DNA from: an uncultured Psychroserpens sp.
GTDB taxonomy: Bacteria; Bacteroidota; Bacteroidia; Flavobacteriales; Flavobacteriaceae
Assembly: GCF_947492715.1 (NCBI RefSeq)
Contig: NZ_CANLNS010000002.1
Span: forward strand, 62,001 to 126,000
Direction of reading: 5' to 3'
DNA length: 64,000 nt
In this document: in pieces, positions 1 to 64,000 of the stretch
Layout: every line of letters begins with the position of its first letter
How positions within the stretch are numbered: position 1 is the stretch's first letter
Notes under the pieces: generated by a model
Seen by the model: the letters and a program-made list of their open reading frames with translations, nothing else
Database searches by the model: none
Told to the model about the DNA's origin: nothing
Made by a program: the position numbers and the translations under genes

Positions 1-136
1 CTAATGTCATGACTTTTTGTGTTTTTATCAATTAAAACCTATCTATAGATCTTTCATTATGTTATTTGGTTTAAAGTTAACAAAAGAAAAAAAATTGGAG
101 CTACTTTGGCAAAAAGTATAGTTGCTGATAGTAGAG

Positions 137-1111
137 TTATAGTTTTTCCCAGTCTTGGTTAAACCTTAAGTCGGATAATTTTCTGTATAAATAATACAAA
201 CCGTTGGTTCCTGATTTCCCATAGTCTTCTATGGTCTTTACTGTGCCATCTGTAAAATAAACTTTGAGTGTACATGAGGGCTGGCAAGTACCTCCGGCAA
301 AATAAGAATCACTAAGATTTTTAATTTGTAAATAATTAATTATTTCACATAGTTCTGAGAACTTGTCTTTTGCAATTGTTGTTTCAAAATAGCCTTCTTC
401 TTTATTAGGATCAATTTTCAATGTTTTACTGAAATTATGATATCTTGCAATAAATGAGGATTTAGCATTTTCGTTTAGAACTAATTCAAACACAGGACAA
501 GTTCCAAAACAGCCTTCAGCACGATATTCAATTTGAGAGATTTGATAATCTTCACCTTCCTCATTAAAATCTATAAATCTTCCGTATTTATATACAAGTG
601 TTGTTTTTGAAATACCATTTTCAAAATTTTCAGCATAGTTAGAAATGGAATACAATTCTACGGCAGGAATTTCATCTTTATAGACCAACTTTGGGTAAAT
701 AGGAAAATCATTAATTAATGATAGCGTTAAAGGAATAGGAGCATAGTGGTCATTTCCATAATTCATTATCGCCATGACTTTAAATGAATGCTGATAGAAC
801 GCTCCAGTTATAATTAAATCTGTAAATCCATTAGCATCGAAATCCTCTTTTATGAACGTAATATTGGGAAACATTGAATCTAATCTCCGTTTTATTTTCG
901 CTACATGAAACCCTTCTTGGTTATAAGATTTGGGTGTTGCATATAAAAATTGGTTTAGCGTGGAATCTGTGGTTTTTATAAAGGTGCGTAACTCGTTTAG
1001 ATTTGATATACTATCAACCTTAGTTCGTTTGATGGTTTCTTTTAAAGTACTTTTTTCTTTCGCACAAGAATGGAGTAGAATAATAGTTAGAATGATGGTT
1101 AGGCATCTCAT
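137..1111 (-). CDS. DUF6438-type lipoprotein
   Basis: The 324-residue product starts with a short lipoprotein signal peptide ending in LLHSC, with Cys16 as the likely lipidated residue. The C-terminal third, about residues 190-320, looks like a DUF6438 domain: it has the paired motifs GCFGTCPVF and GGTCQPSC, whose four cysteines could form disulfides outside the cytoplasm. The middle part (about 85-180) contains an FDANGFTDLIITG stretch that resembles a calcium-binding VCBS/FG-GAP-type repeat. Function is unknown. The gene reads the same way as the two genes upstream of it (36 bp gap), so all three may be cotranscribed. The DUF assignment is from motif memory. Confidence 0.8.
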   Translation of the reverse strand: MRCLTIILTIILLHSCAKEKSTLKETIKRTKVDSISNLNELRTFIKTTDSTLNQFLYATPKSYNQEGFHVAKIKRRLDSMFPNITFIKEDFDANGFTDLIITGAFYQHSFKVMAIMNYGNDHYAPIPLTLSLINDFPIYPKLVYKDEIPAVELYSISNYAENFENGISKTTLVYKYGRFIDFNEEGEDYQISQIEYRAEGCFGTCPVFELVLNENAKSSFIARYHNFSKTLKIDPNKEEGYFETTIAKDKFSELCEIINYLQIKNLSDSYFAGGTCQPSCTLKVYFTDGTVKTIEDYGKSGTNGLYYLYRKLSDLRFNQDWEKL

Positions 1112-1146
1112 AATATTGTCAACGTTTAAGTTGTAATATCATTGTG

Positions 1147-1500
1147 CTAACTAAGATTTTCGTTGTTTTTTGACTTTAAATGCTTAATATAATTGTTTAA
1201 AAGACCTTTAATTTGTTCGGTAGCTACTGGATTTGCAGAGTGCACTTTAAACTCTAAATGTCTTAAATCAAGTCCAGATTCGTAGACTAACCATTTTGCA
1301 GCAGCCAATCCATCTGGTGCCACCTTACCGTCTGATCCAAGACCAAGATCGTTATCAAAACTTATATAATTTGGAAGTCCGTTTGTTTTAATATAATCGA
1401 CAAATGCAGTATAGGTACGAACGATATCAAACTCGGGTGTCATAGATTTGTCATAAATCATTTCAATAGTTCTGACATCGTCTAAAAATAGTTTTTTCAT
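1147..1500 (-). CDS. cyclic-phosphate processing receiver-domain protein (cREC-like)
   Basis: This 117-residue protein is a single compact domain. It has an acidic LFLDDVR motif near the N-terminus, an ISFDNDLG motif near residue 50, a conserved DGLAAAKWLV helix and a KVHSANPVA motif near residue 90. This pattern matches the stand-alone receiver-like family called cyclic-phosphate processing receiver domain, related to response-regulator receivers but with extra aspartates and a His-Ser-Ala-Asn segment. The name implies a link to RNA 2',3'-cyclic phosphate chemistry, but that is a family-level prediction and no RNA-repair genes lie nearby. It follows the upstream gene by 7 bp and is probably cotranscribed with it. 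Confidence 0.75.
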   Translation of the reverse strand: MKKLFLDDVRTIEMIYDKSMTPEFDIVRTYTAFVDYIKTNGLPNYISFDNDLGLGSDGKVAPDGLAAAKWLVYESGLDLRHLEFKVHSANPVATEQIKGLLNNYIKHLKSKNNENLS

Positions 1501-1507
1501 TTTCGTT

Positions 1508-2218
1508 TTAGTTCAATTTTTTTTTATCCATTTCTATATAAGGTCTTTCCGAGTCCTCGCATAAGAACCCACTATACGCTATTCTTTTTTCATTAAACAT
1601 AACATACGATTCATCAATATGTGCATAGCTTGCGCTATATCCCATATGTTTTCCCCTAACAATAATACCGCCTTCTCCACCACAATCTACCGATAAAATT
1701 AATATAACCTTAATATTACTACTGTCAGAATTAAGACTCTCATAGGCTTTTTGAATTAAAGGAAAATTGAAGCTATTGCTTCTGTAATCGTAATCATTTA
1801 CAGCAAAAAGAATTTCCTCAATAATAAACTCTTCAGTGTCCTCTGCAATAGGTTTATCGTCTATACTTCTATAGAGAGTGTTGTTCTTCAAATAAATTTT
1901 AGTGTGTATGCCATTAAAAGGATGATTCTTGATACTTTCAAATAGAATTTCCATTCTATTGGTATCAGGAATGGCATAAATTAACTTTAAAATCTCTAGT
2001 GCAAAGTTCTCAGATATTAATAGTGATATATAAGGATATTCACCTTTTTTGCTAGAACCATACAGGTCTCTAAATAAACGAATGAATTCAAAATCTATGT
2101 TTTTGTCTTCATGCAATTCATAAAAATCAACGATTTCTTTTGGAATGTCAATACCTGTTGTACTAGCAAATATACTTGCCATATCTCGTATTCTAATCTT
2201 TAATTTTCTATTTATCAT
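1508..2218 (-). CDS. hypothetical protein beside the receiver-like protein
   Basis: I do not recognise this 236-residue protein. It has no signal peptide or membrane segment, so it is probably cytoplasmic. The N-terminal half is helical and acidic; the C-terminal half has a CGGEGGIIVRGK glycine-rich turn followed by SASYAHIDESYVMF. The gene begins with ATG and is the first of three minus-strand genes, ending 7 bp before the cREC-like gene, which suggests a functional link. A SUKH/immunity-type fold is possible from the size and acidity but is not supported by any motif I can name. Confidence 0.7.
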   Translation of the reverse strand: MINRKLKIRIRDMASIFASTTGIDIPKEIVDFYELHEDKNIDFEFIRLFRDLYGSSKKGEYPYISLLISENFALEILKLIYAIPDTNRMEILFESIKNHPFNGIHTKIYLKNNTLYRSIDDKPIAEDTEEFIIEEILFAVNDYDYRSNSFNFPLIQKAYESLNSDSSNIKVILILSVDCGGEGGIIVRGKHMGYSASYAHIDESYVMFNEKRIAYSGFLCEDSERPYIEMDKKKLN

Positions 2219-2408
2219 TTGAAGTATAACGTGTCAATTGAAATGGCTTTTTCAGCGCTTTGTTCATACGAAGTTAGTAAAAGGAAACGAACTAAATAAA
2301 AAGAAAACGGTTCTAAAACTTATGTAAGAATAACAAATTGCTAGCTCCTGTGATTAGTCATTAGGTTTTTAATTCGTTACTTTAGAAAAGAAAATTAAGT
2401 CATATAAA

Positions 2409-3266
2409 ATGGATGTTAAAAAATTCGGAACGCTTTACATGAAATGGATACGATTAATTTTAATTAAAAGCCTGTCATTATTAATATTAGTTTTATGCTT
2501 AACATGCTGCCGACATGTAGATAATTCTAAACAAAACGCATCATCAGATACTTTGAGCTGCCAATTAGATACATTATCTACTTCTATAGTTGCTCAAGAC
2601 GATGGTCATTTTAAAGCCTATATGACGCCATCTCCTTTGATTATGGATGGTTGCAGTAAAGACGATATATGGTCTCGCGTAGATTGGTATGATATGAATT
2701 ATGTATGGATGGGTGAACCAGTAGACTCTGCAGATTACCATGGGAAGTTTAAACTCGCTTGGGATAAGCACTATCTATATGTTTTGGTTGAAGTTTTTGA
2801 TGATCATTTAAATCCGACGTTAGATAATGGTATAGATAACTATTGGAAAGGTGATTATGTAGAGGTGTTCATTGATGAAGATAGATCTGGAGGTGACCAT
2901 AAATTTAATCATCAAGCCTTTGCTTATCATGTGTCTTCAGAAGGTCATGCAATAGATAAAAGTACATCTGAACAAACTATTTTTTTGGATGATCATGTTA
3001 CTGTTGCGCGTTCGCAAGAAGGTAACAAATACCTTTGGGAAATGGCAATTCAACTTTATAACAAGGATTTTGATGAAAAAGCTACGGATAATGTTCCCGT
3101 TGAAATTTTAAAAAACAAACACATCGGTTTTTCAATTGCCTATGGTGATAATGATGGTAACAACAGCCGCGAAAACTTCATGGGCTCAAAACAATCACAC
3201 GGACAAAATAATGACGAAGGTTATACAAACTCGAGTGTTTTTGGAAGCATCCTATTTTTAGAGTAG
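2409..3266 (+). CDS. lipoprotein with CBM9-like sugar-binding domain
   Basis: The 285-residue product has a long N-terminus, a hydrophobic stretch and the cysteine pair LTCC, consistent with a lipoprotein. Residues about 65-285 form one domain with the features of the carbohydrate-binding module family 9-like fold: PLIMDG at the start, WDKHYLYVLVEVFDDH, then YWKGDYVEVFIDED and a late WEMAIQL strand. Such domains bind sugar ends or act as surface-exposed binding proteins. No glycoside hydrolase or SusCD pair is adjacent. A second ATG at 2439 gives a more usual signal peptide (MKWIRL...). A possible -7 element TACTTTAG lies at 2378-2385, which allows either start. Confidence 0.8.
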   Translation: MDVKKFGTLYMKWIRLILIKSLSLLILVLCLTCCRHVDNSKQNASSDTLSCQLDTLSTSIVAQDDGHFKAYMTPSPLIMDGCSKDDIWSRVDWYDMNYVWMGEPVDSADYHGKFKLAWDKHYLYVLVEVFDDHLNPTLDNGIDNYWKGDYVEVFIDEDRSGGDHKFNHQAFAYHVSSEGHAIDKSTSEQTIFLDDHVTVARSQEGNKYLWEMAIQLYNKDFDEKATDNVPVEILKNKHIGFSIAYGDNDGNNSRENFMGSKQSHGQNNDEGYTNSSVFGSILFLE

Positions 3267-3323
3267 GAGGTCCAAATAGAACAGTTTGTCTTGAGACGGT
3301 ATTTTTGCAAATTATTCTTCTTA

Positions 3324-3359
3324 TTTAGTTTATGCTTCACGTTTAGTTTATGCTTCACG
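3324..3359. repeat. 18-bp perfect tandem repeat at a stop codon
   Basis: The unit TTTAGTTTATGCTTCACG occurs twice in direct succession (3324-3341 and 3342-3359). The second copy contains the last codons and the TAA stop of the minus-strand membrane protein gene that ends at 3348. The first copy lies just downstream of the stop. A recent slippage duplication is the simplest reading. Confidence 0.9.
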
Positions 3360-3752
3360 TGGCCATTTCCAAGCATAGTAAACAATCAAAATAGTAATGA
3401 TACTTTCTGCAAATGCGAGAAAGACGTAAAAGCTATACCATTCGGTTAAAGAATTGACACCAATTAATAACATCATCAATGTAAATAGTAATCCAAAAAT
3501 GATATTTAGGATTCGGTTGGGTTTCGGTTTCAGAATTACTGATAAGGCTACCATAACAGAAGGAATCACTAGAATTATTGATGCTATCAACAGTTTGGTT
3601 GGGCTGTCTAAAACGTTGTCTCCTGTAATTAGACTGTCTATTTTACCAGGCGTGTAGAGTTCGAAATAATCGCCATATAAATAGCAAAATGTTACCGATG
3701 CCCATAATGCTGCAAGTTTAATTTTGATGTTTACTTTTTGATTTTCTAACAT
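3348..3752 (-). CDS. small integral membrane protein, four predicted helices
   Basis: This 134-residue protein has four hydrophobic segments, roughly residues 12-32, 52-72, 80-100 and 106-128. A short loop with LYTPGKIDSLITGD follows the first helix, and the protein ends in a basic WKWPREA tail. It resembles the small uncharacterised membrane proteins common in Flavobacteriaceae, and I cannot assign a function. The gene stands alone, convergent with the CBM9-like gene. Its 3' end lies inside the second copy of an 18-bp tandem repeat, so the stop codon may have been duplicated recently. Confidence 0.7.
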   Translation of the reverse strand: MLENQKVNIKIKLAALWASVTFCYLYGDYFELYTPGKIDSLITGDNVLDSPTKLLIASIILVIPSVMVALSVILKPKPNRILNIIFGLLFTLMMLLIGVNSLTEWYSFYVFLAFAESIITILIVYYAWKWPREA

Positions 3753-3847
3753 AATGGTTGGTCTTTAGTGTTTAAATAAAAGTATTTCTATTTATATAGA
3801 CGCAAAATTCACCCAAATGGTTGCCTCAGTTTCAATGTGTCATACTA

Positions 3848-4309
3848 TTAGTTTTTCGTCAGAGCATCTAAGATCGCAATCTCGTTGGCCTTTAAACATT
3901 TTATAGGCAAGTAAATACCTTGATTCGATTTGGTTTTTAGCGCAAAATAGTTTTTCCTTTTTAGGATCGCTTTTAAGTTGGAGTAATCTAATTCCGATTT
4001 ACTTTTGTCTGACCTAATAATTATTTTTTCTGGTTCAATATCATAGTCGAGGTCAAAGTTTTTGAACCAAGATTTTCGAGTTAAAATAAGTATTAAGGGT
4101 TTGAGTGTGTAGTAAACTCCGAAAATGATCATAAACCCAGCATAGCCAATACCCGTTTTGGTGTTCCCATTAAAATATTGAAAAAGTCCCATGATTAAAA
4201 TAAGTGGTCCACCAATTAGCCTTAAAATGGAAAAGAAAATACCATAGCCAAAGAAGTATTCATTCAAAAATATTTTTATTTTTTCAAATTGAGATAAATT
4301 TTGATGCAT
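3848..4309 (-). CDS. membrane protein with PH-like cytoplasmic tail
   Basis: The 153-residue product has two membrane helices (about 22-42 and 53-75). A soluble tail follows with the pattern YDIEPEKIIIRSDKSKSELDYSNLKAILK, then a basic RKNYFALKTKSNQGIYLPIKCL. That order, two helices followed by a small beta domain ending in a helix, is typical of YcxB-like or bacterial PH-type membrane proteins. No enzyme motif is visible. The gene is separated from its minus-strand neighbours by about 90 bp on each side and is probably transcribed on its own. Assignment to a named family is tentative. Confidence 0.65.
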   Translation of the reverse strand: MHQNLSQFEKIKIFLNEYFFGYGIFFSILRLIGGPLILIMGLFQYFNGNTKTGIGYAGFMIIFGVYYTLKPLILILTRKSWFKNFDLDYDIEPEKIIIRSDKSKSELDYSNLKAILKRKNYFALKTKSNQGIYLPIKCLKANEIAILDALTKN

Positions 4310-4394
4310 GGTTATGGTCGTTTTATACTGCTTTATTATTTAGGACTAAGATTATAATGGTTTTAGTTTTTCCAAACGTATATCTACGTATTTT

Positions 4395-4751
4395 TTAACG
4401 CCCTGCCAATAAACTTAACTGTTTCCCCAGTAAAGCAGATATACCAGCCGCCAAACCTCCAATAATACCAGTTACTAGTATGAGAAGGTAGGGATTGCCA
4501 CCAAGAGAAAGCAATACAGATATCTTTTTGGCAAGCGTAAAATCATTACCGCTACTTGCTATAAACGCATAGACAGACCAAAATAGGAGAATGGCCAAAA
4601 AAGGTACAACAAACACGGCTAGTTTCTTTAGACTAAAAAAGAGCGCAGAAACAAAACCTGCTACCATAATGGACCACCAAGGTAAAAACTGAGAAAGAAT
4701 AAACGCTAATAGGATGGTCACAATGAAATTAATAATATGTTCTTTACGCAT
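4395..4751 (-). CDS. small four-helix membrane protein
   Basis: This 118-residue, very hydrophobic protein has four predicted membrane segments and a short glycine-rich end (GIIGGLAAGISALLGKQL). No catalytic motif is visible. Its ATG overlaps the TAA stop of the penicillin-acylase family gene by one base (TAATG on the minus strand), so translation of the two is probably coupled. The function is unknown. The tight linkage suggests it may support maturation, localisation or transport linked to the periplasmic hydrolase, but this is inference. Confidence 0.7.
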   Translation of the reverse strand: MRKEHIINFIVTILLAFILSQFLPWWSIMVAGFVSALFFSLKKLAVFVVPFLAILLFWSVYAFIASSGNDFTLAKKISVLLSLGGNPYLLILVTGIIGGLAAGISALLGKQLSLLAGR

Positions 4752-7165
4752 TAGTTTGATGGTGTTAGGGTTTGTGTTGAAATGATATCACTAGTAGCTG
4801 TATCATTCTGCATAAAATTTAAATCGTAATAGGTCCCGGCGGCCCAGTCATCAATCATATTATCATAATAGAGACTTCCAGGGTTTCCTGATTGGCCTCC
4901 TGGATAGATACCTAGAGCCTTTGGAGGAGAACTCATTTCTACAATCATACGCCACGACGGCCCATGATTTTCAGATGTTGCATTAACAATATTAGCATCG
5001 CCACCAATAGGAATATCAAAGCGTGAAAAGGCAGGTAAGGCTTGTAATAAATGCCCAGCATAGGTTGCTTTATAATCTTTCCAATTGTAATCACCATGTT
5101 TGGCTTTCCAATCATTTAAGTCTTTTACCGCATCTTTAAACGCTTTTAAGAATAAATCGTGAGCGGTTTCTATCTCGGGAGTTTCTAAAATATCCATGAA
5201 CTTATCTTTTGGGCGATTGATAAGGAGGTAGATTGTTTGGTATGTAAAAGGTGTTGTTAACGCTTCATCTTCTGTATCAAATTCATCCCAAACCATTGGG
5301 TATAATTTATACCACCAGGCTCTCCAAATACTTGGTCCAACTTGATCAATATCATTGTTAAAATCCCATGACTTAATTTGCTTATAAATAGCACGCTCTT
5401 CTTCGGTTAATGCCGAAACATCTATGGATTTAAACATTTCCGTTAGAAGTTCAGCGGCCTTAAGATTGTAGTTGTTATTATGCAAGGCTTTAAAATCATC
5501 TACACTAAATTTATCCTTTGATCTAAAGAAATCATTAATAACACGATTCCTGTACGTTTCATAACCATCGTTAAAGACATAGAAGGGATAGCTTTCGTCT
5601 ACAGGATGTTGATTAGCCGAACTTACAAATCCGCGTTCTGGATTTTTCACATGAGCATTAAAGGCCTGTGGAATATAACCTTGCCAGTCGTGATCTGGAT
5701 TAGAGCCATCCATTAAGAATTTGCCCTGACCTTCCCATTTATTAGGAAACAAACCTTGAATCCATAAGGCAATGTCACCACTAGTTGAAGCAAAGACAAA
5801 ATTTTGGGCTGGTGCCGTATAGCCTTTTAAGGCATTTACATAGTCGTCGTAATTTTTAGCTTTATTAAGATCTAAAAACGGACGTTGGTTATTACCACCT
5901 GTATGACCAACCCATTTCATAGCATAGCCAGCACGTTTGTTATCACTTTTAAAATTATGATCGTAAGTGACAGGACCATGATGTGTGTATAGCACCGAGT
6001 CTATTACTGGTAATGCGCCTCTAACATTAATCGTTTCAACACGAATGCTGGTATCTTTCCACGAGTCGCCATATTTGTACTGGGATCTTGAATCGTCTTT
6101 AAATTCAATTTTATACCAATCGAGTACATCACGTGTTGCATTGGTTTCTCCCCAAGCGATATGATTATTAAATCCAGAAATAATACCTAAAGCACCTGGT
6201 AATGTTGCTCCCATAGCACTGTGTTGTGGTGTGCTTAATTGCATGACAAACCAAATAGAAGGAAGGTTTAAACCCAAATGAGGATCGTTAGCAAGAATGG
6301 CATTTCCCGTAACTGATTTTTCACTAGATACAGCCCAATTATTACTTCCATTATCTGGATGAGGCTTTGCAATCGTTTCTCTAATAGTATCTAGAGGGAT
6401 ATCACCTTGCGGTGCCTTTGTCATTTCAGTATCTATAAAACTCCAATCGGTGTCTTTCGGAATTACAGGGTCGTTCACATCGAAAAAATCAGGAAAGAGC
6501 AAATCAAATCGTTCTTGGCCAAACTTGCGTAAACTGTTTGTGTACTCTAAATCGTCATCGCCGCCTGCTAGCATTTTTGTCATATACATCAGCAGTAGTG
6601 CTGTCTTTTTTATAGTCCAAGGTTCTGGTTTATAATCGAGAAGTTTAAACTCCACAGGAATATTTTTATCATCGAGTGATTCAATATAACTATTTACTCC
6701 ATCACGATAGGCTTTTAAAAGTGCAATTGCTTCAGGGTCATCTTTCATTTTTTCTAAGGCCATTTCTGCACCATAAGCCATACCACGTCTGCGTTCACGA
6801 CGATCATAATCTAGTGCATTTTTTCCTATAATTTCAGAAAGACGTCCAGCGGCTGCATGAGTTTGAAATTCCATTTGCCACAAACGATGTTTGGCGGTAA
6901 CATAGCCCTGAGCTTTATATAAATCGGCATCATTCTGTGCAAAGATGTGCGGAATTAAATGCGCATCATAATGAATCGTTACAGGAGCCGATAAGCCAGC
7001 AATGGTTACATTTCCTTCGATAATCTCGTTGGTTTCATTTTGCCATACACCATTTACGGGGTCAAGAAACTTTCCGACGGGAGGAATTGCGCCCAGCTTC
7101 GTATTTAAACAATAAAAAACAACTAAGGTGAGTACCAAAGTTGCAATGAGTTTCATGTATTTCAT
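4751..7165 (-). CDS. penicillin acylase family Ntn hydrolase
   Basis: The 804-residue precursor matches the penicillin/acyl-homoserine-lactone acylase family. It has an N-terminal membrane or signal segment (residues 4-22), an alpha-chain region, and the autocleavage site DNGSNNWAV, where Ser274 would become the N-terminal nucleophile of the beta chain. ANDPHLGL follows shortly after. These enzymes hydrolyse amide bonds of acylated substrates in the periplasm; the natural substrate here is unknown, and quorum-signal or lipopeptide degradation are options. The precursor length is normal for the family. ATGs at 7165 and 7156 are both possible starts. The gene overlaps the next small membrane-protein gene by one base. 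Confidence 0.92.
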   Translation of the reverse strand: MKYMKLIATLVLTLVVFYCLNTKLGAIPPVGKFLDPVNGVWQNETNEIIEGNVTIAGLSAPVTIHYDAHLIPHIFAQNDADLYKAQGYVTAKHRLWQMEFQTHAAAGRLSEIIGKNALDYDRRERRRGMAYGAEMALEKMKDDPEAIALLKAYRDGVNSYIESLDDKNIPVEFKLLDYKPEPWTIKKTALLLMYMTKMLAGGDDDLEYTNSLRKFGQERFDLLFPDFFDVNDPVIPKDTDWSFIDTEMTKAPQGDIPLDTIRETIAKPHPDNGSNNWAVSSEKSVTGNAILANDPHLGLNLPSIWFVMQLSTPQHSAMGATLPGALGIISGFNNHIAWGETNATRDVLDWYKIEFKDDSRSQYKYGDSWKDTSIRVETINVRGALPVIDSVLYTHHGPVTYDHNFKSDNKRAGYAMKWVGHTGGNNQRPFLDLNKAKNYDDYVNALKGYTAPAQNFVFASTSGDIALWIQGLFPNKWEGQGKFLMDGSNPDHDWQGYIPQAFNAHVKNPERGFVSSANQHPVDESYPFYVFNDGYETYRNRVINDFFRSKDKFSVDDFKALHNNNYNLKAAELLTEMFKSIDVSALTEEERAIYKQIKSWDFNNDIDQVGPSIWRAWWYKLYPMVWDEFDTEDEALTTPFTYQTIYLLINRPKDKFMDILETPEIETAHDLFLKAFKDAVKDLNDWKAKHGDYNWKDYKATYAGHLLQALPAFSRFDIPIGGDANIVNATSENHGPSWRMIVEMSSPPKALGIYPGGQSGNPGSLYYDNMIDDWAAGTYYDLNFMQNDTATSDIISTQTLTPSN

Positions 7166-7218
7166 GTGGTTGGAACTTTTAAAGTTTGAATTTACTGAAA
7201 TATTTTGAGAGTTTAAAG

Positions 7219-7605
7219 TTATAATTCAAATGCTTTGAATAGCGGTTTTGGAACAATCCAGAACCGTTTGTATGGCGATAGTTCAGTCTTGTTTTTTAGT
7301 TCTGTAAGTTCCAATTGTTTTGATGTTTTATGGATGGTATAAATTATTTCGGCGGCTTTTGTATCATTCGCTTTTTTTATAAGAATGGTATCAGAATTTA
7401 GTCGTTTCCATTCAATAGGAACGGTTACCTCGCCGTTATCACCATTGGTCCAACACCATGTTTGATAATATCCTTTTCCATGTTCTGAAAAAGATAAGTA
7501 ATAGACGATGTCTATTTTAAAAAAAAGGTCATCTTCTGTTTTCCAAGTACCAATAAGCTCATCTAAAGGTATCTTCTTTTTGAACATATCCCAAGGCCAT
7601 TTCAT
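7219..7605 (-). CDS. hypothetical small protein
   Basis: This protein of about 128 residues has no signal peptide and is unrecognised. It is rich in aromatic residues, with a WKTEDDLFFKI segment and an ending KRFWIVPKPLFKAF. The alternating beta pattern and the opening LIGTWKTEDD are reminiscent of lipocalin-like small proteins, in which GTW marks the first strand, but it lacks the usual export signal. An upstream TTG at 7611 is possible, but ATG at 7605 is preferred. It lies between the DUF721 gene and the acylase gene on the same strand and is likely in the recF operon. Confidence 0.6.
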   Translation of the reverse strand: MKWPWDMFKKKIPLDELIGTWKTEDDLFFKIDIVYYLSFSEHGKGYYQTWCWTNGDNGEVTVPIEWKRLNSDTILIKKANDTKAAEIIYTIHKTSKQLELTELKNKTELSPYKRFWIVPKPLFKAFEL

Positions 7606-7630
7606 GAACAATACTCTACAACTTGCGATA

Positions 7631-7927
7631 TCATCTAAGCACTAATTTTTTAATAACTTCTTTTCCCACAGACTCATTGAGCATATCTATTATTTTTTGT
7701 TTTCCATAGCTTAGCTCTTCACGAAGTACACTCGAACTTAATGAAACGTATAAGGTGTCCCTATCGAGTTTGATATCTGTGGTATAGTTGTTAACACCAT
7801 TTCCCATCATTTTGGCCCAAGCTTCTCGCACATCTACCTTATCTAAACCTGCCTGAAGTTTATTGGTATCCACAAATTCTTTAAGGATATCGCTTATTGG
7901 TAAGTGATCATTTTGTCGTTTTGCCAT
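7631..7927 (-). CDS. DUF721 / DciA family protein
   Basis: The 98-residue protein fits the DUF721 family. It has the VREAWAKMMGNGVNNYT motif near residue 30 and the LYVSLSSSVLREELSYGKQKIIDMLNE segment that forms the family's conserved core. The family includes DciA, the ancestral loader of the replicative helicase DnaB. Location next to recF on the same strand is the usual arrangement in Bacteroidota and supports a replication role. Its ATG overlaps the stop of the upstream lipoprotein gene by one base. Helicase loading by this particular short member is inferred. Confidence 0.85.
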   Translation of the reverse strand: MAKRQNDHLPISDILKEFVDTNKLQAGLDKVDVREAWAKMMGNGVNNYTTDIKLDRDTLYVSLSSSVLREELSYGKQKIIDMLNESVGKEVIKKLVLR

Positions 7928-8346
7928 TAGTCTAAATCTAGAGGTTGATAGCGTTTATAAAGATACACATCTTTATTGGTATTATTTATAATTAACAACT
8001 GACTCTCATTAGCATTTAAAACCGTTTCTTTCCAATTAGAATATGGTGTTTTGTAATAAATATTCAAACTATCATTTTCAATAATCATTTTAAAAAATTC
8101 AGCACTTTTTGACGTTTCGTACTTTCCAGCGAGATTTGGTAACATCTTTTTTCTAAATCCTGTTAAACTATCAGAAACTTCAATATAGTCTATAGTATTA
8201 TTAAACGTGTATGTTCTTTTAGAACCATCTTTTAAGGTAACTTCATCAATTTCCCAATAACCCCCAATATGTTCTACAAAAGATGCTGGGTCTTTAGAGC
8301 AGCTAAATAGACCAACTAAAAAGAGTAGGAGTGCTATCTTTTTCAT
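7927..8346 (-). CDS. lipocalin-like small lipoprotein in the recF operon
   Basis: This 139-residue protein starts with a clear lipoprotein signal ([17 protein letters not shown], Cys16). The mature part is beta-rich, with [23 protein letters not shown] near its start and a [13 protein letters not shown] strand near its end, a layout seen in small lipocalin-like envelope lipoproteins. No function is known. Its ATG overlaps the recF TGA by four bases (ATGA), and its own stop overlaps the DUF721 start by one base. It is therefore translationally coupled on both sides, although the neighbouring genes act on DNA. Confidence 0.8.
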
Positions 8347-9422
8347 AGTTTGAAAATTTTATATGATTGGTGAATTTGTTTCACAATATGTTCGGTGCGT
8401 TCGGCGTGCGTATCACTTATGAATAATTGCCCAAAATCATCATTGTCGACCAAACTGATAATTTGAGCAACGCGATTTTCATCCAACTTATCAAAAATAT
8501 CATCGAGTAGCAACAATGGTGTAACACCACTTTGTTCCTTTACAAAATCAAACTGCGCCAATTTAAGAGCAATTAAAAATGATTTTTGCTGACCTTGACT
8601 TCCAAATTTTTTAATAGGGTAGGTATCGATCTGAAAATTAAGATCATCCTTATGAATCCCTACACTTGTGTATTGTAAAGCTTTGTCTTTATTGATGTTT
8701 TGAGTTAGAAGAGTTTGTAGGTCATTATCAAACAAATCACTTTTATAATGAATATTAATGGCCTCGTTATTATTACTAATGACTTGATAACGCGCTTTAA
8801 ATATTGGTATAAAGGTTTTTAGAAACGCATCGCGTGTTTCAAAAATGGCACTTCCATAAGTGTGTAACTGTTCGTTATATACCTCTAAAGTTTGTGCGTT
8901 AAATGTATTGTTGAGTGCAAAGTATTTGAGTAAAGCATTACGCTGTGATAGTACTTTGTTATAGTTAATTAACGTATTGAGGTATGGCTTGTCGCTTTGA
9001 GATATGACGCTATCAATAAATTTGCGGCGTGTATCACTGCCTTCAATAATTAAATCGTGATCGGCAGGTGAAATGATTACAGATGGAATAAACCCAATAT
9101 GATCACTAAATCGTTCATAGGCTTTACCATTACGTTTTATCATTTTTTTTTGTCCGCGTTTTAAGGACACTACGATTTTTTCAGTTTTGTCGTTTTTGTT
9201 AAAAATGCCATCCACAACAAAAAAGTCTGCCTTATGCTTAATGTTTTGCGTAGCCACTGGGTTGAAATAGCTCTTTCCGAAGGACAAATGGTAGATAGCG
9301 TCTAAGGCATTGGTTTTCCCGACACCATTAGAACCAACAAAACAGTTAATTTTAGAATCAAATTCAAAATCTTGGCTTTCAAAATTTTTATAATTAACTA
9401 AACTTAACGTGTTTAAAATCAT
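8343..9422 (-). CDS. recF: DNA replication and repair protein RecF
   Basis: The 359-residue protein is a typical RecF, an SMC/ABC-type ATPase that helps load RecA at gaps and stalled forks. The Walker A motif GSNGVGKT is at residues 30-37. A signature-like [18 protein letters not shown] lies near residue 270, and the Walker [10 protein letters not shown] is at 303-311. Length matches the family. The start is ATG at 9422, opposite a divergent TPR-protein gene 121 bp away. It is the first gene of an operon with a lipoprotein, DUF721/DciA and probably the acylase genes. Confidence 0.97.
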
Positions 9423-9516
9423 AAAACTAATAGGAATATTCTTATTAAGGTTGTGTTTATTGTAAGAGGATGTAAAAATAACAAATAATTTACCTTTTAA
9501 ATCCCAATAAAAATTT

Positions 9517-9524
9517 TATTTTTG
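9517..9524 (+). promoter_or_regulatory. Bacteroidota -7 element for the TPR-ribH operon
   Basis: TATTTTTG matches the -7 consensus TAnnTTTG exactly and ends 20 bp before the ATG at 9544. No clean -33 TTG lies 19-21 bp upstream, so only the -7 half is well supported. Confidence 0.55.
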
Positions 9525-9543
9525 CGGGCACAAATACAGAATT

Positions 9544-10320
9544 ATGGCAACATATAAGAAAAGAGGATATAAACCGAAACCTATTAAGGAAAAAGGTGAG
9601 AAGATAGAAGTTTTAGAACAAGAGTCTACAACAGCTGAAGTATTTAATACTTTAGATGAAGGAGCTAATAAAGCGGAAGACTTTGTTGCTAGAAACCAAA
9701 AAGGTATTTTCATTATTATTGGTTTGGCTGCGGCTATCATGTTAGGTTACTTAGGATACAAGAAGTTTATTGCAGAGCCAAAGGCAGAAGAAGCTATGAA
9801 TGAAATGTATACAGCTAAAAAGCATTTTGATGATGCCTTTGTTGCTGGAGCTAATAAAGATTCTCTATTAACTATAGCGCTTGATGGTGCCGAAGGAAAA
9901 TTAGGTTTAACCGATATCGCAGATCAATACAGTGGTACTCCTGCTGGAAATATAGCTAGTTATGATGCTGGTATGGCGTATTTAAACTTAAAAGATTACT
10001 CAAATGCTGTGAAGTATTTAGGTGAGTTTAAAACCGATGATGCTGTTTTAGGACCTCTTGCAAAAGGAGGAATGGGAGATGCTTTTGTTCAGTTAAATCA
10101 ATTACCTGATGCTTTAGAATATTATGAAAAAGCAATTGCGGCGTCAACAAATGACTATACAACACCAATGTATTTATTAAAGGCGGCTAATGTAGCTCAA
10201 ACCTTAAGTGAGTATAATAAGGCATTACAATACTATAAGAGAATTAAATCTGATTTTTCAGATTCTGATCAAGCTAAAAATATTGAAACATTTATAGGTA
10301 GAGCAGAAGCAAACAACTAA
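9544..10320 (+). CDS. membrane-anchored tetratricopeptide repeat protein (YfgM-like)
   Basis: The 258-residue protein has a basic, proline-lysine-rich cytoplasmic N-terminus and a single membrane helix at about residues 55-75. A helical domain with TPR-like repeats follows: GMAYLNLKDYSNAVKYL near 145, GDAFVQLNQLPDALEYYEKA near 180 and a final SEYNKALQYYKRI repeat. This architecture resembles YfgM-type proteins that act at the Sec translocon or as envelope chaperone partners. The homology is architectural only. It is the first gene of a plus-strand series and ends one base before ribH. Confidence 0.85.
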   Translation: MATYKKRGYKPKPIKEKGEKIEVLEQESTTAEVFNTLDEGANKAEDFVARNQKGIFIIIGLAAAIMLGYLGYKKFIAEPKAEEAMNEMYTAKKHFDDAFVAGANKDSLLTIALDGAEGKLGLTDIADQYSGTPAGNIASYDAGMAYLNLKDYSNAVKYLGEFKTDDAVLGPLAKGGMGDAFVQLNQLPDALEYYEKAIAASTNDYTTPMYLLKAANVAQTLSEYNKALQYYKRIKSDFSDSDQAKNIETFIGRAEANN

Positions 10321-10321
10321 T

Positions 10322-10804
10322 ATGGCAACTGCAAATCATAATTTATCAAACTACGATAAAAACACAATCCCAAACGCGAAGAACTTTCGGTTTGGGATTG
10401 TTGTTTCAGAATGGAATGACACCATAACTAATGGCTTATATGAAGGCGCTTATGATGCCTTGATAGATTGTGGTGCATTGGCTGATAACATTATCAAATG
10501 GGATGTACCTGGTAGTTTTGAGTTGATCTATGGCAGCAAAAAAATGATTGAACAAGATGTAGATGTCGTTATTGCTATAGGTTGCGTAATTCAAGGCGAA
10601 ACAAAGCATTTCGATTTTGTTTGTGAAGGTGTTACTCATGGTATCAAAGAACTGAACTTATCTTCTGATACTCCAGTTATTTTCTGTGTACTTACAGACA
10701 ATACTATGCAACAATCTATAGACCGCTCTGGTGGAAAGCATGGTAATAAAGGTACAGAAGCTGCTATTGCTGCTATTAAAATGGCAGATCTGCGACGTCA
10801 ATAG
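10322..10804 (+). CDS. ribH: 6,7-dimethyl-8-ribityllumazine synthase
   Basis: RibH condenses 5-amino-6-ribitylamino-uracil with dihydroxybutanone phosphate in the penultimate step of riboflavin synthesis. The 160-residue protein has the family motifs: FGIVVSEWN at the first strand, the VPGSFELIYGSKKM loop, and GCVIQGETKHFDFVCEGVTHG carrying the catalytic histidine region. Length is normal for a cytoplasmic icosahedral or pentameric lumazine synthase. It starts one base after the TPR gene stop. No other riboflavin gene is in the window. Confidence 0.97.
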   Translation: MATANHNLSNYDKNTIPNAKNFRFGIVVSEWNDTITNGLYEGAYDALIDCGALADNIIKWDVPGSFELIYGSKKMIEQDVDVVIAIGCVIQGETKHFDFVCEGVTHGIKELNLSSDTPVIFCVLTDNTMQQSIDRSGGKHGNKGTEAAIAAIKMADLRRQ

Positions 10805-10834
10805 ATGTTTTATCCCTTATACTAACTTAAGAGA

Positions 10835-10869
10835 GTTGTTTTATCAAGTAGTCTTGAAACGATAACAAC
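10835..10869 (+). other. nested inverted repeat after ribH
   Basis: GTTGTT (10835-10840) can pair with AACAAC (10864-10869), and inside it TCAAG pairs with CTTGA around a TAGT loop. There is no following T-run, so it does not look like an intrinsic terminator. It could be an RNA-stabilising or processing hairpin at the end of the ribH transcript. Support is limited to the pairing. Confidence 0.3.
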
Positions 10870-10951
10870 TAAGAGTTTCATATTTCTGAAGAAAGCACTG
10901 TTTGTTAACAATTTTTAGGACTTCAACAGCAAGTTTTCCTTGTAAATTCTT

Positions 10952-10959
10952 TACTTTTG
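10952..10959 (+). promoter_or_regulatory. -7 element upstream of the RKNK pair and mutL
   Basis: TACTTTTG is an exact match to TAnnTTTG, 22 bp before the GTG start at 10982. A -33 TTG at the usual spacing is not evident. It suggests that the small paralogues and mutL have their own transcript, separate from ribH. Confidence 0.5.
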
Positions 10960-10981
10960 AAACAATAGACTAGATTAATTA

Positions 10982-11200
10982 GTGAGTTTGTTCCAACAGC
11001 GAAAAAATAAACGTTTTAATTATATTCCGAGACATCTTCGCGATGAGAAGGAAGAGGACGATTTAAAGTCGCAATGGGATACTGTAAGAAGCCAAGGTAA
11101 GCATAGTGGCAAACGACGTATATCTATTATTAGACTTATAGTGATTTTAGGTATGATAATTGCACTATGGTTTATTTTAACTCACTACGAAAAATCATAG
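10982..11200 (+). CDS. small membrane protein, RKNK paralogue 1
   Basis: The 72-residue product begins at GTG and has a basic N-terminus SLFQQRKNKRFNYIPRHL, a charged linker and one C-terminal membrane helix (about residues 48-66). The next gene encodes a longer protein with the same N-terminal pattern (RKNKxxxYxPRxxx), so the two are tandem paralogues. Related small proteins between ribH and mutL in flavobacteria have, as I recall, been labelled riboflavin synthase beta subunit. The sequence shows no such enzyme features, so I regard that label as neighbourhood carry-over. Function is unknown. Confidence 0.7.
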   Translation: MSLFQQRKNKRFNYIPRHLRDEKEEDDLKSQWDTVRSQGKHSGKRRISIIRLIVILGMIIALWFILTHYEKS

Positions 11201-11204
11201 CATT

Positions 11205-11492
11205 ATGGGAATTTTAAGTACAAGAAAAAATAAGAAATACAGCTATCAACCTCGTTACTACAAAGGTGATGGGAATCCTTATGAATTAAAGCATAAATTT
11301 GACGAATATCGTGTTACTGCTGGTGATAATAAGGGGTTGAAAACAAAGTTTAATAATGCCATTGATGACTATCGACATAATGGTGATAGAAGTGGAGCTA
11401 ACCGTCGCGTACTTATTATTATTGGTGTTTTGATTTTAGTCTTTCTTTATATCATAGATTTCGATTTATCCATTTTCTCTCTTAAACGCTAA
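11205..11492 (+). CDS. small membrane protein, RKNK paralogue 2
   Basis: This 95-residue protein repeats the N-terminal pattern of the preceding gene (GILSTRKNKKYSYQPRYY). It then has a basic, flexible HKFDEYRVTAGDNKGLKTKF segment and ends in one membrane helix (about 72-90) with a very short tail. It is predicted to be a single-pass inner-membrane protein with its basic domain in the cytoplasm. It starts 4 bp after paralogue 1, and its stop overlaps the mutL ATG by one base (TAATG), so translation with mutL is probably coupled. No function is known. Confidence 0.75.
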   Translation: MGILSTRKNKKYSYQPRYYKGDGNPYELKHKFDEYRVTAGDNKGLKTKFNNAIDDYRHNGDRSGANRRVLIIIGVLILVFLYIIDFDLSIFSLKR

Positions 11493-13351
11493 TGGCAGAC
11501 ATTATTCAATTGTTACCAGATCATGTTGCGAATCAAATTGCGGCAGGTGAAGTTGTACAACGACCAGCTTCGGTTGTTAAAGAATTATTAGAAAACGCTA
11601 TAGATGCTGGATCCAGCACAATCAAACTTATCATAAAAGATGCGGGTAAAACCTTAATTCAAGTTATTGACGATGGAAAAGGTATGAGTGCTACCGATGC
11701 TAGACTTAGCTTTGAGCGTCATGCTACATCTAAAATACGTTCTGCAGAAGATCTTTTTAGCTTAAATACAAAAGGCTTTAGAGGGGAAGCACTTGCCAGT
11801 ATTGCTGCCATTGCACATGTAGAGCTAAAAACGAAACTAGAGCAAGACGAACTGGGAACATTAATTGAGATTGAAGGTAGCACGATTAAAAATCAAGATA
11901 TGGTGGTGACACCAAAAGGAACGTCACTATCGGTGAAGAATTTGTTTTTTAATATTCCAGCTAGACGTAATTTTTTGAAATCTAATAATGTTGAACTCCG
12001 ACATATAATTGACGAGTTTCATCGTGTAGCATTGGCACATCCTGACATAACATTTTCAATGTATCATAACGGGAGTGAGAGTTTTAATCTTCCAGAAAGT
12101 AATTATCGACAACGCGTTGTAAATATTTTTGGAGGAAAAACAAACGAAAAACTGGTGCCTGTTGAAGAAGAAACTGAAGTCTTGAAAATTTCAGGATTTG
12201 TTGGGAAACCTGAATTTGCAAAACGAACAAAAAGTGAGCAATTCTTTTTCGTTAACAATAGATTTATCAAAAGTGCTTATCTCAATCACGCTATAAATTC
12301 GGCATTTGAGGGCTTAGTAAAAGAAGGAAGTCATCCTAGTTATTTTCTCAACTTAACGGTTGATCCAAAGAGCATTGATATTAATATTCATCCAACAAAA
12401 ACTGAAATTAAGTTTGATGATGAACATACGCTTTATGCTATTTTGCGCTCTTCTGTAAAACACAGTTTAGGACAATTTAATATTGCACCTGTGTTAGATT
12501 TTGAACGAGATAACAACTTAGACACACCTTACAGTTATAGAGATAAAAATGCAACTACACCAAAGGTTGAAGTTGATCGTTCTTTTAATCCATTTCAAGA
12601 AGAAAAAAGTCAGGTATCGTCTCGTGGATTGACCCAAACTTATAGGAAAGAACCTGCAGCACAGTGGGAAAGTTTGTATGTCGGTCTGGAATCTAAAGGC
12701 ACAAAAACGGATAGTGATTTTAGTGAAGTGGAGTTTGAAAGTGATCCTGAAAAAACATCGTTGTTTTCTGATGATGTAACTACTGAAACTGTTCAAACTA
12801 CTTACCAACTTCATAATAAATATATTATAAGTACTATAAAATCAGGAATGATGATACTCGATCAGCATCGCGCACATCAGCGTATTTTATATGAAGGATT
12901 TTTAAAACACCTCACTGTCAAGGAAGCTGTGAGTCAGCAATTATTATTCCCACTTACTTTAGAATTTTCTTCTACGGAAATGACAGTGTTACAACAACTA
13001 AAAGAAGACCTGGAACATACAGGCTTTGTGTTTTCTTCATTTAAAGACAGCACTATAGAAATTACTGGTGTACCTGTAAATGTTCCTGAAAGTGAAGTTT
13101 CTATTATTTTGGAACAACTTATAAGTGATATAGAGCAAGAAGTCCCTGATAGTAATTTTAGTGCAACAGATTTATTGGCAAAATCAATGTCTAAAAGTCT
13201 TGCGATAAAAACGGGGCAATCTTTAACAACGATAGAACAAGAGCATTTGGTAAATAGCTTATTTGCTTGTAAAGAACCATCGGTTTCACCAACTAATAGA
13301 GTCACGTTTATTACCATGAGCGTCGACGATTTTGATAAAAAATTTATGTAA
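11492..13351 (+). CDS. mutL: DNA mismatch repair protein MutL
   Basis: The 619-residue protein has the GHKL ATPase domain of MutL: IAAGEVVQRPASVVKELLENAIDAG at the N-terminus, DDGKGMS near 70, and TKGFRGEALASIAAI near 110. The C-terminal dimerisation domain follows a variable linker (about 345-430). The endonuclease motif usually written DQHAxxExxxxE is present only in altered form, DQHRAHQRILYE at 457-468, with Gln463 in place of the glutamate. The C-terminal CPHGRP-type motif is not seen. MutL couples MutS mismatch recognition to downstream repair. It is overlapped at its start by the RKNK gene. Confidence 0.97.
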   Translation: MADIIQLLPDHVANQIAAGEVVQRPASVVKELLENAIDAGSSTIKLIIKDAGKTLIQVIDDGKGMSATDARLSFERHATSKIRSAEDLFSLNTKGFRGEALASIAAIAHVELKTKLEQDELGTLIEIEGSTIKNQDMVVTPKGTSLSVKNLFFNIPARRNFLKSNNVELRHIIDEFHRVALAHPDITFSMYHNGSESFNLPESNYRQRVVNIFGGKTNEKLVPVEEETEVLKISGFVGKPEFAKRTKSEQFFFVNNRFIKSAYLNHAINSAFEGLVKEGSHPSYFLNLTVDPKSIDINIHPTKTEIKFDDEHTLYAILRSSVKHSLGQFNIAPVLDFERDNNLDTPYSYRDKNATTPKVEVDRSFNPFQEEKSQVSSRGLTQTYRKEPAAQWESLYVGLESKGTKTDSDFSEVEFESDPEKTSLFSDDVTTETVQTTYQLHNKYIISTIKSGMMILDQHRAHQRILYEGFLKHLTVKEAVSQQLLFPLTLEFSSTEMTVLQQLKEDLEHTGFVFSSFKDSTIEITGVPVNVPESEVSIILEQLISDIEQEVPDSNFSATDLLAKSMSKSLAIKTGQSLTTIEQEHLVNSLFACKEPSVSPTNRVTFITMSVDDFDKKFM

Positions 13352-13358
13352 TTAATAT

Positions 13359-14114
13359 ATGATAAGAGGTATAACAGATACAGTTAAACATTTACTCATT
13401 ATAAACGTTATCATGTTTATTGGAACAGTGAGTTTAGGTGATGGTAAATTATTTTATCAATGGTTCGCCTTATATTTTCCTGAAAATGAATTGTTTCAAC
13501 CATGGCAAATTTTCACCCACATGTTTATGCATGGAGGACCAGGCCATCTCTTTTTTAACATGTTTGCCCTTTGGATGTTTGGAACTGCGGTAGAAACACA
13601 ATTGGGATCTAAGAAGTTTTTGTTTTTATATATCTCCGCTGGCTTAGGTGCAATGCTATTTCAATTAGGGTATTACTATTTTAACTATTTACCAGCTTAT
13701 TCAGAGTTAATTGCTTCTGGTTTAACTGAGACTCAATTACTAGAGATGTTTACAACAAATGAACAAGTTGTTGGTATGTCTAGCTCTCAATTGAGTTTGG
13801 CCAAGACTGCCTTTAGTGCTTATAATGCATCTATGGTAGGAGCATCTGGCTGTATTATGGGGGTTTTGGCTGCTTTTGGAATGATGAACCCTGAAGCAAA
13901 ATTAATGTTGATCTTTTTACCAGTACCTATTAAAGCGAAATATTTTATTCCTGGAATTATTATTCTAGATATCATTTCTGCATTTACAGGAGCATCATTT
14001 TTTAGTCCGAGCAATACAGCATATATGGCGCACGTTGGTGGCGCATTTACAGGTTTTATTATTATGTGGTATTGGAAAAAAACGCAGTTTAACAAAAATC
14101 GTTGGGATCGATGA
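13359..14114 (+). CDS. rhomboid family intramembrane serine protease, first copy
   Basis: The 251-residue, six-helix membrane protein carries rhomboid hallmarks: the HMFMHGGPGHLFFNMFALW motif after the first loop, the catalytic GASG serine at Ser163 and the catalytic histidine in MAHVGG at His225. Rhomboids cleave substrates within the membrane. Length is normal for bacterial rhomboids. It lies 7 bp after mutL, and its TGA stop overlaps the ATG of a second rhomboid gene by four bases, so the pair is translationally coupled. Substrates are unknown. Confidence 0.94.
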   Translation: MIRGITDTVKHLLIINVIMFIGTVSLGDGKLFYQWFALYFPENELFQPWQIFTHMFMHGGPGHLFFNMFALWMFGTAVETQLGSKKFLFLYISAGLGAMLFQLGYYYFNYLPAYSELIASGLTETQLLEMFTTNEQVVGMSSSQLSLAKTAFSAYNASMVGASGCIMGVLAAFGMMNPEAKLMLIFLPVPIKAKYFIPGIIILDIISAFTGASFFSPSNTAYMAHVGGAFTGFIIMWYWKKTQFNKNRWDR

Positions 14115-14989
14115 CATCGCTAGCGCATGACTTCAAAGAGAAACTTAAAAATTTAAACGTTTTTGAGAAAATTATAGCAGTAAATGTTACTGTTTTTTTC
14201 CTTAGTTGGATACTTAAGGTGGTTAGAGCTGTTCCTAGAGAGATGACCTTAACTTGGCTTGAATTGCCAAGAGATGTTTCCGATTTCATAGTGAAACCTT
14301 GGTCTATTGTTACCTACGGATTTACACATTATGATCTATTTCATCTGTTGTTTAACATGGTCGTACTGTACTTTATATCACGAACCATGGTGAATCTTTT
14401 TCCAAGAAAACAGTCATTAAATATTTACTTTTTAGGGATTATTATTGGAGGATTGGCCTATTTAGCAGCTTATAATATATTACCTAATAACATGTTATTA
14501 GCCAATGCTGGCCCTTTGGTTGGTGCATCGGCAGGTGTGAGGGCTTTACTCATATTTATTTGTGCTTATATGCCATATCGTGAAGCCCAATTTTTTGCAG
14601 TAAAAATTAAACTATGGTATATTGGAGTGGCATTAGTAGCATTTGATGTTATTGGCTTATTTGGAAACAATCAGGGAGGAAATATTGCCCATTTAGGGGG
14701 AAATTTATTGGGCTATATTTATGCGACCCAATTACTAAAAGGTAAGGATATAGGTAAGGGCTTTGGGAAATTGATGGACAAAATTGCTAACTTGTTTAAG
14801 CCCAAACCAACACTTAGAACAGTTCATAGAAATAAAAAGAAACCCTTTGCTGGCCATAATAAAGCCGAGTTTAGTGAGTTTAATAATCAGAAAAAAGTTG
14901 ATCTTATTTTGGATAAGATTAATAAAAGTGGTTATGAAAGTTTAACCAAGGAAGAAAAGGCATTTTTATTTAAAGCAGGTAAGGATTGA
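14111..14989 (+). CDS. rhomboid family intramembrane serine protease, second copy
   Basis: This second rhomboid also has six predicted helices and a complete catalytic dyad: GASAG with Ser140 and NIAHLGG with His194, numbered from ATG at 14111. An HYDLFHLLFNMVVLY motif marks the first loop. It differs from its neighbour by a soluble C-terminal tail of about 70 residues that is basic (KPTLRTVHRNKKKP) and ends in a helical segment. An in-frame TTG at 14102 exists, but ATG at 14111 forms the standard ATGA overlap with the upstream stop. Tandem rhomboids at this place after mutL probably share regulation. Confidence 0.93.
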   Translation: MTSLAHDFKEKLKNLNVFEKIIAVNVTVFFLSWILKVVRAVPREMTLTWLELPRDVSDFIVKPWSIVTYGFTHYDLFHLLFNMVVLYFISRTMVNLFPRKQSLNIYFLGIIIGGLAYLAAYNILPNNMLLANAGPLVGASAGVRALLIFICAYMPYREAQFFAVKIKLWYIGVALVAFDVIGLFGNNQGGNIAHLGGNLLGYIYATQLLKGKDIGKGFGKLMDKIANLFKPKPTLRTVHRNKKKPFAGHNKAEFSEFNNQKKVDLILDKINKSGYESLTKEEKAFLFKAGKD

Positions 14990-14995
14990 AACCCC

Positions 14996-16015
14996 ATGCG
15001 TAAACTAAGACGTTTAGAGAAACTCATATTTATTATCAATTCATTGATGGCATTTGTGTTGCTTTTATCTTATGTTTTACCCTATATAGAACCAAAGAAA
15101 TTTGCGTTCTTATCAGTGCTTAGTTTGGCCGTTCCTTTTCTCATTATAATTAATATACTCTTTGTAATATACTGGCTACTAAAAGTTAAAAAACAGCTTT
15201 TAGTTTCTCTGGTCGTTCTTGTTTTAGGCTATAGCTATGTATTTTCATTGTATAAGTTCTCATCGTCAAAAAACGTTGATGACAGAGATAACCTTTCTGT
15301 AATGAACTATAATGTAAGATTGTTTAATCTCTTTGATTGGATTGACGATCCTGATTTAAAGCAGAATCTTTCAGGATTTATTTCTGAAAAGCAGCCAGAT
15401 GTACTATGTATGCAAGAATACAGACCTGATGCTGCTGTTGAATTAAATGGTTATTTTAAGTATGAAAAACTCTCTGGACAAAAAGTAAAAAGCGGACAAG
15501 CGATATTCACGAAATACCCTATTATCAATTCTGGTTCTATAGAATTTCCGAATACATCGAACAATGCCATTTTTGCTGATATCGTTAGATTTGGTGACAC
15601 TATAAGAATATATAATGTGCATTTGCAATCGTCTGGTATTGATCCAAACGTTGAAGAATTAACAAAAGAAAAATCTGAAAACTTAGTTAAACGAGTAAGT
15701 TCTACGTTTAAAATGCAGCAATCTCAAACGGAGTTGTTTTTAAGGCATAAAGCAAAATGTCATTATCAAATGATTATTTGTGGCGATTTTAACAATACGG
15801 CATATTCTTATGTGTATAAAGAGATTAAAGGTGATTTAAAAGATGCTTTTGAACAAGCAGGTAACGGATTTGGAAGAACGTTTGATTTTAAGTTTTTCCC
15901 AGTTCGAATAGATTTTGTTTTAGTTGACAAAGATTTTGAGATTAATGCCTTCAAAACTTATGAAGTCAATTATTCTGACCACTTTCCTATTATGGCCAAG
16001 GTAAAACTTAAATAG
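14996..16015 (+). CDS. endonuclease/exonuclease/phosphatase family membrane protein
   Basis: The 339-residue protein has three N-terminal membrane helices (about residues 10-30, 38-62 and 68-85) followed by an EEP-fold domain. Visible EEP motifs are MNYNVRLFN, QPDVLCMQEY with the metal-binding glutamate, RIYNVHLQS, the CGDFNNTAYS motif and the terminal NYSDHFPIMAKV with the catalytic histidine. The domain probably faces the periplasm and cleaves phosphoesters; the substrate could be DNA, a phospholipid or a nucleotide. It begins 6 bp after the rhomboid gene and ends the plus-strand run. Confidence 0.9.
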   Translation: MRKLRRLEKLIFIINSLMAFVLLLSYVLPYIEPKKFAFLSVLSLAVPFLIIINILFVIYWLLKVKKQLLVSLVVLVLGYSYVFSLYKFSSSKNVDDRDNLSVMNYNVRLFNLFDWIDDPDLKQNLSGFISEKQPDVLCMQEYRPDAAVELNGYFKYEKLSGQKVKSGQAIFTKYPIINSGSIEFPNTSNNAIFADIVRFGDTIRIYNVHLQSSGIDPNVEELTKEKSENLVKRVSSTFKMQQSQTELFLRHKAKCHYQMIICGDFNNTAYSYVYKEIKGDLKDAFEQAGNGFGRTFDFKFFPVRIDFVLVDKDFEINAFKTYEVNYSDHFPIMAKVKLK

Positions 16016-16018
16016 CGA

Positions 16019-16330
16019 CTACATCATCCAGCAATCTACCTGATCTGCTATAATATGAATAATTAACCCAATACCAATTAGTCTTGTGATTTTAAACAAG
16101 GACAATAGCACATATATACCAATAGCATAATAGGAGTGTAGAGGATGAAAATTGATACTACATCTATTAGGGTCAAATATTGGATTTGCGAGCAGATGAT
16201 CGAGATCAATTACAAAGGCACATAACATGATAAAGTATGCAAATTTCCATTGCGCTCTAAAATATACTAGGGCAACAACTAAAGGCAACAAAAAATGAAT
16301 ACCGTAATGAACAACAGATTGTAATGTCAC
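16019..16330 (-). CDS. DUF6122 family small membrane protein
   Basis: The 103-residue protein has three to four hydrophobic segments and a pattern of conserved histidines and aspartates within them: VVHYGIHFLLP, FVIDLDHLLA, NFHPLHSY and IIHIIADQVDC. This matches the DUF6122 family, which looks like a minimal membrane-embedded metal-binding hydrolase related to YdjM-type proteins. Enzyme activity is not established. The start is GTG at 16330 and overlaps the wbqC-like stop by four bases (GTGA), so it is translationally coupled to that gene. Confidence 0.85.
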   Translation of the reverse strand: MTLQSVVHYGIHFLLPLVVALVYFRAQWKFAYFIMLCAFVIDLDHLLANPIFDPNRCSINFHPLHSYYAIGIYVLLSLFKITRLIGIGLIIHIIADQVDCWMM

Positions 16331-16947
16331 AGTTGCAAGGTTTGTGCGTTCAGATACAATTCGGTATTTGGGCCTTCATTAAACAACAAATCTAAAATGC
16401 TTAAGTTATTTAAAAAACCATGTTTTGTATCAAAAACTTGCGCATAAGGTTTAAAATTTTGTAGAATTTCTTTACGACTATTAACTAATCCTCTAGCATC
16501 GATATTAGGCTTAAGGTCCATCTCATACTGCTCGGTTTTCCCATAAGAAAGGGGTAGTTGTAAACAATTAAAAATGGCTTCGATACATTTGAAGTTAAAG
16601 TCCGTTATAGTTGTTACCTCCATTTGAAAAAGAGGAAGTAAGTCGTCAATATAGAATTCGTAAAAGGGAGAGGTTCTATAAGCTGATTCCAGAGATTTTA
16701 AATGCTGAGTTTGCCAATCTTCTGAATTAAAAACAGCAACATTTTTAGACAATTGACGATTCTTTTGAGAGTAAACCACAGGAACATTTAGGTCGAGTTT
16801 ACCATTAGCACCATAAATAGACGTTCGATTTCTATAGGTTTGCTTTTGGTAATTATCACAGACTTCAAAAATAATATGATTGGCCTGTGCCATGGCTACA
16901 AAATGTGCTATGCTCGGAAAATATGTTGGATGTAATACAACCTCCAT
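16327..16947 (-). CDS. WbqC family protein
   Basis: The 206-residue protein fits the WbqC-like family, named after a gene in lipopolysaccharide clusters. Typical features are the N-terminal HPTYFPSIAHFVAMAQAN segment, YRNRTSIYGANGKLDLNVPV, a WQTQHLKSLESAYRTSPFYEFY segment, and a late DARGLVNSRK. The biochemical role is unsettled; transfer or amidation in surface polysaccharide synthesis has been suggested from context. It lies immediately downstream of lepB on the same strand, an arrangement common in Flavobacteriia. Confidence 0.9.
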   Translation of the reverse strand: MEVVLHPTYFPSIAHFVAMAQANHIIFEVCDNYQKQTYRNRTSIYGANGKLDLNVPVVYSQKNRQLSKNVAVFNSEDWQTQHLKSLESAYRTSPFYEFYIDDLLPLFQMEVTTITDFNFKCIEAIFNCLQLPLSYGKTEQYEMDLKPNIDARGLVNSRKEILQNFKPYAQVFDTKHGFLNNLSILDLLFNEGPNTELYLNAQTLQL

Positions 16948-16964
16948 CGTAATGTCATTAAGTC

Positions 16965-18704
16965 TTATTTAGCTTTTTTCTTTTGTCTCCATTTATTGAA
17001 GCCAAACCAGCCTGCCAGTAAAATTAAAAACGGAATTAAATAAGAGACTGGTTTTCCAGAACCGCCAACCGTTGTAAACCAGCGCTCCCAACGTGGGTTT
17101 TTAATGCCGTCCCAACTCATCCAAATAAATACGGGTTTACCAACCACATGATTAAAAGGAACATAACCCCATGCACGAGCGTCTACCGAGTTGTTTCTAT
17201 TATCTCCCATCATCCAGTAATAATCATTATCAAAGGTGTAAGAGTTTACGGGTTCACCTTCAATGAGCACTTGATTTCCTCGCGTCGTCACTTTTTTGCC
17301 TTCATATTCTGAAATCAATCGTTTATAGAGCGGTAAGACTTCTAAATTTAATTCAACCGTTGCTCCTTTTTCAGGAATGTAAATTGGTCCAAAATTGTCA
17401 TAATTCCAGTTATATTGTGGGTTATGAGGAAATACAGTTGGATCTTCATGCTGGTAGGAAAACTGTTGTAAAGATTTGGTCATAGGCAAACTCTTGATGA
17501 GTGCCGCATTTTCCGCAGTTAGATTTAAGTTGTATTTTAAAGGGAGCGGTTCCATTTTCAGTTTTCTCATTTCATCGCTACTAATTGCACCAACAACTTC
17601 AACCATTAGAGAGTCTCTTGACGATTCCTTTAAATAGGCTTTTCTTTGCTTTTTTAAGTCTTCAAAGTAGGCTTTAATTCTAGGGTTGTCCCATAGTTTC
17701 TTGTCAATTTTATAAAATGACGAAACCGTTTCAATTTCATATTGATTAATGAGATTATCCATATAACTTTGAGTTAAATTATCTTTTGCTTCCCAAGTAT
17801 AATGGTGTTGAAGTTTAGCTCTGTCTGGTAGTTCATTTTTCTTACCGTTAATGTAAACATAGCCATCAATAATTTGCAAGGAATCTCCAGGGATACCAAC
17901 ACAACGTTTTACAAGGTTTGTTTTCTTATCGATAGGCTTATAATAATTTCGATCTGGAGTGAAATCATTCATGTCTAACAAGGTATCGGCTGGTTGATTG
18001 AAAACAACAATATCGTTACGTTCGATAGTTTCAAATCCAGGAATCCTCATATAAGGTAACTGTAATTTGTTTTTTAATGATGTTTTATTTTCTTCAATCT
18101 TATCATTGTATAAATATGATTTTACGTTGACAACTGGAATGGTATCATGAACCATTGGAGTTGCTACTGTAGACATAGGTACGCGTGCACCATAGTGTAT
18201 TTTACTAACAAATAAGAAATCACCAACCAATAGTGACTTTTCGAGCGAAGAACTCGGAATTGTAAAAGGCTGGATGAAATATGTATGAACAATTGTAGCT
18301 GCAACGATTGCAAATAAAATAGAACTCACCCAATCACCAGAGCTCGATTTTGGGTTGATGTTTCTGTTTTCTACATAAGATACATCAGCTGCATAATTGA
18401 GGTAGTAGTTATAGAATCCTAAAGTTATTACCGCCAAAAAGGTATCTATGTATTGGTTTTTACCAAAACTCCTAGCAGTTTCCACCCAAACAACAGGTAA
18501 CATAATAAGGTTCACAATAGGTACAAATAATAAAAAGGTCCACCATCTTGGACGATTAATAATTTTCATTAGAACCACAGCATTATACACAGGAACGAAA
18601 GCCTCCCAGGCTTTTCTCCCAGCTTTAACGTATAGTTTCCATGTACCAAGACCATGAATGAATTGTATGATGAGAATAAAAATTAACCACTGCGTACTTG
18701 TCAT
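16965..18704 (-). CDS. lepB: signal peptidase I, large Bacteroidota type
   Basis: Signal peptidase I removes signal peptides from exported proteins. This 579-residue version has an N-terminal DUF5684-like part with hydrophobic helices (residues 5-85), a membrane anchor near 127-147, then the catalytic Ser in IPSSSLEKSL (Ser153), the general-base Lys in LVKRCVGIPGD (Lys266) and box E MGDNRNNSVDARAWG. A long insert of about 190 residues separates these last boxes, making it about twice the size of the Escherichia coli enzyme. A final membrane helix and basic tail close the protein. It is the fifth gene of the parA-parB cluster. Confidence 0.95.
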   Translation of the reverse strand: MTSTQWLIFILIIQFIHGLGTWKLYVKAGRKAWEAFVPVYNAVVLMKIINRPRWWTFLLFVPIVNLIMLPVVWVETARSFGKNQYIDTFLAVITLGFYNYYLNYAADVSYVENRNINPKSSSGDWVSSILFAIVAATIVHTYFIQPFTIPSSSLEKSLLVGDFLFVSKIHYGARVPMSTVATPMVHDTIPVVNVKSYLYNDKIEENKTSLKNKLQLPYMRIPGFETIERNDIVVFNQPADTLLDMNDFTPDRNYYKPIDKKTNLVKRCVGIPGDSLQIIDGYVYINGKKNELPDRAKLQHHYTWEAKDNLTQSYMDNLINQYEIETVSSFYKIDKKLWDNPRIKAYFEDLKKQRKAYLKESSRDSLMVEVVGAISSDEMRKLKMEPLPLKYNLNLTAENAALIKSLPMTKSLQQFSYQHEDPTVFPHNPQYNWNYDNFGPIYIPEKGATVELNLEVLPLYKRLISEYEGKKVTTRGNQVLIEGEPVNSYTFDNDYYWMMGDNRNNSVDARAWGYVPFNHVVGKPVFIWMSWDGIKNPRWERWFTTVGGSGKPVSYLIPFLILLAGWFGFNKWRQKKKAK

Positions 18705-18767
18705 GTCTATATTTTAATTTCTTTGTGAGTTGTTAAGTATTAATAAACGTTACATTAGATATTAAGA

Positions 18768-19469
18768 TTAACTAATATTTAAGACGTCTTTCATTGTAAA
18801 TAGTCCTTGTTTATCGTGAACGTATTCTGCAGCAATAACGGCTCCTAAGGCAAAGCCTTGTCTACTATGAGCGGTATGCTTTATTTGAATACTATCCACC
18901 TCAGAATCATAATTAACTTCATGAGTTCCAGGTACATTTTCAATTCGTTTTGCTAAAATACCAATCTCATTTTGTTTTGATGCATCTAAATTCCAGTTTT
19001 TATAGTTAGAATGTTCGATAATAGCTTCGGCTAAGGTGATTGCAGTACCACTTGGTGCATCTAACTTTTGTGTATGATGAATTTCTTCGATGCTTGTTTT
19101 ATATTGTGGTAACCCAGTCATTAACTTGGCTAGGGTTTTATTAATTTCAAAAAAGATATTGACACCTAAACTAAAATTTGAAGCATATAGAAATGTACCA
19201 CGTTTTAAACGGCATAGTTGAACCATATCGTCGTAGGCATCTAGCCAACCTGTTGTTCCCGAAATTACGGGAACACCAGCATTTAAACATGCAGAAATGT
19301 TAGTAACAGCGGTAGAGGGTAAACTAAAATCTATAGCAACGTCAATATTGTTTAGCACGAAATTTTGAGTAGAACTAGAGACTTTTAATTGAATGTGATG
19401 CCCACGATCTAATGCAATTTTCTCTATTGCCTTGCCCATTTTTCCGTAGCCTAATAATGCTATATTCAT
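18768..19469 (-). CDS. dapB: 4-hydroxy-tetrahydrodipicolinate reductase
   Basis: DapB makes tetrahydrodipicolinate for lysine and meso-diaminopimelate synthesis. The 233-residue enzyme has an N-terminal nucleotide-binding GYGKMGKAIE motif, the DFSLPSTA segment, GTTGW near residue 73, and the active-site block EEIHHTQKLDAPSGTA with His131, His132 and Lys135. It is slightly shorter than many DapB proteins, as is usual in Bacteroidota. It is cytoplasmic and lies between the DUF5683 gene and lepB, in the same order as in other flavobacteria. Confidence 0.97.
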   Translation of the reverse strand: MNIALLGYGKMGKAIEKIALDRGHHIQLKVSSSTQNFVLNNIDVAIDFSLPSTAVTNISACLNAGVPVISGTTGWLDAYDDMVQLCRLKRGTFLYASNFSLGVNIFFEINKTLAKLMTGLPQYKTSIEEIHHTQKLDAPSGTAITLAEAIIEHSNYKNWNLDASKQNEIGILAKRIENVPGTHEVNYDSEVDSIQIKHTAHSRQGFALGAVIAAEYVHDKQGLFTMKDVLNIS

Positions 19470-19472
19470 GCC

Positions 19473-20069
19473 TTAGAATTTAAAATTTAGTGTCAACCCT
19501 AAATCTGTATTGTTTTCTCTTTGGTTGTACTTAAAATGAGGCCTTACAGTTAAATCTTCATCAACATTAAATTGCAGTAAATGTGCATCAACATTTGCAT
19601 CGACGATGTTCAATGCATACATCCCAATTGTAATTAATAATGCCAATTCCTTATTACGTCTTAATTGCTGTTGAGCTCTAATTAATCCATCGTCTGAAAC
19701 ATTAGGAAACGGATCTCCTGGAGATCCTTGCCCAAAACCAGCCAAACGTCGTTTATAAGCATCACGATAAATATTATAATCCTTATCGTTTTTAATATAA
19801 AAATATAAAGGTGTTCCTATTAAGGCATAAACAACGGGTATTTTCCAATATTTTTTATTGTATGCTTGTCCTAAACCCGGAAGTATAGCAGAATAAAAAG
19901 CGGCTTTAGAAGGCGCTAAAACATTAATAGGTTCTCTTTTAGTTTTTGTAGAATCTCTAACAACAATGAGATCAGTGTCTACTTCTTCAGTTTTATTATT
20001 TTCTTGAGCGAAAATACTAGCACTGAAAACGAGTGTAAAGAGTAAACTGTAGACTAATTTATTTAGCAC
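19473..20069 (-). CDS. DUF5683 domain envelope protein
   Basis: The 198-residue protein has a signal peptide (MLNKLVYSLLFTLVFSASIFAQ) followed by an acidic linker. A domain follows with KAAFYSAILPGLGQAYNKKYWKIPVVYA, which forms two short hydrophobic hairpins typical of the DUF5683 family and related P13-like proteins. The end, HFKYNQRENNTDLGLTLNFKF, looks like outer-membrane beta strands. No enzyme function is expected. It overlaps parB by 11 bp and is part of the conserved parAB-dapB-lepB operon, which hints at a link between envelope and chromosome partition genes. Confidence 0.88.
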   Translation of the reverse strand: MLNKLVYSLLFTLVFSASIFAQENNKTEEVDTDLIVVRDSTKTKREPINVLAPSKAAFYSAILPGLGQAYNKKYWKIPVVYALIGTPLYFYIKNDKDYNIYRDAYKRRLAGFGQGSPGDPFPNVSDDGLIRAQQQLRRNKELALLITIGMYALNIVDANVDAHLLQFNVDEDLTVRPHFKYNQRENNTDLGLTLNFKF

Positions 20070-20958
20070 GTTGCACTAGTTTTTTTATACGATTGAAATC
20101 TTCTTCGGAATGAAATGGAATTGTAATTTGTCCCTTTCCATTCTTAGATACTTTAACGCCAATTTTATGACCAAAGTATTCTGAAAATTCTTTTATGCCT
20201 TTTTTAACAAATTTAGGTATTTCCTGAGATTCGACGGCTTTTTTGACTTTAGGATTATGATAATTTTTTACTAAAGCCTCTGTAGCTCTAACAGATAATT
20301 TATCTGTTATAATCTTTTCATAAATATCTAACTGATCATTTTGATCTTCTATGTTAATAATAGCTCGTCCATGACCCATAGAAATAAATCCATCACGCAT
20401 TCCGGTTTGAATAATAGGATCTAATTTTAGTAAGCGCAAATAATTAGCAATTGTAGATCGTTTCTTGCCAACGCGCTCACTCATTTGTTCTTGAGTTAAT
20501 GCAATTTCATCAATAAGACGTTGATAGGAGAGTGCAATTTCAATGGGATCTAAATCTTGACGTTGGATATTTTCGACCAAAGCCATTTCTAGCGATTCTT
20601 GATCGTTAGCGATTCTTATATAAGCTGGAATCGTTTTTAAACCAATAAGTTTTGATGCTCTAAAACGACGTTCACCCGATACCAGTTGAAATTTATTAAA
20701 CTCTAATTTTCTAACTGTTATGGGTTGTATAACACCTAATTCTTTAATTGAAGATGCGAGCTCCCTAAGTGTTTCTTCGTTGAAATTGGTACGAGGTTGA
20801 AACGGATTAATTTCAATTGTTTCTATGTCTAATTCTACGATATTTCCAATAATCGTATCTGCATTTTTATCATTTGCAGATTTTATATCGTTTGATGGGT
20901 CTTTCAACAATGCCGATAAACCTCTACCCAGTGCTTGCTTTTTTGTTGCCTTCGCCAT
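20059..20958 (-). CDS. parB: chromosome partitioning protein ParB
   Basis: The 299-residue protein is a chromosomal ParB. It has an N-terminal GRGLSALL region, the ParB/sulfiredoxin nuclease-like domain with INPFQPRTNFNEETLRELASSI and the GERRFRAS CTP-binding motif, then a helix-turn-helix domain (LTQEQMSERVGKKRSTIANYLRLL) and a C-terminal dimerisation part. It binds parS sites and spreads as a CTP-dependent clamp. The ATG overlaps the parA stop by one base. No parS-like palindrome was seen beside the gene. Confidence 0.97.
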   Translation of the reverse strand: MAKATKKQALGRGLSALLKDPSNDIKSANDKNADTIIGNIVELDIETIEINPFQPRTNFNEETLRELASSIKELGVIQPITVRKLEFNKFQLVSGERRFRASKLIGLKTIPAYIRIANDQESLEMALVENIQRQDLDPIEIALSYQRLIDEIALTQEQMSERVGKKRSTIANYLRLLKLDPIIQTGMRDGFISMGHGRAIINIEDQNDQLDIYEKIITDKLSVRATEALVKNYHNPKVKKAVESQEIPKFVKKGIKEFSEYFGHKIGVKVSKNGKGQITIPFHSEEDFNRIKKLVQRAK

Positions 20959-21722
20959 TATGAGTTTTTGTTTATAATTTCTTTTGCTAAACTTAAATAG
21001 TTGGAAGCGCCTTTACTACTCACATCATATTTTATAATGCTTTCTCCATAGCTAGGTGCTTCACCTAATCTTACATTTCGTTGAATAATTGTTTCAAAAA
21101 CCATATCACTAAAATGTTTTTGTACTTCTTCAACGACTTGATTTGATAAGCGTAAACGTTGATCAAACATAGTGAGTAACATACCTTCAATATCTAAATC
21201 GGTATTGTGAATTTTCTGTACGCTCTTAACCGTATTCAATAACTTTCCTAGACCTTCTAGTGCAAAGTATTCACATTGTATAGGAATAATAACGGCATCA
21301 GAAGCAGTTAAGGCATTTAACGTGAGTAGACCTAAAGAAGGCGCACAATCTATTAAAATATAGTCATAAGACGATTTTAAATGTGCTATGGCCTTTTTAA
21401 GCATATATTCACGTTGGTCTTTGTCTACGAGTTCAATTTCAATAGCCACAAGATCTATATGTGCAGGAATAATATCTACATTAGGAGAGTCTGTTTCAAC
21501 AATACATTCTTCGGCAGATGCCGTATGTTCCAATAATTGGTAGGTCCCAACTTCCACTTGTTCTACAACGATGCCAAGTCCTGACGTCGCATTTGCTTGT
21601 GGATCAGCGTCAATAAGCAGTACTTTCTTCTCAAGAACTCCTAGCGATGCTGCTAAATTTACAGAAGTTGTTGTTTTTCCAACACCTCCCTTTTGATTGG
21701 CGATTGCAATGATTTTACCCAT
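20958..21722 (-). CDS. parA: chromosome partitioning ATPase ParA
   Basis: The 254-residue protein is a ParA/Soj-type ATPase. The deviant Walker A motif KGGVGKTTT is at residues 11-19, VLLIDADPQANATSGLG follows at about 34-50, and DYILIDCAPSLGLLTLNAL near 115 is the switch region. It binds DNA non-specifically and moves ParB-parS complexes. Length and motifs are typical of chromosomal ParA. It is the first gene of the parA-parB-DUF5683-dapB-lepB-wbqC-DUF6122 series, with about 150 bp of upstream space before the M16 protease terminator. Confidence 0.97.
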   Translation of the reverse strand: MGKIIAIANQKGGVGKTTTSVNLAASLGVLEKKVLLIDADPQANATSGLGIVVEQVEVGTYQLLEHTASAEECIVETDSPNVDIIPAHIDLVAIEIELVDKDQREYMLKKAIAHLKSSYDYILIDCAPSLGLLTLNALTASDAVIIPIQCEYFALEGLGKLLNTVKSVQKIHNTDLDIEGMLLTMFDQRLRLSNQVVEEVQKHFSDMVFETIIQRNVRLGEAPSYGESIIKYDVSSKGASNYLSLAKEIINKNS

Positions 21723-21872
21723 TAAATGATTTGGTTTTATTTATAGAAGTTTTACTGACTTCTTCAACTGTAAAAATACGATTATTTACGAGTTTTGGAA
21801 ACGTAAGTTGTTAACAGTATTTAAACGTATTTTATCACTTATGTTAAGATATTGATAGTGATAGGGTAATAT

Positions 21873-21905
21873 AAAAAAAGCAGCCTATAACGGCTGCTTT
21901 TTAAT
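21873..21905 (-). terminator. intrinsic terminator after the M16 protease gene
   Basis: A GC-rich hairpin (AGCAGCC paired with GGCTGCT around a six-base loop) lies 15 bp past the stop at 21920 and is followed on the minus strand by seven T residues. An A-tract on the other side makes it possibly bidirectional, but no plus-strand gene needs it. Confidence 0.85.
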
Positions 21906-21919
21906 ATATTTAAATAGGT

Positions 21920-24769
21920 TTATTCTTCTGGCAATAGTATTGCTTTTAAATAGCCATCTTGTAAATACTTTTTAGCAACATTATGCAAATCTTTCGTTGT
22001 AAGTGCATTCACGTTAGCTTCGTAGTTAACAACATTATCTAAATCTGATTTACTATAATCTGCATTTTTAATTGCTGATAACCAGAAACGATTTTGTTCT
22101 AATTGCTCTTTTCTTGTTAATAATAAGGCTTTCTTTACTTTGTCTAAATCTGAGCCTTCAGGACCATTGTCTATAATTTTCTGAAGTTCTGCAATAGATG
22201 CAGCTGCCAATTTTTCAGCATTTTCAGGAGCACAAGGAAAAGAAATACTAAAATTAAAACGTCCGTAAGGTAGCTTGCTTATAGAACCTCTTGCACCAGC
22301 ACCATAAACACCACCTTCTTCTTCACGCAATTTTTCTATGAGTTTAATACTTAATAATTCACCTAAAGCACTCATTGCTCTAGCTTCCTTAACGTCGTAC
22401 TTAGTTTCACCTCTGAAGACTAAATTTACTTGACTCTTAGGCTCAGTACCTTTTTTGTAAACAAATTCTTGTGCGCCAGATTTAGGTCTAAAAGATGAAA
22501 CTTTATAAGTTTCTCTGTTAGAGTTTCCTGGTAAAGAAGCAATATAGGTCTCAGCTAGTTCCTTAATTTTATTTTCGTCAATATTTCCAACAAAATAGAA
22601 ATTAAAATCTCCAGCGTTAGCAAAACGTTCTTTATACTTTTCGTATGCTAAATCATAGTTTGCTTTGTCTAATCTTTCAGGAGTAGGGAAGCCAGTGTAT
22701 CTTGGGTTTCCTTCATTTAAAAACTCTCCTAAAGCAATTGAAAACGACACATTAGGGTTTGATATGATATTTCCTAGAAATGCTTTTTGCTTACTAATAA
22801 AAGATGCAAAGGCCTCTGGGTCTTTATCTAACTTTGTGAAATACAAATGAATAAGTTGAAACATCGACTCTAAATCTTTAGGCGTCGTCGATCCTCGCAT
22901 ACCTTCGTCTAATCCTCCAATGTATGGTCTAACATTTGCAATTTTACCAGACATCACTTTCGTCATATCATTTTTAGATAAACCATCAATACCAGCTTCA
23001 GTTAATCCACCATTAGCACTTGCCGTTTGCTTTAATTCTTCTGTAGTGTATAAAGAAGTACCTCCATAGCTAAATGCTTCAAAAAGAATTTCATCATTTT
23101 TAAAATCGGTTTTCTTATAAGTAACCTTTGCGCCATTACTTAATGTAATTGTTGTTGTCTCATTAATCTGTCCTTTATGGTTCACATCTACGCTAGCAGT
23201 GCTACCTTTAGCTGGTTTGTTTGTCATTAACTCTGAGCGTACAGCTTCATCCTCATAACCTTTGATATCACTGTTTTTAACACTATCCAATAAGTCGATA
23301 ACTTCTTTTTCGGTCACTTTAGTTAATCCGTCCTTTTTAGGGCCAGTAAGCACGACTAAGCGATTGTCATCATGTAAAAAGTCTTTTATTAGGCCATTAA
23401 CTTCATCTAGTTTAATTGTTGGGAGTTGTGATTTTACATAATCATAAGTCCATTCGGTACTAGGCATTGGGCTTTCTTGTAGGAAGTTTTGAATATAACG
23501 ACCAACGATACGACCAGATTCTTGCTTATCTCTATCTTTATATGAACGCTCTGTTCTAGCGAAGTAATCTTTTTTAGCACGCTCTAATTCCGAAGCGTTA
23601 AATCCGAAACGTTTTACACGTTCGTTTTCTTCTAAAAGTGTCTTCAATGCCTCTAACTGTCCAGTTTCGTTAGTTTGAGCTATAGATTGGTAAGCCTCCT
23701 TGTTTCCTATAATTCCACCATGAAACGAAAATCCAAAAATAAATGGTGGATTTGGTTTGTTGCTATACTCTCTAAGTCTATTGTTAATCATTTGAGTAAA
23801 TAGACCTTCAACCATATTGTCTCTATAGTCTTTTACAGTTCTGGTCTTTTTTACATCACCTTTATCCTTGTAATAAATTTGAACTTGACTACCTGTTGCT
23901 TCTTCATCCCATTCAATAGCTACAAATGTACCTTCATGGTTTTCTGATCCAAATTCTTGTCTTGGCTTAGGGTTTTCTGGGTTTTTTAAACCACTAAAGT
24001 TGTCTTTTATTTTCTTCTCAAGTGTCTCAACATCTAAATCTCCAACAGCAATAACTGCCATTAAATTAGGACGATACCAATCTTTTTGAAAGTTTCTTAA
24101 ACTTTCATATTTGAAATTCTCTAGATTTTCTTTAGTTCCAATAGGTAAACGATCTGCGTATTGCGACTTATATGCGATTTTATCTAAGTATTTAGATTGC
24201 ATTCTTGTTGCAGCACCTAGACGTGTTCTGTATTCTTCAATTACAACACCACGCTCTTCGTCAATATCTTTAGCAGTAAGTAAAGCTCCACCAGCCCAAT
24301 CTTGTAGGATTTGAAACCCTTTGTCTAGTTTTGCTGGATCATCACTAGGAATAGGAAGAATGTATACTGTTTGATCAAAACCTGTATAAGCATTAAGATC
24401 TGCTCCAAATTCTACACCAATACTTTGTAAGTAATCAACAAGTTCGTTTTTCTTAAAATTTGTGGTTCCGTTAAAGTTCATATGCTCCATAAAATGAGCC
24501 AAACCTCTTTGATCTTCAGTTTCTAATATAGAACCTGCTTTGATTGCTAAACGCAATTCAACTTTGTCTTCAGGTTTTCCATTATTCTGAATGTAATAAG
24601 TGAGACCATTACTAAGAACACCTGTTTTTACATTGGGATTAGATGGAATTGGTTCTGAAGGTGAAATTTCTTTTTTCTCCATAGTGGTTTCCTGTGCAAA
24701 GGATCCCATTGAAATAAAGAATACCATGAGCATGCAAAGCATGACTCTTGTTGATGGATTTTGATTCAT
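21920..24769 (-). CDS. M16 family zinc metallopeptidase, two-repeat form
   Basis: The 949-residue secreted protein has a signal peptide (MLCMLMVFFISMGSFAQ) and two insulinase/pitrilysin-type halves. The catalytic inverted zinc motif HFMEH is at residues 92-96, with the downstream EERGVVIEEYRTR glutamates near 170. The second half, from about residue 545, lacks this motif, as is usual for the inactive partner half. It probably degrades peptides in the periplasm. The start at 24769 gives a clear signal peptide. The gene has its own terminator and is not coupled to its neighbours. Confidence 0.93.
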   Translation of the reverse strand: MNQNPSTRVMLCMLMVFFISMGSFAQETTMEKKEISPSEPIPSNPNVKTGVLSNGLTYYIQNNGKPEDKVELRLAIKAGSILETEDQRGLAHFMEHMNFNGTTNFKKNELVDYLQSIGVEFGADLNAYTGFDQTVYILPIPSDDPAKLDKGFQILQDWAGGALLTAKDIDEERGVVIEEYRTRLGAATRMQSKYLDKIAYKSQYADRLPIGTKENLENFKYESLRNFQKDWYRPNLMAVIAVGDLDVETLEKKIKDNFSGLKNPENPKPRQEFGSENHEGTFVAIEWDEEATGSQVQIYYKDKGDVKKTRTVKDYRDNMVEGLFTQMINNRLREYSNKPNPPFIFGFSFHGGIIGNKEAYQSIAQTNETGQLEALKTLLEENERVKRFGFNASELERAKKDYFARTERSYKDRDKQESGRIVGRYIQNFLQESPMPSTEWTYDYVKSQLPTIKLDEVNGLIKDFLHDDNRLVVLTGPKKDGLTKVTEKEVIDLLDSVKNSDIKGYEDEAVRSELMTNKPAKGSTASVDVNHKGQINETTTITLSNGAKVTYKKTDFKNDEILFEAFSYGGTSLYTTEELKQTASANGGLTEAGIDGLSKNDMTKVMSGKIANVRPYIGGLDEGMRGSTTPKDLESMFQLIHLYFTKLDKDPEAFASFISKQKAFLGNIISNPNVSFSIALGEFLNEGNPRYTGFPTPERLDKANYDLAYEKYKERFANAGDFNFYFVGNIDENKIKELAETYIASLPGNSNRETYKVSSFRPKSGAQEFVYKKGTEPKSQVNLVFRGETKYDVKEARAMSALGELLSIKLIEKLREEEGGVYGAGARGSISKLPYGRFNFSISFPCAPENAEKLAAASIAELQKIIDNGPEGSDLDKVKKALLLTRKEQLEQNRFWLSAIKNADYSKSDLDNVVNYEANVNALTTKDLHNVAKKYLQDGYLKAILLPEE

Positions 24770-24953
24770 GTGTTTGAGTTTAATTGATTTTAAGTTTGAA
24801 TGTATAAATATAAAACTAAGTTTTTAGTTGAAAAAGTTAATTTGTACTAAAATTCCTAATTTTTTTCCGAAGATAGGAAAGAAGGTATTGATTTAAAGAA
24901 GTTTAACAGGTTTTAACGCAGACTAAATACTAGAGGAAGTGAAAATAATAATC

Positions 24954-25796
24954 TCACATGGCTTTTAAATACCGTTTTACAGATTTTCTAAAGTAGCGTC
25001 TTAATTTGCGTTTCATTCTAGCATTGGAAATGGTATCGCGGTAATCAAAGCCATTAAAATACACCTTAGTTTTGCCTTTTTTAGTTTTTATCATTGATAG
25101 CTGCACATTATCTAAGGTGTCATTTTCAATGATAAACTTTTCAATTTTGTAATAATTGAGACTATCACCTTTAGAGGCGTAGTAACTTGCCATTGGCGTT
25201 AATGTTGTGTCTTTTTTGATGTCAAATTCATGAAGTTTTTCTAAGATCCGCTTTTGTGACATGTTTAAGGTAACATCACAATTATGACATATAAAACGAC
25301 TATTATTAGCTGTTAAATAAAAGTATCTAGGAGGCGTTTCTGCCATGAGTATAAACACTGTTGGCAGAAGTATAAAGGTAGCATTTAATTTGATGGGAAT
25401 AACAAATGCAGATTCATTGCGTATTTTTTTAATTAGAATATAGGCTAATGGTAGCATGGCAATAGCTATATAATCGGTGTAGTCTACAACTCTTGAGGTT
25501 TTTATGAATGCGTATTGATTATAGAAATCAATTGCGCTCGTAGATAATGACGATTTCCAAAACATAAACAATACAGCCGAAAGAAAAAGGTTAAATTTTA
25601 CGTGTTTAGGATTAAAAAATGTAATTAAAATCGGAAGAATAATCATCCCAACGATATCAGATAATTTTCCAGTAAACCAGTTAGAGAATTCCCATTTAAA
25701 TACATGATCGTTAAGTACTAAAATAACAAGGCATATGATGAAAATATAGTTTAAAAGTAAATGTCGTCTTTCAAATTTCATATAGGTGTAACGCAA
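24954..25796 (-). CDS. hypothetical multi-spanning membrane protein
   Basis: The 280-residue protein has about five hydrophobic segments in its first 170 residues, including a conserved-looking NWFTGKLSDIVGMIILPI stretch, followed by a soluble tail with a CHNCDVTL cysteine pair and a very basic end (MKRKLRRYFRKSVKRYLKAM). The opening HVFKWEFSNWFTGKLSD resembles a family of uncharacterised Bacteroidota membrane proteins. I cannot assign a function. It is the last gene of a minus-strand run of four small membrane-protein genes below mutB, separated from the preceding gene by 18 bp. Confidence 0.7.
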   Translation of the reverse strand: MRYTYMKFERRHLLLNYIFIICLVILVLNDHVFKWEFSNWFTGKLSDIVGMIILPILITFFNPKHVKFNLFLSAVLFMFWKSSLSTSAIDFYNQYAFIKTSRVVDYTDYIAIAMLPLAYILIKKIRNESAFVIPIKLNATFILLPTVFILMAETPPRYFYLTANNSRFICHNCDVTLNMSQKRILEKLHEFDIKKDTTLTPMASYYASKGDSLNYYKIEKFIIENDTLDNVQLSMIKTKKGKTKVYFNGFDYRDTISNARMKRKLRRYFRKSVKRYLKAM

Positions 25797-25814
25797 AATT
25801 AGTTGAATTATTGG

Positions 25815-26312
25815 CTATAAATAATGTGCTATTATTTGTTTCATATTTGGCCTCAAGTCTTCAAAGACAATAGCCTTTTCGGGCTGATTTACTTTGTAGA
25901 TGATAACATTTGATTGTAGGTGCTTGTTTTTGCTTTTGAAACCAATTTCATAGGTTTTACCTAGAACCTGATATTCTAAAAGATGCACGTTAAATGACGA
26001 TGTCTTATTAGGTTTTATGACATCACTATACTTGAGCTGTCCTTCAATGATGATTCCATTTGAGAGTACATCTATAACCTTTTTTTTCTTTAAATGCCAT
26101 TGTATTAAACTGAAAAGTAACACGACAAGACTGGCAAGAGCAATACCTTTCCAAAAGAATCCTGTTGTGATTAAAAAGCGTGGCTGCGAACTAAAGAGGT
26201 CTATATTAATAAAAACACATAAGAGAATAATCACATATAAGATGTAATCCCGTTTACCAAATGCTTTATAGAGTTTTGACGTATTGTTTATTTTAATCAC
26301 TCCTGTTCTCAA
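25815..26312 (-). CDS. DUF3592-like small membrane protein
   Basis: The 165-residue protein has two membrane helices (about residues 25-42 and 50-68). A small beta domain follows with IIEGQLKYSDVIKPNKTSSFNVHLLEYQVLGKTYEIG and ends in VNQPEKAIVFEDLRP. This matches the general plan of DUF3592-like proteins, in which a short extracytoplasmic beta domain follows the membrane anchor. The start is TTG at 26312, overlapping the upstream stop by four bases (TTGA); a GTG four codons later is an alternative. Function unknown. Confidence 0.65.
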   Translation of the reverse strand: MRTGVIKINNTSKLYKAFGKRDYILYVIILLCVFINIDLFSSQPRFLITTGFFWKGIALASLVVLLFSLIQWHLKKKKVIDVLSNGIIIEGQLKYSDVIKPNKTSSFNVHLLEYQVLGKTYEIGFKSKNKHLQSNVIIYKVNQPEKAIVFEDLRPNMKQIIAHYL

Positions 26313-26788
26313 AATGTTTCATTTAAATTTTTAATAAGTGTTTCAATTTCAGAAATTGGCATTTTAACAACACTTTCAATGGACGATTCATCGGCTTCAA
26401 TAACTAAACACGCTTGTTGATCTTCGACGTAGCCAACAGGATTCCATAAAAATGTTGGCTTCACAGCAGTTGCAGATTTTAATGCGCCTTTAAACCAACG
26501 ATAATCGGCATAGTAAGTTATGACTTCACTATCTAGGCTTATAATCTCTTTTCCATAAGTATTCCAAAGTGATAGACGTAATAAATAGAATCCAAGAAGT
26601 CCAAATATGAACATACCAAAGAAGAGCCCAAACTTTAGTCCACTACCAAAAGAAACAGAAGCAACTATACCTGCAAGCGGTAAAATAAAACATAAGATAG
26701 AAAAAGCAAACATGGTAATACGAACAAAAAGAGGTGCTTTTTTGACATGTAGTGTAAGTGTGTTATGCTCTATTTGGTAGAATTTCAT
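26309..26788 (-). CDS. hypothetical two-helix membrane protein
   Basis: The 159-residue protein has two long hydrophobic helices at about 25-47 and 52-74, then a soluble C-terminal domain with SLDSEVITYYADYRWFKGALKS and an acidic end. The layout suggests a cytoplasmic regulatory or PH-like tail. It starts with ATG overlapping the RDD gene stop by four bases (ATGA), and its own stop overlaps the next start by four bases. Three genes are thus translationally coupled in series. No named family recognised. Confidence 0.65.
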   Translation of the reverse strand: MKFYQIEHNTLTLHVKKAPLFVRITMFAFSILCFILPLAGIVASVSFGSGLKFGLFFGMFIFGLLGFYLLRLSLWNTYGKEIISLDSEVITYYADYRWFKGALKSATAVKPTFLWNPVGYVEDQQACLVIEADESSIESVVKMPISEIETLIKNLNETF

Positions 26789-27144
26789 TTCTTTTTCTTG
26801 AGTACTGTATTTGAAAATAAGTCGTGCATGCCAATGTCATTTCCAAACATGTAAGACAACCAGTCTACAGGGATAAGTCTGCTGATAGATCGGATTAAAA
26901 TTTTAATGAAACTAGCTTTTGAACCATCTTTACGAACAACTTCGGTTTTAGTAATTATTTTACCAATAGTTTGACTGGTTGTGACTTCGAACAAAAAGTA
27001 ATAAGAAAACATGATACCATTGAACACAAAATAATAGAGACCGTAGTCATTTTCAAACAATGTAAATATGATAAACAACATATAAACAATTAGCATATCG
27101 ATGATGTAGTTTGCAAATCGGGTAGCTTTGTCTATGTGTTTCAT
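26785..27144 (-). CDS. RDD family membrane protein
   Basis: The 119-residue protein fits the RDD family: the opening ATRFANYIIDMLIVYMLF has the Arg and Asp that name the family, followed by YYFLFEVTTSQTIGKIITKTEVV and RSISRLIPVDWLSYMF near the end. Members are three-helix membrane proteins implicated in ion exchange or transport in a few bacteria. It lies 24 bp downstream of mutB on the same strand and leads the run of coupled small membrane genes. Role here unknown. Confidence 0.85.
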   Translation of the reverse strand: MKHIDKATRFANYIIDMLIVYMLFIIFTLFENDYGLYYFVFNGIMFSYYFLFEVTTSQTIGKIITKTEVVRKDGSKASFIKILIRSISRLIPVDWLSYMFGNDIGMHDLFSNTVLKKKK

Positions 27145-27168
27145 AAATAGTATTTGACTTAGGTCATA

Positions 27169-29289
27169 TTACTCAATAAGGATGTCTAAAATTTTAATTG
27201 CCGCAGCGCTAATTTTCGTTCCTGGCCCGAATACAGCAACAGCTCCAGCGTCAAATAAATACTGATAATCTTGTTTTGGAATCACACCTCCAACGATGAC
27301 CATTATATCTTCGCGACCATAATTTTTTAATTCGTCTATAACTTGAGGTACAAGCGTCTTATGTCCTGCAGCTAAGGAAGATACACCTAAAATATGAACA
27401 TCATTTTCTACAGCTTGTTTAGCCGCTTCTTTTGGTGTTTGAAACAACGGACCAATGTCTACGTCGAAGCCAACATCTGCATAACCTGTAGCAACAACTT
27501 TTGCTCCACGATCATGTCCGTCTTGTCCCATTTTTGCAATCATTATACGCGGTCTTCGACCATCTTGTTCTGCAAATTTATCAGCCAATTCTCTAGCTTT
27601 TTTAAAGCTCTCGTCATCTTTAATTTCTTTACTATACACGCCTGAAAATGATTTTATTTGTGCTTTATATCGTCCAAATTCTGCTTCTAATGCATCGCTA
27701 ATTTCACCTAGAGTAGCACGTTCTCTTGCTGCATTTACTGCTAAAGCTAATAAATTCTCCTTTCCTGAGCGTGCAGCTTCCGTTAATTTTGATAAGGCTT
27801 TGTGAACGGCTTCTGTATGTCTTGTCGTTTTTATTTGCTCCAATCGTTTTATTTGTCCGTTTCTAACCGTTTGGTTATCAACTTCTAAAGTAGCGATAGG
27901 GTCTTCTTCTTCTAGGCGATATTTATTCACGCCAACAATAATGTCTTGCCCAGAATCTATACGAGCTTGCTTACGCGCAGCAGCAGCTTCAATTCTAAGT
28001 TTTGGAATCCCAGCTTCAATAGCTTTGGTCATTCCTCCTAAATCTTCAACTTCTTGTATTAATGTCCAGGCTTTTTGGGCAATATCGTCGGTGAGTTTTT
28101 CAACATAGTAGCTTCCAGCCCATGGATCGACAGTTTTTGTGATTCCTGTTTCCTCTTGCAAAAAGATTTGTGTATTTCGAGCAATACGTGCCGAAAAGTC
28201 TGTTGGTAATGCAATGGCTTCATCCAAGGCATTGGTATGCAAACTTTGTGTGCCTCCAAATGCCGCAGCTGCAGCTTCTATTGTGGTTCGTGCTACATTG
28301 TTAAAAGGGTCTTGTTCGGTTAAACTCCATCCCGAAGTTTGACAATGTGTTCGAAGTGCTAAAGACTTTGGGTTCTTAGGGTTAAATTGGCTTACTAATT
28401 TTGCCCATAGCATACGCGCTGCACGCATTTTAGCAATCTCCATAAAGTGGTTCATGCCAATCGCCCAAAAGAAAGAAAGGCGAGGTGCAAAAGTGTCAAT
28501 ATCCATACCAGCCTCAAGTCCTTTCTTTATGTACTCTAAACCATCGGCCAAAGTATAAGCCAATTCGATATCACAAGTAGCACCAGCTTCCTGCATATGA
28601 TATCCTGAAATACTAATGCTATTAAATTTAGGCATGTTTTTACTCGTGTACTCAAAAATATCTGAAATGATTTTCATGGATGGCGTAGGAGGGTAGATGT
28701 AGGTGTTACGCACCATAAACTCCTTTAGAATATCATTTTGTATAGTTCCAGCTAAACGTTCAGGAGCAACACCTTGCTCTTCGGCGGCAACAATATAAAA
28801 CGCCATAATTGGAAGAACAGCGCCGTTCATAGTCATTGATACCGACATTTTATCAAGTGGAATTTGATCAAATAAGATTTTCATGTCTTCCACCGAATCA
28901 ATGGCTACACCAGCTTTTCCAACATCGCCTACAACACGTTCATGATCAGAATCATACCCTCTATGTGTTGCTAAATCGAATGCTACTGAGAGCCCTTTTT
29001 GACCAGCAGCAAGATTCCTACGATAGAATGCATTACTATCTTCAGCGGTAGAAAATCCAGCATATTGACGAATAGTCCAAGGTCTTCGAACATACATGGT
29101 TGAATAAGGACCACGTAAGTTTGGTGCAATACCAGCTACAAAATTTAAATGCTCAAGATTAGAAATGTCTTCTTTTGAGTATGATGCTTTGACATTAATA
29201 TCCTCAGCGGTTTTGAAACTATCAACTTTATTGACTTTACTTGAAGTTGTAGTTGTTTCTAATTGTATATGCTGGAGGTTTTTTCTCAT
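27169..29289 (-). CDS. methylmalonyl-CoA mutase large (alpha) subunit
   Basis: The 706-residue catalytic subunit interconverts succinyl-CoA and (R)-methylmalonyl-CoA using adenosylcobalamin. The barrel domain has [20 protein letters not shown] near residue 70 and the [15 protein letters not shown] block near 320. The C-terminal cobalamin-binding domain has the DGHDRG motif with His592, followed by the Rossmann-like [18 protein letters not shown]. Length is typical. The small-subunit gene lies 660 bp upstream on the same strand, separated by a lipoprotein gene. The enzyme probably serves propionate, odd-chain or branched amino acid metabolism. Confidence 0.96.
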
Positions 29290-29298
29290 AATATAATA

Positions 29299-29946
29299 TT
29301 AATGGTTGTGACCATCATGAGATGAATGTTCTTTATTAACTTCGATTGTTTTTTCTGGAGCCTTACTAAAATCGATATCAAATATTTTTCCGTAGAAATA
29401 CTCAAGAGCTATGTAAGTTGCCAAATACTTGTCGTCTTTCATACCAAAAGTTTTACGTTTAAGTTCTTCTCCAACCATACGTAAACTGAGGCTGTTAGTT
29501 TGTACTAGAGCATTAAATGTTTTTTGCAGTGGCTCATCTTTAATGTTTTCTGCCACACATTTTATAAAAGGATGGTTATAATTTAAGCGACTACCAAAGG
29601 CGTCAACAGCAGGACGCCATAATGTCTCATCTTGTTTTAACGCCTCTAACACTTTTTTAGAATGTTCAGAGACCATTTTATGATAATCAACTCTATTATT
29701 TGATGCTTGGCTTACAAATAAACTATACGCGCGAGAATATACTGGGTTGCCTGGTGTATAGAACTTTATTAAATCATCTTCAAAAGCGTAAAAGGCCTCT
29801 CTTAATAAATCGGTATCCATCCCTTCGCAATCCAATATATTTTCTACACTTGGATATTTATACTCAAAATCTATTTTTTTTGGTGTATCATCTTTACAGT
29901 TTAATAGGCATATACATAATGCTAAAAGTGTTAATCGTAACTTCAT
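29299..29946 (-). CDS. lipoprotein between the mutase subunit genes
   Basis: The 215-residue product has a lipoprotein signal (MKLRLTLLALCICLLNC, Cys17) and a helical mature part with no recognised family. It ends in a histidine- and aspartate-rich tail (HSSHDGHNH) that could bind a metal. Three cysteines remain in the precursor beyond those of the signal region or lipid site. Export makes a direct role in the cytoplasmic mutase unlikely, yet the gene sits tightly between the two subunits, 9 bp from mutB and 11 bp from mutA. Conserved gene order elsewhere would be the test of a real link. Confidence 0.8.
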   Translation of the reverse strand: MKLRLTLLALCICLLNCKDDTPKKIDFEYKYPSVENILDCEGMDTDLLREAFYAFEDDLIKFYTPGNPVYSRAYSLFVSQASNNRVDYHKMVSEHSKKVLEALKQDETLWRPAVDAFGSRLNYNHPFIKCVAENIKDEPLQKTFNALVQTNSLSLRMVGEELKRKTFGMKDDKYLATYIALEYFYGKIFDIDFSKAPEKTIEVNKEHSSHDGHNH

Positions 29947-29957
29947 ATTTTTAGAGT

Positions 29958-31319
29958 TTATTCGGTTTTAAGTCGTTCTTGTTCAATAGTTTCTGCAAGT
30001 CGCTTTTCAATTATTGGTTCAATTAAGGTTTTTATTGGATTTGTTTTCACAAATGGATATAACTCCAAGTCTTCCTTCATTTTGTCTTGCGGATTAGGGT
30101 GTTTGTTCGTTCCTAATAATACAAAATCACCAGTATCAAATTGTGACTGCTCCTTTATAGCGCTTTCTTTTATTTTCTTTTGAATTGTTCCTTCTTTGAG
30201 TTGAGATAGAAATCCGCCATTCGCTTCTATATCCTTAAATAGCGTCAAGGATTTGCTCGCCATTTGAGATGTAAGACTTTCTATATAATAAGCCCCATCT
30301 GAGGGATTGCCAACCTTATCAAAATAGCTTTCATGCTTTAGTATTAGCAATTGATTACGAGAAATACGATCTGCAAATTCGTTGCTTTTGTGATAGATAG
30401 CATCATATGGTAAATTGATAATAGTATTTGCGCCACCTAAAACAGCACTCATGCACTCAGTTGTTGTACGAAGCATATTGGTGTTGTAGTCATAAATGGT
30501 CTTATTGCGTTTTGTAGGAGACACATTTATGATGCAATCAGTGTTTATCTGGTATGCATTAGCAATCGTTTTAAATAATAATCTTAATGCCCTAAGTTTG
30601 GCAATTTCAAAAAAATAGTTGGTTCCAACAGCAACATTGAAAATGACCTTTAACGATTGTTTTTGAATTGTGTTTGGTTGATCGTCAAAATGATTTAGGT
30701 ACTCGTTGATATGCGCCAAAGCATAAGCAAGTTGTTGTATCATGTTGGCACCTGCATTTTGATATAAACCGACATCGACAGACAGTGTATTGGTATGTTT
30801 AACAGTGGCTTCAAAAAGCGAATGATCATCTGTAAGATTGTGATACCAATTACCTGTTCTTGCAAGGTGACCAATAATGTCAACCTCCAGGTTAACATGA
30901 TCATATGAAGCGACCTGTTTGACAAACTTAGGAGATAAAAATTCCGGTTTAATGATAATTGGAGTAGAGGCAGTGTCTATGTTCTTTAACAGGTTTTCTA
31001 TTGAAATATCTTCTGAAGGAATAACAAAGATTATAGTTTCGGCGCCTCTAGATATAGCATCTATAGCATTAGCATTAGACTTTTCAGTGTTAGCAACAAA
31101 GATGGTTTGACCAATATTAAACGTACTTGCAGTAGAATGTAATTCAGATTCTAGTTGTTCGAAGTCATCGGCATGATAAAAAGGTTTTACATCAATTCCT
31201 TCATTGGTATGCCAAATAAGCGTATCATTATAATCAGCTCCTTTTAAGTCGGCCTGAATCTTTTGCTTCCATTGTTTAGAGGAGATTTCGGGAAAATCGC
31301 TAAATAAAGTTTTACTCAT
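29958..31319 (-). CDS. methylmalonyl-CoA mutase small (beta) subunit
   Basis: The 453-residue protein is the small, non-catalytic partner of the mutase. It resembles the barrel part of the large subunit (DLKGADYNDTLIWHTNEGI near the start, FEIAKLRALRLLF near 240 and DGAYYIESLTSQMA near 365) and lacks a C-terminal cobalamin-binding domain with DxHxxG. Its start overlaps the stop of the FtsB/DivIC-like gene by eight bases. The two-subunit form is the rule in Bacteroidota. No MeaB-type chaperone gene is in the window. Confidence 0.94.
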   Translation of the reverse strand: MSKTLFSDFPEISSKQWKQKIQADLKGADYNDTLIWHTNEGIDVKPFYHADDFEQLESELHSTASTFNIGQTIFVANTEKSNANAIDAISRGAETIIFVIPSEDISIENLLKNIDTASTPIIIKPEFLSPKFVKQVASYDHVNLEVDIIGHLARTGNWYHNLTDDHSLFEATVKHTNTLSVDVGLYQNAGANMIQQLAYALAHINEYLNHFDDQPNTIQKQSLKVIFNVAVGTNYFFEIAKLRALRLLFKTIANAYQINTDCIINVSPTKRNKTIYDYNTNMLRTTTECMSAVLGGANTIINLPYDAIYHKSNEFADRISRNQLLILKHESYFDKVGNPSDGAYYIESLTSQMASKSLTLFKDIEANGGFLSQLKEGTIQKKIKESAIKEQSQFDTGDFVLLGTNKHPNPQDKMKEDLELYPFVKTNPIKTLIEPIIEKRLAETIEQERLKTE

Positions 31320-31614
31320 CCTTTTTCTCTAGTTTTAGACTGTCTTCATATTCAATGATGTAGATGTCTTCATTCTCTTTTTTCATATAGTACTTTTCAC
31401 GTGCTAGCTTTTCTATACCATCGTCGGTACTTAATTCTTTAATAGCCTTGTTATCTTTTTCTATTTCATCATTATAATATTGCTTCTCGTTTTCTAAATC
31501 ATCTATATCTTGGTTGAGTTCTCTATGAATGAGAAGTGAGTTAGAATCAATAAAAAGCATCCATATCGCAAAAACGATAAAGACAATGACAAATATGTTT
31601 TTTAGATAATTCAA
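31312..31614 (-). CDS. FtsB/DivIC-like septum formation initiator
   Basis: The 100-residue protein has a single N-terminal membrane helix (about residues 4-24) followed by a coiled coil (DIDDLENEKQYYNDEIEKDNKA) and an AREKYYMKKENEDIYII segment, the usual plan of FtsB/DivIC cell division proteins that join the FtsQ and FtsL partners at the septum. The start is TTG at 31614, two bases after the uridine kinase stop. Location between udk and mutA is frequent in flavobacteria. Confidence 0.87.
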   Translation of the reverse strand: MNYLKNIFVIVFIVFAIWMLFIDSNSLLIHRELNQDIDDLENEKQYYNDEIEKDNKAIKELSTDDGIEKLAREKYYMKKENEDIYIIEYEDSLKLEKKDE

Positions 31615-31616
31615 TA

Positions 31617-32225
31617 TTAATGTAATTTTTCGTTGATAATAGTTTTCACTATATCAACTGCAACAGTGTTATATTTGTTGTTTGGTATAATAATATCTGC
31701 ATATTCTTTCATAGGTTCTATGAACTGCTGATGCATAGGTTTTAATGTCGTTTGGTATCTGCTTAATACTTCATCTATATCTCGGCCACGTTCTGAAATA
31801 TCACGTTTCAAACGTCGTATTAAACGTTCGTCACTATCGGCATGCACGAAGATTTTAATATCAAACATCTCTCTTAATTCAGGGTTTGTTAAGATTAAAA
31901 TACCTTCCACTATCATCACTTTTCGCGGATTGGTTTTGATGGTATCTCCTGTGCGATTGTGCTTTACAAAGGAATACACAGGTTGATTAACAGGTGCTCC
32001 ACTTTTTAATTCCTTTAAATGTTCTTCTAATAACTCAAAATCTATAGAGCGCGGATGATCAAAATTAATTTTCACGCGTTCTTCATAGCTTAAATGCGAG
32101 GTGTCTTTATAATAGGAGTCTTGTGAAATAACACCGACTTCACCTTCTGGTAATTCGTTAAGTATTTGATTTACAACGGTTGTTTTTCCACAACCTGTTC
32201 CTCCTGCTATTCCTATAATGAGCAT
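31617..32225 (-). CDS. udk: uridine kinase
   Basis: Uridine kinase phosphorylates uridine and cytidine for pyrimidine salvage. The 202-residue protein has the P-loop GGTGCGKTT at residues 8-16, the QDSYYKD substrate-binding segment, NFDHPRSIDFELL, and the LRRDISERGRDIDEVL lid helix. Length is normal. The start is ATG, 18 bp after a good -7 element TAAATTTG at 32251-32258 on the minus strand. It heads the series udk, FtsB-like, mutA, lipoprotein, mutB. Confidence 0.96.
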   Translation of the reverse strand: MLIIGIAGGTGCGKTTVVNQILNELPEGEVGVISQDSYYKDTSHLSYEERVKINFDHPRSIDFELLEEHLKELKSGAPVNQPVYSFVKHNRTGDTIKTNPRKVMIVEGILILTNPELREMFDIKIFVHADSDERLIRRLKRDISERGRDIDEVLSRYQTTLKPMHQQFIEPMKEYADIIIPNNKYNTVAVDIVKTIINEKLH

Positions 32226-32250
32226 AAATAAAAACTGATTTTTAGTTGGA

Positions 32251-32258
32251 CAAATTTA
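32251..32258 (-). promoter_or_regulatory. -7 element upstream of udk
   Basis: TAAATTTG on the minus strand matches TAnnTTTG exactly, about 25 bp before the udk ATG. The -33 region overlaps the end of the cytochrome c gene and has no clear TTG at 19-21 bp. Confidence 0.5.
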
Positions 32259-32275
32259 ACAATAATGATAGAAAA

Positions 32276-32746
32276 TCATTGCTCTATTTCTGAAACTTCT
32301 TTTTCAGTTATTAACTTATTATTTGTGTTTCCCCAACTGTTTGTAATATAATTCATGACATCGGCAACTTCCTTGTCTTCTAGGCCTAATGGTGTCATGA
32401 CTCCATTGTATTTTACCCCGTTCACAGTAATTTCACCAGATTGACCATATTTAATAGATTTTATACTCTCCTCACGATTGGTCATTAAATAATCTGATTT
32501 TGCCAAAGGAGGAAAGGCTTTTAATACTCCTTTTCCGTTTGGTAAATGACAAGAGATACAAAAGTCAGAATATATTTCTTTTCCGCGTTTCATACTTTGT
32601 ATAAGCTCAGGGCTCTGTTCTTCTTTAATAACCTTTGAGACTTTGGCTTCAGATATTGCTTTATCCTTGTTTTCCTTTTTCTCTGAAGAGTTACATGCTA
32701 ATATTAAACATCCCAGCACTAGTGCCATTAGTAAGTTTTTATTCAT
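32276..32746 (-). CDS. c-type cytochrome lipoprotein
   Basis: The 156-residue precursor has a lipoprotein signal (LGCLILAC, Cys18), a lysine- and glutamate-rich linker, then one class I cytochrome domain with heme-binding CISCH at Cys63, Cys66 and His67. A GVMTPLG methionine near residue 118 could be the second iron ligand. The domain ends with ADVMNYITNSW, typical of small cytochromes. It is coupled by a four-base overlap to the upstream sugar dehydrogenase gene and is the likely electron acceptor of that enzyme. Confidence 0.92.
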   Translation of the reverse strand: MNKNLLMALVLGCLILACNSSEKKENKDKAISEAKVSKVIKEEQSPELIQSMKRGKEIYSDFCISCHLPNGKGVLKAFPPLAKSDYLMTNREESIKSIKYGQSGEITVNGVKYNGVMTPLGLEDKEVADVMNYITNSWGNTNNKLITEKEVSEIEQ

Positions 32747-33849
32747 TTGTTTTTTATAAGTTTTACGATTCCTAAATTTTCTATTCCAACATATATATAT
32801 CCATCTGGACCTTGATTAATTGAGCGAACTCGTCCCAAACCATCTAATAGTCGCTCTTGTTTTACCACTTTACCATTTTCAATGTAGCAATTGTCTAAGT
32901 ACTGAAATTTTAATGAACCCACCAATAAATTACCTTTCCAATCTTCGTACTTATCACTTGAAATAAATGCCATTCCACTTGGGGCTATTGATGGTGTCCA
33001 ATAATGTAAAGGTTGTTCCATACCTTTATGGGATGTTTCTTTGGTGATTTTTGTTCCAGAATAATTAACCCCATATGTAATTACAGGCCAGCCATAATTT
33101 TTTCCAGATTTAATAATATTAATTTCATCACCACCTTTAGGTCCATGTTCATGTGTCCATATTTCTCTTGTTTCAGGATGAATTACCATGCCTTGCGGAT
33201 TACGATGTCCATAAGAATATATAGCCGTCTTCGCATCTTTAGTTGAGTTAAAGGGATTATCCTTTGGTATCGATCCATCATCATGTAAGCGATATACCTT
33301 ACCGCCATCTCTTGTGAGATCTTGCGGATTTACATCTCGATCTCCGCGTTCTCCAATTGTAAAAAAGAGATAACCATCATCGTCGAAAATTATGCGAGAA
33401 CCAAAATGCTGACCTCTTGTAGTATTTGGAGTCGCTTTATATAAAACTTCTTTATTTACAAGTGTATTATTTTTTAATTGTGCACGCATGAGTGCTGTAT
33501 TGCCGCCACGCTGTGGACCTTCAGATGAGGCATACGTGAGATAAATCCAACCGTTACTTTTATACTTAGGATGCAACTTAATGTCTAACAAACCTCCTTG
33601 ACCTCGATTGTATACGTCGGGCACACCTTTAATAAATGTTTTTTGTCCGTCTTTAAAGTGGATAACTTGCCCAGCTTTTTCATTAATAAGCATTGAGCCA
33701 TCAGGCAAAAACACGAAGCCCCAAGGGTTATTTAGTTCTGGTACAGCAAGTTCATAAGAATGCTCGGTATTGATTGGGTTTTTGTCTTGAGCACAAGTAT
33801 TGAGGCTTAGAAAACCAATTATAAATAGAGATTGCCTTATAAATTTCAT
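32743..33849 (-). CDS. PQQ-dependent soluble aldose sugar dehydrogenase family protein
   Basis: The 368-residue protein begins with a signal peptide whose NTC at residues 17-19 suggests a lipoprotein. The mature part is a six-bladed propeller of the soluble aldose dehydrogenase/YliI type: NNPWGFVFLPDGSMLINEK, GGLLDIKLHPKY, GQHFGSRIIFDDDGYLFFTIGERGDRD, YGHRNPQGMVIHP and HEHGPKGGDEINII are all visible. It would oxidise sugars in the periplasm using PQQ, passing electrons to the adjoining cytochrome c. PQQ synthesis genes are not in the window, so the cofactor may come from outside or be made elsewhere in the genome. Confidence 0.92.
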   Translation of the reverse strand: MKFIRQSLFIIGFLSLNTCAQDKNPINTEHSYELAVPELNNPWGFVFLPDGSMLINEKAGQVIHFKDGQKTFIKGVPDVYNRGQGGLLDIKLHPKYKSNGWIYLTYASSEGPQRGGNTALMRAQLKNNTLVNKEVLYKATPNTTRGQHFGSRIIFDDDGYLFFTIGERGDRDVNPQDLTRDGGKVYRLHDDGSIPKDNPFNSTKDAKTAIYSYGHRNPQGMVIHPETREIWTHEHGPKGGDEINIIKSGKNYGWPVITYGVNYSGTKITKETSHKGMEQPLHYWTPSIAPSGMAFISSDKYEDWKGNLLVGSLKFQYLDNCYIENGKVVKQERLLDGLGRVRSINQGPDGYIYVGIENLGIVKLIKNK

Positions 33850-33885
33850 AAAATTAAATTTTATGTTTAAATTTAATAATAAAAG

Positions 33886-33917
33886 TTGTCAATTTTTAAA
33901 GAAAAGATATATATTTG
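33886..33917 (+). promoter_or_regulatory. promoter of the tRNA-Pro/tRNA-Arg operon
   Basis: A -33 TTG at 33886-33888 and a perfect -7 TATATTTG at 33910-33917 are separated by 21 bp, the textbook Bacteroidota spacing. The start of transcription would be near 33924, about 53 bp before tRNA-Pro. Confidence 0.8.
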
Positions 33918-33976
33918 CACCTCGAAATTTTAGAGAAATTATTAATTTAATAACTCAAAAACTAGATAACCGTTTT

Positions 33977-34051
33977 CGGGGTGTAGCGTAGCCCGGTTAT
34001 CGCGCCGCGTTTGGGACGCGGAGGTCGCAGGTTCGAATCCTGCCACCCCGA
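33977..34051 (+). tRNA. tRNA-Pro (anticodon TGG)
   Basis: This is a complete cloverleaf: acceptor stem CGGGGTG/CACCCCG with discriminator A, D arm, anticodon stem CCGCG/CGCGG enclosing loop TTTGGGA, and the T arm with GTTCGAATC. The anticodon TGG reads proline codons. The CCA end is not encoded. Confidence 0.97.
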
Positions 34052-34060
34052 CTTTTATTA

Positions 34061-34134
34061 GGGCTCTTAGCTCAGCTGGATAGAGCACCTCCCTTCTAAG
34101 GAGGCGGTCGAAGGTTCGAATCCTTCAGGGCTCA
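34061..34134 (+). tRNA. tRNA-Arg (anticodon TCT)
   Basis: This tRNA lies nine bases after tRNA-Pro. The acceptor stem GGGCTCT pairs with AGGGCTC, using two G-U pairs. The anticodon stem CCTCC/GGAGG encloses CTTCTAA, giving anticodon TCT for arginine AGA/AGG. The T loop TTCGAAT is standard. The CCA end is not encoded. It is cotranscribed with tRNA-Pro and followed by a terminator. Confidence 0.97.
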
Positions 34135-34137
34135 CTT

Positions 34138-34168
34138 AAAGCCGCATCAGTAATGATGCGGCTTTTTT
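34138..34168 (+). terminator. intrinsic terminator of the tRNA operon
   Basis: A strong hairpin, AGCCGCATCA pairing with TGATGCGGCT around a GTAA loop, is followed by a run of six T. It begins a few bases after tRNA-Arg. Confidence 0.92.
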
Positions 34169-34558
34169 GTTTGATTTTATTTAAATCTATGACGTGTCTC
34201 AACTATTTTCTAAAAAAAATAAGCTCCCAAACAATATGAGAGCTTATAGTATATACTAATAATTAACCGCTTAAAAACTAGTAGTATACATGGTCTTAAG
34301 ACACGATTTTTAAAATTAGTCACATGATCCTAGAATAGATAATTAATCTTGATGAAAAAGGGAGGTGTAGATGATCGTTTCTAACAATTTATTATATAGA
34401 TTATATCGAGTTTAGTTTTATTGAAAAGTTCGTTTTTGATATAAAATTGTCATGCATGGAAATACCGTTTTAAGTTAAATTAAGCGTGTCGTTCGTCGAT
34501 ATTTCATCTTAAAAAACACACTTAATCGAGTATTTTGAACATTTAAACGATAAAATAG
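34169..34558. other. gene-free stretch between the tRNA operon and a lipoprotein gene
   Basis: No convincing coding region lies in these 390 bases. They hold an orphan minus-strand terminator-like hairpin (34211-34247), a 10-bp imperfect inverted repeat TTAAGCGTGT/ACACACTTAA (34480-34489 and 34516-34525) around a 26-bp loop, and a strong Shine-Dalgarno-like GGGAGGTG at 34360-34367 before a 14-codon frame. The inverted repeat lies just upstream of the lipoprotein promoter and could be an operator. Confidence 0.5.
34211..34247 (-). terminator. orphan minus-strand terminator-like hairpin
   Basis: On the minus strand ATAAGCTC pairs with GAGCTTAT, closing a loop of 12-13 bases, followed by eight T. 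The nearest minus-strand gene ends 790 bp upstream at 35036, so either a long 3' extension antisense to the lipoprotein gene or an unannotated transcript would use it. Confidence 0.55.
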
Positions 34559-34559
34559 T

Positions 34560-34589
34560 TTGTTTTATTCGATTTTAAAATTACCTTTG
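34560..34589 (+). promoter_or_regulatory. promoter of the 34617 lipoprotein gene
   Basis: A -33 TTG at 34560-34562 and -7 TACCTTTG at 34582-34589 are separated by 19 bp, an exact consensus spacing. The predicted transcript starts near 34596. The in-frame ATG at 34617 therefore lies inside the transcript, while any start further upstream would not. Confidence 0.8.
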
Positions 34590-34616
34590 TCTTATATTTC
34601 ATTAAACCCCAAATCG

Positions 34617-35039
34617 ATGAAAAACCTACTAAAAAATGCAATTGCATGTGCAATTGTTATGACTACATGTTTTAATTGTTCAGTTGAATCTATTGAGAAT
34701 GAGCAATTTGAAAACGTTATTCCAGAGAATCAAAACACCCAAGATGTTTGCGAAAATCAGGATCCTCAAGCTAGGATCACTAACAATGGAACAATTTCTA
34801 TAACATTGGAAATTGCTACTACAGATGGTGTTGTTTTACAAACAGCACAAGATTTAGCTCCAGGAACATCATCAAGCTACTTAACTTTTGAAGCTAATGA
34901 CATTATTTTTAATGTTGTAAAAAATGCTACAGGATTTAATGATGAGAAAGTAGTGCATACAATGAATCAATGTATGAGCTTTGATATGGAAGTTGGTATA
35001 GACAACTATTTAATATCGAGTTCTCCAGAAGATCTTTAA
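34617..35039 (+). CDS. small hypothetical lipoprotein
   Basis: Read from the ATG at 34617, the 140-residue precursor has a basic N-terminus, a hydrophobic segment and FNC, with Cys21 as the probable lipid site, although the residue before it (Asn) is unusual. The mature part is acidic and beta-rich with two further cysteines (DVCENQ and NQCMSF) that could form a disulfide. A longer frame reaches back to 34560, but it would start inside the promoter and is rejected. No family is recognised. The gene is convergent with, and overlaps by four bases, the methyltransferase gene. Confidence 0.7.
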   Translation: MKNLLKNAIACAIVMTTCFNCSVESIENEQFENVIPENQNTQDVCENQDPQARITNNGTISITLEIATTDGVVLQTAQDLAPGTSSSYLTFEANDIIFNVVKNATGFNDEKVVHTMNQCMSFDMEVGIDNYLISSSPEDL

Positions 35040-36217
35040 TTAATTTTAGAACTTACGACTACAATTTTTTCGTTTAAGTTATTAGTTGTAAAAAAGATAT
35101 AGGTGTTACCTCCATCTTTTATGCGGTGTTTTTTGCGAAGTTGTTGTACTGTTTCTGGAAAGTTCCTAGTAGTGATATTGCCTTTAGATATTCCTAAGGA
35201 TTTCAATGCCTTTTTATTGTAATTGATTACAGTTTCGATTTTAAAAGAACGCCCTGGGAATTCAATTAACATGTCACTTGTATATAAATGGGAGTGCTGA
35301 TGTAGTTTTGAGAGTTTTAAACTTTCAGCAAGACTATTGAAGCCACCAGATTTTAAAATTGACGAATTAGGCTCGAAAAGATATCTTAAAGGTTTACTAT
35401 AGACGACATTTCGTTGTGACTCGTCACTTAATCTAAATGAAAAGATATCTTTTTTTCCTTTAATTATATTAACGGTTTTGATGGTTGTAGGACCTTCAAA
35501 ACCGTTTTCTAATATCCATAATAATTCTTTCACCTCGTTCTTAATTGCCAAAACATGTATGTGTTTAACATGTTTTAATTCATTTAAACCTACAGAGAGA
35601 TCTAAAAGAGGAGATGTTTTTATTGCAATGTTTGGAGCGTGTTTAAATAATGTTTCTAAATGTTCGGGTACATTAGGTAAACAATCATTTAGAAAAAACA
35701 CTTTTCCTTTGCTATCATGTCGTCTGGACGGATCTACATATATCCAATCAAATTGTTGATCGCCAGATTTTAAAAATTCTATACCGTCTTCAGCAATCGT
35801 TGCAATATTTGCAATTTCAAATTGCTCATTGTTGTGTGATACGATTTGAGACAATGTCTCATTTATTTCACAGTGAATAACGCTTTTAAAGACCTTAGAA
35901 AAATAATAGCTATCTACGCCTAAACCTCCAGTAATATCAACTATAGTAGTGCCTGTAAATAATTCGGATTTATACTTAGCGGCTATTTCAGATGATGTTT
36001 GCTCTATATTAAGTTTATTAGGAAAATAAATATTTGGTGTAGAAAACCACGAAGGTAGTTTGTGCTCGCTCTTTAGTTTAGATTCAATTTGTTCAACAAC
36101 TGTTCTTGTGCTAACGTTTTTAAAAGGAGTACCTCTTAATAGAATTTTTGAAACATCAGCCCTTAGATTTTTGTTAATAAAATCTTGAATGTCTTTATTT
36201 AAAATTTCAGTATTCAA
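35036..36217 (-). CDS. class I SAM-dependent methyltransferase with THUMP-like C-terminus
   Basis: The 393-residue cytoplasmic protein has a Rossmann methyltransferase core with SAM motif I VDITGGLGVDSYYFS near residue 95, an acidic CEIN at the end of the second strand and DWIYVDPSRRH as motif IV. The N-terminal 85 residues are helical. The C-terminal part, with FPGRSFKIETVINYNKKALKSLGI, matches the THUMP-like domain found in this Bacteroidota family, suggesting an RNA substrate. The start is TTG at 36217, 7 bp after the AI-2E transporter gene. Confidence 0.87.
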   Translation of the reverse strand: MNTEILNKDIQDFINKNLRADVSKILLRGTPFKNVSTRTVVEQIESKLKSEHKLPSWFSTPNIYFPNKLNIEQTSSEIAAKYKSELFTGTTIVDITGGLGVDSYYFSKVFKSVIHCEINETLSQIVSHNNEQFEIANIATIAEDGIEFLKSGDQQFDWIYVDPSRRHDSKGKVFFLNDCLPNVPEHLETLFKHAPNIAIKTSPLLDLSVGLNELKHVKHIHVLAIKNEVKELLWILENGFEGPTTIKTVNIIKGKKDIFSFRLSDESQRNVVYSKPLRYLFEPNSSILKSGGFNSLAESLKLSKLHQHSHLYTSDMLIEFPGRSFKIETVINYNKKALKSLGISKGNITTRNFPETVQQLRKKHRIKDGGNTYIFFTTNNLNEKIVVVSSKIN

Positions 36218-36224
36218 ACGATTT

Positions 36225-37313
36225 CTACAATCCTTGAGTTAATTTTTTTACTGTTTTATTATCTGATAAAAACTCTTTTAATATAACCTTTATAGCAGTA
36301 TAAGAAGGTACAGCCACAATCATTCCAACAACGCCAAATAACAAGCCAGCGATTATAATAATCAAGAATATTTCTAACGGATGTGATTTTACACTTTTAG
36401 AGAATATATAAGGCTGGCTAAAGAAATTGTCAACGAGTTGAGCAATTGTAATAACAATTAGCGTGTAAATAATCTTTGGCAGCACAATGTCGTTAAAACT
36501 ATCACCCAAATTATTTGTCATTACTAAAAACAGCATTAAAAAGGCGCCAATTAATGGTCCTAAGTATGGGATTAGATTGATTAAAGCACATAAGAAAGCG
36601 ATAACAACGGCATTTTTAACACCAATAATTAGAAGTCCGATTGTATAAATAACGAACAATATTAATATTTGAAAAAAGAGGCCAACAAAATAACGCGAAA
36701 GTAAATCTGAAATTTTAGTAAATGATCGTTTTGTCTTAGATTCCTTTTCATTAGGAATAAAAGTTAAGATGCCTTTTTCAAATAAATTACTGTCTTTTAA
36801 AAAGAAAAATGCAATAAAAAGCACAGACATTAAACCTATACTAAAACTTCCCAAGCCAGATACTAGGCTATTCAAGAAGTTTGGAATTACACTATAATCT
36901 AAATTGGATAAAATTTTAGATTCTTTTATTGCCTTTTCTGCATCAATATGGTTTAGTTCTAAATAGGCGATGCCAGATCTATAAAGCTCTTCAATGTTCT
37001 CTTGCAGTGCTGTTATATCTAGTAAAGATAGATTGTGTCCTTGTTCAACTAATAATGGAATCAGGAGCCCTATAATGCCAACAAAAACACCAACGAGTAG
37101 AAGCATGGTTGCAACAACAGCTATAGTGTTTCTAAATTTTAGACGTCGTCTTAAAAAGATAACAATAGGTCTGCCTATTAAAGAAATGACGGCAGCTATG
37201 AGAATATATACAATTACCGATTGAATTTTATAAAAGAAATATAGGATAAGTGCGATGGCTACTATAATCCCCACGGCACGTAGTATGCCATTTGCAATGG
37301 TTCTAGAATTCAT
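36225..37313 (-). CDS. AI-2E family transporter
   Basis: The 362-residue integral membrane protein has about eight helices in the typical arrangement: two N-terminal helices (ALILYFFYKIQSVIVYILIAAVISLIG), two more around residue 65-85, and four in the second half including the motif LINLIPYLGPLIGAF near residue 240 and a late PLEIFLIIIIAGLLFGVVGMIVAVP. Members of this family export AI-2 in some bacteria, but others are sodium/proton antiporters, so the substrate is uncertain. It probably shares a transcript with trmH-like and methyltransferase genes. Confidence 0.92.
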   Translation of the reverse strand: MNSRTIANGILRAVGIIVAIALILYFFYKIQSVIVYILIAAVISLIGRPIVIFLRRRLKFRNTIAVVATMLLLVGVFVGIIGLLIPLLVEQGHNLSLLDITALQENIEELYRSGIAYLELNHIDAEKAIKESKILSNLDYSVIPNFLNSLVSGLGSFSIGLMSVLFIAFFFLKDSNLFEKGILTFIPNEKESKTKRSFTKISDLLSRYFVGLFFQILILFVIYTIGLLIIGVKNAVVIAFLCALINLIPYLGPLIGAFLMLFLVMTNNLGDSFNDIVLPKIIYTLIVITIAQLVDNFFSQPYIFSKSVKSHPLEIFLIIIIAGLLFGVVGMIVAVPSYTAIKVILKEFLSDNKTVKKLTQGL

Positions 37314-37347
37314 TAGATTGATTTTACTCTATAAATATAAAAAGACT

Positions 37348-37848
37348 TTAGCTAAGTTGCTTTGTAATTTCGTATAAACTAATACTTGTTGCTTGAACAA
37401 CGTTCATACTGCTATTTTGACCATACATATCAATGTGAATGATTGCATCACAAACTTTTAAAATATGTTCTGAAACTCCAAAATTTTCATCCCCAATAAT
37501 CAGAGCAATAGGTTTATTTCTAGGAAAATTGAATTCCGTTAAAGATTTGCTTTCAGAAGTAATTTCTAGAGCAACGATAAAATAACCTTCATGTTTCACT
37601 TCTGAAATAACCTTTTGTATATCTAATTGAGTCCTGTGTTTGACAGATTTTTCTGTGGCCCTTGATGTTTTCATCATTTTTCTACCTAACGTAATCTGAG
37701 ATCCGCAAAAAACTAATTCTTCAACACCAAAAGCATCTGCTGTTCTGAATAGGCTGCCAATATTTGGAGCATTAGTTACATTTTCGGCAATGACTTTAAT
37801 TGAAAAGGTACGTTTATTAAACTGATTAGAGTAGTGATCAAGTTGCAT
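37348..37848 (-). CDS. TrmH/SpoU family RNA methyltransferase
   Basis: The 166-residue protein is a short SPOUT methyltransferase with the knotted SAM-binding core. Motif 1 is VIAENVTNAPNIGSLFRTADAFGVEE, motif 2 IALIIGDENFGVSE, and motif 3 MYGQNSSMNVVQATSISLYE. It lacks an N-terminal substrate-binding extension, so it is close in size to TrmL-like enzymes that modify the tRNA wobble 2'-O position. The exact RNA target is not certain. It is the first gene of its minus-strand operon. Confidence 0.92.
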   Translation of the reverse strand: MQLDHYSNQFNKRTFSIKVIAENVTNAPNIGSLFRTADAFGVEELVFCGSQITLGRKMMKTSRATEKSVKHRTQLDIQKVISEVKHEGYFIVALEITSESKSLTEFNFPRNKPIALIIGDENFGVSEHILKVCDAIIHIDMYGQNSSMNVVQATSISLYEITKQLS

Positions 37849-37980
37849 GGTGTTTGTGTTTCAAGAATGTAAATATGTAAAAAAGCAGTATCAATGAAAA
37901 ACTATTTTTAAAAAATCACCTAATGCATATCTCAATTTCACAAATAATTATATCTTACTTTCGTTTTAAACTTATCAAGT

Positions 37981-38769
37981 ATGTTTTCGATTTTTTCTAA
38001 AAAGAAAACAGTGCCAAAGAAAGCATCTGTTTTTTTTCATATCCCAAAATCTGGCGGCTCTACATTTGTTGGTTTATTACAAGCGTCATTAAATCAAAAT
38101 GCGCAAACAGCAACACCTACGCATAAAACTGATAGCGTTGGAAACACAACAATTTTTCATATTGATTTTTTAGACAAACATCGGAGGTTTAAAGGCGCAA
38201 AGTTTTTAAAAGATATTGAAATTAACAATAGAGACGACAAGGAAATGTTTCTAATATTAAGAAATCCCTTAGACCGATTAATCTCTGAATTTAATTTTCA
38301 GTTTCATATTCTAGATGGTAAAAATGGAAATACTAATGCAGCAATTATAACAAAGCTGAAACAGAAACCAAAAACCTTTGAGGCTTATATTGCTTGTAAA
38401 GAAACTCAGAATTATCAATCTAAATTTTTATTAGGAAGACCTATCAATGACCCTAAAAAGATTACGGATAAAGAGTTCGAGCGCTTAATTGATAGCATTG
38501 AGTCGCTTCCTATACATTGTGGTATAACAGATGAGTATGCAAGTTTTTTAAACCTGTTTGAAGAAAAAACAGGAATAGTTTTACCAAAAAAAGTGACGGT
38601 TAGAAAAAAAACACCTTTTATGTATCAAACCATTGTTGATGAAACCATAAAAAGTCGTGTTATGGAACTTAACGCTTTTGATTATAAGTTATATGAATAT
38701 GCCAAAAACAAAGTTGTTATCAATAATAAAAAGTTTAAATTTATTCAGTCAGATCAATTTATAGTTTAA
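37981..38769 (+). CDS. sulfotransferase family protein
   Basis: The 262-residue protein has the PAPS-binding features of carbohydrate-type sulfotransferases. The 5'-phosphosulfate loop FFHIPKSGGSTF is at residues 18-29 (Lys23 key), and the 3'-phosphate motif ILRNPLDRLISEF lies near residue 95. There is no signal peptide or membrane anchor, so it acts in the cytoplasm. No glycosyltransferase neighbours give a hint of the acceptor. It lies one base upstream of a JmjC-like cupin gene, so the pair is probably coexpressed. Confidence 0.85.
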   Translation: MFSIFSKKKTVPKKASVFFHIPKSGGSTFVGLLQASLNQNAQTATPTHKTDSVGNTTIFHIDFLDKHRRFKGAKFLKDIEINNRDDKEMFLILRNPLDRLISEFNFQFHILDGKNGNTNAAIITKLKQKPKTFEAYIACKETQNYQSKFLLGRPINDPKKITDKEFERLIDSIESLPIHCGITDEYASFLNLFEEKTGIVLPKKVTVRKKTPFMYQTIVDETIKSRVMELNAFDYKLYEYAKNKVVINNKKFKFIQSDQFIV

Positions 38770-38770
38770 T

Positions 38771-39505
38771 ATGGGACTATTCAATATTTTCAAAAGCGGT
38801 AATAGTAACAAGATGATTGCGCTTGATGAACTTCAAAGTGGTGACAGCGATTTGTTTGTTTCAAATTACAAAAAACCGCGTATACCAGTATTACTTAAAG
38901 GCGCAGCAGCCAACTGGCCTTTGATGTCTAACTGGACAAAAGAGTATATTGTTGAGCATATGGGGAGCTATGTGTGTAAAGTTATCAAAGATTCTAGACC
39001 AGCATACTCTAAAGAACAAACAACATTGAAATTTTACTTCGAAAAACTATCTGGCGTAAGTACTCTAACATTAGATCCTTTTAATGCCCGAAAGCCACCG
39101 CTTTTCTATAAAGATGTGAAATCGTCTAATCCTTATTTTAAAACAAATGATATTCAACGTTTTTTCTTTTTTCACTCAGTGAAAAACGCGGGAACGTTAC
39201 CTCATATCCATGGCAATGCGTTTAATATCCTTCAAAGTGGTACTAAAGAATGGGTGTTTTATGATGCCAGTGAAAAACACAATCCAGAAGGTTATGAATT
39301 GCTGCATACGTTTAATAGGAAATATGGACTAGGAACACATGCCAAAGATTGGTTTAAAAATGAAGTTCCAAAATTACCAAACAAACAAGAGAACGTCTAT
39401 CGTTGTACCCAAGAAGCTGGTGACATAGTCTTTATACCAAATGGCTATTGCCATGCGGTATTAAATAAATCTGAGGTTATGGGAATCGTATTTGAAACCA
39501 AGTAA
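38771..39505 (+). CDS. cupin-like (JmjC-type) Fe(II)/2-oxoglutarate oxygenase homologue
   Basis: The 244-residue protein resembles cupin_8/JmjC-type hydroxylases. It has PVLLKGAAANWPL near residue 40, the metal loop LPHIHGNAFNILQSGTKEW with His145 and His147, and EAGDIVFIPNGYCHAVLN with the distal His228. In the family the first metal motif is usually HxD/E; here it reads HxH, which may still bind iron or may signal loss of activity. It is probably cytoplasmic. It forms a pair with the sulfotransferase upstream. The substrate is unknown; protein or small-molecule hydroxylation are both possible. Confidence 0.82.
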   Translation: MGLFNIFKSGNSNKMIALDELQSGDSDLFVSNYKKPRIPVLLKGAAANWPLMSNWTKEYIVEHMGSYVCKVIKDSRPAYSKEQTTLKFYFEKLSGVSTLTLDPFNARKPPLFYKDVKSSNPYFKTNDIQRFFFFHSVKNAGTLPHIHGNAFNILQSGTKEWVFYDASEKHNPEGYELLHTFNRKYGLGTHAKDWFKNEVPKLPNKQENVYRCTQEAGDIVFIPNGYCHAVLNKSEVMGIVFETK

Positions 39506-39512
39506 ACTTTTA

Positions 39513-40184
39513 CTAATTTTCGAAGGCGTATTTCACAATATTAGCTCCCATTTTAAGTGCCTTTTCTCTAACATCTTCAGGGTCATTGTGTACTTCAGGG
39601 TCTTCCCAGCCATCGCCTAAATCACTTTCAAACGTAAAGAGTAAAACCAATCGACTCTCGTGAAAAAGCCCAAGAGCCTGCGGTCGTTTACCATCATGTT
39701 CATGAATTTTTGGCAAACCTTCTGGGAACTTATAGGCCGTATTAAAAATCTCATGGTCTTTGGGTAACTCGATTAGCTCCTGATTTGGAAATACTTTTTT
39801 AAGTTCTTTTTTAATATAGGGTTCCATACCGTAATTGTCATCAATATGTAGAAAACCACCAGAAGTAAGGTATTTTTTGAGGTTTTCGGCATCTTCGTCC
39901 GTAAGGAAAATGTTGCCATGCCCTGTCATGTGAAGCAACGGAAACTGAAAAATATCTATACTGCCAACCTCTACAACCTGAGGTTTTTCATTCATTCTAG
40001 TTTTTATATTGTCATTACAAAATTTAATCAAATTTGGTAGAGCGGTAGGGTTACTGTACCAGTCACCACCGCCTTTATACTTTACAATAGCTAAATCTTG
40101 CGCATGGCCATTTAAACTTGTTAAACTTATCACAAGTGCTAATAGCGCTGTAAGATTTCTTAAATGTTTCGAACTAAACCTCAT
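39513..40184 (-). CDS. DUF4159 domain exported protein
   Basis: The 223-residue protein has a signal peptide cleaved after GHA (about residue 28) and a DUF4159 domain. Typical pieces are YKGGGDWYSNPTALPNLI, PLLHMTGHGNIFLTDEDAENLKKYLTSGGFLHIDDNYG and KDHEIFNTAYKFP. The fold is related to class I glutamine-amidotransferase-like or ThuA-like domains, but no catalytic triad is confirmed. It lies head to head with the DUF1223 gene, with only 25 bp between them. Confidence 0.88.
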   Translation of the reverse strand: MRFSSKHLRNLTALLALVISLTSLNGHAQDLAIVKYKGGGDWYSNPTALPNLIKFCNDNIKTRMNEKPQVVEVGSIDIFQFPLLHMTGHGNIFLTDEDAENLKKYLTSGGFLHIDDNYGMEPYIKKELKKVFPNQELIELPKDHEIFNTAYKFPEGLPKIHEHDGKRPQALGLFHESRLVLLFTFESDLGDGWEDPEVHNDPEDVREKALKMGANIVKYAFEN

Positions 40185-40209
40185 ACTCCAAAAATAAAAA
40201 ATTAAGCAG

Positions 40210-40938
40210 ATGAAACATATCCTTTTAACGTTATTTATGATACCCTTATGTTTTACTTCGGAAAAAGTAGAGACATATCCACCTGTTATTGTATTAGAAC
40301 TTTTTACATCACAAGGTTGCTCTAGCTGTCCACCTGCCGATAAACTTTTAACTGAGGTTGATACATTTGATAATGAAAATCAAATTATAACACTGTCTTA
40401 TCACGTTGATTATTGGAATTATATTGGTTGGAAAGACCCATTTAGTAAGGCTTCCTTTAGTGATAAGCAACGTCAATACAGCAGGAAATTTAATAGCAGT
40501 TCAATTTATACGCCTCAGGTAGTCGTAAATGGGAAAACACATTTCGTTGGGTCTAACACTAGAGAAATGAATGCTAAATTAAAATCATATGCTAAAATTT
40601 CCGCAGAAAATAAAATCGAATTATCCGTAGTTAAAAGGTCCGGAAACAGTGTGAGTTTTAATTATAATATTGCTGGTGCTATTAAAAACAAAACGATGAG
40701 AATCGTTTTGGCTATTAAAGAGCGTACCACAGAAATACCAAGAGGAGAGAACCGAAATAGAACATTAAAAAATTCGAATATTGTGGTTTTAGATGAATCT
40801 TTAGGTTTGAAAAAATCGAATGGAAGCTATAGTTTTTCTATTCCGAAAATCGTAAATAAAGAAGATAAATTGAAACTAATCGTAATGTCTCAAAATTCTG
40901 ATTTAGATATAATTGGAGCTTCCCAAGTGAACTTATAG
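40210..40938 (+). CDS. DUF1223 thioredoxin-like exported protein
   Basis: The 242-residue protein has a signal peptide and a thioredoxin-like domain with the redox motif CSSCPPAD (Cys37 and Cys40) preceded by LELFTSQG, the diagnostic opening of DUF1223. SYHVDYWNYIGWKDPF and YTPQVVVNG complete the signature. The C-terminal half is a beta-sandwich-like extension. It probably acts as a periplasmic disulfide or thiol protein. It converges with rsmE; the 3' ends overlap by six bases. Confidence 0.88.
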   Translation: MKHILLTLFMIPLCFTSEKVETYPPVIVLELFTSQGCSSCPPADKLLTEVDTFDNENQIITLSYHVDYWNYIGWKDPFSKASFSDKQRQYSRKFNSSSIYTPQVVVNGKTHFVGSNTREMNAKLKSYAKISAENKIELSVVKRSGNSVSFNYNIAGAIKNKTMRIVLAIKERTTEIPRGENRNRTLKNSNIVVLDESLGLKKSNGSYSFSIPKIVNKEDKLKLIVMSQNSDLDIIGASQVNL

Positions 40939-41640
40939 TTCATTTGAATATATTACAGAATGACAAGCTATAACAGCAGCCGTTTCTGTTCGTAATCTGG
41001 TTTTTCCCAATACCACTGGATCAAAATTATTTTGAAAAGCGAGCTCAATTTCTTTGGTACTAAAATCACCTTCTGGACCAATTAAAATGGTGACATCGGT
41101 ATTGGTTTTAAGAGCTTGTTTTAATGAAGTTCTATGAGTGTCTTCGCAATGGGCAATAAATTGCTGTCCTTTGAAGTCTTGAGATATGAAATCTTTAAAT
41201 GGTACGGCATCATTAAGTTTTGGTAAATAAAAGTGCAAAGATTGTTTCATTGCAGATTGGACAATTTTCTTGAAGCGTTCTGGTTTTATAACACGACGTT
41301 CGCTATTATCACAAAAGATAGGAGTGATGCTGTCTACACCAATTTCTGTTGCTTTTTCTAAAAACCACTCATAACGGTCATTCATTTTAGTAGGTGCAAC
41401 AGCCAGGTGAATTTGGTAATCTCTTTTTGATTGCAGCGTTGAGGATTCTATTATTGCAATACAGTTTTTGACATCGGCTAAGCTAATTTTAGCCACAAAT
41501 AACCAACCTTTACCATTAGTTATTTGCAATAGGTCTCCAACAGACTTACGCAGCACCTTAACAATATGTCGACTTTCTTCTTTTGAGAATCGTATTTCAG
41601 TATCGTTTGCAGTTAGGCTTTTATTATAGAAAAGTTGCAT
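40933..41640 (-). CDS. rsmE: 16S rRNA (uracil-1498-N3)-methyltransferase
   Basis: RsmE methylates U1498 of 16S rRNA. The 235-residue SPOUT protein has a PUA-like N-terminal domain (SHIVKVLRKSVGDLLQITNGKGWLF region), AVAPTKMNDRYEWFLEKATEIGVD, the SAM-binding LIGPEGDFSTKE and the knot motif LGKTRLRTETAAVIA. Length and motifs are typical. The ATG overlaps the stop of the upstream parvulin gene by one base, which indicates translational coupling. Confidence 0.96.
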   Translation of the reverse strand: MQLFYNKSLTANDTEIRFSKEESRHIVKVLRKSVGDLLQITNGKGWLFVAKISLADVKNCIAIIESSTLQSKRDYQIHLAVAPTKMNDRYEWFLEKATEIGVDSITPIFCDNSERRVIKPERFKKIVQSAMKQSLHFYLPKLNDAVPFKDFISQDFKGQQFIAHCEDTHRTSLKQALKTNTDVTILIGPEGDFSTKEIELAFQNNFDPVVLGKTRLRTETAAVIACHSVIYSNEL

Positions 41641-42278
41641 TAGTTCTTAGGTTCTGTAATTTTTAAGACCTTAACTTCTTCAATTAGTTTTCGTTCATGC
41701 GTTACTAATACAACATAATACGCTTTTATCTCTGGAATATCTACCGTAAAAACATCACCTTCGGCATGATTACTAGTTACAATCGCTTTTTCAAATTCTG
41801 GATGCAGATCACCTTCTTTAAACCAACCCGAATCTCCACCACGTTTTGCGGTATCGTCCATGGAGTTTTTTACCGCTAAATCAGAGAAAGTGGCTCCTTG
41901 ATTATACTGTGATATCACACGCTTTCTAGCGGCATTTATGTCTTCTAAAGGTGTTTCACTTCCATCCAAATAAACGTAACTTACTCTGTAGTAAGGGATC
42001 TTGTATTTCTCAATAACTTTATAATAGGTTTTTTGAGGCGCATCTTTAAACGATCTTTTAGAACCAACACCCATTTTAAAAATCACATCTGCCATACGCG
42101 TAGCGTGCTTCTCTCTATTAAAAACAATCACTTTGCCTTTGACTTTTTTGTTTTTCTTTAAAAAAATGGTGACATCGTCTAGGGTTTGGATGGAATCTAA
42201 TGATTTTTCAAAATTATCTTGGCCGAAGACCATTGAAAATGATAGGCAAAGAAGTGTAGATAGTAAAATTTTTCGCAT
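41640..42278 (-). CDS. parvulin-type peptidyl-prolyl isomerase
   Basis: The 212-residue protein has a signal peptide (MRKILLSTLLCLSFSMVFGQ) and a parvulin domain. ISQYNQGATFSDLAVKNSMDDTAKRGGDSGWF and FEKAIVTSNHAEGDVF match the rotamase core, though it is less complete at its N-terminal strand than SurA-type domains. It should act in the periplasm on proline bonds during envelope protein folding. A well-formed promoter lies directly upstream (42306-42338), and it is coupled to rsmE downstream. Confidence 0.88.
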   Translation of the reverse strand: MRKILLSTLLCLSFSMVFGQDNFEKSLDSIQTLDDVTIFLKKNKKVKGKVIVFNREKHATRMADVIFKMGVGSKRSFKDAPQKTYYKVIEKYKIPYYRVSYVYLDGSETPLEDINAARKRVISQYNQGATFSDLAVKNSMDDTAKRGGDSGWFKEGDLHPEFEKAIVTSNHAEGDVFTVDIPEIKAYYVVLVTHERKLIEEVKVLKITEPKN

Positions 42279-42305
42279 AATATAAGGCGTGTTGTTTTAT
42301 GGCTT

Positions 42306-42338
42306 CAAATTTAAAAGTATGAAGACATGATAAAACAA
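42306..42338 (-). promoter_or_regulatory. promoter of the parvulin-rsmE operon
   Basis: On the minus strand a -33 TTG (42336-42338) and -7 TAAATTTG (42306-42313) are 22 bp apart, and the -7 is an exact consensus. The transcript would begin about 20 bp before the ATG at 42278. Confidence 0.7.
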
Positions 42339-42388
42339 GAGTTAAATGAAGTTTTTAAGAAATGATTGTTTATAACTCTCAAATACGT

Positions 42389-42769
42389 CTATTTTACGGC
42401 AATCATGCTAATTTCAACATTAACAAATTTGGGTAAATTGGCAACTTCAACAGTTTCTCTTGCTGGTGCTGTATTTGAATCAAAATACTTGGCATAAATC
42501 GTGTTAATCTGTGCGAAATTATTCATATCACTAATAAATATAGAGGTCTTAATAACATCCTCAAAAGTCATATTTGCCGCTTCCAAAACAGCTTTTAGAT
42601 TTTGCATAACTTGTTCTGTTTCCGAAGAAATAGAGTCTAGAACAAGTTCTCCTGTACTAACATTAATAGCTATTTGACCAGATGTATATAAGGTGTTGCC
42701 ACTTAAAACCGCTTGATTGTATGGTCCTATAGGAGCAGGAGCATTAGGTGTATTTATTATTGTTTTCAT
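42389..42769 (-). CDS. ridA: RidA family protein
   Basis: The 126-residue protein is a YjgF/RidA-family imine/enamine deaminase homologue. It has TPNAPAPIGPYNQAV at the N-terminus, LYTSGQIAIN, and the NTAPARETVEVANLPKFVNVEISMIAVK end in which the conserved Arg (about 107) and Glu (about 120) lie in the active site. RidA clears reactive 2-aminoacrylate formed by PLP enzymes. It lies 20 bp after lptD on the same strand and is probably cotranscribed with it. Confidence 0.94.
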   Translation of the reverse strand: MKTIINTPNAPAPIGPYNQAVLSGNTLYTSGQIAINVSTGELVLDSISSETEQVMQNLKAVLEAANMTFEDVIKTSIFISDMNNFAQINTIYAKYFDSNTAPARETVEVANLPKFVNVEISMIAVK

Positions 42770-42789
42770 AGTTGAACAATGTTAAAATG

Positions 42790-45510
42790 TTAGAGTTGCT
42801 GATCGCGTTGTCTTCGTTTATCGTATTTAATATCCTTAAGAAGATTAGAACGTATTCCAATAAAGAAATTCCATGAATTATACGTTCCAAATGGTACCCA
42901 AGTGAAATTCATGCGCCAGCTCAATAAATCACGCTCAAAACGCAATTGTGTTTGTGTAAACCCTTTATTTACAAAGTCATAACCTGAGGATGCGCCTACA
43001 GCCCAGCGCGGAGATAATTCAATATCACCAGAGAACATGAGTGAGTTATTGGAAATTCTATTTTGTCTTGCTGAATTTGTATAATTCACGGCATATGCCA
43101 ATCTTAGACTCCAAGGGATTTTGAAATTGTAAAATTCTGAGGGTTCTTTCTTTTTATCAGAGCGATCATTGTCTGTTAAACGTTGATCGGCAAAATCTTG
43201 AGGTTTTCCAAATAGGTCATCGGCTCGACCACCACTTCTTAGTGATTCTTGACGAGCTCTATCGTCTTCACCGCTATCGTCACCTTCAAATTGTTTGCTA
43301 GATAATGAATAGCTAATATTAAGATTTGCCGAGGTTAATCGAAATAAACTTCCGCCATTATCAATATTAAACTTATCAATTTTTCTGTTGTTATTATCTA
43401 AAGCATAAGGATCTAACACCATTCCGAAGTTGATATTCATCTTATCCTTTAATATTGAAGTTCCTCCAGAAACACGTAACGGGCTCCAATTTAGCGAATC
43501 TCCAGCAAAATTATAAGAGGTCGAAAAGTTAAGATTGTTCAATAATTTTATCTTTTTCGGCTCGGTTGCAGTGCTGTCTCTATCTCTTACCTTGGCTTCA
43601 AAATTGTTACCTAAGGATATTCCCATTGAACTAGAAAAGGTTCTGTTTGGTACTCCAAATAAAGAGCCTTCAAATCTTGTAAATTGTTCTCTTTGTACTT
43701 CGCCAGCTGTGGTCCCATCTGCATCAACAATTTCAAAAGTGTCATAATAATTGTCGAAGGCTGGATTAATGTTATAACTAATAGATGGACGCATTACATG
43801 TCTTACTTGTTGTATCAATGATTCGCTGCCTTCTTTTCCAAACATACCATAGAGTGTTGTTCCTATACTTGCGCTAAAATTGTAGGTAAAGAAACGATCA
43901 AAATTATTGAGGTCTTGAGTGACAATTTCATCATTCACATCATCATAAAATCTATTTATGGTATTAAGCGTCCAATTTTCTTCAAAATTAGCACTAGCAC
44001 TCATACTGAAATATTTAAATACTTTGAAATTCGTAGCGACAGGAATCGAGTGCAAGGCACCTACACGTGCATCATCGAACATTTCAGATCTAAAAAATAA
44101 TGAGTCTGTTGTTTGTATTCTATTTTCTGCTCGAACATTATACTGAACGTTGATATTTTGAAAAAAGCCTTTTTTTGTTCCTGTTTTTGGCGCAAAAGGA
44201 AATACACGACTAACGCTACCCTGAAAGGTTGGTAAAGTCATGTTAATTTGTTCTGTGTTCGTGTTTTGAGAGTGTGTGGCTGTTATATTCATGTTAACCT
44301 GTGGCTCGCCCTGAAATGTTTTAGAATACGATACAGAAGAAGCTAAGGTATTATTTTGAGTATTAGATAAGTTTAGTTGATTAATAGATTGTCTGTAATA
44401 TTGACTACTACCTAAATTTACAGATGCTGAAAAACGAGAGTTCGGGTTAGCTTTCTGATCTTGACTGTGAGACCATCTAATATTATAAATAGTCGATTTC
44501 GAAAAGTCTGGAAAACCACGTTCACTATTTATTAAGTTCTCATATCTAAAACTAAGATTACCTCTAAATTTATATCTCAAAGCATAATTACTTTCTAAGC
44601 GCAATCCGTAGCTTCCGTTGGTGTAATAATCTCCCAGTACTGCTAGGTCTAAATAATCACTAATAGCAAAGTAATAACCACCATTTTGTAAAAAATAACC
44701 TCTATCATTTCCAAGATCTTGACCAGGTGTAGGCATAATAATACCAGAGGTCTGTTTTTTTGTCATTGGAAAATAAGCAAATGGCAAACCAATAGGAGTA
44801 GGAACATCATAAATAAAGAGATTGGTTACTCCAGTCACTACTTTTACTCCAGGAACTACTTTGGCGATTCGCATTAAGAAATAGTATTCGGGATCGTCTA
44901 GATTTTCTGAAGTAGTGAACTTTCCATCCTTTATAAATAATGTAGAATCATTTTCTCGCTTTGTAACAGCAGCGATAATTGTGCCTTCCCCATATTCAGT
45001 CTTAGAGTTGAATATAATCGCTTTTTTTGTGACTGTATGAAATATAATGGAGTCGGGTTCCACAACACTTTCACCCTGAGTAAACACAGGTGCTTGAGTA
45101 TAAACACCAGCTGAATCTTTTAAGCGCCCAGCATAGACTAAATTTTTGCTATGATCAATGACAATAATACCAGCCTTTATATTCATGTCTGTATAATTGA
45201 CTTCGGCCTGATTATAAAGTGTGGTTTGGTTTTTCCTTTGATCTAATCTAACGTAATCTTTAGCCTTGTAATTTACGATGTCTGTAAGAAGTTCTTTCTT
45301 TTTAGGTACAGAATCATTTTTTACACTATCCTGCGCCTTTAGGTTTAGAGGTTTTGCTACTAAACTGTTCACCGAAACCGTAACCGAATCATTTTCAGTT
45401 TTAGCTTTTATAGGTTCCTTCGTTTTTGGCAACTCTTGTGCAAAGCAAAACATGTTAATAAACATGGTAAAACTTAGGGTAAAAAGTATGTGTAAGCTTT
45501 TTGTACGCAA
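42790..45510 (-). CDS. lptD: LptD-type outer-membrane LPS assembly protein
   Basis: This large outer-membrane protein of about 906 residues has a signal peptide ending in CFAQ, then an OstA-like N-terminal part (VNYTDMNIKAGIIVIDH, GRLKDSAGVYTQAPVFTQGES, IFNSKTEYGEG). A C-terminal beta-barrel of about 650 residues has many alternating aromatic strands. This is the plan of the Bacteroidota LptD homologue, which inserts LPS into the outer leaflet. A TTG at 45561 allows a 17-codon longer frame, but it overlaps promoter-like sequence. TTG at 45510 gives MRTKSLHILFTLSF, a normal signal peptide, and is preferred. Confidence 0.88.
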   Translation of the reverse strand: MRTKSLHILFTLSFTMFINMFCFAQELPKTKEPIKAKTENDSVTVSVNSLVAKPLNLKAQDSVKNDSVPKKKELLTDIVNYKAKDYVRLDQRKNQTTLYNQAEVNYTDMNIKAGIIVIDHSKNLVYAGRLKDSAGVYTQAPVFTQGESVVEPDSIIFHTVTKKAIIFNSKTEYGEGTIIAAVTKRENDSTLFIKDGKFTTSENLDDPEYYFLMRIAKVVPGVKVVTGVTNLFIYDVPTPIGLPFAYFPMTKKQTSGIIMPTPGQDLGNDRGYFLQNGGYYFAISDYLDLAVLGDYYTNGSYGLRLESNYALRYKFRGNLSFRYENLINSERGFPDFSKSTIYNIRWSHSQDQKANPNSRFSASVNLGSSQYYRQSINQLNLSNTQNNTLASSVSYSKTFQGEPQVNMNITATHSQNTNTEQINMTLPTFQGSVSRVFPFAPKTGTKKGFFQNINVQYNVRAENRIQTTDSLFFRSEMFDDARVGALHSIPVATNFKVFKYFSMSASANFEENWTLNTINRFYDDVNDEIVTQDLNNFDRFFTYNFSASIGTTLYGMFGKEGSESLIQQVRHVMRPSISYNINPAFDNYYDTFEIVDADGTTAGEVQREQFTRFEGSLFGVPNRTFSSSMGISLGNNFEAKVRDRDSTATEPKKIKLLNNLNFSTSYNFAGDSLNWSPLRVSGGTSILKDKMNINFGMVLDPYALDNNNRKIDKFNIDNGGSLFRLTSANLNISYSLSSKQFEGDDSGEDDRARQESLRSGGRADDLFGKPQDFADQRLTDNDRSDKKKEPSEFYNFKIPWSLRLAYAVNYTNSARQNRISNNSLMFSGDIELSPRWAVGASSGYDFVNKGFTQTQLRFERDLLSWRMNFTWVPFGTYNSWNFFIGIRSNLLKDIKYDKRRQRDQQL

Positions 45511-45530
45511 TGCTTTTAAATGTATTTTTG

Positions 45531-45562
45531 CTAAAGTATGGCTCGGTTTTTGAATTGCCAAA
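45531..45562 (-). promoter_or_regulatory. predicted promoter of lptD
   Basis: On the minus strand TTTG (45559-45562) and TACTTTAG (45531-45538) are 20 bp apart, the spacing of a Bacteroidota promoter; the -7 has one mismatch to TAnnTTTG. An overlapping upstream -7 candidate, TAATTTTG, is an exact match but lacks a -33. Both overlap or precede the longer lptD frame, so translation starts downstream. Confidence 0.5.
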
Positions 45563-45684
45563 ATTACATATATTTTTTATGATTAATTTATAATTCAATT
45601 AATTTATCAAAAGTATTCGAAGCTCACAAAAGTGAGATGTTTGATGGCTTAAAATAAATCGAGTTGATAAAACGTTAAACACGT

Positions 45685-46794
45685 ATGAAAACGACACCTT
45701 ATTATAGATTCGTACTAGTGATTTTGTTAATTACCAGTTTTTTAACATCTGCCCATGCTTTTCAAGGAGACAAAGATAAGTTTGTAGTAGTACTAGATGC
45801 AGGACACGGAGGGGATGATTCTGGTAACACAGGAAACGGGTATAAGGAAAGTAATATTGCACTAAAGATTGTACTTCAAATAGGGAAAGCTCTAGAAAAA
45901 AACAAAGACATAAAAGTTATATATACGAGAAAGAAAGATGTGTTTGTTACATTGAGAGGACGTGCAAAAATCGCAAATGATGCTGATGCCGATTTGTTTG
46001 TTTCTGTGCATTGCAATGCGCACAATTCTTCTGCAAATGGTACAGAAACTTTTGTACTCGGACTCCATGCTAACCAACGTAATTTTGAAATTGCAAAAAA
46101 AGAAAATGAGGTTATTTTCTTAGAAGCAGATTACGAACAACATTATGAAGGGTTTAATCCAAACTCTCCAGAGTCCCTAATAGGATTAACAATTATTCAA
46201 GAAGTGTATTTAGATGAAAGTATACGACTTGCTCGTCAAATAGAAGATAATTTTAAGTCGCAACAAAAGCGTAAAAGCCGAGGCGTAAAGCAGGCTGGTT
46301 TTTGGGTATTGCACAACACGTATATGCCGAGTGTGTTAGTTGAGACAGGTTTTTTAACATATAAAAAAGAAGGCTCGTATTTAAATTCTAAAAACGGGCA
46401 ATCAAAAATGTCAAAATCTATTACAGATGCTATTTTAGCCTATAAAAAGCAACTAGATCAGAATGTTGGAGAGAATATTTATCAAGATACAAGTACCAAA
46501 ACTGCAGAAGTCGAACCATATATAGTAGACAATGTGGTGTTTAAAGTTCAGATTGCTTCAAGCTCTAAGGAGCTGGCGCCTAAATCATATAACTTTAAAG
46601 GCTTGTCAGATATTTCAAGAATAAAAATTGGAAACACTTATAAGTATTTCTATGGATATACTTCTGATTATAATAAGATAAAACAATTTCAAATAGAGGC
46701 TAGGGCTAAAGGTTATAAAGACTGTTTTGTAGTGGCTTATAAGGATGGAATTAAAGTAGACGTTTCCGAAGCATTAAAATCTGGCTCTAATTAG
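45685..46794 (+). CDS. N-acetylmuramoyl-L-alanine amidase with SPOR-like tail
   Basis: The 369-residue exported protein has a signal peptide ending near AHA and a zinc amidase_3 domain. VVLDAGHGGDDSG carries His41, NGYKESN Glu55, SVHCNAH His109, and VLVETGFLT the catalytic Glu220. The insertion between the zinc ligands is short. After a linker, the last 85 residues (VVFKVQIASSSKEL to the end) match a SPOR-like peptidoglycan-binding domain. It cleaves peptidoglycan stems during cell separation. It is divergent from lptD. Confidence 0.95.
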   Translation: MKTTPYYRFVLVILLITSFLTSAHAFQGDKDKFVVVLDAGHGGDDSGNTGNGYKESNIALKIVLQIGKALEKNKDIKVIYTRKKDVFVTLRGRAKIANDADADLFVSVHCNAHNSSANGTETFVLGLHANQRNFEIAKKENEVIFLEADYEQHYEGFNPNSPESLIGLTIIQEVYLDESIRLARQIEDNFKSQQKRKSRGVKQAGFWVLHNTYMPSVLVETGFLTYKKEGSYLNSKNGQSKMSKSITDAILAYKKQLDQNVGENIYQDTSTKTAEVEPYIVDNVVFKVQIASSSKELAPKSYNFKGLSDISRIKIGNTYKYFYGYTSDYNKIKQFQIEARAKGYKDCFVVAYKDGIKVDVSEALKSGSN

Positions 46795-46818
46795 AAAGGT
46801 TCTTTATATAATTATTGC

Positions 46819-46826
46819 TAATTTTG
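46819..46826 (+). promoter_or_regulatory. -7 element upstream of the MlaD-like gene
   Basis: TAATTTTG is an exact TAnnTTTG match, 22 bp before the TTG start at 46849. No -33 TTG is evident at the usual distance. Confidence 0.45.
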
Positions 46827-46848
46827 TTTTAACCCAAAATTGTAAAAT

Positions 46849-47793
46849 TTGAAAATTTCTAGAGAAGTAAAAACTGCCATACTCGTTCTTTCGGGTATTA
46901 TATTATTGATATTTTTATTCAATTATCTCAAAGGTGAAAATCTCTTTGAATCTCCTAATACGTATTATACAGAATTTGATTATAACGCTTTAAGTACGGC
47001 GTCACCAGTGACTGTAAAAGGAAATGCTGTAGGTAAAATAAAAGAGATTACTTATGACTTTGAAAGTGGTAAGACAAAAGTCGCTTTTACCGTAAATGAC
47101 AAACTGTCTTTCTCAAAACAGAGTAAAATAAGGTTATACGAAACTGGTCTAATGGGAGGTAACGCATTAGCTATAATTATTAGTAAGGAAGGAGAAGAAG
47201 CTAAGCCTGGAGACTACCTTGAATCTGAGGTTCAACCTGGTCTAGTAAGAAGTCTTACAGAAAATTTCACTGGGGTTGGTGATGAGTTAGGCTCAACTTT
47301 GAAAGCGGCAGACACCCTTTTAGTTAATTTAAATACACTCGTTGCAGATGATTCTGAAGATGGTATTAAAAACGCCATTAAAGAACTTAATGCCACCATG
47401 AAGTCATTTAAATCTGTGGCTTTTTCTATTAACAACTTGGTTGATAAAAATGACGACAAACTTGCCGCAGTATTGACAAATTTTGATTCTATAACGAAAA
47501 ATTTGGCGGTGATTACCAAAGACCTATCGAAAACCAACTTGTCTCAGTCTATTACAAAATTAGATGAAACATTAACTTCTGTTAATGGCTTAATGACCAG
47601 TATTAAGAATGGAGATGGAACCATTGGTAAATTGCTAAAAGACGAAGGGTTATATGATAACCTTCTGGCAGCATCCAAAGAAATGGAAGAACTCCTTAGA
47701 GATATAAAGTTGCATCCTGCTCGTTACAGACGGATACTATCTAAAAAGGAAATACCATATACACCACCAAAAGAAGAAGACCAAAAAAACTAA
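46849..47793 (+). CDS. MlaD-family MCE lipid-transport protein
   Basis: The 314-residue protein has an N-terminal membrane anchor (about residues 9-26) and a single MCE domain (NTYYTEFDYNALSTASPVTVKGNAVGKIKEI, then RLYETGLMGGNALAII). A long helical coiled region with periplasmic tethering character follows (NDDKLAAVLTNFDSITKNLAV). It is the substrate-binding periplasmic part of an Mla-type lipid transporter, with the ABC components elsewhere. Start is TTG at 46849. It ends just before the Fe-S protein gene. Confidence 0.92.
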   Translation: MKISREVKTAILVLSGIILLIFLFNYLKGENLFESPNTYYTEFDYNALSTASPVTVKGNAVGKIKEITYDFESGKTKVAFTVNDKLSFSKQSKIRLYETGLMGGNALAIIISKEGEEAKPGDYLESEVQPGLVRSLTENFTGVGDELGSTLKAADTLLVNLNTLVADDSEDGIKNAIKELNATMKSFKSVAFSINNLVDKNDDKLAAVLTNFDSITKNLAVITKDLSKTNLSQSITKLDETLTSVNGLMTSIKNGDGTIGKLLKDEGLYDNLLAASKEMEELLRDIKLHPARYRRILSKKEIPYTPPKEEDQKN

Positions 47794-47799
47794 CCATAT

Positions 47800-49107
47800 A
47801 TGGAATATCTACCACAACTATTATTTGCTGTAGCGCTTGTTATTGGCATAGGTTATTTTGCAAGAAATGTTAAAAAATTAATGCGAAATATTAAACTGGG
47901 TCGCGCTATGGATGTTAGTGATAATAAATCACAACGCTGGAAAAATATGACCATGATTGCACTAGGGCAAAGCAAAATGGTAAAACGACCAATTGCTGGA
48001 TTTCTTCATGTTGTTGTTTATGTAGGGTTTGTTGTTATTAATATAGAAGTTCTTGAAATAATAATTGATGGATTAACAGGAAAGCATCGTGTGTTTTCTT
48101 CTGCGGGATCTATTTACGGATTTCTTATTGGTACTTTTGAAATTTTAGCCGTACTGGTATTTGTGTCGGTTGTTATTTTCTGGTTACGCCGAAATGTTAT
48201 TAAATTAAAACGTTTTCTAAGCTCTGAAATGAAAGGCTGGCCAAAGAGTGATGGTAATATGATTTTGTATTTCGAAATGGTACTTATGACCTTATTTTTG
48301 GTTATGAATGCTACAGATTTGAAATTCCAAGCTATGGATTCTGGAAATATTATCAGTCAGTATATAACACCTTGGTTTAGTAATTTTTCTGAGCATAGTA
48401 TTCACCTTATTGAAAGAAGCGCTTGGTGGTTCCATATACTTGGTATACTCGTCTTTTTAAACTATCTATATTTTTCTAAACATTTGCACATTCTTTTAGC
48501 ATTTCCAAATACGTATTATGGGAAGCTAACGCCTAAAGGACAATTTGAAAATAATGAAGCGGTTACTAAAGAAGTAAAAATGATGATGGATCCAAATGTT
48601 GATCCTTTTGCTGCCCCACCAGAAGGAGCTGAGGCGGCAGTCCCTGCGAAATTTGGTGCCAGTGATGTTCAGGATTTAAGTTGGGTTAATTTGCTTAATG
48701 CATATACGTGCACAGAGTGTGGTCGATGTACAAGTGAGTGTCCAGCGAATCAAACAGGTAAGGCCTTGTCACCACGTAAGATTATGATGGACACGCGTGA
48801 TCGTTTGGAGGAAGTTGGCAAAAATATAGATTCGAATAAAGGTAGCTTTAAAGATGATGGCAAACAATTGTTAGGTGATTATATTACAAATGAAGAGTTA
48901 TGGGCATGTACAAGTTGTAATGCTTGTGTTGAAGCCTGTCCAGTGAGTATCGACCCCTTAAATATTATCATGCAAATGCGCCAATATTTAGTGATGGAGC
49001 AGAGCGCAGCACCTATGGAACTTAATAATATGATGACCAATATAGAAAATAATGGAGCGCCTTGGCCATATAATCAAATGGATCGTTTAAACTGGAAAAA
49101 TGAATAG
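47800..49107 (+). CDS. membrane Fe-S protein, heterodisulfide reductase-like subunit
   Basis: The 435-residue protein has about five membrane helices in its first 240 residues, with histidines (HVVVY, HSIHLIERSAWWFHILG) that could bind heme or quinone. Two 4Fe-4S clusters follow in CTECGRCTSECP (Cys304, 307, 310, 314) and CTSCNACVEACP (Cys370, 373, 376, 380). It resembles membrane subunits that pass electrons to or from the quinone pool, related to HdrE/DsrM and GlpC-type proteins. Its partner CCG-domain protein is two genes downstream at 49492. Confidence 0.9.
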   Translation: MEYLPQLLFAVALVIGIGYFARNVKKLMRNIKLGRAMDVSDNKSQRWKNMTMIALGQSKMVKRPIAGFLHVVVYVGFVVINIEVLEIIIDGLTGKHRVFSSAGSIYGFLIGTFEILAVLVFVSVVIFWLRRNVIKLKRFLSSEMKGWPKSDGNMILYFEMVLMTLFLVMNATDLKFQAMDSGNIISQYITPWFSNFSEHSIHLIERSAWWFHILGILVFLNYLYFSKHLHILLAFPNTYYGKLTPKGQFENNEAVTKEVKMMMDPNVDPFAAPPEGAEAAVPAKFGASDVQDLSWVNLLNAYTCTECGRCTSECPANQTGKALSPRKIMMDTRDRLEEVGKNIDSNKGSFKDDGKQLLGDYITNEELWACTSCNACVEACPVSIDPLNIIMQMRQYLVMEQSAAPMELNNMMTNIENNGAPWPYNQMDRLNWKNE

Positions 49108-49109
49108 CG

Positions 49110-49448
49110 ATGTATACGTTTCTTCGGAAATATCGTATCATAATTACTGCTGTTCTTTGTTTAAATAGTGGACTGTTATTTGGGCAATCATATGCAAAGG
49201 ATTCGTTGCAAATTAAGTCGTATACACTTATAGAATATCGTAACGATGAAGTTAAGGATATTAAACTCTTAAAAGTACTGTGTGACTATTGTACTGATTT
49301 TCAAAAGAAAATCATTGGAGAAGAAGCCAAGCGTCGAGCTTATCTCGAACGTTTGGATCCTAAAAACAAAATGAAGGAAGGCCAAAAAAAACTGGCCATC
49401 TATATAAGAATAGCAAAAAAAGACTTTGCAAACATTAAAGAAAAATAA
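49110..49448 (+). CDS. hypothetical exported protein between the two Fe-S subunit genes
   Basis: The 112-residue protein has a signal peptide (about residues 1-26, ending in LLFGQ) and a mature, strongly basic, helical part with a CDYCTDFQKKI cysteine pair near residue 70. No family is recognised. It starts two bases after the membrane Fe-S gene and ends 43 bp before the CCG-domain gene, so it is part of the same operon. A structural or assembly role for the Fe-S pair is possible but unproven. Confidence 0.75.
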   Translation: MYTFLRKYRIIITAVLCLNSGLLFGQSYAKDSLQIKSYTLIEYRNDEVKDIKLLKVLCDYCTDFQKKIIGEEAKRRAYLERLDPKNKMKEGQKKLAIYIRIAKKDFANIKEK

Positions 49449-49491
49449 AATTGTTGATTTTTAATCCGCAATTTTCAAAAATAACAACAAT

Positions 49492-50283
49492 ATGAGCGAA
49501 TTACTCAAAGTGCCAACAATGGCAGAATTTATGGCAGCAGGGAAACAACCAGAAGTTTTATTTTGGGTTGGTTGTGCAGGAAGCTTTGACGATAGAGCAA
49601 AAAAGATTACGAAGGCCTTTGTGAAACTTTTAAATAAAGCAAATGTAGAATTTGCGGTTTTAGGAACAGAAGAAAGTTGTACTGGTGATCCGGCTAAACG
49701 ATCTGGAAATGAGTTCTTATTTCAAATGCAAGCTGTTACGAACATTGAGGTGATGAATGCCTATGAAATCAAGAAAATTGTAACGGCATGCCCACATTGT
49801 TTTAATACTATTAAAAATGAATATCCAGAACTTGGAGGAAATTATGAGGTGATGCATCATACGCAGTTTCTAAAGACCTTGTTATCCGAAGGACGATTAA
49901 CAATAGAAGGAGGTCAGTACAAAGGGAAACGCATTACATTTCATGACCCATGTTATTTAGGACGAGCTAATCAAGTATATGAAGCTCCAAGAGATCTGAT
50001 TAGAAAATTAGATGCAGAGCTTGTAGAAATGAAAAGCTGTAAGTCGAGAGGTTTGTGTTGTGGAGCGGGAGGTGCACAAATGTTTAAAGAGCCAGAAAAA
50101 GGAAATAAAGACATTAATGTAGAACGAACAGAGCAGGCTTTAGAAACCAAGCCACAAATTATTGCAGCTGGTTGTCCGTTTTGTAATACAATGATGACAG
50201 ATGGAGTTAAGAATAAAGAAAAAGAAAATGATGTTGCTGTAATGGATATTGCCGAGCTAATAGCCAATGCGCAAGATTTGTAA
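49492..50283 (+). CDS. CCG-domain Fe-S oxidoreductase (HdrB-like)
   Basis: The 263-residue cytoplasmic protein has two CCG cysteine-rich domains of the heterodisulfide reductase B / LutA / GlpC type. Key segments are FWVGCAGSFDDRAK, EESCTGDPAKRSGNEF, TACPHCFNTIKNEYP, then RITFHDPCYLGRANQVYEAPR, SRGLCCGAGGAQMF and GCPFCNTMMTDG. It should receive electrons from the membrane Fe-S protein. The pair with the 47800 gene is widespread in Bacteroidota, but the physiological substrate is unknown. Confidence 0.92.
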   Translation: MSELLKVPTMAEFMAAGKQPEVLFWVGCAGSFDDRAKKITKAFVKLLNKANVEFAVLGTEESCTGDPAKRSGNEFLFQMQAVTNIEVMNAYEIKKIVTACPHCFNTIKNEYPELGGNYEVMHHTQFLKTLLSEGRLTIEGGQYKGKRITFHDPCYLGRANQVYEAPRDLIRKLDAELVEMKSCKSRGLCCGAGGAQMFKEPEKGNKDINVERTEQALETKPQIIAAGCPFCNTMMTDGVKNKEKENDVAVMDIAELIANAQDL

Positions 50284-50462
50284 AGGAAGTATTATTTGTA
50301 ACGATTAAACTAAAGTTTGATGTTATTATTCCTTCGTCTTTACCAAGTTGATAGCTGCATTTAATCACTGTTAAAAATTCCCTTTCTTGTATTACCGACT
50401 TAATCTATACTTTGTCTTGTTAGGGTTTCCTATCTCAATATAAATTCATTAAAAAAATAACT

Positions 50463-50663
50463 ATGGCCGAAATAAATAAAAAACGCGTAATTACAGCAGC
50501 CATAATCGGCGGAATCGTGTTTTGCACTTTTGTGACTTTATTTGAATACTTTCTGCTCAACCGTGGATTTTCATGGATAAGATTAGCTTTTTATTTCCCT
50601 TTTGCTGTGCTTATGTATGGCTTTCTAACGTATAGAGCTTTTAAGAAGCAGCAGAAAAGATAA
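50463..50663 (+). CDS. small two-helix membrane protein
   Basis: The 66-residue protein has two hydrophobic helices (about residues 10-30 and 39-56) and a basic tail ending in KKQQKR. The sequence is typical of small inner-membrane proteins of unknown role. It lies 12 bp upstream of two bacterial PH-domain genes and is likely in their operon. An imperfect promoter (TTG at 50392-50394, ATACTTTG at 50411-50418) lies upstream. Confidence 0.65.
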   Translation: MAEINKKRVITAAIIGGIVFCTFVTLFEYFLLNRGFSWIRLAFYFPFAVLMYGFLTYRAFKKQQKR

Positions 50664-50675
50664 TAACTATAATTT

Positions 50676-51194
50676 ATGGGGTTTTCTAATTCGCAGATAC
50701 ACAACGACGCATTACCCAATGTAGAAGACGTGGAGTTACTATCAATTTCAAAACAATATCTTAAGATTATTGTTTTAAATAAGGTTGTCATGTGTCTTGC
50801 GTTTGTTAGTGTATTAGTATTAGGTAAATTCTTTGTTACAAAGGCTGGTTTTCAAGAAGGTTTTTGGTACATTTTTAGCATTATTGTTGGATTTTGTCTT
50901 CTCAATTTTGGCTTGGCTATTTTGGCATTTAAAAAGAGAAAATATGCCATTCGAGAACATGATGTTATTTATGCAAAGGGTCTTTTGATAAATTCAATTA
51001 CAACTGTTCCAATTTCAAGAATACAGCATATAGAAGAATCTAGAAGTTGGTTATCTCGTCAATTTAATCTTGCAACACTTAATCTTTATACAGCTGGAGA
51101 ATCTGGAAGTGATTTAAGTATTAAAGGATTGCCATATCAAGAGGCAAAGCAAATAAATGATTTTATAAGCTCTAGAATTAATGGAAACGGCTGA
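50676..51194 (+). CDS. bacterial PH-domain membrane protein (YdbS-like)
   Basis: The 172-residue protein has two membrane helices (about 35-53 and 62-86) and a bPH2-type domain with KRKYAIREHDVIYAKGLLINSITTVPISRIQHIEESRSWL. That is the usual signature of YdbS-like proteins, whose PH domain sits at the membrane surface. The ending SGSDLSIKGLPYQEAKQINDFI is also typical. It overlaps the next PH-domain gene by 14 bases. The pair corresponds to the ydbS/ydbT pair of Bacillus, which affects bacteriocin resistance; a role here is inferred only. Confidence 0.9.
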   Translation: MGFSNSQIHNDALPNVEDVELLSISKQYLKIIVLNKVVMCLAFVSVLVLGKFFVTKAGFQEGFWYIFSIIVGFCLLNFGLAILAFKKRKYAIREHDVIYAKGLLINSITTVPISRIQHIEESRSWLSRQFNLATLNLYTAGESGSDLSIKGLPYQEAKQINDFISSRINGNG

Positions 51195-52692
51195 TTTTTC
51201 GCATCCTTCTCGTCAATCAGCAAAAGGTATCATAATTATTTTTGCATTTAACGCTTTTAAATTCTTTAAGAAGTTTTTCGTGTTATTCATTGCTTTTGGC
51301 CTATCACTTGCTAAAAAGAAATCATTTGCTCATATAAATAAAACCGTTATAGTTATCAGCTTAGTGGCTATTGTGATAGGATTATTGGTGTTTGCTATTT
51401 TAAAATACCTGCATTTTAGATTTCATATTAATCAGGATGACTTCCATTTATCAACTGGCATTTTTAATAAGGATAATACGATTATTTCTAAATCCAAAAT
51501 TCAAAATGTATATATAAAACAAAATTTCTTGCAGCAGCTCATAAATGTTGTTTCATTAAATATAGAAACTGCAGGTGACAATAAATCTGAAATTGAAATT
51601 CATGCATTAGATAAACCAACTGCACTTTTACTTAAAAGAGAGCTTTTTGATCAACAAGAATCTAACATACTTAGTGGGAACATTACAGGTTCGAGTGAGC
51701 AAGAGCAACAAAAGCAAGTGTTTTTTAAGGTGTCGCCTAAACGTTTACTTTTAGAAGGGGTATCTCAAAACCATCTAAAGAGCTTTGCAATTATTGCGTC
51801 TTTTGTATTTGGGTTGTACTATGAATTTAAAGACTATGTAAAAGACCTAAAAATTAGGGAGCGAATAGAGGCTATTGCAGAGTTTGATGAAACCACATTA
51901 TTAGGCATATTTCTAACTAATGTAATCATTGTTCTATTTGCGGTTTTGTTTTCATTGCTGTTTTCAGTCATAAAAACATTTGTAACGAATTTTGATCTTG
52001 AAGTTGTTGAAAATCAAAAGACCATTGAGATTAATAAAGGGCTTTTAAACAAGGTATCCCTAAGTTTAACGCCTAGTAGAATACAAAATATCGTAATTAA
52101 GACTAATCGTATTAAACAGTATTTTGGGTTACATACAATGTCTGTCAATCAAGCCATGGTAAGTGCTAAACAGAAAAAGAACTTTGTTATTATTGCTTTG
52201 GAGAAATCTCAGGTTGATCATTTAATTGATAAGATTTTAAAGCATTATACCTTAGATTCAGACGTTGATAAACCAACTCAATATTACAAGCGCATTTTAG
52301 CTCTGAAGATCCTAGTAACGGCCTTATTAGTAAATATGGTTGCTTTTTTTATCTTCGGAAATGGAGCGCTCTGGGTTAATGCGTTTCTTTTGCCATTAGC
52401 TATTCTGTATGTATATTTTGGTTATAAAAAGGCCTATTATCACATTAATGATAGATTTGTCACAGTTGGTGGAGGTGTTATTGATACAACCACAAATATT
52501 CTTGAAATTCACAAAATACAGGCCGTTAAATTAAGACAGAGTATTTTTCAAAAGCGTAGACAAATAGCATCCGTTATTATTACTACGGCATCTAAGTCGG
52601 TTAAAATACCTTACGTTAAAGAAAATGATGCCAAATCGATCTATAATTTCTTATTGTTTAAAGTAGAGTCTGAAGATAAAGATTGGATGTAA
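51181..52692 (+). CDS. PH-domain membrane protein with three bPH2 repeats (YdbT-like)
   Basis: The 503-residue protein has six or more membrane helices and three bPH2 domains: FRFHINQDDFHLSTGIFNKDNTIISKSKIQNVYIKQ near residue 80, FDLEVVENQKTIEINKGLLNKVSLSLTPSRIQNIVIKTN near 270, and YYHINDRFVTVGGGVIDTTTNILEIHKIQAVKLRQ near 420. This is the YdbT-like architecture. It follows the YdbS-like gene with a 14-base overlap and precedes the 52727 gene by about 34 bases. Function is unknown; a membrane stress or bacteriocin defence role is likely. Confidence 0.9.
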   Translation: METADFSHPSRQSAKGIIIIFAFNAFKFFKKFFVLFIAFGLSLAKKKSFAHINKTVIVISLVAIVIGLLVFAILKYLHFRFHINQDDFHLSTGIFNKDNTIISKSKIQNVYIKQNFLQQLINVVSLNIETAGDNKSEIEIHALDKPTALLLKRELFDQQESNILSGNITGSSEQEQQKQVFFKVSPKRLLLEGVSQNHLKSFAIIASFVFGLYYEFKDYVKDLKIRERIEAIAEFDETTLLGIFLTNVIIVLFAVLFSLLFSVIKTFVTNFDLEVVENQKTIEINKGLLNKVSLSLTPSRIQNIVIKTNRIKQYFGLHTMSVNQAMVSAKQKKNFVIIALEKSQVDHLIDKILKHYTLDSDVDKPTQYYKRILALKILVTALLVNMVAFFIFGNGALWVNAFLLPLAILYVYFGYKKAYYHINDRFVTVGGGVIDTTTNILEIHKIQAVKLRQSIFQKRRQIASVIITTASKSVKIPYVKENDAKSIYNFLLFKVESEDKDWM

Positions 52693-52726
52693 AGTCGTAT
52701 TTTTGTCCTCAGAAAAAGTGAAATAT

Positions 52727-53212
52727 ATGCTAGTAGATTTTAATATACTTCCTGAAGAATCACGTGTTTGGATTTATCAAGCCAACCGATCTTTTACAGA
52801 GGAAGAGCTTTCAGGAATTAAAGAAAAACTCAATATTTTTATTGAGAATTGGACTGCACACGGAAGTGATTTGCAATCTGGTTATACAATTGAATATAAA
52901 CGATTTATAGTTATTGGATTAAACCAAAACTTAAATAATGCTACAGGGTGTAGTATAGATGCTTCTGTACATTTTATTCAACAGCTAGAAAGAGACTATA
53001 ACGTTGATTTAATGGATAAAATGAATGTGTCATATAAACAAGGAGAATACGTAGCTCATAAGTCACTACTAGACTTTAAAAAAATGGCAAAAGATAAGGC
53101 CGTTTCAAAAAAGACGATTGTGTTTAACAATCTTGTGACTAACATAGCTGAATTCAAAGAAAACTGGGAAGTTCCAGCAAGCGAAAGTTGGCATAGTAGA
53201 TTTTTGAAATAG
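52727..53212 (+). CDS. conserved hypothetical protein, often labelled ABC transporter ATPase
   Basis: Read from ATG 52727 this is a 161-residue cytoplasmic protein with an opening MLVDFNILPEESRVWIYQANR, FIENWTAHGSDLQSGYTIEYKRFIVIG near 45 and DASVHFIQQLERDYNVDLMDKM. I recall close relatives in Bacteroidota labelled ABC transporter ATPase, but no Walker A, Walker B or signature motif is present, so that label is not supported. TTG at 52703 and GTG at 52718 are alternative starts. It lies one base before serB and is probably cotranscribed with it. Confidence 0.75.
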   Translation: MLVDFNILPEESRVWIYQANRSFTEEELSGIKEKLNIFIENWTAHGSDLQSGYTIEYKRFIVIGLNQNLNNATGCSIDASVHFIQQLERDYNVDLMDKMNVSYKQGEYVAHKSLLDFKKMAKDKAVSKKTIVFNNLVTNIAEFKENWEVPASESWHSRFLK

Positions 53213-53213
53213 T

Positions 53214-54437
53214 ATGGCGAAGGACATCTTTTTATTGAACATTTCTGGGCAAGATAAGCCAGGCTTAACGTCCAGTTTAACAGGCGTTTTAGCAAACTAT
53301 AAAGCGAAGGTATTAGATATCGGTCAAGCAAACATCCATGACACATTATCTTTAGGTTTTTTATTTGAAATTGAAGCTGGGAATAATTCAGCTTCGGTTT
53401 TAAAAGATTTATTGTTTAAGGCTTATGAACTGGGAGTTACGGCCAAATTCACACCTATTTCCTTAGATGATTATGAGCGTTGGGTGCAATTACAAGGTAA
53501 AGATCGTTATATCATTACCATATTGGGAGAGACATTAACTGCCGAGCAAATATCAAAAGTTACTAATGTTATTTCCGAACGTAATTTAAATATAGATGCT
53601 ATTAAGCGGCTAACAGGGAGGACTTCACTTAGAAAAGAAGAAGAATATCCTCGTGCCTCCATAGAACTTTCTATTCGTGGGAAAATTGACTGTAAGGTAG
53701 ACTTTACCGAAAAATTTATGCAGATTTCAAAAGAGTTGGATGTAGATATTGCTTTTCAAGAAGATAATATCTTTAGACGTAACAGACGTTTAGTATGTTT
53801 TGATATGGACTCTACACTAATTCAGGCAGAAGTCATTGATAGATTAGCTGAAATAGCTGGAGTTGGAGATGAAGTAAGAGCAATTACAGAATCTGCCATG
53901 CAAGGCGAAATTGACTTTAATGAGAGTTTTATAAAGCGAATGAAACTTTTGAAAGGGCTAAAAGAGGAAGTGTTACATGACGTAGCGGTTAATTTACCTA
54001 TTACCAAAGGAGCAAAACGACTTATTGATACATTAAAGAGTTACGGATTTAAAACAGCTATTTTATCAGGTGGATTTACATATTTCGGAAACTATTTAAA
54101 AGAAAAATTAGGAATGGATTATGTCTATGCCAATCAATTAGAAATCGTAGATGGTGTTTTGACAGGAAGTTATATTGGAGACATTGTTGATGGCGATAAA
54201 AAAGCCGAATACCTCAAAGAAATTGCAAAAATGGAAGGCATAGACATTGGTCAAACTATTGCAGTTGGAGATGGCGCGAACGATCTACAAATGCTCAATT
54301 TGGCTGGTTTGGGTATAGCGTTTCATGCTAAGCCAAAAGTAAAAGACAATGCGCAAAGTTCTATTTCTAGTATTGGGTTAGATGGTGTGCTTTATCTTTT
54401 AGGATATCATGATAGACATATAGATTTGATAGAGTAA
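53214..54437 (+). CDS. serB: phosphoserine phosphatase with N-terminal ACT domains
   Basis: SerB removes phosphate from phosphoserine in the last step of serine synthesis. The 407-residue protein has an ACT domain (LNISGQDKPGLTSSLTGVLANY, residues 7-28) and a second ACT-like part (YIITILGETLTAEQISKVTNVI) that should bind serine. Next comes the HAD phosphatase core with FDMDSTLIQAEVIDRLAEIAG (Asp197 nucleophile, Asp199), SGGFTYFGNYL and VGDGANDLQM. Length is typical of the ACT-fused form. Confidence 0.96.
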   Translation: MAKDIFLLNISGQDKPGLTSSLTGVLANYKAKVLDIGQANIHDTLSLGFLFEIEAGNNSASVLKDLLFKAYELGVTAKFTPISLDDYERWVQLQGKDRYIITILGETLTAEQISKVTNVISERNLNIDAIKRLTGRTSLRKEEEYPRASIELSIRGKIDCKVDFTEKFMQISKELDVDIAFQEDNIFRRNRRLVCFDMDSTLIQAEVIDRLAEIAGVGDEVRAITESAMQGEIDFNESFIKRMKLLKGLKEEVLHDVAVNLPITKGAKRLIDTLKSYGFKTAILSGGFTYFGNYLKEKLGMDYVYANQLEIVDGVLTGSYIGDIVDGDKKAEYLKEIAKMEGIDIGQTIAVGDGANDLQMLNLAGLGIAFHAKPKVKDNAQSSISSIGLDGVLYLLGYHDRHIDLIE

Positions 54438-54459
54438 TTACCTTAAATAAACACGGTAA

Positions 54460-55248
54460 ATGAAATTAGATATATACCAAATTGACGCATTTACGAGTGA
54501 GATTTTTAAAGGAAATCCAGCTTGCGTAGTGCCGTTGAAGCAATGGTTACCGGATGATGTCTTATTAAATATTGCAAAAGAAAATGCTGTTGCAGAAACG
54601 GCCTTTTTTGTTGAAAAAGAAAATAAGGTGCATTTAAGATGGTTTACTCCAGATATTGAAATGGATTTGTGTGGCCATGCCACCCTGGCAACGGCACATT
54701 GTTTAAAGACCATTTTAAACTATCAGAGTGCTACAATCAATTTTGAAACAGCTAGTGGCAATCTGGTAGTATTGTGTAAGGATGATAGCTATTATTTAGA
54801 TTTTCCTTCCCGAATGCCAATACAATCAAAACTGCCAGAAAACATTTCTAAAGCCCTTAATATCCAACCAATGGAAGTTTATAAATCTAGAGATTATGTT
54901 TTGGTTTATAAATCTGAAGAAGATGTAAAAAACATCACGATTAACAGACAGTATTTTGACGAAATTAATCTTGATCCTGGCGGCGTTATTGTAACAGGCC
55001 CAGGAGATCAAAGTGACTTCGTATCTCGTTTTTTTACACCTCAGGCATCCATATTAGAAGACCCTGTAACGGGCTCTGCACATTGTTCTTTAATTCCATT
55101 TTGGTCAACACGTCTTAAAACGAAAGAGTTGTCGGCCATTCAAGTGTCAGAACGAAAAGGTATTTTAAAATGCAAGGATAATGGGAATCGCGTTTTAATT
55201 AGCGGTGAGGCAAGGACATATTTAATTGGTCACATTTGGATTGCATAA
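54460..55248 (+). CDS. PhzF family isomerase-like protein
   Basis: The 262-residue protein has the PhzF fold: an opening KLDIYQIDAFTSEIFKGNPACVV, NAVAETAFFVE with the conserved catalytic glutamate, RWFTPDIEMDLCGHATLATAH, and EDPVTGSAHCSLIPFW in the second half. In phenazine producers PhzF isomerises a hydroxyanthranilate, but most family members in Bacteroidota act on unknown substrates, and no other phenazine gene is present. It follows serB by 22 bp. Confidence 0.9.
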   Translation: MKLDIYQIDAFTSEIFKGNPACVVPLKQWLPDDVLLNIAKENAVAETAFFVEKENKVHLRWFTPDIEMDLCGHATLATAHCLKTILNYQSATINFETASGNLVVLCKDDSYYLDFPSRMPIQSKLPENISKALNIQPMEVYKSRDYVLVYKSEEDVKNITINRQYFDEINLDPGGVIVTGPGDQSDFVSRFFTPQASILEDPVTGSAHCSLIPFWSTRLKTKELSAIQVSERKGILKCKDNGNRVLISGEARTYLIGHIWIA

Positions 55249-55383
55249 TTAAATTGCGCTCTATTTTTTGTTCACAACCTAGTTTATAAATCTATCTTAA
55301 AGTCTTTTATACTTAATACTAAAATACTATTTTGGCATAGTTTTTAGTTCTAAATTAAGAACATATCAAAAGACCTTTAGTTT

Positions 55384-58338
55384 ATGCGTTATATATTGTC
55401 CCTCCTTTGCATTCTTACAATTGCCGTACCTGCCTTTTCACAAGATGCTGGTCATCCGTTAGCGCATGAAAATCTTGAAGCTCAGCAAAAATGGGTTGAC
55501 AGTGTTTATAACGGTATGAGCTTAGAAGAAAAAGTAGGGCAATTATTTATGGTTCGGGCATTTTCAAATAATAATAAAAGCAATGAAGCTGAAATTGCAA
55601 GACTTATTAATAACAATCACATTGGAGGTTTGATTTTTTCTAAAGGTGGGCCAATTAGACAAGCAAAACTTAATAACCAATATCAAGCGATCTCTAAAAC
55701 ACCATTGTTAATTGGAATGGATGCAGAATGGGGCTTGAGTATGCGTTTAGATTCAACCTATGCATTTCCTTGGAATATGACGCTTGGGGCAATTAAAGAC
55801 AACAAGCTGGTAGAACGAACAGGTTATCATATTGGAGAACATTGTAAACGTATTGGTGTTCATTTTAATTTTGCTCCTGTTGTAGACATAAACACCAATC
55901 CGAAAAACCCAATTATTGGTAATCGCTCATTTGGGGAGGATCGCGATAATGTAACAGAGAAAGCCTCAGCCTTTATGAAAGGCATGCAAGAAGCAGGAGT
56001 ATTGGCTAATGCAAAACATTTTCCTGGACATGGAGATACAGATAGTGATTCTCATAAAACCTTACCTACAATTAATTTCAACGAAAAGCGAATAGATTCA
56101 ATAGAATTGTACCCTTATAAACAGTTAATAAAAGAGGGACTATCGAGTGTAATGGTTGCACATTTAAATGTTCCGAGTTTAGAACCGCGTTCAGGGTTTC
56201 CATCGTCTTTATCGACTCATATTGTTTCAGATATACTGAAAGATTCTTTGGCTTTTAAAGGGCTAATTTTTACTGATGCTTTAGAAATGAAGGGCGTTTC
56301 AAATTACAGCACTCCTGGAGAAATTGACTTAGCTGCATTTCAAGCTGGGAACGATGTGCTTCTTATTTCCGAAGATGTTCCGAAGGGAATTGCTAAAATT
56401 ATTGAAGCTTATCATACAAAAGAGATTACAGAAGAACGTTTAGCCCACTCTGTAAAGAAGATTTTAATGGCAAAGTATAAGGTAGGTTTAGATAATTATA
56501 AGCCTATTGGAACTACGACTTTGGTTGCTGATCTAAACCGACTTCAAGATGATGTGCTATACGAGGAACTTTTAGAGAATGCAATTACAGTGTTAAAAAA
56601 TAAGTCGGAACTTTTACCACTTCGCAATTTGGAAACTAAAAAAATCGCTTATGTTGAGTTAGGAGATGATACAGGCTCTGCCTTTTATGATGAACTTAAA
56701 AAATACACTAAGGTTCATAAAGTTAAAGCAGATAAGTTAGATGAACTTATGACGAAACTTCAAAACTACAATACGGTTATTGTTGGATTTCATAAGAAAA
56801 ACGAAAACCCATGGCAAGGTTACAAGTTCAAGGATAAAGAATTGGTTTGGCTTTACGAAATTGCAAGAACGAATACGGTAATTTTAGATGTGTTTGCAAG
56901 ACCTTATTCTTTACTAGACTTGTCTAGTATAGAAAATATCGAAAGCATTGTAATGAGCTATCAAAATAGTAGCGTTTCACAACAGAAATCGGCACAGTTA
57001 ATTTTTGGAGCAATTCCTTCTAAAGGGATGCTTCCAGTCTCATTAGGAGATCATTTTAAAGTAGGCGAAGGGCTAGCATATAATGGTATTTCATCACTAA
57101 GTTATGGTTTACCAGAACGCGTTGGAATGAGTTCAGAACGACTAAAACGAATTGACTCTGTCGCCAATTATGCTGTAGACAATAAGATGACGCCTGGCAT
57201 ACAATTATTAATTGCTAGAAAAGGAAAAGTAATTTATAATAAAAACTTTGGAAAACACACGTACAAAGGAAAGGAAAAGGTAAAGTTCGAGGATGTTTAT
57301 GATGTTGCGTCTTTGACAAAAATTCTTGCGACCTTACCATTGCTAATGGAACTTGAAGAAAAGAAGGCCATATCATTGAATACAAAATTGTCTAGAATAT
57401 TACCTGAATATGCCAACTCAAATAAAAAGAATGTCACCATTAAGCAAATGCTATCACATTATGCGCAATTGCGTCCTTGGGTACCTTTTTATGTGTCAAC
57501 TTTAGATACAGTGACTAAAAAACCATTGGCAAAATATTATAGAAGAACAGCATCTCCGCGATTTAATATTAAAGTGGCTGAGAATATGTTCTTGAGACAT
57601 GATTACCCAGATTCTATTCAGAAAATAATTGTAGAAACAGACCTGTTATCTCGATTGCGTTATCGTTATAGCGATTTGCCATATTACATCCTAAAAAAAT
57701 ATATTGAAGGTTATTACGATACACCTTTAGATCAATTAGCACAACAACATTTTTACCAGTCGTTGGGAGCTAATTATACCACCTATAACCCTTCAACTAA
57801 ATTTAGCGACAAACACATTATACCAACTGAAGTAGATGATTATTTCCGCTATCAAGAAGTACATGGTTATGTACATGATATGGGAGCAGCCATGCAAAAC
57901 GGTGTTGGCGGCCATGCTGGTGTATTTAGTAATGCAAATGATGTCGCTAAGATTATGCAGATGTATCTTCAAAAGGGTTTTTATGGTGGAAAACGCTATT
58001 TAAATGCCGAAACCATAGATAAGTTTAATACCTGTCATTATTGTCATAAAAATGTAAGGAGAGGGGTTGGTTTCGACAAACCACAACTGGGAGATGAAGG
58101 ACCAACCTGCGGTTGTTTATCAATGAAGAGTTTTGGACATTCTGGATTTACAGGAACTTATGCTTGGGCAGATCCAGATGAGGAGATCGTTTATATTTTC
58201 TTAGCAAATAGAACGTATCCAAAAGCAGGGAAAAATTTGTTGCTAAGAGAAAATATTAGAACTGAAATACAGCGGTTAATTTATGAAGCTATTATTGACG
58301 ATGAAACCGAAAATGATATCGCTGAAAACCAACATTAG
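55384..58338 (+). CDS. GH3 beta-N-acetylglucosaminidase and class C beta-lactamase-like fusion
   Basis: The 984-residue exported protein has a signal peptide ending in AFSQ. Its GH3 domain (about residues 30-360) carries KHFPGHGDTDSDSH at 211-224 and the nucleophile region FTDALEMKGV with Asp298, close to NagZ. A middle GH3 C-terminal-like region precedes a serine hydrolase domain from about 580, with SLTK (Ser643-Lys646), YSD (Tyr762-Asp764) and HSG (His919-Gly921). The fusion suggests coupled trimming of cell-wall muropeptides by sugar and peptide or ester cleavage. It leads into bshA 12 bp later. Confidence 0.92.
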   Translation: MRYILSLLCILTIAVPAFSQDAGHPLAHENLEAQQKWVDSVYNGMSLEEKVGQLFMVRAFSNNNKSNEAEIARLINNNHIGGLIFSKGGPIRQAKLNNQYQAISKTPLLIGMDAEWGLSMRLDSTYAFPWNMTLGAIKDNKLVERTGYHIGEHCKRIGVHFNFAPVVDINTNPKNPIIGNRSFGEDRDNVTEKASAFMKGMQEAGVLANAKHFPGHGDTDSDSHKTLPTINFNEKRIDSIELYPYKQLIKEGLSSVMVAHLNVPSLEPRSGFPSSLSTHIVSDILKDSLAFKGLIFTDALEMKGVSNYSTPGEIDLAAFQAGNDVLLISEDVPKGIAKIIEAYHTKEITEERLAHSVKKILMAKYKVGLDNYKPIGTTTLVADLNRLQDDVLYEELLENAITVLKNKSELLPLRNLETKKIAYVELGDDTGSAFYDELKKYTKVHKVKADKLDELMTKLQNYNTVIVGFHKKNENPWQGYKFKDKELVWLYEIARTNTVILDVFARPYSLLDLSSIENIESIVMSYQNSSVSQQKSAQLIFGAIPSKGMLPVSLGDHFKVGEGLAYNGISSLSYGLPERVGMSSERLKRIDSVANYAVDNKMTPGIQLLIARKGKVIYNKNFGKHTYKGKEKVKFEDVYDVASLTKILATLPLLMELEEKKAISLNTKLSRILPEYANSNKKNVTIKQMLSHYAQLRPWVPFYVSTLDTVTKKPLAKYYRRTASPRFNIKVAENMFLRHDYPDSIQKIIVETDLLSRLRYRYSDLPYYILKKYIEGYYDTPLDQLAQQHFYQSLGANYTTYNPSTKFSDKHIIPTEVDDYFRYQEVHGYVHDMGAAMQNGVGGHAGVFSNANDVAKIMQMYLQKGFYGGKRYLNAETIDKFNTCHYCHKNVRRGVGFDKPQLGDEGPTCGCLSMKSFGHSGFTGTYAWADPDEEIVYIFLANRTYPKAGKNLLLRENIRTEIQRLIYEAIIDDETENDIAENQH

Positions 58339-58350
58339 AAATAAAATTAT

Positions 58351-59487
58351 ATGCGAATAGGAATAGTTTGTTACCCTACATTTGGAGGTAGTGGAGTTGT
58401 AGCCACAGAATTAGGATTAGAGTTATCTAAACGTGGGCACGAAATCCATTTCATTACCTATAGTCAGCCTGTTAGGTTAGAGCTACTTAGTAACAATGTA
58501 CATTATCATGAAGTTAATGTACCAGAATATCCGCTGTTTCTTTATCAGCCTTATGAATTGGCCTTATCTAGTAAATTGGTAGATATGGTTAAACTTCATA
58601 AGATTGAAGTGTTGCATGTACATTATGCGATTCCGCATGCTTATGCTGCATATATGGCAAAGAAAATGTTACAGGAAGAAGGTATTTATGTACCAATTGT
58701 GACAACGCTACATGGAACCGATATTACACTTGTTGGAAGTCACCCATTTTATAAACCAGCCGTTACTTTTAGTATTAATAAATCTGATGCGGTTACCTCT
58801 GTATCACAAAGTTTAAAGGACGACACCTTACGATTATTTGATATAAAAAAGGAGATTAATGTCGTACCTAATTTTATTGATTTAGTGAAGTACGAGCATC
58901 AATTTACTGATTGCAAACGTGCCATGATGGCCAATGTTGATGAAAAAATAATTACACATATTAGTAACTTTAGAGAGGTTAAACAAATTCCTGATGTTAT
59001 TAAGATATTTTACAATATCCAAAAAGAAATTCCTGCAAAACTTATGATGGTTGGTGAAGGTCCTGAGCGAGAACCTGCAGAACGTTTATGCGCCGAATTA
59101 GGAATTAGTGATAAAGTGGTATTCTTTGGAAATAGTAATGAAATTGATAAAATTCTCTGCTTTAGTGATTTGTTCTTGTTGCCATCTTTAACTGAAAGTT
59201 TTGGATTGTCTGCTTTAGAAGCAATGGCATCTGGTGTTCCTGTAATTTCAAGTAATACGGGAGGAATTCCTGAAGTTAATGTTCATGGTGTTTCAGGGTT
59301 TTTGAGCCCTATTAACGACATTGAGGATATGTCTAAAAATGCACTTTATATTTTAAAGGATGATACTTTATTGGCAGAATTCAAAGCCAATGCTAAAGCA
59401 ACTTCAAAGAAATTTGGCATACACGCAATTGTACCTCAATATGAGGCTATTTATGAAGACACATTAAAAAAATGCTTGATATTGTAA
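58351..59487 (+). CDS. bshA: N-acetyl-alpha-D-glucosaminyl L-malate synthase
   Basis: BshA joins N-acetylglucosamine to L-malate, the first step of bacillithiol synthesis. The 378-residue GT4 enzyme has the N-terminal loop CYPTFGGSGVVATELG, VVTTLHGTDITLVG, and the C-terminal LPSLTESFGLSALEAMASGVPVISSNTGGIPEV with the EX7E pattern. It matches the bshA family closely in length and motifs. BshB and BshC are not in this window. It lies 12 bp after the GH3 fusion gene. Confidence 0.95.
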   Translation: MRIGIVCYPTFGGSGVVATELGLELSKRGHEIHFITYSQPVRLELLSNNVHYHEVNVPEYPLFLYQPYELALSSKLVDMVKLHKIEVLHVHYAIPHAYAAYMAKKMLQEEGIYVPIVTTLHGTDITLVGSHPFYKPAVTFSINKSDAVTSVSQSLKDDTLRLFDIKKEINVVPNFIDLVKYEHQFTDCKRAMMANVDEKIITHISNFREVKQIPDVIKIFYNIQKEIPAKLMMVGEGPEREPAERLCAELGISDKVVFFGNSNEIDKILCFSDLFLLPSLTESFGLSALEAMASGVPVISSNTGGIPEVNVHGVSGFLSPINDIEDMSKNALYILKDDTLLAEFKANAKATSKKFGIHAIVPQYEAIYEDTLKKCLIL

Positions 59488-59497
59488 TGTCTTTAGT

Positions 59498-59533
59498 ATG
59501 AAATAACTAAGACTCCTTTTCTGTTCTTTTATT
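59498..59533 (+). other. remnant of a lipoprotein signal peptide with an in-frame stop
   Basis: In the same frame as the downstream gene an ATG at 59498 reads Met-Lys, then a TAA stop at 59504-59506, then LRLLFCSFILL, running directly into the LSSC lipobox of the downstream frame. A single base change in the third codon would restore a full lipoprotein start. It looks like a nonsense mutation in codon 3, a sequencing error, or a recoded start. Confidence 0.6.
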
Positions 59534-59914
59534 TTGTTATCAAGCTGTATATCAAAATCATCAACAGATGCGGTAAGTACTTTTGAGTACTGGACGAAAG
59601 CAGCAGTACCAAAGGGTTTTGTGCTTTTGAATGGCGAATATTACCAATCACCACATTTTACTTTAGAATATGAAGTTTTTTTAAAGTTTAAGCCAACAAA
59701 ACAGTGGTGGTATAGTTTTAAGGAACAAAATCAATTAGTATTAACAACTCCAGAAGATGATGACATGTGGATTGAAATGACTCGTCCGTTAGATTGGTTT
59801 AGACCTGGCGATAGGTTTATAGAGTATAGACTGCCAGATGAATGGAATCGGTCTCGTTATTTTATAGATTATGAAAAAGGTATTTGCTATGTCTATGAGA
59901 CTTTAGGGATGTAG
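59534..59914 (+). CDS. lipoprotein-like protein with disrupted signal peptide
   Basis: The remaining 126-residue frame begins at TTG and keeps only LLSSC of the signal, too short for export. The rest (TKAAVPKGFVLLNGEYYQSPHFTLEYEVFLKF, WIEMTRPLDWFRPGDRF, DEWNRSRYFIDYEKGICYVYE) is a compact, aromatic-rich beta domain with no family recognised. The intact ancestral gene would have started at 59498. It may be a new pseudogene, or may be made in the cytoplasm from the TTG. Confidence 0.6.
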   Translation: MLSSCISKSSTDAVSTFEYWTKAAVPKGFVLLNGEYYQSPHFTLEYEVFLKFKPTKQWWYSFKEQNQLVLTTPEDDDMWIEMTRPLDWFRPGDRFIEYRLPDEWNRSRYFIDYEKGICYVYETLGM

Positions 59915-59950
59915 CCTAACTATTGATTAAAAAAATATTAGTAAATCAAA

Positions 59951-60709
59951 TTAGATACTTTTTAAAAACAGATTGATTTGATTTAAAATCTGACTCCTAT
60001 TTCTTACGGAAATAACTTCTTCCATATTATTTGATAGTAAGAGCTTTGACTTTTTTTGAATACCCAGAACATGGGATAAATTAACCAAAACAGACCGGTG
60101 AATTCTTAGAAATTCTTTGCGAATTAATAGATCTTCAAAGTGTTTTAGAGACCCTTGAGCCAAGAAAGTTTCATTATTATCTGTGTAAAACTTGGTATGA
60201 TTTCCGTCTGCAACACATTTTATTATGGAATCTATCTTAACAATTTTTTGATTTCTACCTACGTCAAGAATTATTTTAGATTTTTTCTCATGAATAAATT
60301 CATTAAAAAACTGGAATTTATGTAAAGTGTATAAGCGTTCTTTTAATTTTAAATAACGATGAAGTGTTTTTGACAATATAATTTCATCAATAGGCTTGTC
60401 AATAAAGTAAAAAGCAAAGTGATCCATCGCTTTTTTAAGATATTGATTATGACCAGTAATAAAAATAATCTCAAAATCTTGATATTTAGACGATTTTAAA
60501 ACATCAAAAATAGTTCCATCAAGGAGTTCAATGTCGGCAAAAATTAGCTCAGGTCTTAATGTGTCAATTAGATGTATTGCCTGACCAACATCTTTGGCTA
60601 CACCATTGATTTTGAATTTATTAAAATTTATTTCAAGAAAATGATTTAGAAAATTAACGGCATCAGAATCGTCTTCAATTATTATGGAATTAATAGTATA
60701 TTTGCTCAC
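59951..60709 (-). CDS. LytTR-type response regulator
   Basis: The 252-residue protein has a receiver domain with acidic residues Glu12, Asp13 and Asp14, the phosphoacceptor Asp59 (LIFADIELL), Thr85 and Lys105 (FIDKPID). A LytTR DNA-binding domain follows with KIVKIDSIIKCVADGNHTKFYT near 160 and a FLRIHRSVLVNLSHV core near 205. Start is GTG at 60709 preceded by an AGAGGGTA sequence. It is divergent from the TPR histidine kinase, and the 5' ends overlap by 26 bases. The predicted target is a lipoprotein gene downstream of the kinase. Confidence 0.92.
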   Translation of the reverse strand: MSKYTINSIIIEDDSDAVNFLNHFLEINFNKFKINGVAKDVGQAIHLIDTLRPELIFADIELLDGTIFDVLKSSKYQDFEIIFITGHNQYLKKAMDHFAFYFIDKPIDEIILSKTLHRYLKLKERLYTLHKFQFFNEFIHEKKSKIILDVGRNQKIVKIDSIIKCVADGNHTKFYTDNNETFLAQGSLKHFEDLLIRKEFLRIHRSVLVNLSHVLGIQKKSKLLLSNNMEEVISVRNRSQILNQINLFLKSI

Positions 60710-62630
60710 TACCCTCTATTATCAAATTTTACATAAAGAAATAAAATTAATCATTAAAAGAGCACTGTTTCTATATTGTTTTTTGTTAAATTTTTTGATG
60801 TTTTCCCAATCGGAAAAAATCAATCAACATTACGTTGACACACTATTAATAGAACCTATAGATTCATTGCAGGTTTCCAATTTTAAAAACATCTTACTAT
60901 CTAATGACGAACTTAAAGGATGGACTAAATATTATGCTCACAAAAGTTTTTTATGTTTAAAACAATCTAAAAGAGATTCTGCATTATTTTATTCAGAAAA
61001 GACAATAGATGTTTATAATAGTGATGAAGCTGGATATACGTATGCAGAAAGGTCATTACAACGTGCATATTATGTTGGTGGTTGGATACATAAAAGACGT
61101 AAGAACTATAATGAATCGTTAAACTTCTTTCTAAAATCTCTTGATATTCATAGAAAATACCCTGATCATTATAAAATTGAAGTTTATATATTGACATCCA
61201 TTGCCGAGATACACCTTGCCATGGGTAATCCCGAATTATCTTTAAGATATCAGAAGCAAATAGAAAAAGACTCGCTTTATAAAACCTCCTATCAAGCGGC
61301 TAATTTGTTTAATCAAATAGGCATTTTATATGGGTATTTGGATCAAAGAGATTCTTCAAAAATTTATTTGCATAAATCATTAAAATACGAGTCTGATCGT
61401 AGCGGTTTAGCTGCTTACACCAATTTGGGCGAGCTTTTTTATAAAGAAGAACAAATGGACTCTGCAATACATTATTTTAGCATTGCTAAGCGAATATCAG
61501 ATACAATTGACATCAGTTCCTTGAGGGCAGATTCTAAGGTTTTTGCTCAGACAAATTATCATTTTGTAGATATTTATAACAACAAGCATGATAAAGAAAC
61601 AATTAATGTATTAACTCGCATCGTTGATTCTGTTACTAGTTTAAAAAAGGTAGATAAAGAAGATAGAGACTTTGTTCTAAATGTATTGGATTACCTTATA
61701 CTAGCTTACGAAAAAGAAAGGCGGTTTAAAAAAGTTAAAGAAAGTTATAAAAAGAAATTTGATGTAGTCACGCTTTTTAATCAAGAATTGTTTAAAGAAG
61801 ATCTGCAAAAGATTGAGGTTGGCTATAAAACTAAACTTAAAGAAGAACAAATATCAAATTTAGAGCAACTTAATAATTCTCAAAAACAAAAATTAGATCA
61901 ACAAAAAATTACGGCTATTGTATCTATTTGCTCTTTGTTTTTAGGGGTGTTATTAATTATTGTGCTGTATAAGCGAAAGACATTAAAGGATAAATATGAA
62001 AAGGTAAATTTAGAACAACGTTTGTTATTGTCTCAAATGAATCCTCATTTTACTTATAACGCTCTCAATTCTGTATATAATTTGTTGGATGTTAATTCAA
62101 AAAAGGCAAAAACGTATTTATTGAGTTTTTCTAAGCTACTGAGAAGTGTTTTAGAAAACTCTCGTAAGGATTTTATTTCTTTAGAAGAAGAAATAGAGAC
62201 ACTAGATAATTATTTAGTATTAAAATCCAAATTGATGGCGAAATTTGAATATGTCATCAATTGTGAACTTACTATTGCTGATATTTTTATTCCGCCAATG
62301 TTAATTCAACCCTTTGTAGAAAATGCAATTATTCATGGTATTAGCGCATTGAAAGAGAGCGGCAAGATTGAGATTACTTTTAGTGTTTCTGAAGATAATT
62401 CTCAAATTTTGAAGTGTATCATTGTTGATAATGGGGTTGGCTATGCCAATGCAATTCATAAAAAATCAAAAAACAAGCCTTCTATATCTTCCGATATCGT
62501 TAATGATAGATTAAAAATCTATGGAGATAAGTTTAAAGTTAATGCTAATTTTCAAATTGTTGATCTCAAAGAAAATGGAGTAGTGTCGGGAACAAAAGTT
62601 ATTTTAGAAACACCTATTATAAAAGAATAA
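60684..62630 (+). CDS. LytS-type histidine kinase with N-terminal TPR sensor
   Basis: The 648-residue sensor has a signal-type segment (KRALFLYCFLLNFLMFSQ), about 350 residues of helical TPR-like repeats (YNESLNFFLKSLDIHRKY near 155, AAYTNLGELFYKEEQMDSAIHYF near 235), a membrane helix near 410-427 and a HisKA_LytS domain with QMNPHFTYNALNSVYNLLD followed by a GHKL ATPase with VDNGVGY. The only upstream ATG is 60684, which lies inside the regulator gene on the other strand; ATA 60741 or ATT 60753 would give a cleaner signal peptide. The N-terminus should be checked. It pairs with the LytTR regulator. Confidence 0.88.
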   Translation: MELIVYLLTTLYYQILHKEIKLIIKRALFLYCFLLNFLMFSQSEKINQHYVDTLLIEPIDSLQVSNFKNILLSNDELKGWTKYYAHKSFLCLKQSKRDSALFYSEKTIDVYNSDEAGYTYAERSLQRAYYVGGWIHKRRKNYNESLNFFLKSLDIHRKYPDHYKIEVYILTSIAEIHLAMGNPELSLRYQKQIEKDSLYKTSYQAANLFNQIGILYGYLDQRDSSKIYLHKSLKYESDRSGLAAYTNLGELFYKEEQMDSAIHYFSIAKRISDTIDISSLRADSKVFAQTNYHFVDIYNNKHDKETINVLTRIVDSVTSLKKVDKEDRDFVLNVLDYLILAYEKERRFKKVKESYKKKFDVVTLFNQELFKEDLQKIEVGYKTKLKEEQISNLEQLNNSQKQKLDQQKITAIVSICSLFLGVLLIIVLYKRKTLKDKYEKVNLEQRLLLSQMNPHFTYNALNSVYNLLDVNSKKAKTYLLSFSKLLRSVLENSRKDFISLEEEIETLDNYLVLKSKLMAKFEYVINCELTIADIFIPPMLIQPFVENAIIHGISALKESGKIEITFSVSEDNSQILKCIIVDNGVGYANAIHKKSKNKPSISSDIVNDRLKIYGDKFKVNANFQIVDLKENGVVSGTKVILETPIIKE

Positions 62631-62676
62631 TTTATCCTTAACTAGCTTCATAATAAAGACTTATAAGTTACATTGC

Positions 62677-62706
62677 TACGTTTAAACTTTAAACGTCTAC
62701 GTTCAG
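62677..62706 (+). promoter_or_regulatory. predicted LytTR operator, two direct repeats
   Basis: TACGTTTAA (62677-62685) and TACGTTCAG (62698-62706) are separated by 12 bp. The published LytTR consensus is two direct repeats of [TA][AC][CA]GTTN[AG][TG] with 12-13 bp between them; the second copy matches fully and the first at all but the last base. The pair lies just upstream of the predicted promoter of the 62794 lipoprotein gene, in the place expected for an activator. Confidence 0.65.
62678..62696. repeat. 19-bp perfect palindrome overlapping the LytTR site
   Basis: ACGTTTAAA and TTTAAACGT form a perfect inverted repeat around a single C. It overlaps the first half-site of the predicted LytTR operator. 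It could be a second operator or arise by chance in AT-rich sequence. Confidence 0.5.
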
Positions 62707-62738
62707 AATATATATTTTTTCAAATTTTAAGTTAACAG

Positions 62739-62746
62739 TACTATTG
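62739..62746 (+). promoter_or_regulatory. weak -7 element of the 62794 gene
   Basis: TACTATTG has one mismatch to TAnnTTTG, and no TTG is present at the -33 position. A weak core promoter downstream of an activator site fits an activator-dependent gene. Confidence 0.35.
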
Positions 62747-62793
62747 TTAAATATTTAAATCAAACTTAATATTAACACAAGAAACTTTTAAAA

Positions 62794-63783
62794 ATGAAAA
62801 AAACACTTATTTATGGCGTGCTATGTCTCGCACTTTGCTTTTCATGTAACGATGAAATTGACACTCAAGAAACCCCATTATCAAACGAACTAAACCAAAA
62901 CCGAATGCTATCGTTTGAAAGTATGGACGATTTAAAAAATACGCTCGACCAGTTTAGTACATTTAATTCAAACGAAGATTATGAAAATTGGTTGTTACAG
63001 CAAGATTTTAAATCTCTTTATAGTTCTGATGTGGTATCCATAGAGGAAAAAGACAATACGCCATATACCTTTTTATTTATTCTAAATGAAAACAAAGAAT
63101 TTAGAGTTGGTGACAAAATCATTACGTATTCAGACAATCTTTTTTACGAGAATAGTATTGATGAATCTGGACATACAATTAAAGAAAATAATGTTATCGG
63201 TCACTTTGAACAAGAATTATCCGAAGTAGGAGAAACAGAACTATCAGGTAACGAAAATAGGTTAATAAGTATCACAAATGGTTCTGAATATAAACCATCA
63301 TCTGCTTGGAGAGAATTTACGAGACAAAAATATTTGACTAACAATTGTAGCGGACTGGTTTACAAGAGTTTGAAGTATAGATTGATTCATTATTTAGCTG
63401 TCGAGAGTGTTACTATTGGCGCCTATACAACGTCTAATCTTAATTTTAGATTACGAATGAGTTATAAAACGAGTTCAGGATGGAAATATAACAATACATC
63501 AACTGGTAGATTATATGATGTGAACTTGTCTGGGTTTGCACTTATAAGGTTACAAAACACAGCAATACCTGGTACTACTAAATATTTTACTTTAGATGAG
63601 CAAAACGGCTGTTTTAATGCGTACAAAGGAACAAAAACATTCCCAATACATAGCTACACATATTTAACAGGGATACCAAATCTATCGTATTATAAATGGG
63701 ACATAAATATTGCGGGTAGTGTAAAGCACCAAGTTAATGGCGATAAAATTCAAAATATTTTTGATACCACAATTAATTGGTAA
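62794..63783 (+). CDS. hypothetical lipoprotein, predicted LytTR target
   Basis: The 329-residue protein has a lipoprotein signal (LALCFSC, Cys18) and an acidic, beta-rich mature part. An N-terminal segment (MLSFESMDDLKNTLDQFS, YENWLLQQDFKSLYSSD) resembles the opening of several unassigned Bacteroidota lipoproteins. The C-terminal half has NNCSGLVYKSLKYRL and NLNFRLRMSYKTSSGWKY, with no family recognised. It has its own terminator and, upstream, LytTR-like repeats and a weak promoter. Its product would sit in the cell envelope. Confidence 0.8.
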   Translation: MKKTLIYGVLCLALCFSCNDEIDTQETPLSNELNQNRMLSFESMDDLKNTLDQFSTFNSNEDYENWLLQQDFKSLYSSDVVSIEEKDNTPYTFLFILNENKEFRVGDKIITYSDNLFYENSIDESGHTIKENNVIGHFEQELSEVGETELSGNENRLISITNGSEYKPSSAWREFTRQKYLTNNCSGLVYKSLKYRLIHYLAVESVTIGAYTTSNLNFRLRMSYKTSSGWKYNNTSTGRLYDVNLSGFALIRLQNTAIPGTTKYFTLDEQNGCFNAYKGTKTFPIHSYTYLTGIPNLSYYKWDINIAGSVKHQVNGDKIQNIFDTTINW

Positions 63784-63814
63784 AACTTCTTTAACTATCA
63801 ATTTTAATCTATTT

Positions 63815-63841
63815 AGTGGGAGTTAATAACTCCCACTTTTT
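63815..63841 (+). terminator. intrinsic terminator after the 62794 lipoprotein gene
   Basis: AGTGGGAGTT and AACTCCCACT form a perfect 10-bp hairpin around AAT, followed by five T, 32 bp after the stop. It probably also blocks read-through from the convergent partial gene. Confidence 0.9.
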
Positions 63842-63873
63842 ATGTGAAAAAACTATAGTTCAACTCTTTAATT

Positions 63874-64000
63874 TTACCACCACAACAAAAAACATTTCGA
63901 TAAGTCTTGGCTATCGTTTTTAAGCCAAAACAAAGGTGATTGTTGGTTATTGAGATAAGTTGAAGCACTGTCCTTAAATCGTTTATAATCTAGCCATTCT
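63874..64000 (-). CDS. 3' end of an unidentified gene, truncated at the window edge
   Basis: On the minus strand an open frame runs from the window edge to TAA at 63874-63876, 41 codons, with EWLDYKRFKDSAST and ending KCFLLWW. The amino acid mix is plausible for a real protein, and the frame ends properly between a terminator and the edge. Its 5' end lies beyond the window, so it cannot be identified. Confidence 0.45.
   Translation of the reverse strand, partial: EWLDYKRFKDSASTYLNNQQSPLFWLKNDSQDLSKCFLLWW

Follow-up and report, generated by a model that had tools for sequence, protein, structure and literature searches.

A pair of short direct repeats stands in the window (the whole stretch of 64,000 nucleotides analysed here) between a sensor histidine kinase gene and a gene for a putative lipoprotein, which raises the question of what binds these repeats and whether they control the lipoprotein gene. 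LytTR regulators are common in Flavobacteriaceae (excerpts of PMC7440613 and PMC5395568), and no description of the target sites of LytTR regulators from this family was found in the literature searched (one open-access collection). A preliminary description of the locus had read the repeats as LytTR-type sites in front of an activator-dependent promoter that is served by the neighbouring regulator and kinase. This reading is supported by 15 of 16 related loci, in which the same repeat period recurs at a mostly fixed distance from the -7 element. Judged from the sequence, positions 62677-62707 are probably the binding site of the neighbouring LytTR regulator, which would act as a dedicated two-component activator of the lipoprotein gene and substitute for a -33 element; the basis of this explanation is the sequence, the domains, the orthology, and the repeats with their -7 distance in related loci. 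The features of the window are summarized in Table 1.

Table 1. Features of the regulator, kinase and lipoprotein locus in the window
Feature	Position	Strand	Remarks
Response regulator, receiver + LytTR DNA-binding domain, 252 aa	59951..60709	-	GTG start as listed; PF00072 (E 6e-11), PF04397 (E 7.8e-14)
Sensor histidine kinase, TPR region + LytS-type His_kinase domain	60684..62630	+	PF06580 (E 1.7e-18), TPR_12 (E 1.4e-9), HATPase_c weak (E 0.04)
Possible third repeat copy AAGACTTATA, weaker	62656..62665	+	In the 21-bp register of the pair; from the extension rule; weak
Distal regulator repeat TACGTTTAAA	62677..62686	+	10-mer; direct reading and matrix
Proximal regulator repeat TACGTTCAGA	62698..62707	+	21 bp from the distal repeat
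-7 promoter element TACTATTG	62739..62746	+	Begins 31 nt after the proximal 10-mer TACGTTCAGA
Putative lipoprotein, 329 aa, presumed target gene	62794..63783	+	Lipobox CFSC read from the sequence
Intrinsic-terminator-like hairpin with T tail	63815..63837	+	One found; mean of shuffles 0.4

Direct reading of positions 62677-62706 confirmed the repeats and the 12-bp gap reported earlier: TACGTTTAA (62677-62685) is followed after the gap by TACGTTCAG (62698-62706), with 21 bp from start to start, which is the arrangement of a LytTR binding site (direct repeats of 9-10 bp, about 21 bp from start to start). The true gap between the TACGTT hexamers of the pair is 15 bases, and the usual TC at repeat positions 9-10 is missing. 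The ATG of the lipoprotein gene (62794) follows the second repeat after 87 nt. The weak -7 without a -33 was likewise found again, as TACTATTG shares with TAnnTTTG five of its six fixed letters and no -33 element is evident upstream of it in the window. TAnnTTTG is the -7 element of the Bacteroidota primary sigma factor according to the excerpt of PMC7366714, in which it is stated that no -33 element could be identified in Flavobacterium johnsoniae; the corresponding box is TAnnTTT[GA] in most related loci and TACTATTG in the window, and no -33 was noted at the loci studied.

A perfect inverted repeat that was absent from the preliminary description, ACGTTTAAA-C-TTTAAACGT (62678-62696), overlaps the distal repeat. 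Being a perfect 9-1-9 palindrome, it might itself be the operative element, either as the operator of an unrelated dimeric regulator or as a head-to-head site, but this appears very improbable: perfect 9-bp arms with a loop of 0-3 occur nine times in the 64-kb window, and regarding the 17 related sites (31 nt each), at which the direct repeat is kept, short-loop arms of at least 5 bp are missing in 16 and reach 6 bp in one, with none longer. The inverted repeat is therefore treated as incidental.

The two-component pair next to the direct repeats has the domains of a LytTR system. Both domains of the regulator are above the cut-off of their Pfam profiles, and the LytS-type kinase adjoins it, as is characteristic of a LytTR two-component response regulator. 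Within an alignment of five sequences D59 and K105 of the regulator are invariant; in the kinase the same is true, in five sequences, of H455 of MNPHF, N547 and D582-N583-G584. The N-terminus of the kinase is hydrophobic and includes one transmembrane stretch, as read from the sequence. The two genes are divergent and their listed starts overlap. At the position where the orthologs start, the kinase frame (window 60684-60800) has no ATG, GTG or TTG, and its first in-frame ATG overlaps the regulator gene; the kinase may start at that ATG or at an unusual ATT near 60756. The earlier statement that both genes lie just upstream of the repeats holds for the kinase, whereas the regulator gene lies beyond it on the opposite strand. 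None of the eight best sites in the window, under either model, falls between regulator and kinase, and there is thus no sign of autoregulation; the 'closed circuit' of the preliminary description stays a conjecture.

The presumed target has a lipobox, from which export as a lipoprotein is predicted; its designation as a surface protein in the preliminary description derives from this lipobox only. No Pfam or NCBIfam family matched at E values up to 1, and the single-sequence fold has a mean pLDDT of 34.6. Within the genus, the 22 other genomes gave no match. Among 396 other genomes of the family, one full-length relative was detected (in G196, at 23-26% identity), along with seven weak, partial matches (E 3e-4 to 0.0084) and two more in a second search. 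The 14 kb surrounding the G196 gene contain neither a match to the regulator or the kinase nor a site scoring above 9.3. The lipoprotein gene was kept beside the regulator/kinase pair in no genome examined. Because the lipoprotein is nearly an orphan, comparison across genomes is possible for the regulator/kinase pair but not for all three genes together. The target looks monocistronic, given the terminator-like hairpin behind it.

A close regulator/kinase pair was present in only one of the 22 other genomes of the genus (G008; 43% identity for the regulator and 38% for the kinase), the next best regulator in the genus having an E value of 5e-36; further orthologs were found in G192, G200 and G123 by a search of 397 genomes. 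In G008, AACGCTTATC and AACGCTCGTC were seen by eye at the 21-bp period, and a script found three copies of a AACGCTTATC-like repeat in G200 and two in G123 at the same period, behind the regulator and before a secreted-protein or lipoprotein gene. Genome-wide, ACGCTTATC-N12-ACGCTTATC with at most two mismatches occurs 0 times in G000, twice in G008, once in G192, three times in G200 and once in G123. A first scan of the contigs of named genomes with the regulator query alone confirmed no relative. A further search of named genomes yielded 45 loci, of which L161 and the 15 with the lowest E values (below 1e-53) were analysed; the remaining 29, with 31% identity or less, lie outside the comparison. 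The 16 related loci come from Aquimarina, Aureisphaera, Psychroserpens and MAGs. Four of them (L140, L142, L147 and L152) are identical to L113, L062, L114 and L115, each being counted once; L116 and L152 share one genome, and L141 is closely related to L144.

WACGYTYATC-like pairs with a 21-bp period were found in 15 of these 16 loci, the exception being L145, which has no convincing pair. The pair stands directly behind the regulator gene in 11 loci and before LanC or lanthipeptide-like genes in L149, L150 and L161, with no evident gene behind the site of L151 or behind one of the two sites of L149. In the window the target follows the kinase gene instead of the regulator gene, which speaks against the binding-site reading. 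A divergent kinase neighbour is present in 14 of the 16 loci (not in L151 and L161). The regulator of L161 (6959-7321) consists of the LytTR part alone (120 aa) and has no receiver domain; no kinase match is found nearby, yet the site before the lanthipeptide-like gene persists.

The distance from repeat to promoter was determined at 17 loci, namely the 15 with training sites plus L145 and L116, the last being outside the training set. The best pair per locus was chosen by a leave-one-out matrix blind to the promoter and extended gene-ward by increments of 21 bp. Measured from the last 10-mer, the start of a full TAnnTTT[GA] falls at exactly 32 nt in 13 of the 17 loci, whereas the other 79 offsets combined gave three full boxes. 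The four loci missing the full -7 at 32 nt are L138 (4/6 letters), L143 and L144 (5/6 each) and L145. The untrained L116 fits the repeat/-7 geometry fully. The window differs from its relatives in having 31 nt and a -7 with 5 of 6 letters, against 32 nt and a full box in most loci.

A matrix built from 17 sites of the 15 related loci, with the window excluded and L145 omitted for want of a convincing pair, ranked the window site first among about 128,000 positions in 64 kb, with a score of 15.2 (next 10.9). This score is below those of all 17 training sites (20.5-31.2), whose leave-one-out ranks are partly circular because the sites came from consensus scanning. The possibility that the pair is a chance occurrence in AT-rich DNA, with the lipoprotein gene transcribed independently, has to be weighed here. 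The window site is the weakest of the set, and among 60 simulated 64-kb sequences its score was reached in 11, or in 6 when the -7 was taken into account. Comparable scores also occur in reading frames of its own genome, where five near-matches outscore it on the repeats alone (16.0-21.2); with a symmetric matrix the window site (13.1) is exceeded by three stretches of its own genome that have no -7 box (13.4-14.4). The 4.2-Mb genome contains 19 instances of the pattern ACGTT-N16-ACGTT, against 65 for the reversed-pattern control, so that for want of enrichment the pair alone is unremarkable genome-wide. Sequence alone is accordingly weak evidence for the window site, and the case for it is carried by position. 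Per position the chance in intergenic-like DNA is 6.7e-6 (2.7e-6 with the -7), or very roughly 6e-4 (2e-4 with the -7) over about 90 placeable upstream positions. Regarding the 17 own-genome near-matches to WACGYTYA-N13-WACGYTYA, 16 are located within reading frames, with no more than four of the six -7 letters matched at 31-33 nt, whereas the window site is the only intergenic one, stands before a gene and has 5 of 6 letters. Together with the placement between a two-component system and its neighbour gene, the 21-bp period, the -7 at 31 nt and the first rank given by a model trained outside the window, this makes a chance origin quite unlikely.

If the site is a genuine one, it might still be bound by another LytTR regulator of the genome, or be shared by several. 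The genome contains 20 matches to the regulator, the regulator itself included, and very similar repeats adjoin the kinase gene at three more distant loci (L120, L121 and L124). Against this, no pair at or above the window score with a -7 box was found at six paralogous LytTR loci of the same genome (of the 20 matches), and these six paralogs fall outside the ortholog group in the regulator tree, in which the window regulator joins 15 orthologs on a long branch (support 88/85, not starred). The sites of the orthologs, moreover, adjoin this type of regulator. Recognition of the window site by a different regulator thus seems unlikely; the long branch would fit a site that has drifted along with its own regulator.

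Fourteen more distant regulator loci (L117-L130) had been meant as negative controls. With the symmetric matrix, five of the 14 are at or above the 13.1 of the window: L118 (17.7, the pair sitting within a reading frame), L119 (13.3), L120 (25.1), L121 (19.7) and L124 (20.3). These loci are therefore not clean controls, and recognition is not exclusive to the ortholog clade. In L119, L120, L121 and L124 the pairs lie beside the kinase gene, and a -7-like box follows at 31 nt, complete in L124 and with 5 of 6 letters in the other three (the pair of L119 is weak); the window is thus not alone in having 31 nt. The pairs of these four loci are AACGCTTGTC-like and adjoin the start of a large kinase gene, facing away from it.

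Control by the neighbouring two-component pair would proceed as follows. A signal acting on the TPR part of the kinase, which is probably periplasmic, would lead to phosphorylation of the regulator. The regulator is then predicted to bind both 10-bp repeats from the same side of the helix, their 21-bp period being equal to two turns, and may recruit the housekeeping RNA polymerase to the -7 element TACTATTG in place of the absent -33, whereby the lipoprotein gene would be transcribed.

Among known systems, LytTR regulators such as AgrA, ComE, BlpR and PlnC use direct repeats to act on peptide or bacteriocin genes nearby, and the kinases of these circuits come from another family. The flavobacterial loci differ in that a peptide-like product is seen for only some of the genes downstream. 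Some of these circuits are named in the excerpt of PMC2766830, in which SilA of Streptococcus is reported to use two direct repeats of 10 bp separated by 11 bp. SilA/SilB, described there as an autonomous unit, is similar to the window in its LytTR response regulator and its repeats, but serves peptide quorum sensing, whereas the window has a TPR/LytS-type kinase and a Bacteroidota-type -7. No signal peptide gene was recognised in the 64-kb window, and the target is a putative lipoprotein of 329 aa rather than a GG-leader or modified peptide as in the Com, Blp and Sil quorum-sensing systems.

The LytTR regulatory systems of the LRS type (BrsRM/HdrRM among them) have similar repeat letters, e.g., ACCACTTAT-12 bp-ACCGCTTAT for BrsR, and according to the excerpt of PMC6193735 their repeats are in most cases separated by 12 bp and tend to lie 10 bp above the -35. 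Rows of that source such as those of Bacillus cereus and Clostridium botulinum give 10 bp, a 6-bp -35 and 17 bp, i.e., 33 nt from the 9-mer to the -10, which equals the spacing of the flavobacterial orthologs. It also lists repeats before TATCTTTG in LRS-like operons of Bacteroides, so that such repeats in Bacteroidota are not new in themselves. As presented there, an LRS consists of a LytTR regulator and a membrane inhibitor and is autoregulating, whereas the window has a receiver domain and a kinase, which excludes membership, and no own-promoter site among its eight best. In sum, the geometry of the window and its orthologs resembles that of Gram-positive LytTR promoters (excerpts of PMC2766830 and PMC6193735), which suggests that one activator geometry serves both the Gram-positive -35/-10 and the Bacteroidota -7 promoters. 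With its receiver domain and kinase, and with LRS repeats already on record, the system is best described as a putative two-component activator of the LytTR type that combines Bacteroidota promoter geometry with exchangeable targets.

The promoter code stays constant among related loci as the cargo varies, and the repeats stand there before genes other than the lipoprotein of the window. T9SS-sorted proteins (Por_Secre_tail) are found in L140, L142, L147 and L148, RHS-like proteins in L141 (PF05593) and L143 (own reading), lipoproteins in L152 and the window, and a secreted protein in L116 (signal sequences, own reading). NF038153 lanthipeptide leaders were detected in four of the five small peptides tested (L138, L146, L149 and L150, but not L139, the peptide of which had no NCBIfam match). 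A LanC-like protein was identified by HMM in L138, more weakly and below the cut-off in L146, and by own reading in L149 and L150; in L161 a leader-like peptide lies behind the site, and no intact LanC-like gene was seen. GG-leader-like peptides (own reading) occur in L144 (7978-8972, three in a row) and L139 (7840-8070).

The site and its promoter geometry are testable and can be used to predict targets, including the Aquimarina lanthipeptide and GG-leader-like peptide genes. A wider reading, which we consider doubtful, is that Flavobacteriaceae possess a family of self-contained LytTR switches with a fixed code (WACGYTYATC, 21-bp period, 32 nt, TAnnTTTG) that has been repeatedly re-wired to new extracytoplasmic or peptide cargo; it would be the Bacteroidota counterpart of the Gram-positive bacteriocin and peptide-signalling circuits, with the TPR sensor detecting the product under control (peptide, lipoprotein or secreted protein) or its counterpart from a competitor.

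The lanthipeptide/LanC-type genes under the same repeat/-7 element (L138 7949-9532, L146 7885-9432, L149 7855-9405, L150 11112-12689, and the lanthipeptide-like gene of L161 below 8193 on the minus strand) belong mostly to Aquimarina. The GG-type peptides of L144 and L139 recall the control of peptides and bacteriocins by Gram-positive LytTR systems. In Aureisphaera a second site of G200 (L137, G200:C12 near 29109), with its -7 at 32 nt, precedes an RHS-like secreted protein (own reading) far from the regulator. A second copy of the element in L141 (about 4274-4344) lies 20 nt before an ECF-sigma-like gene (own reading) that adjoins the kinase.
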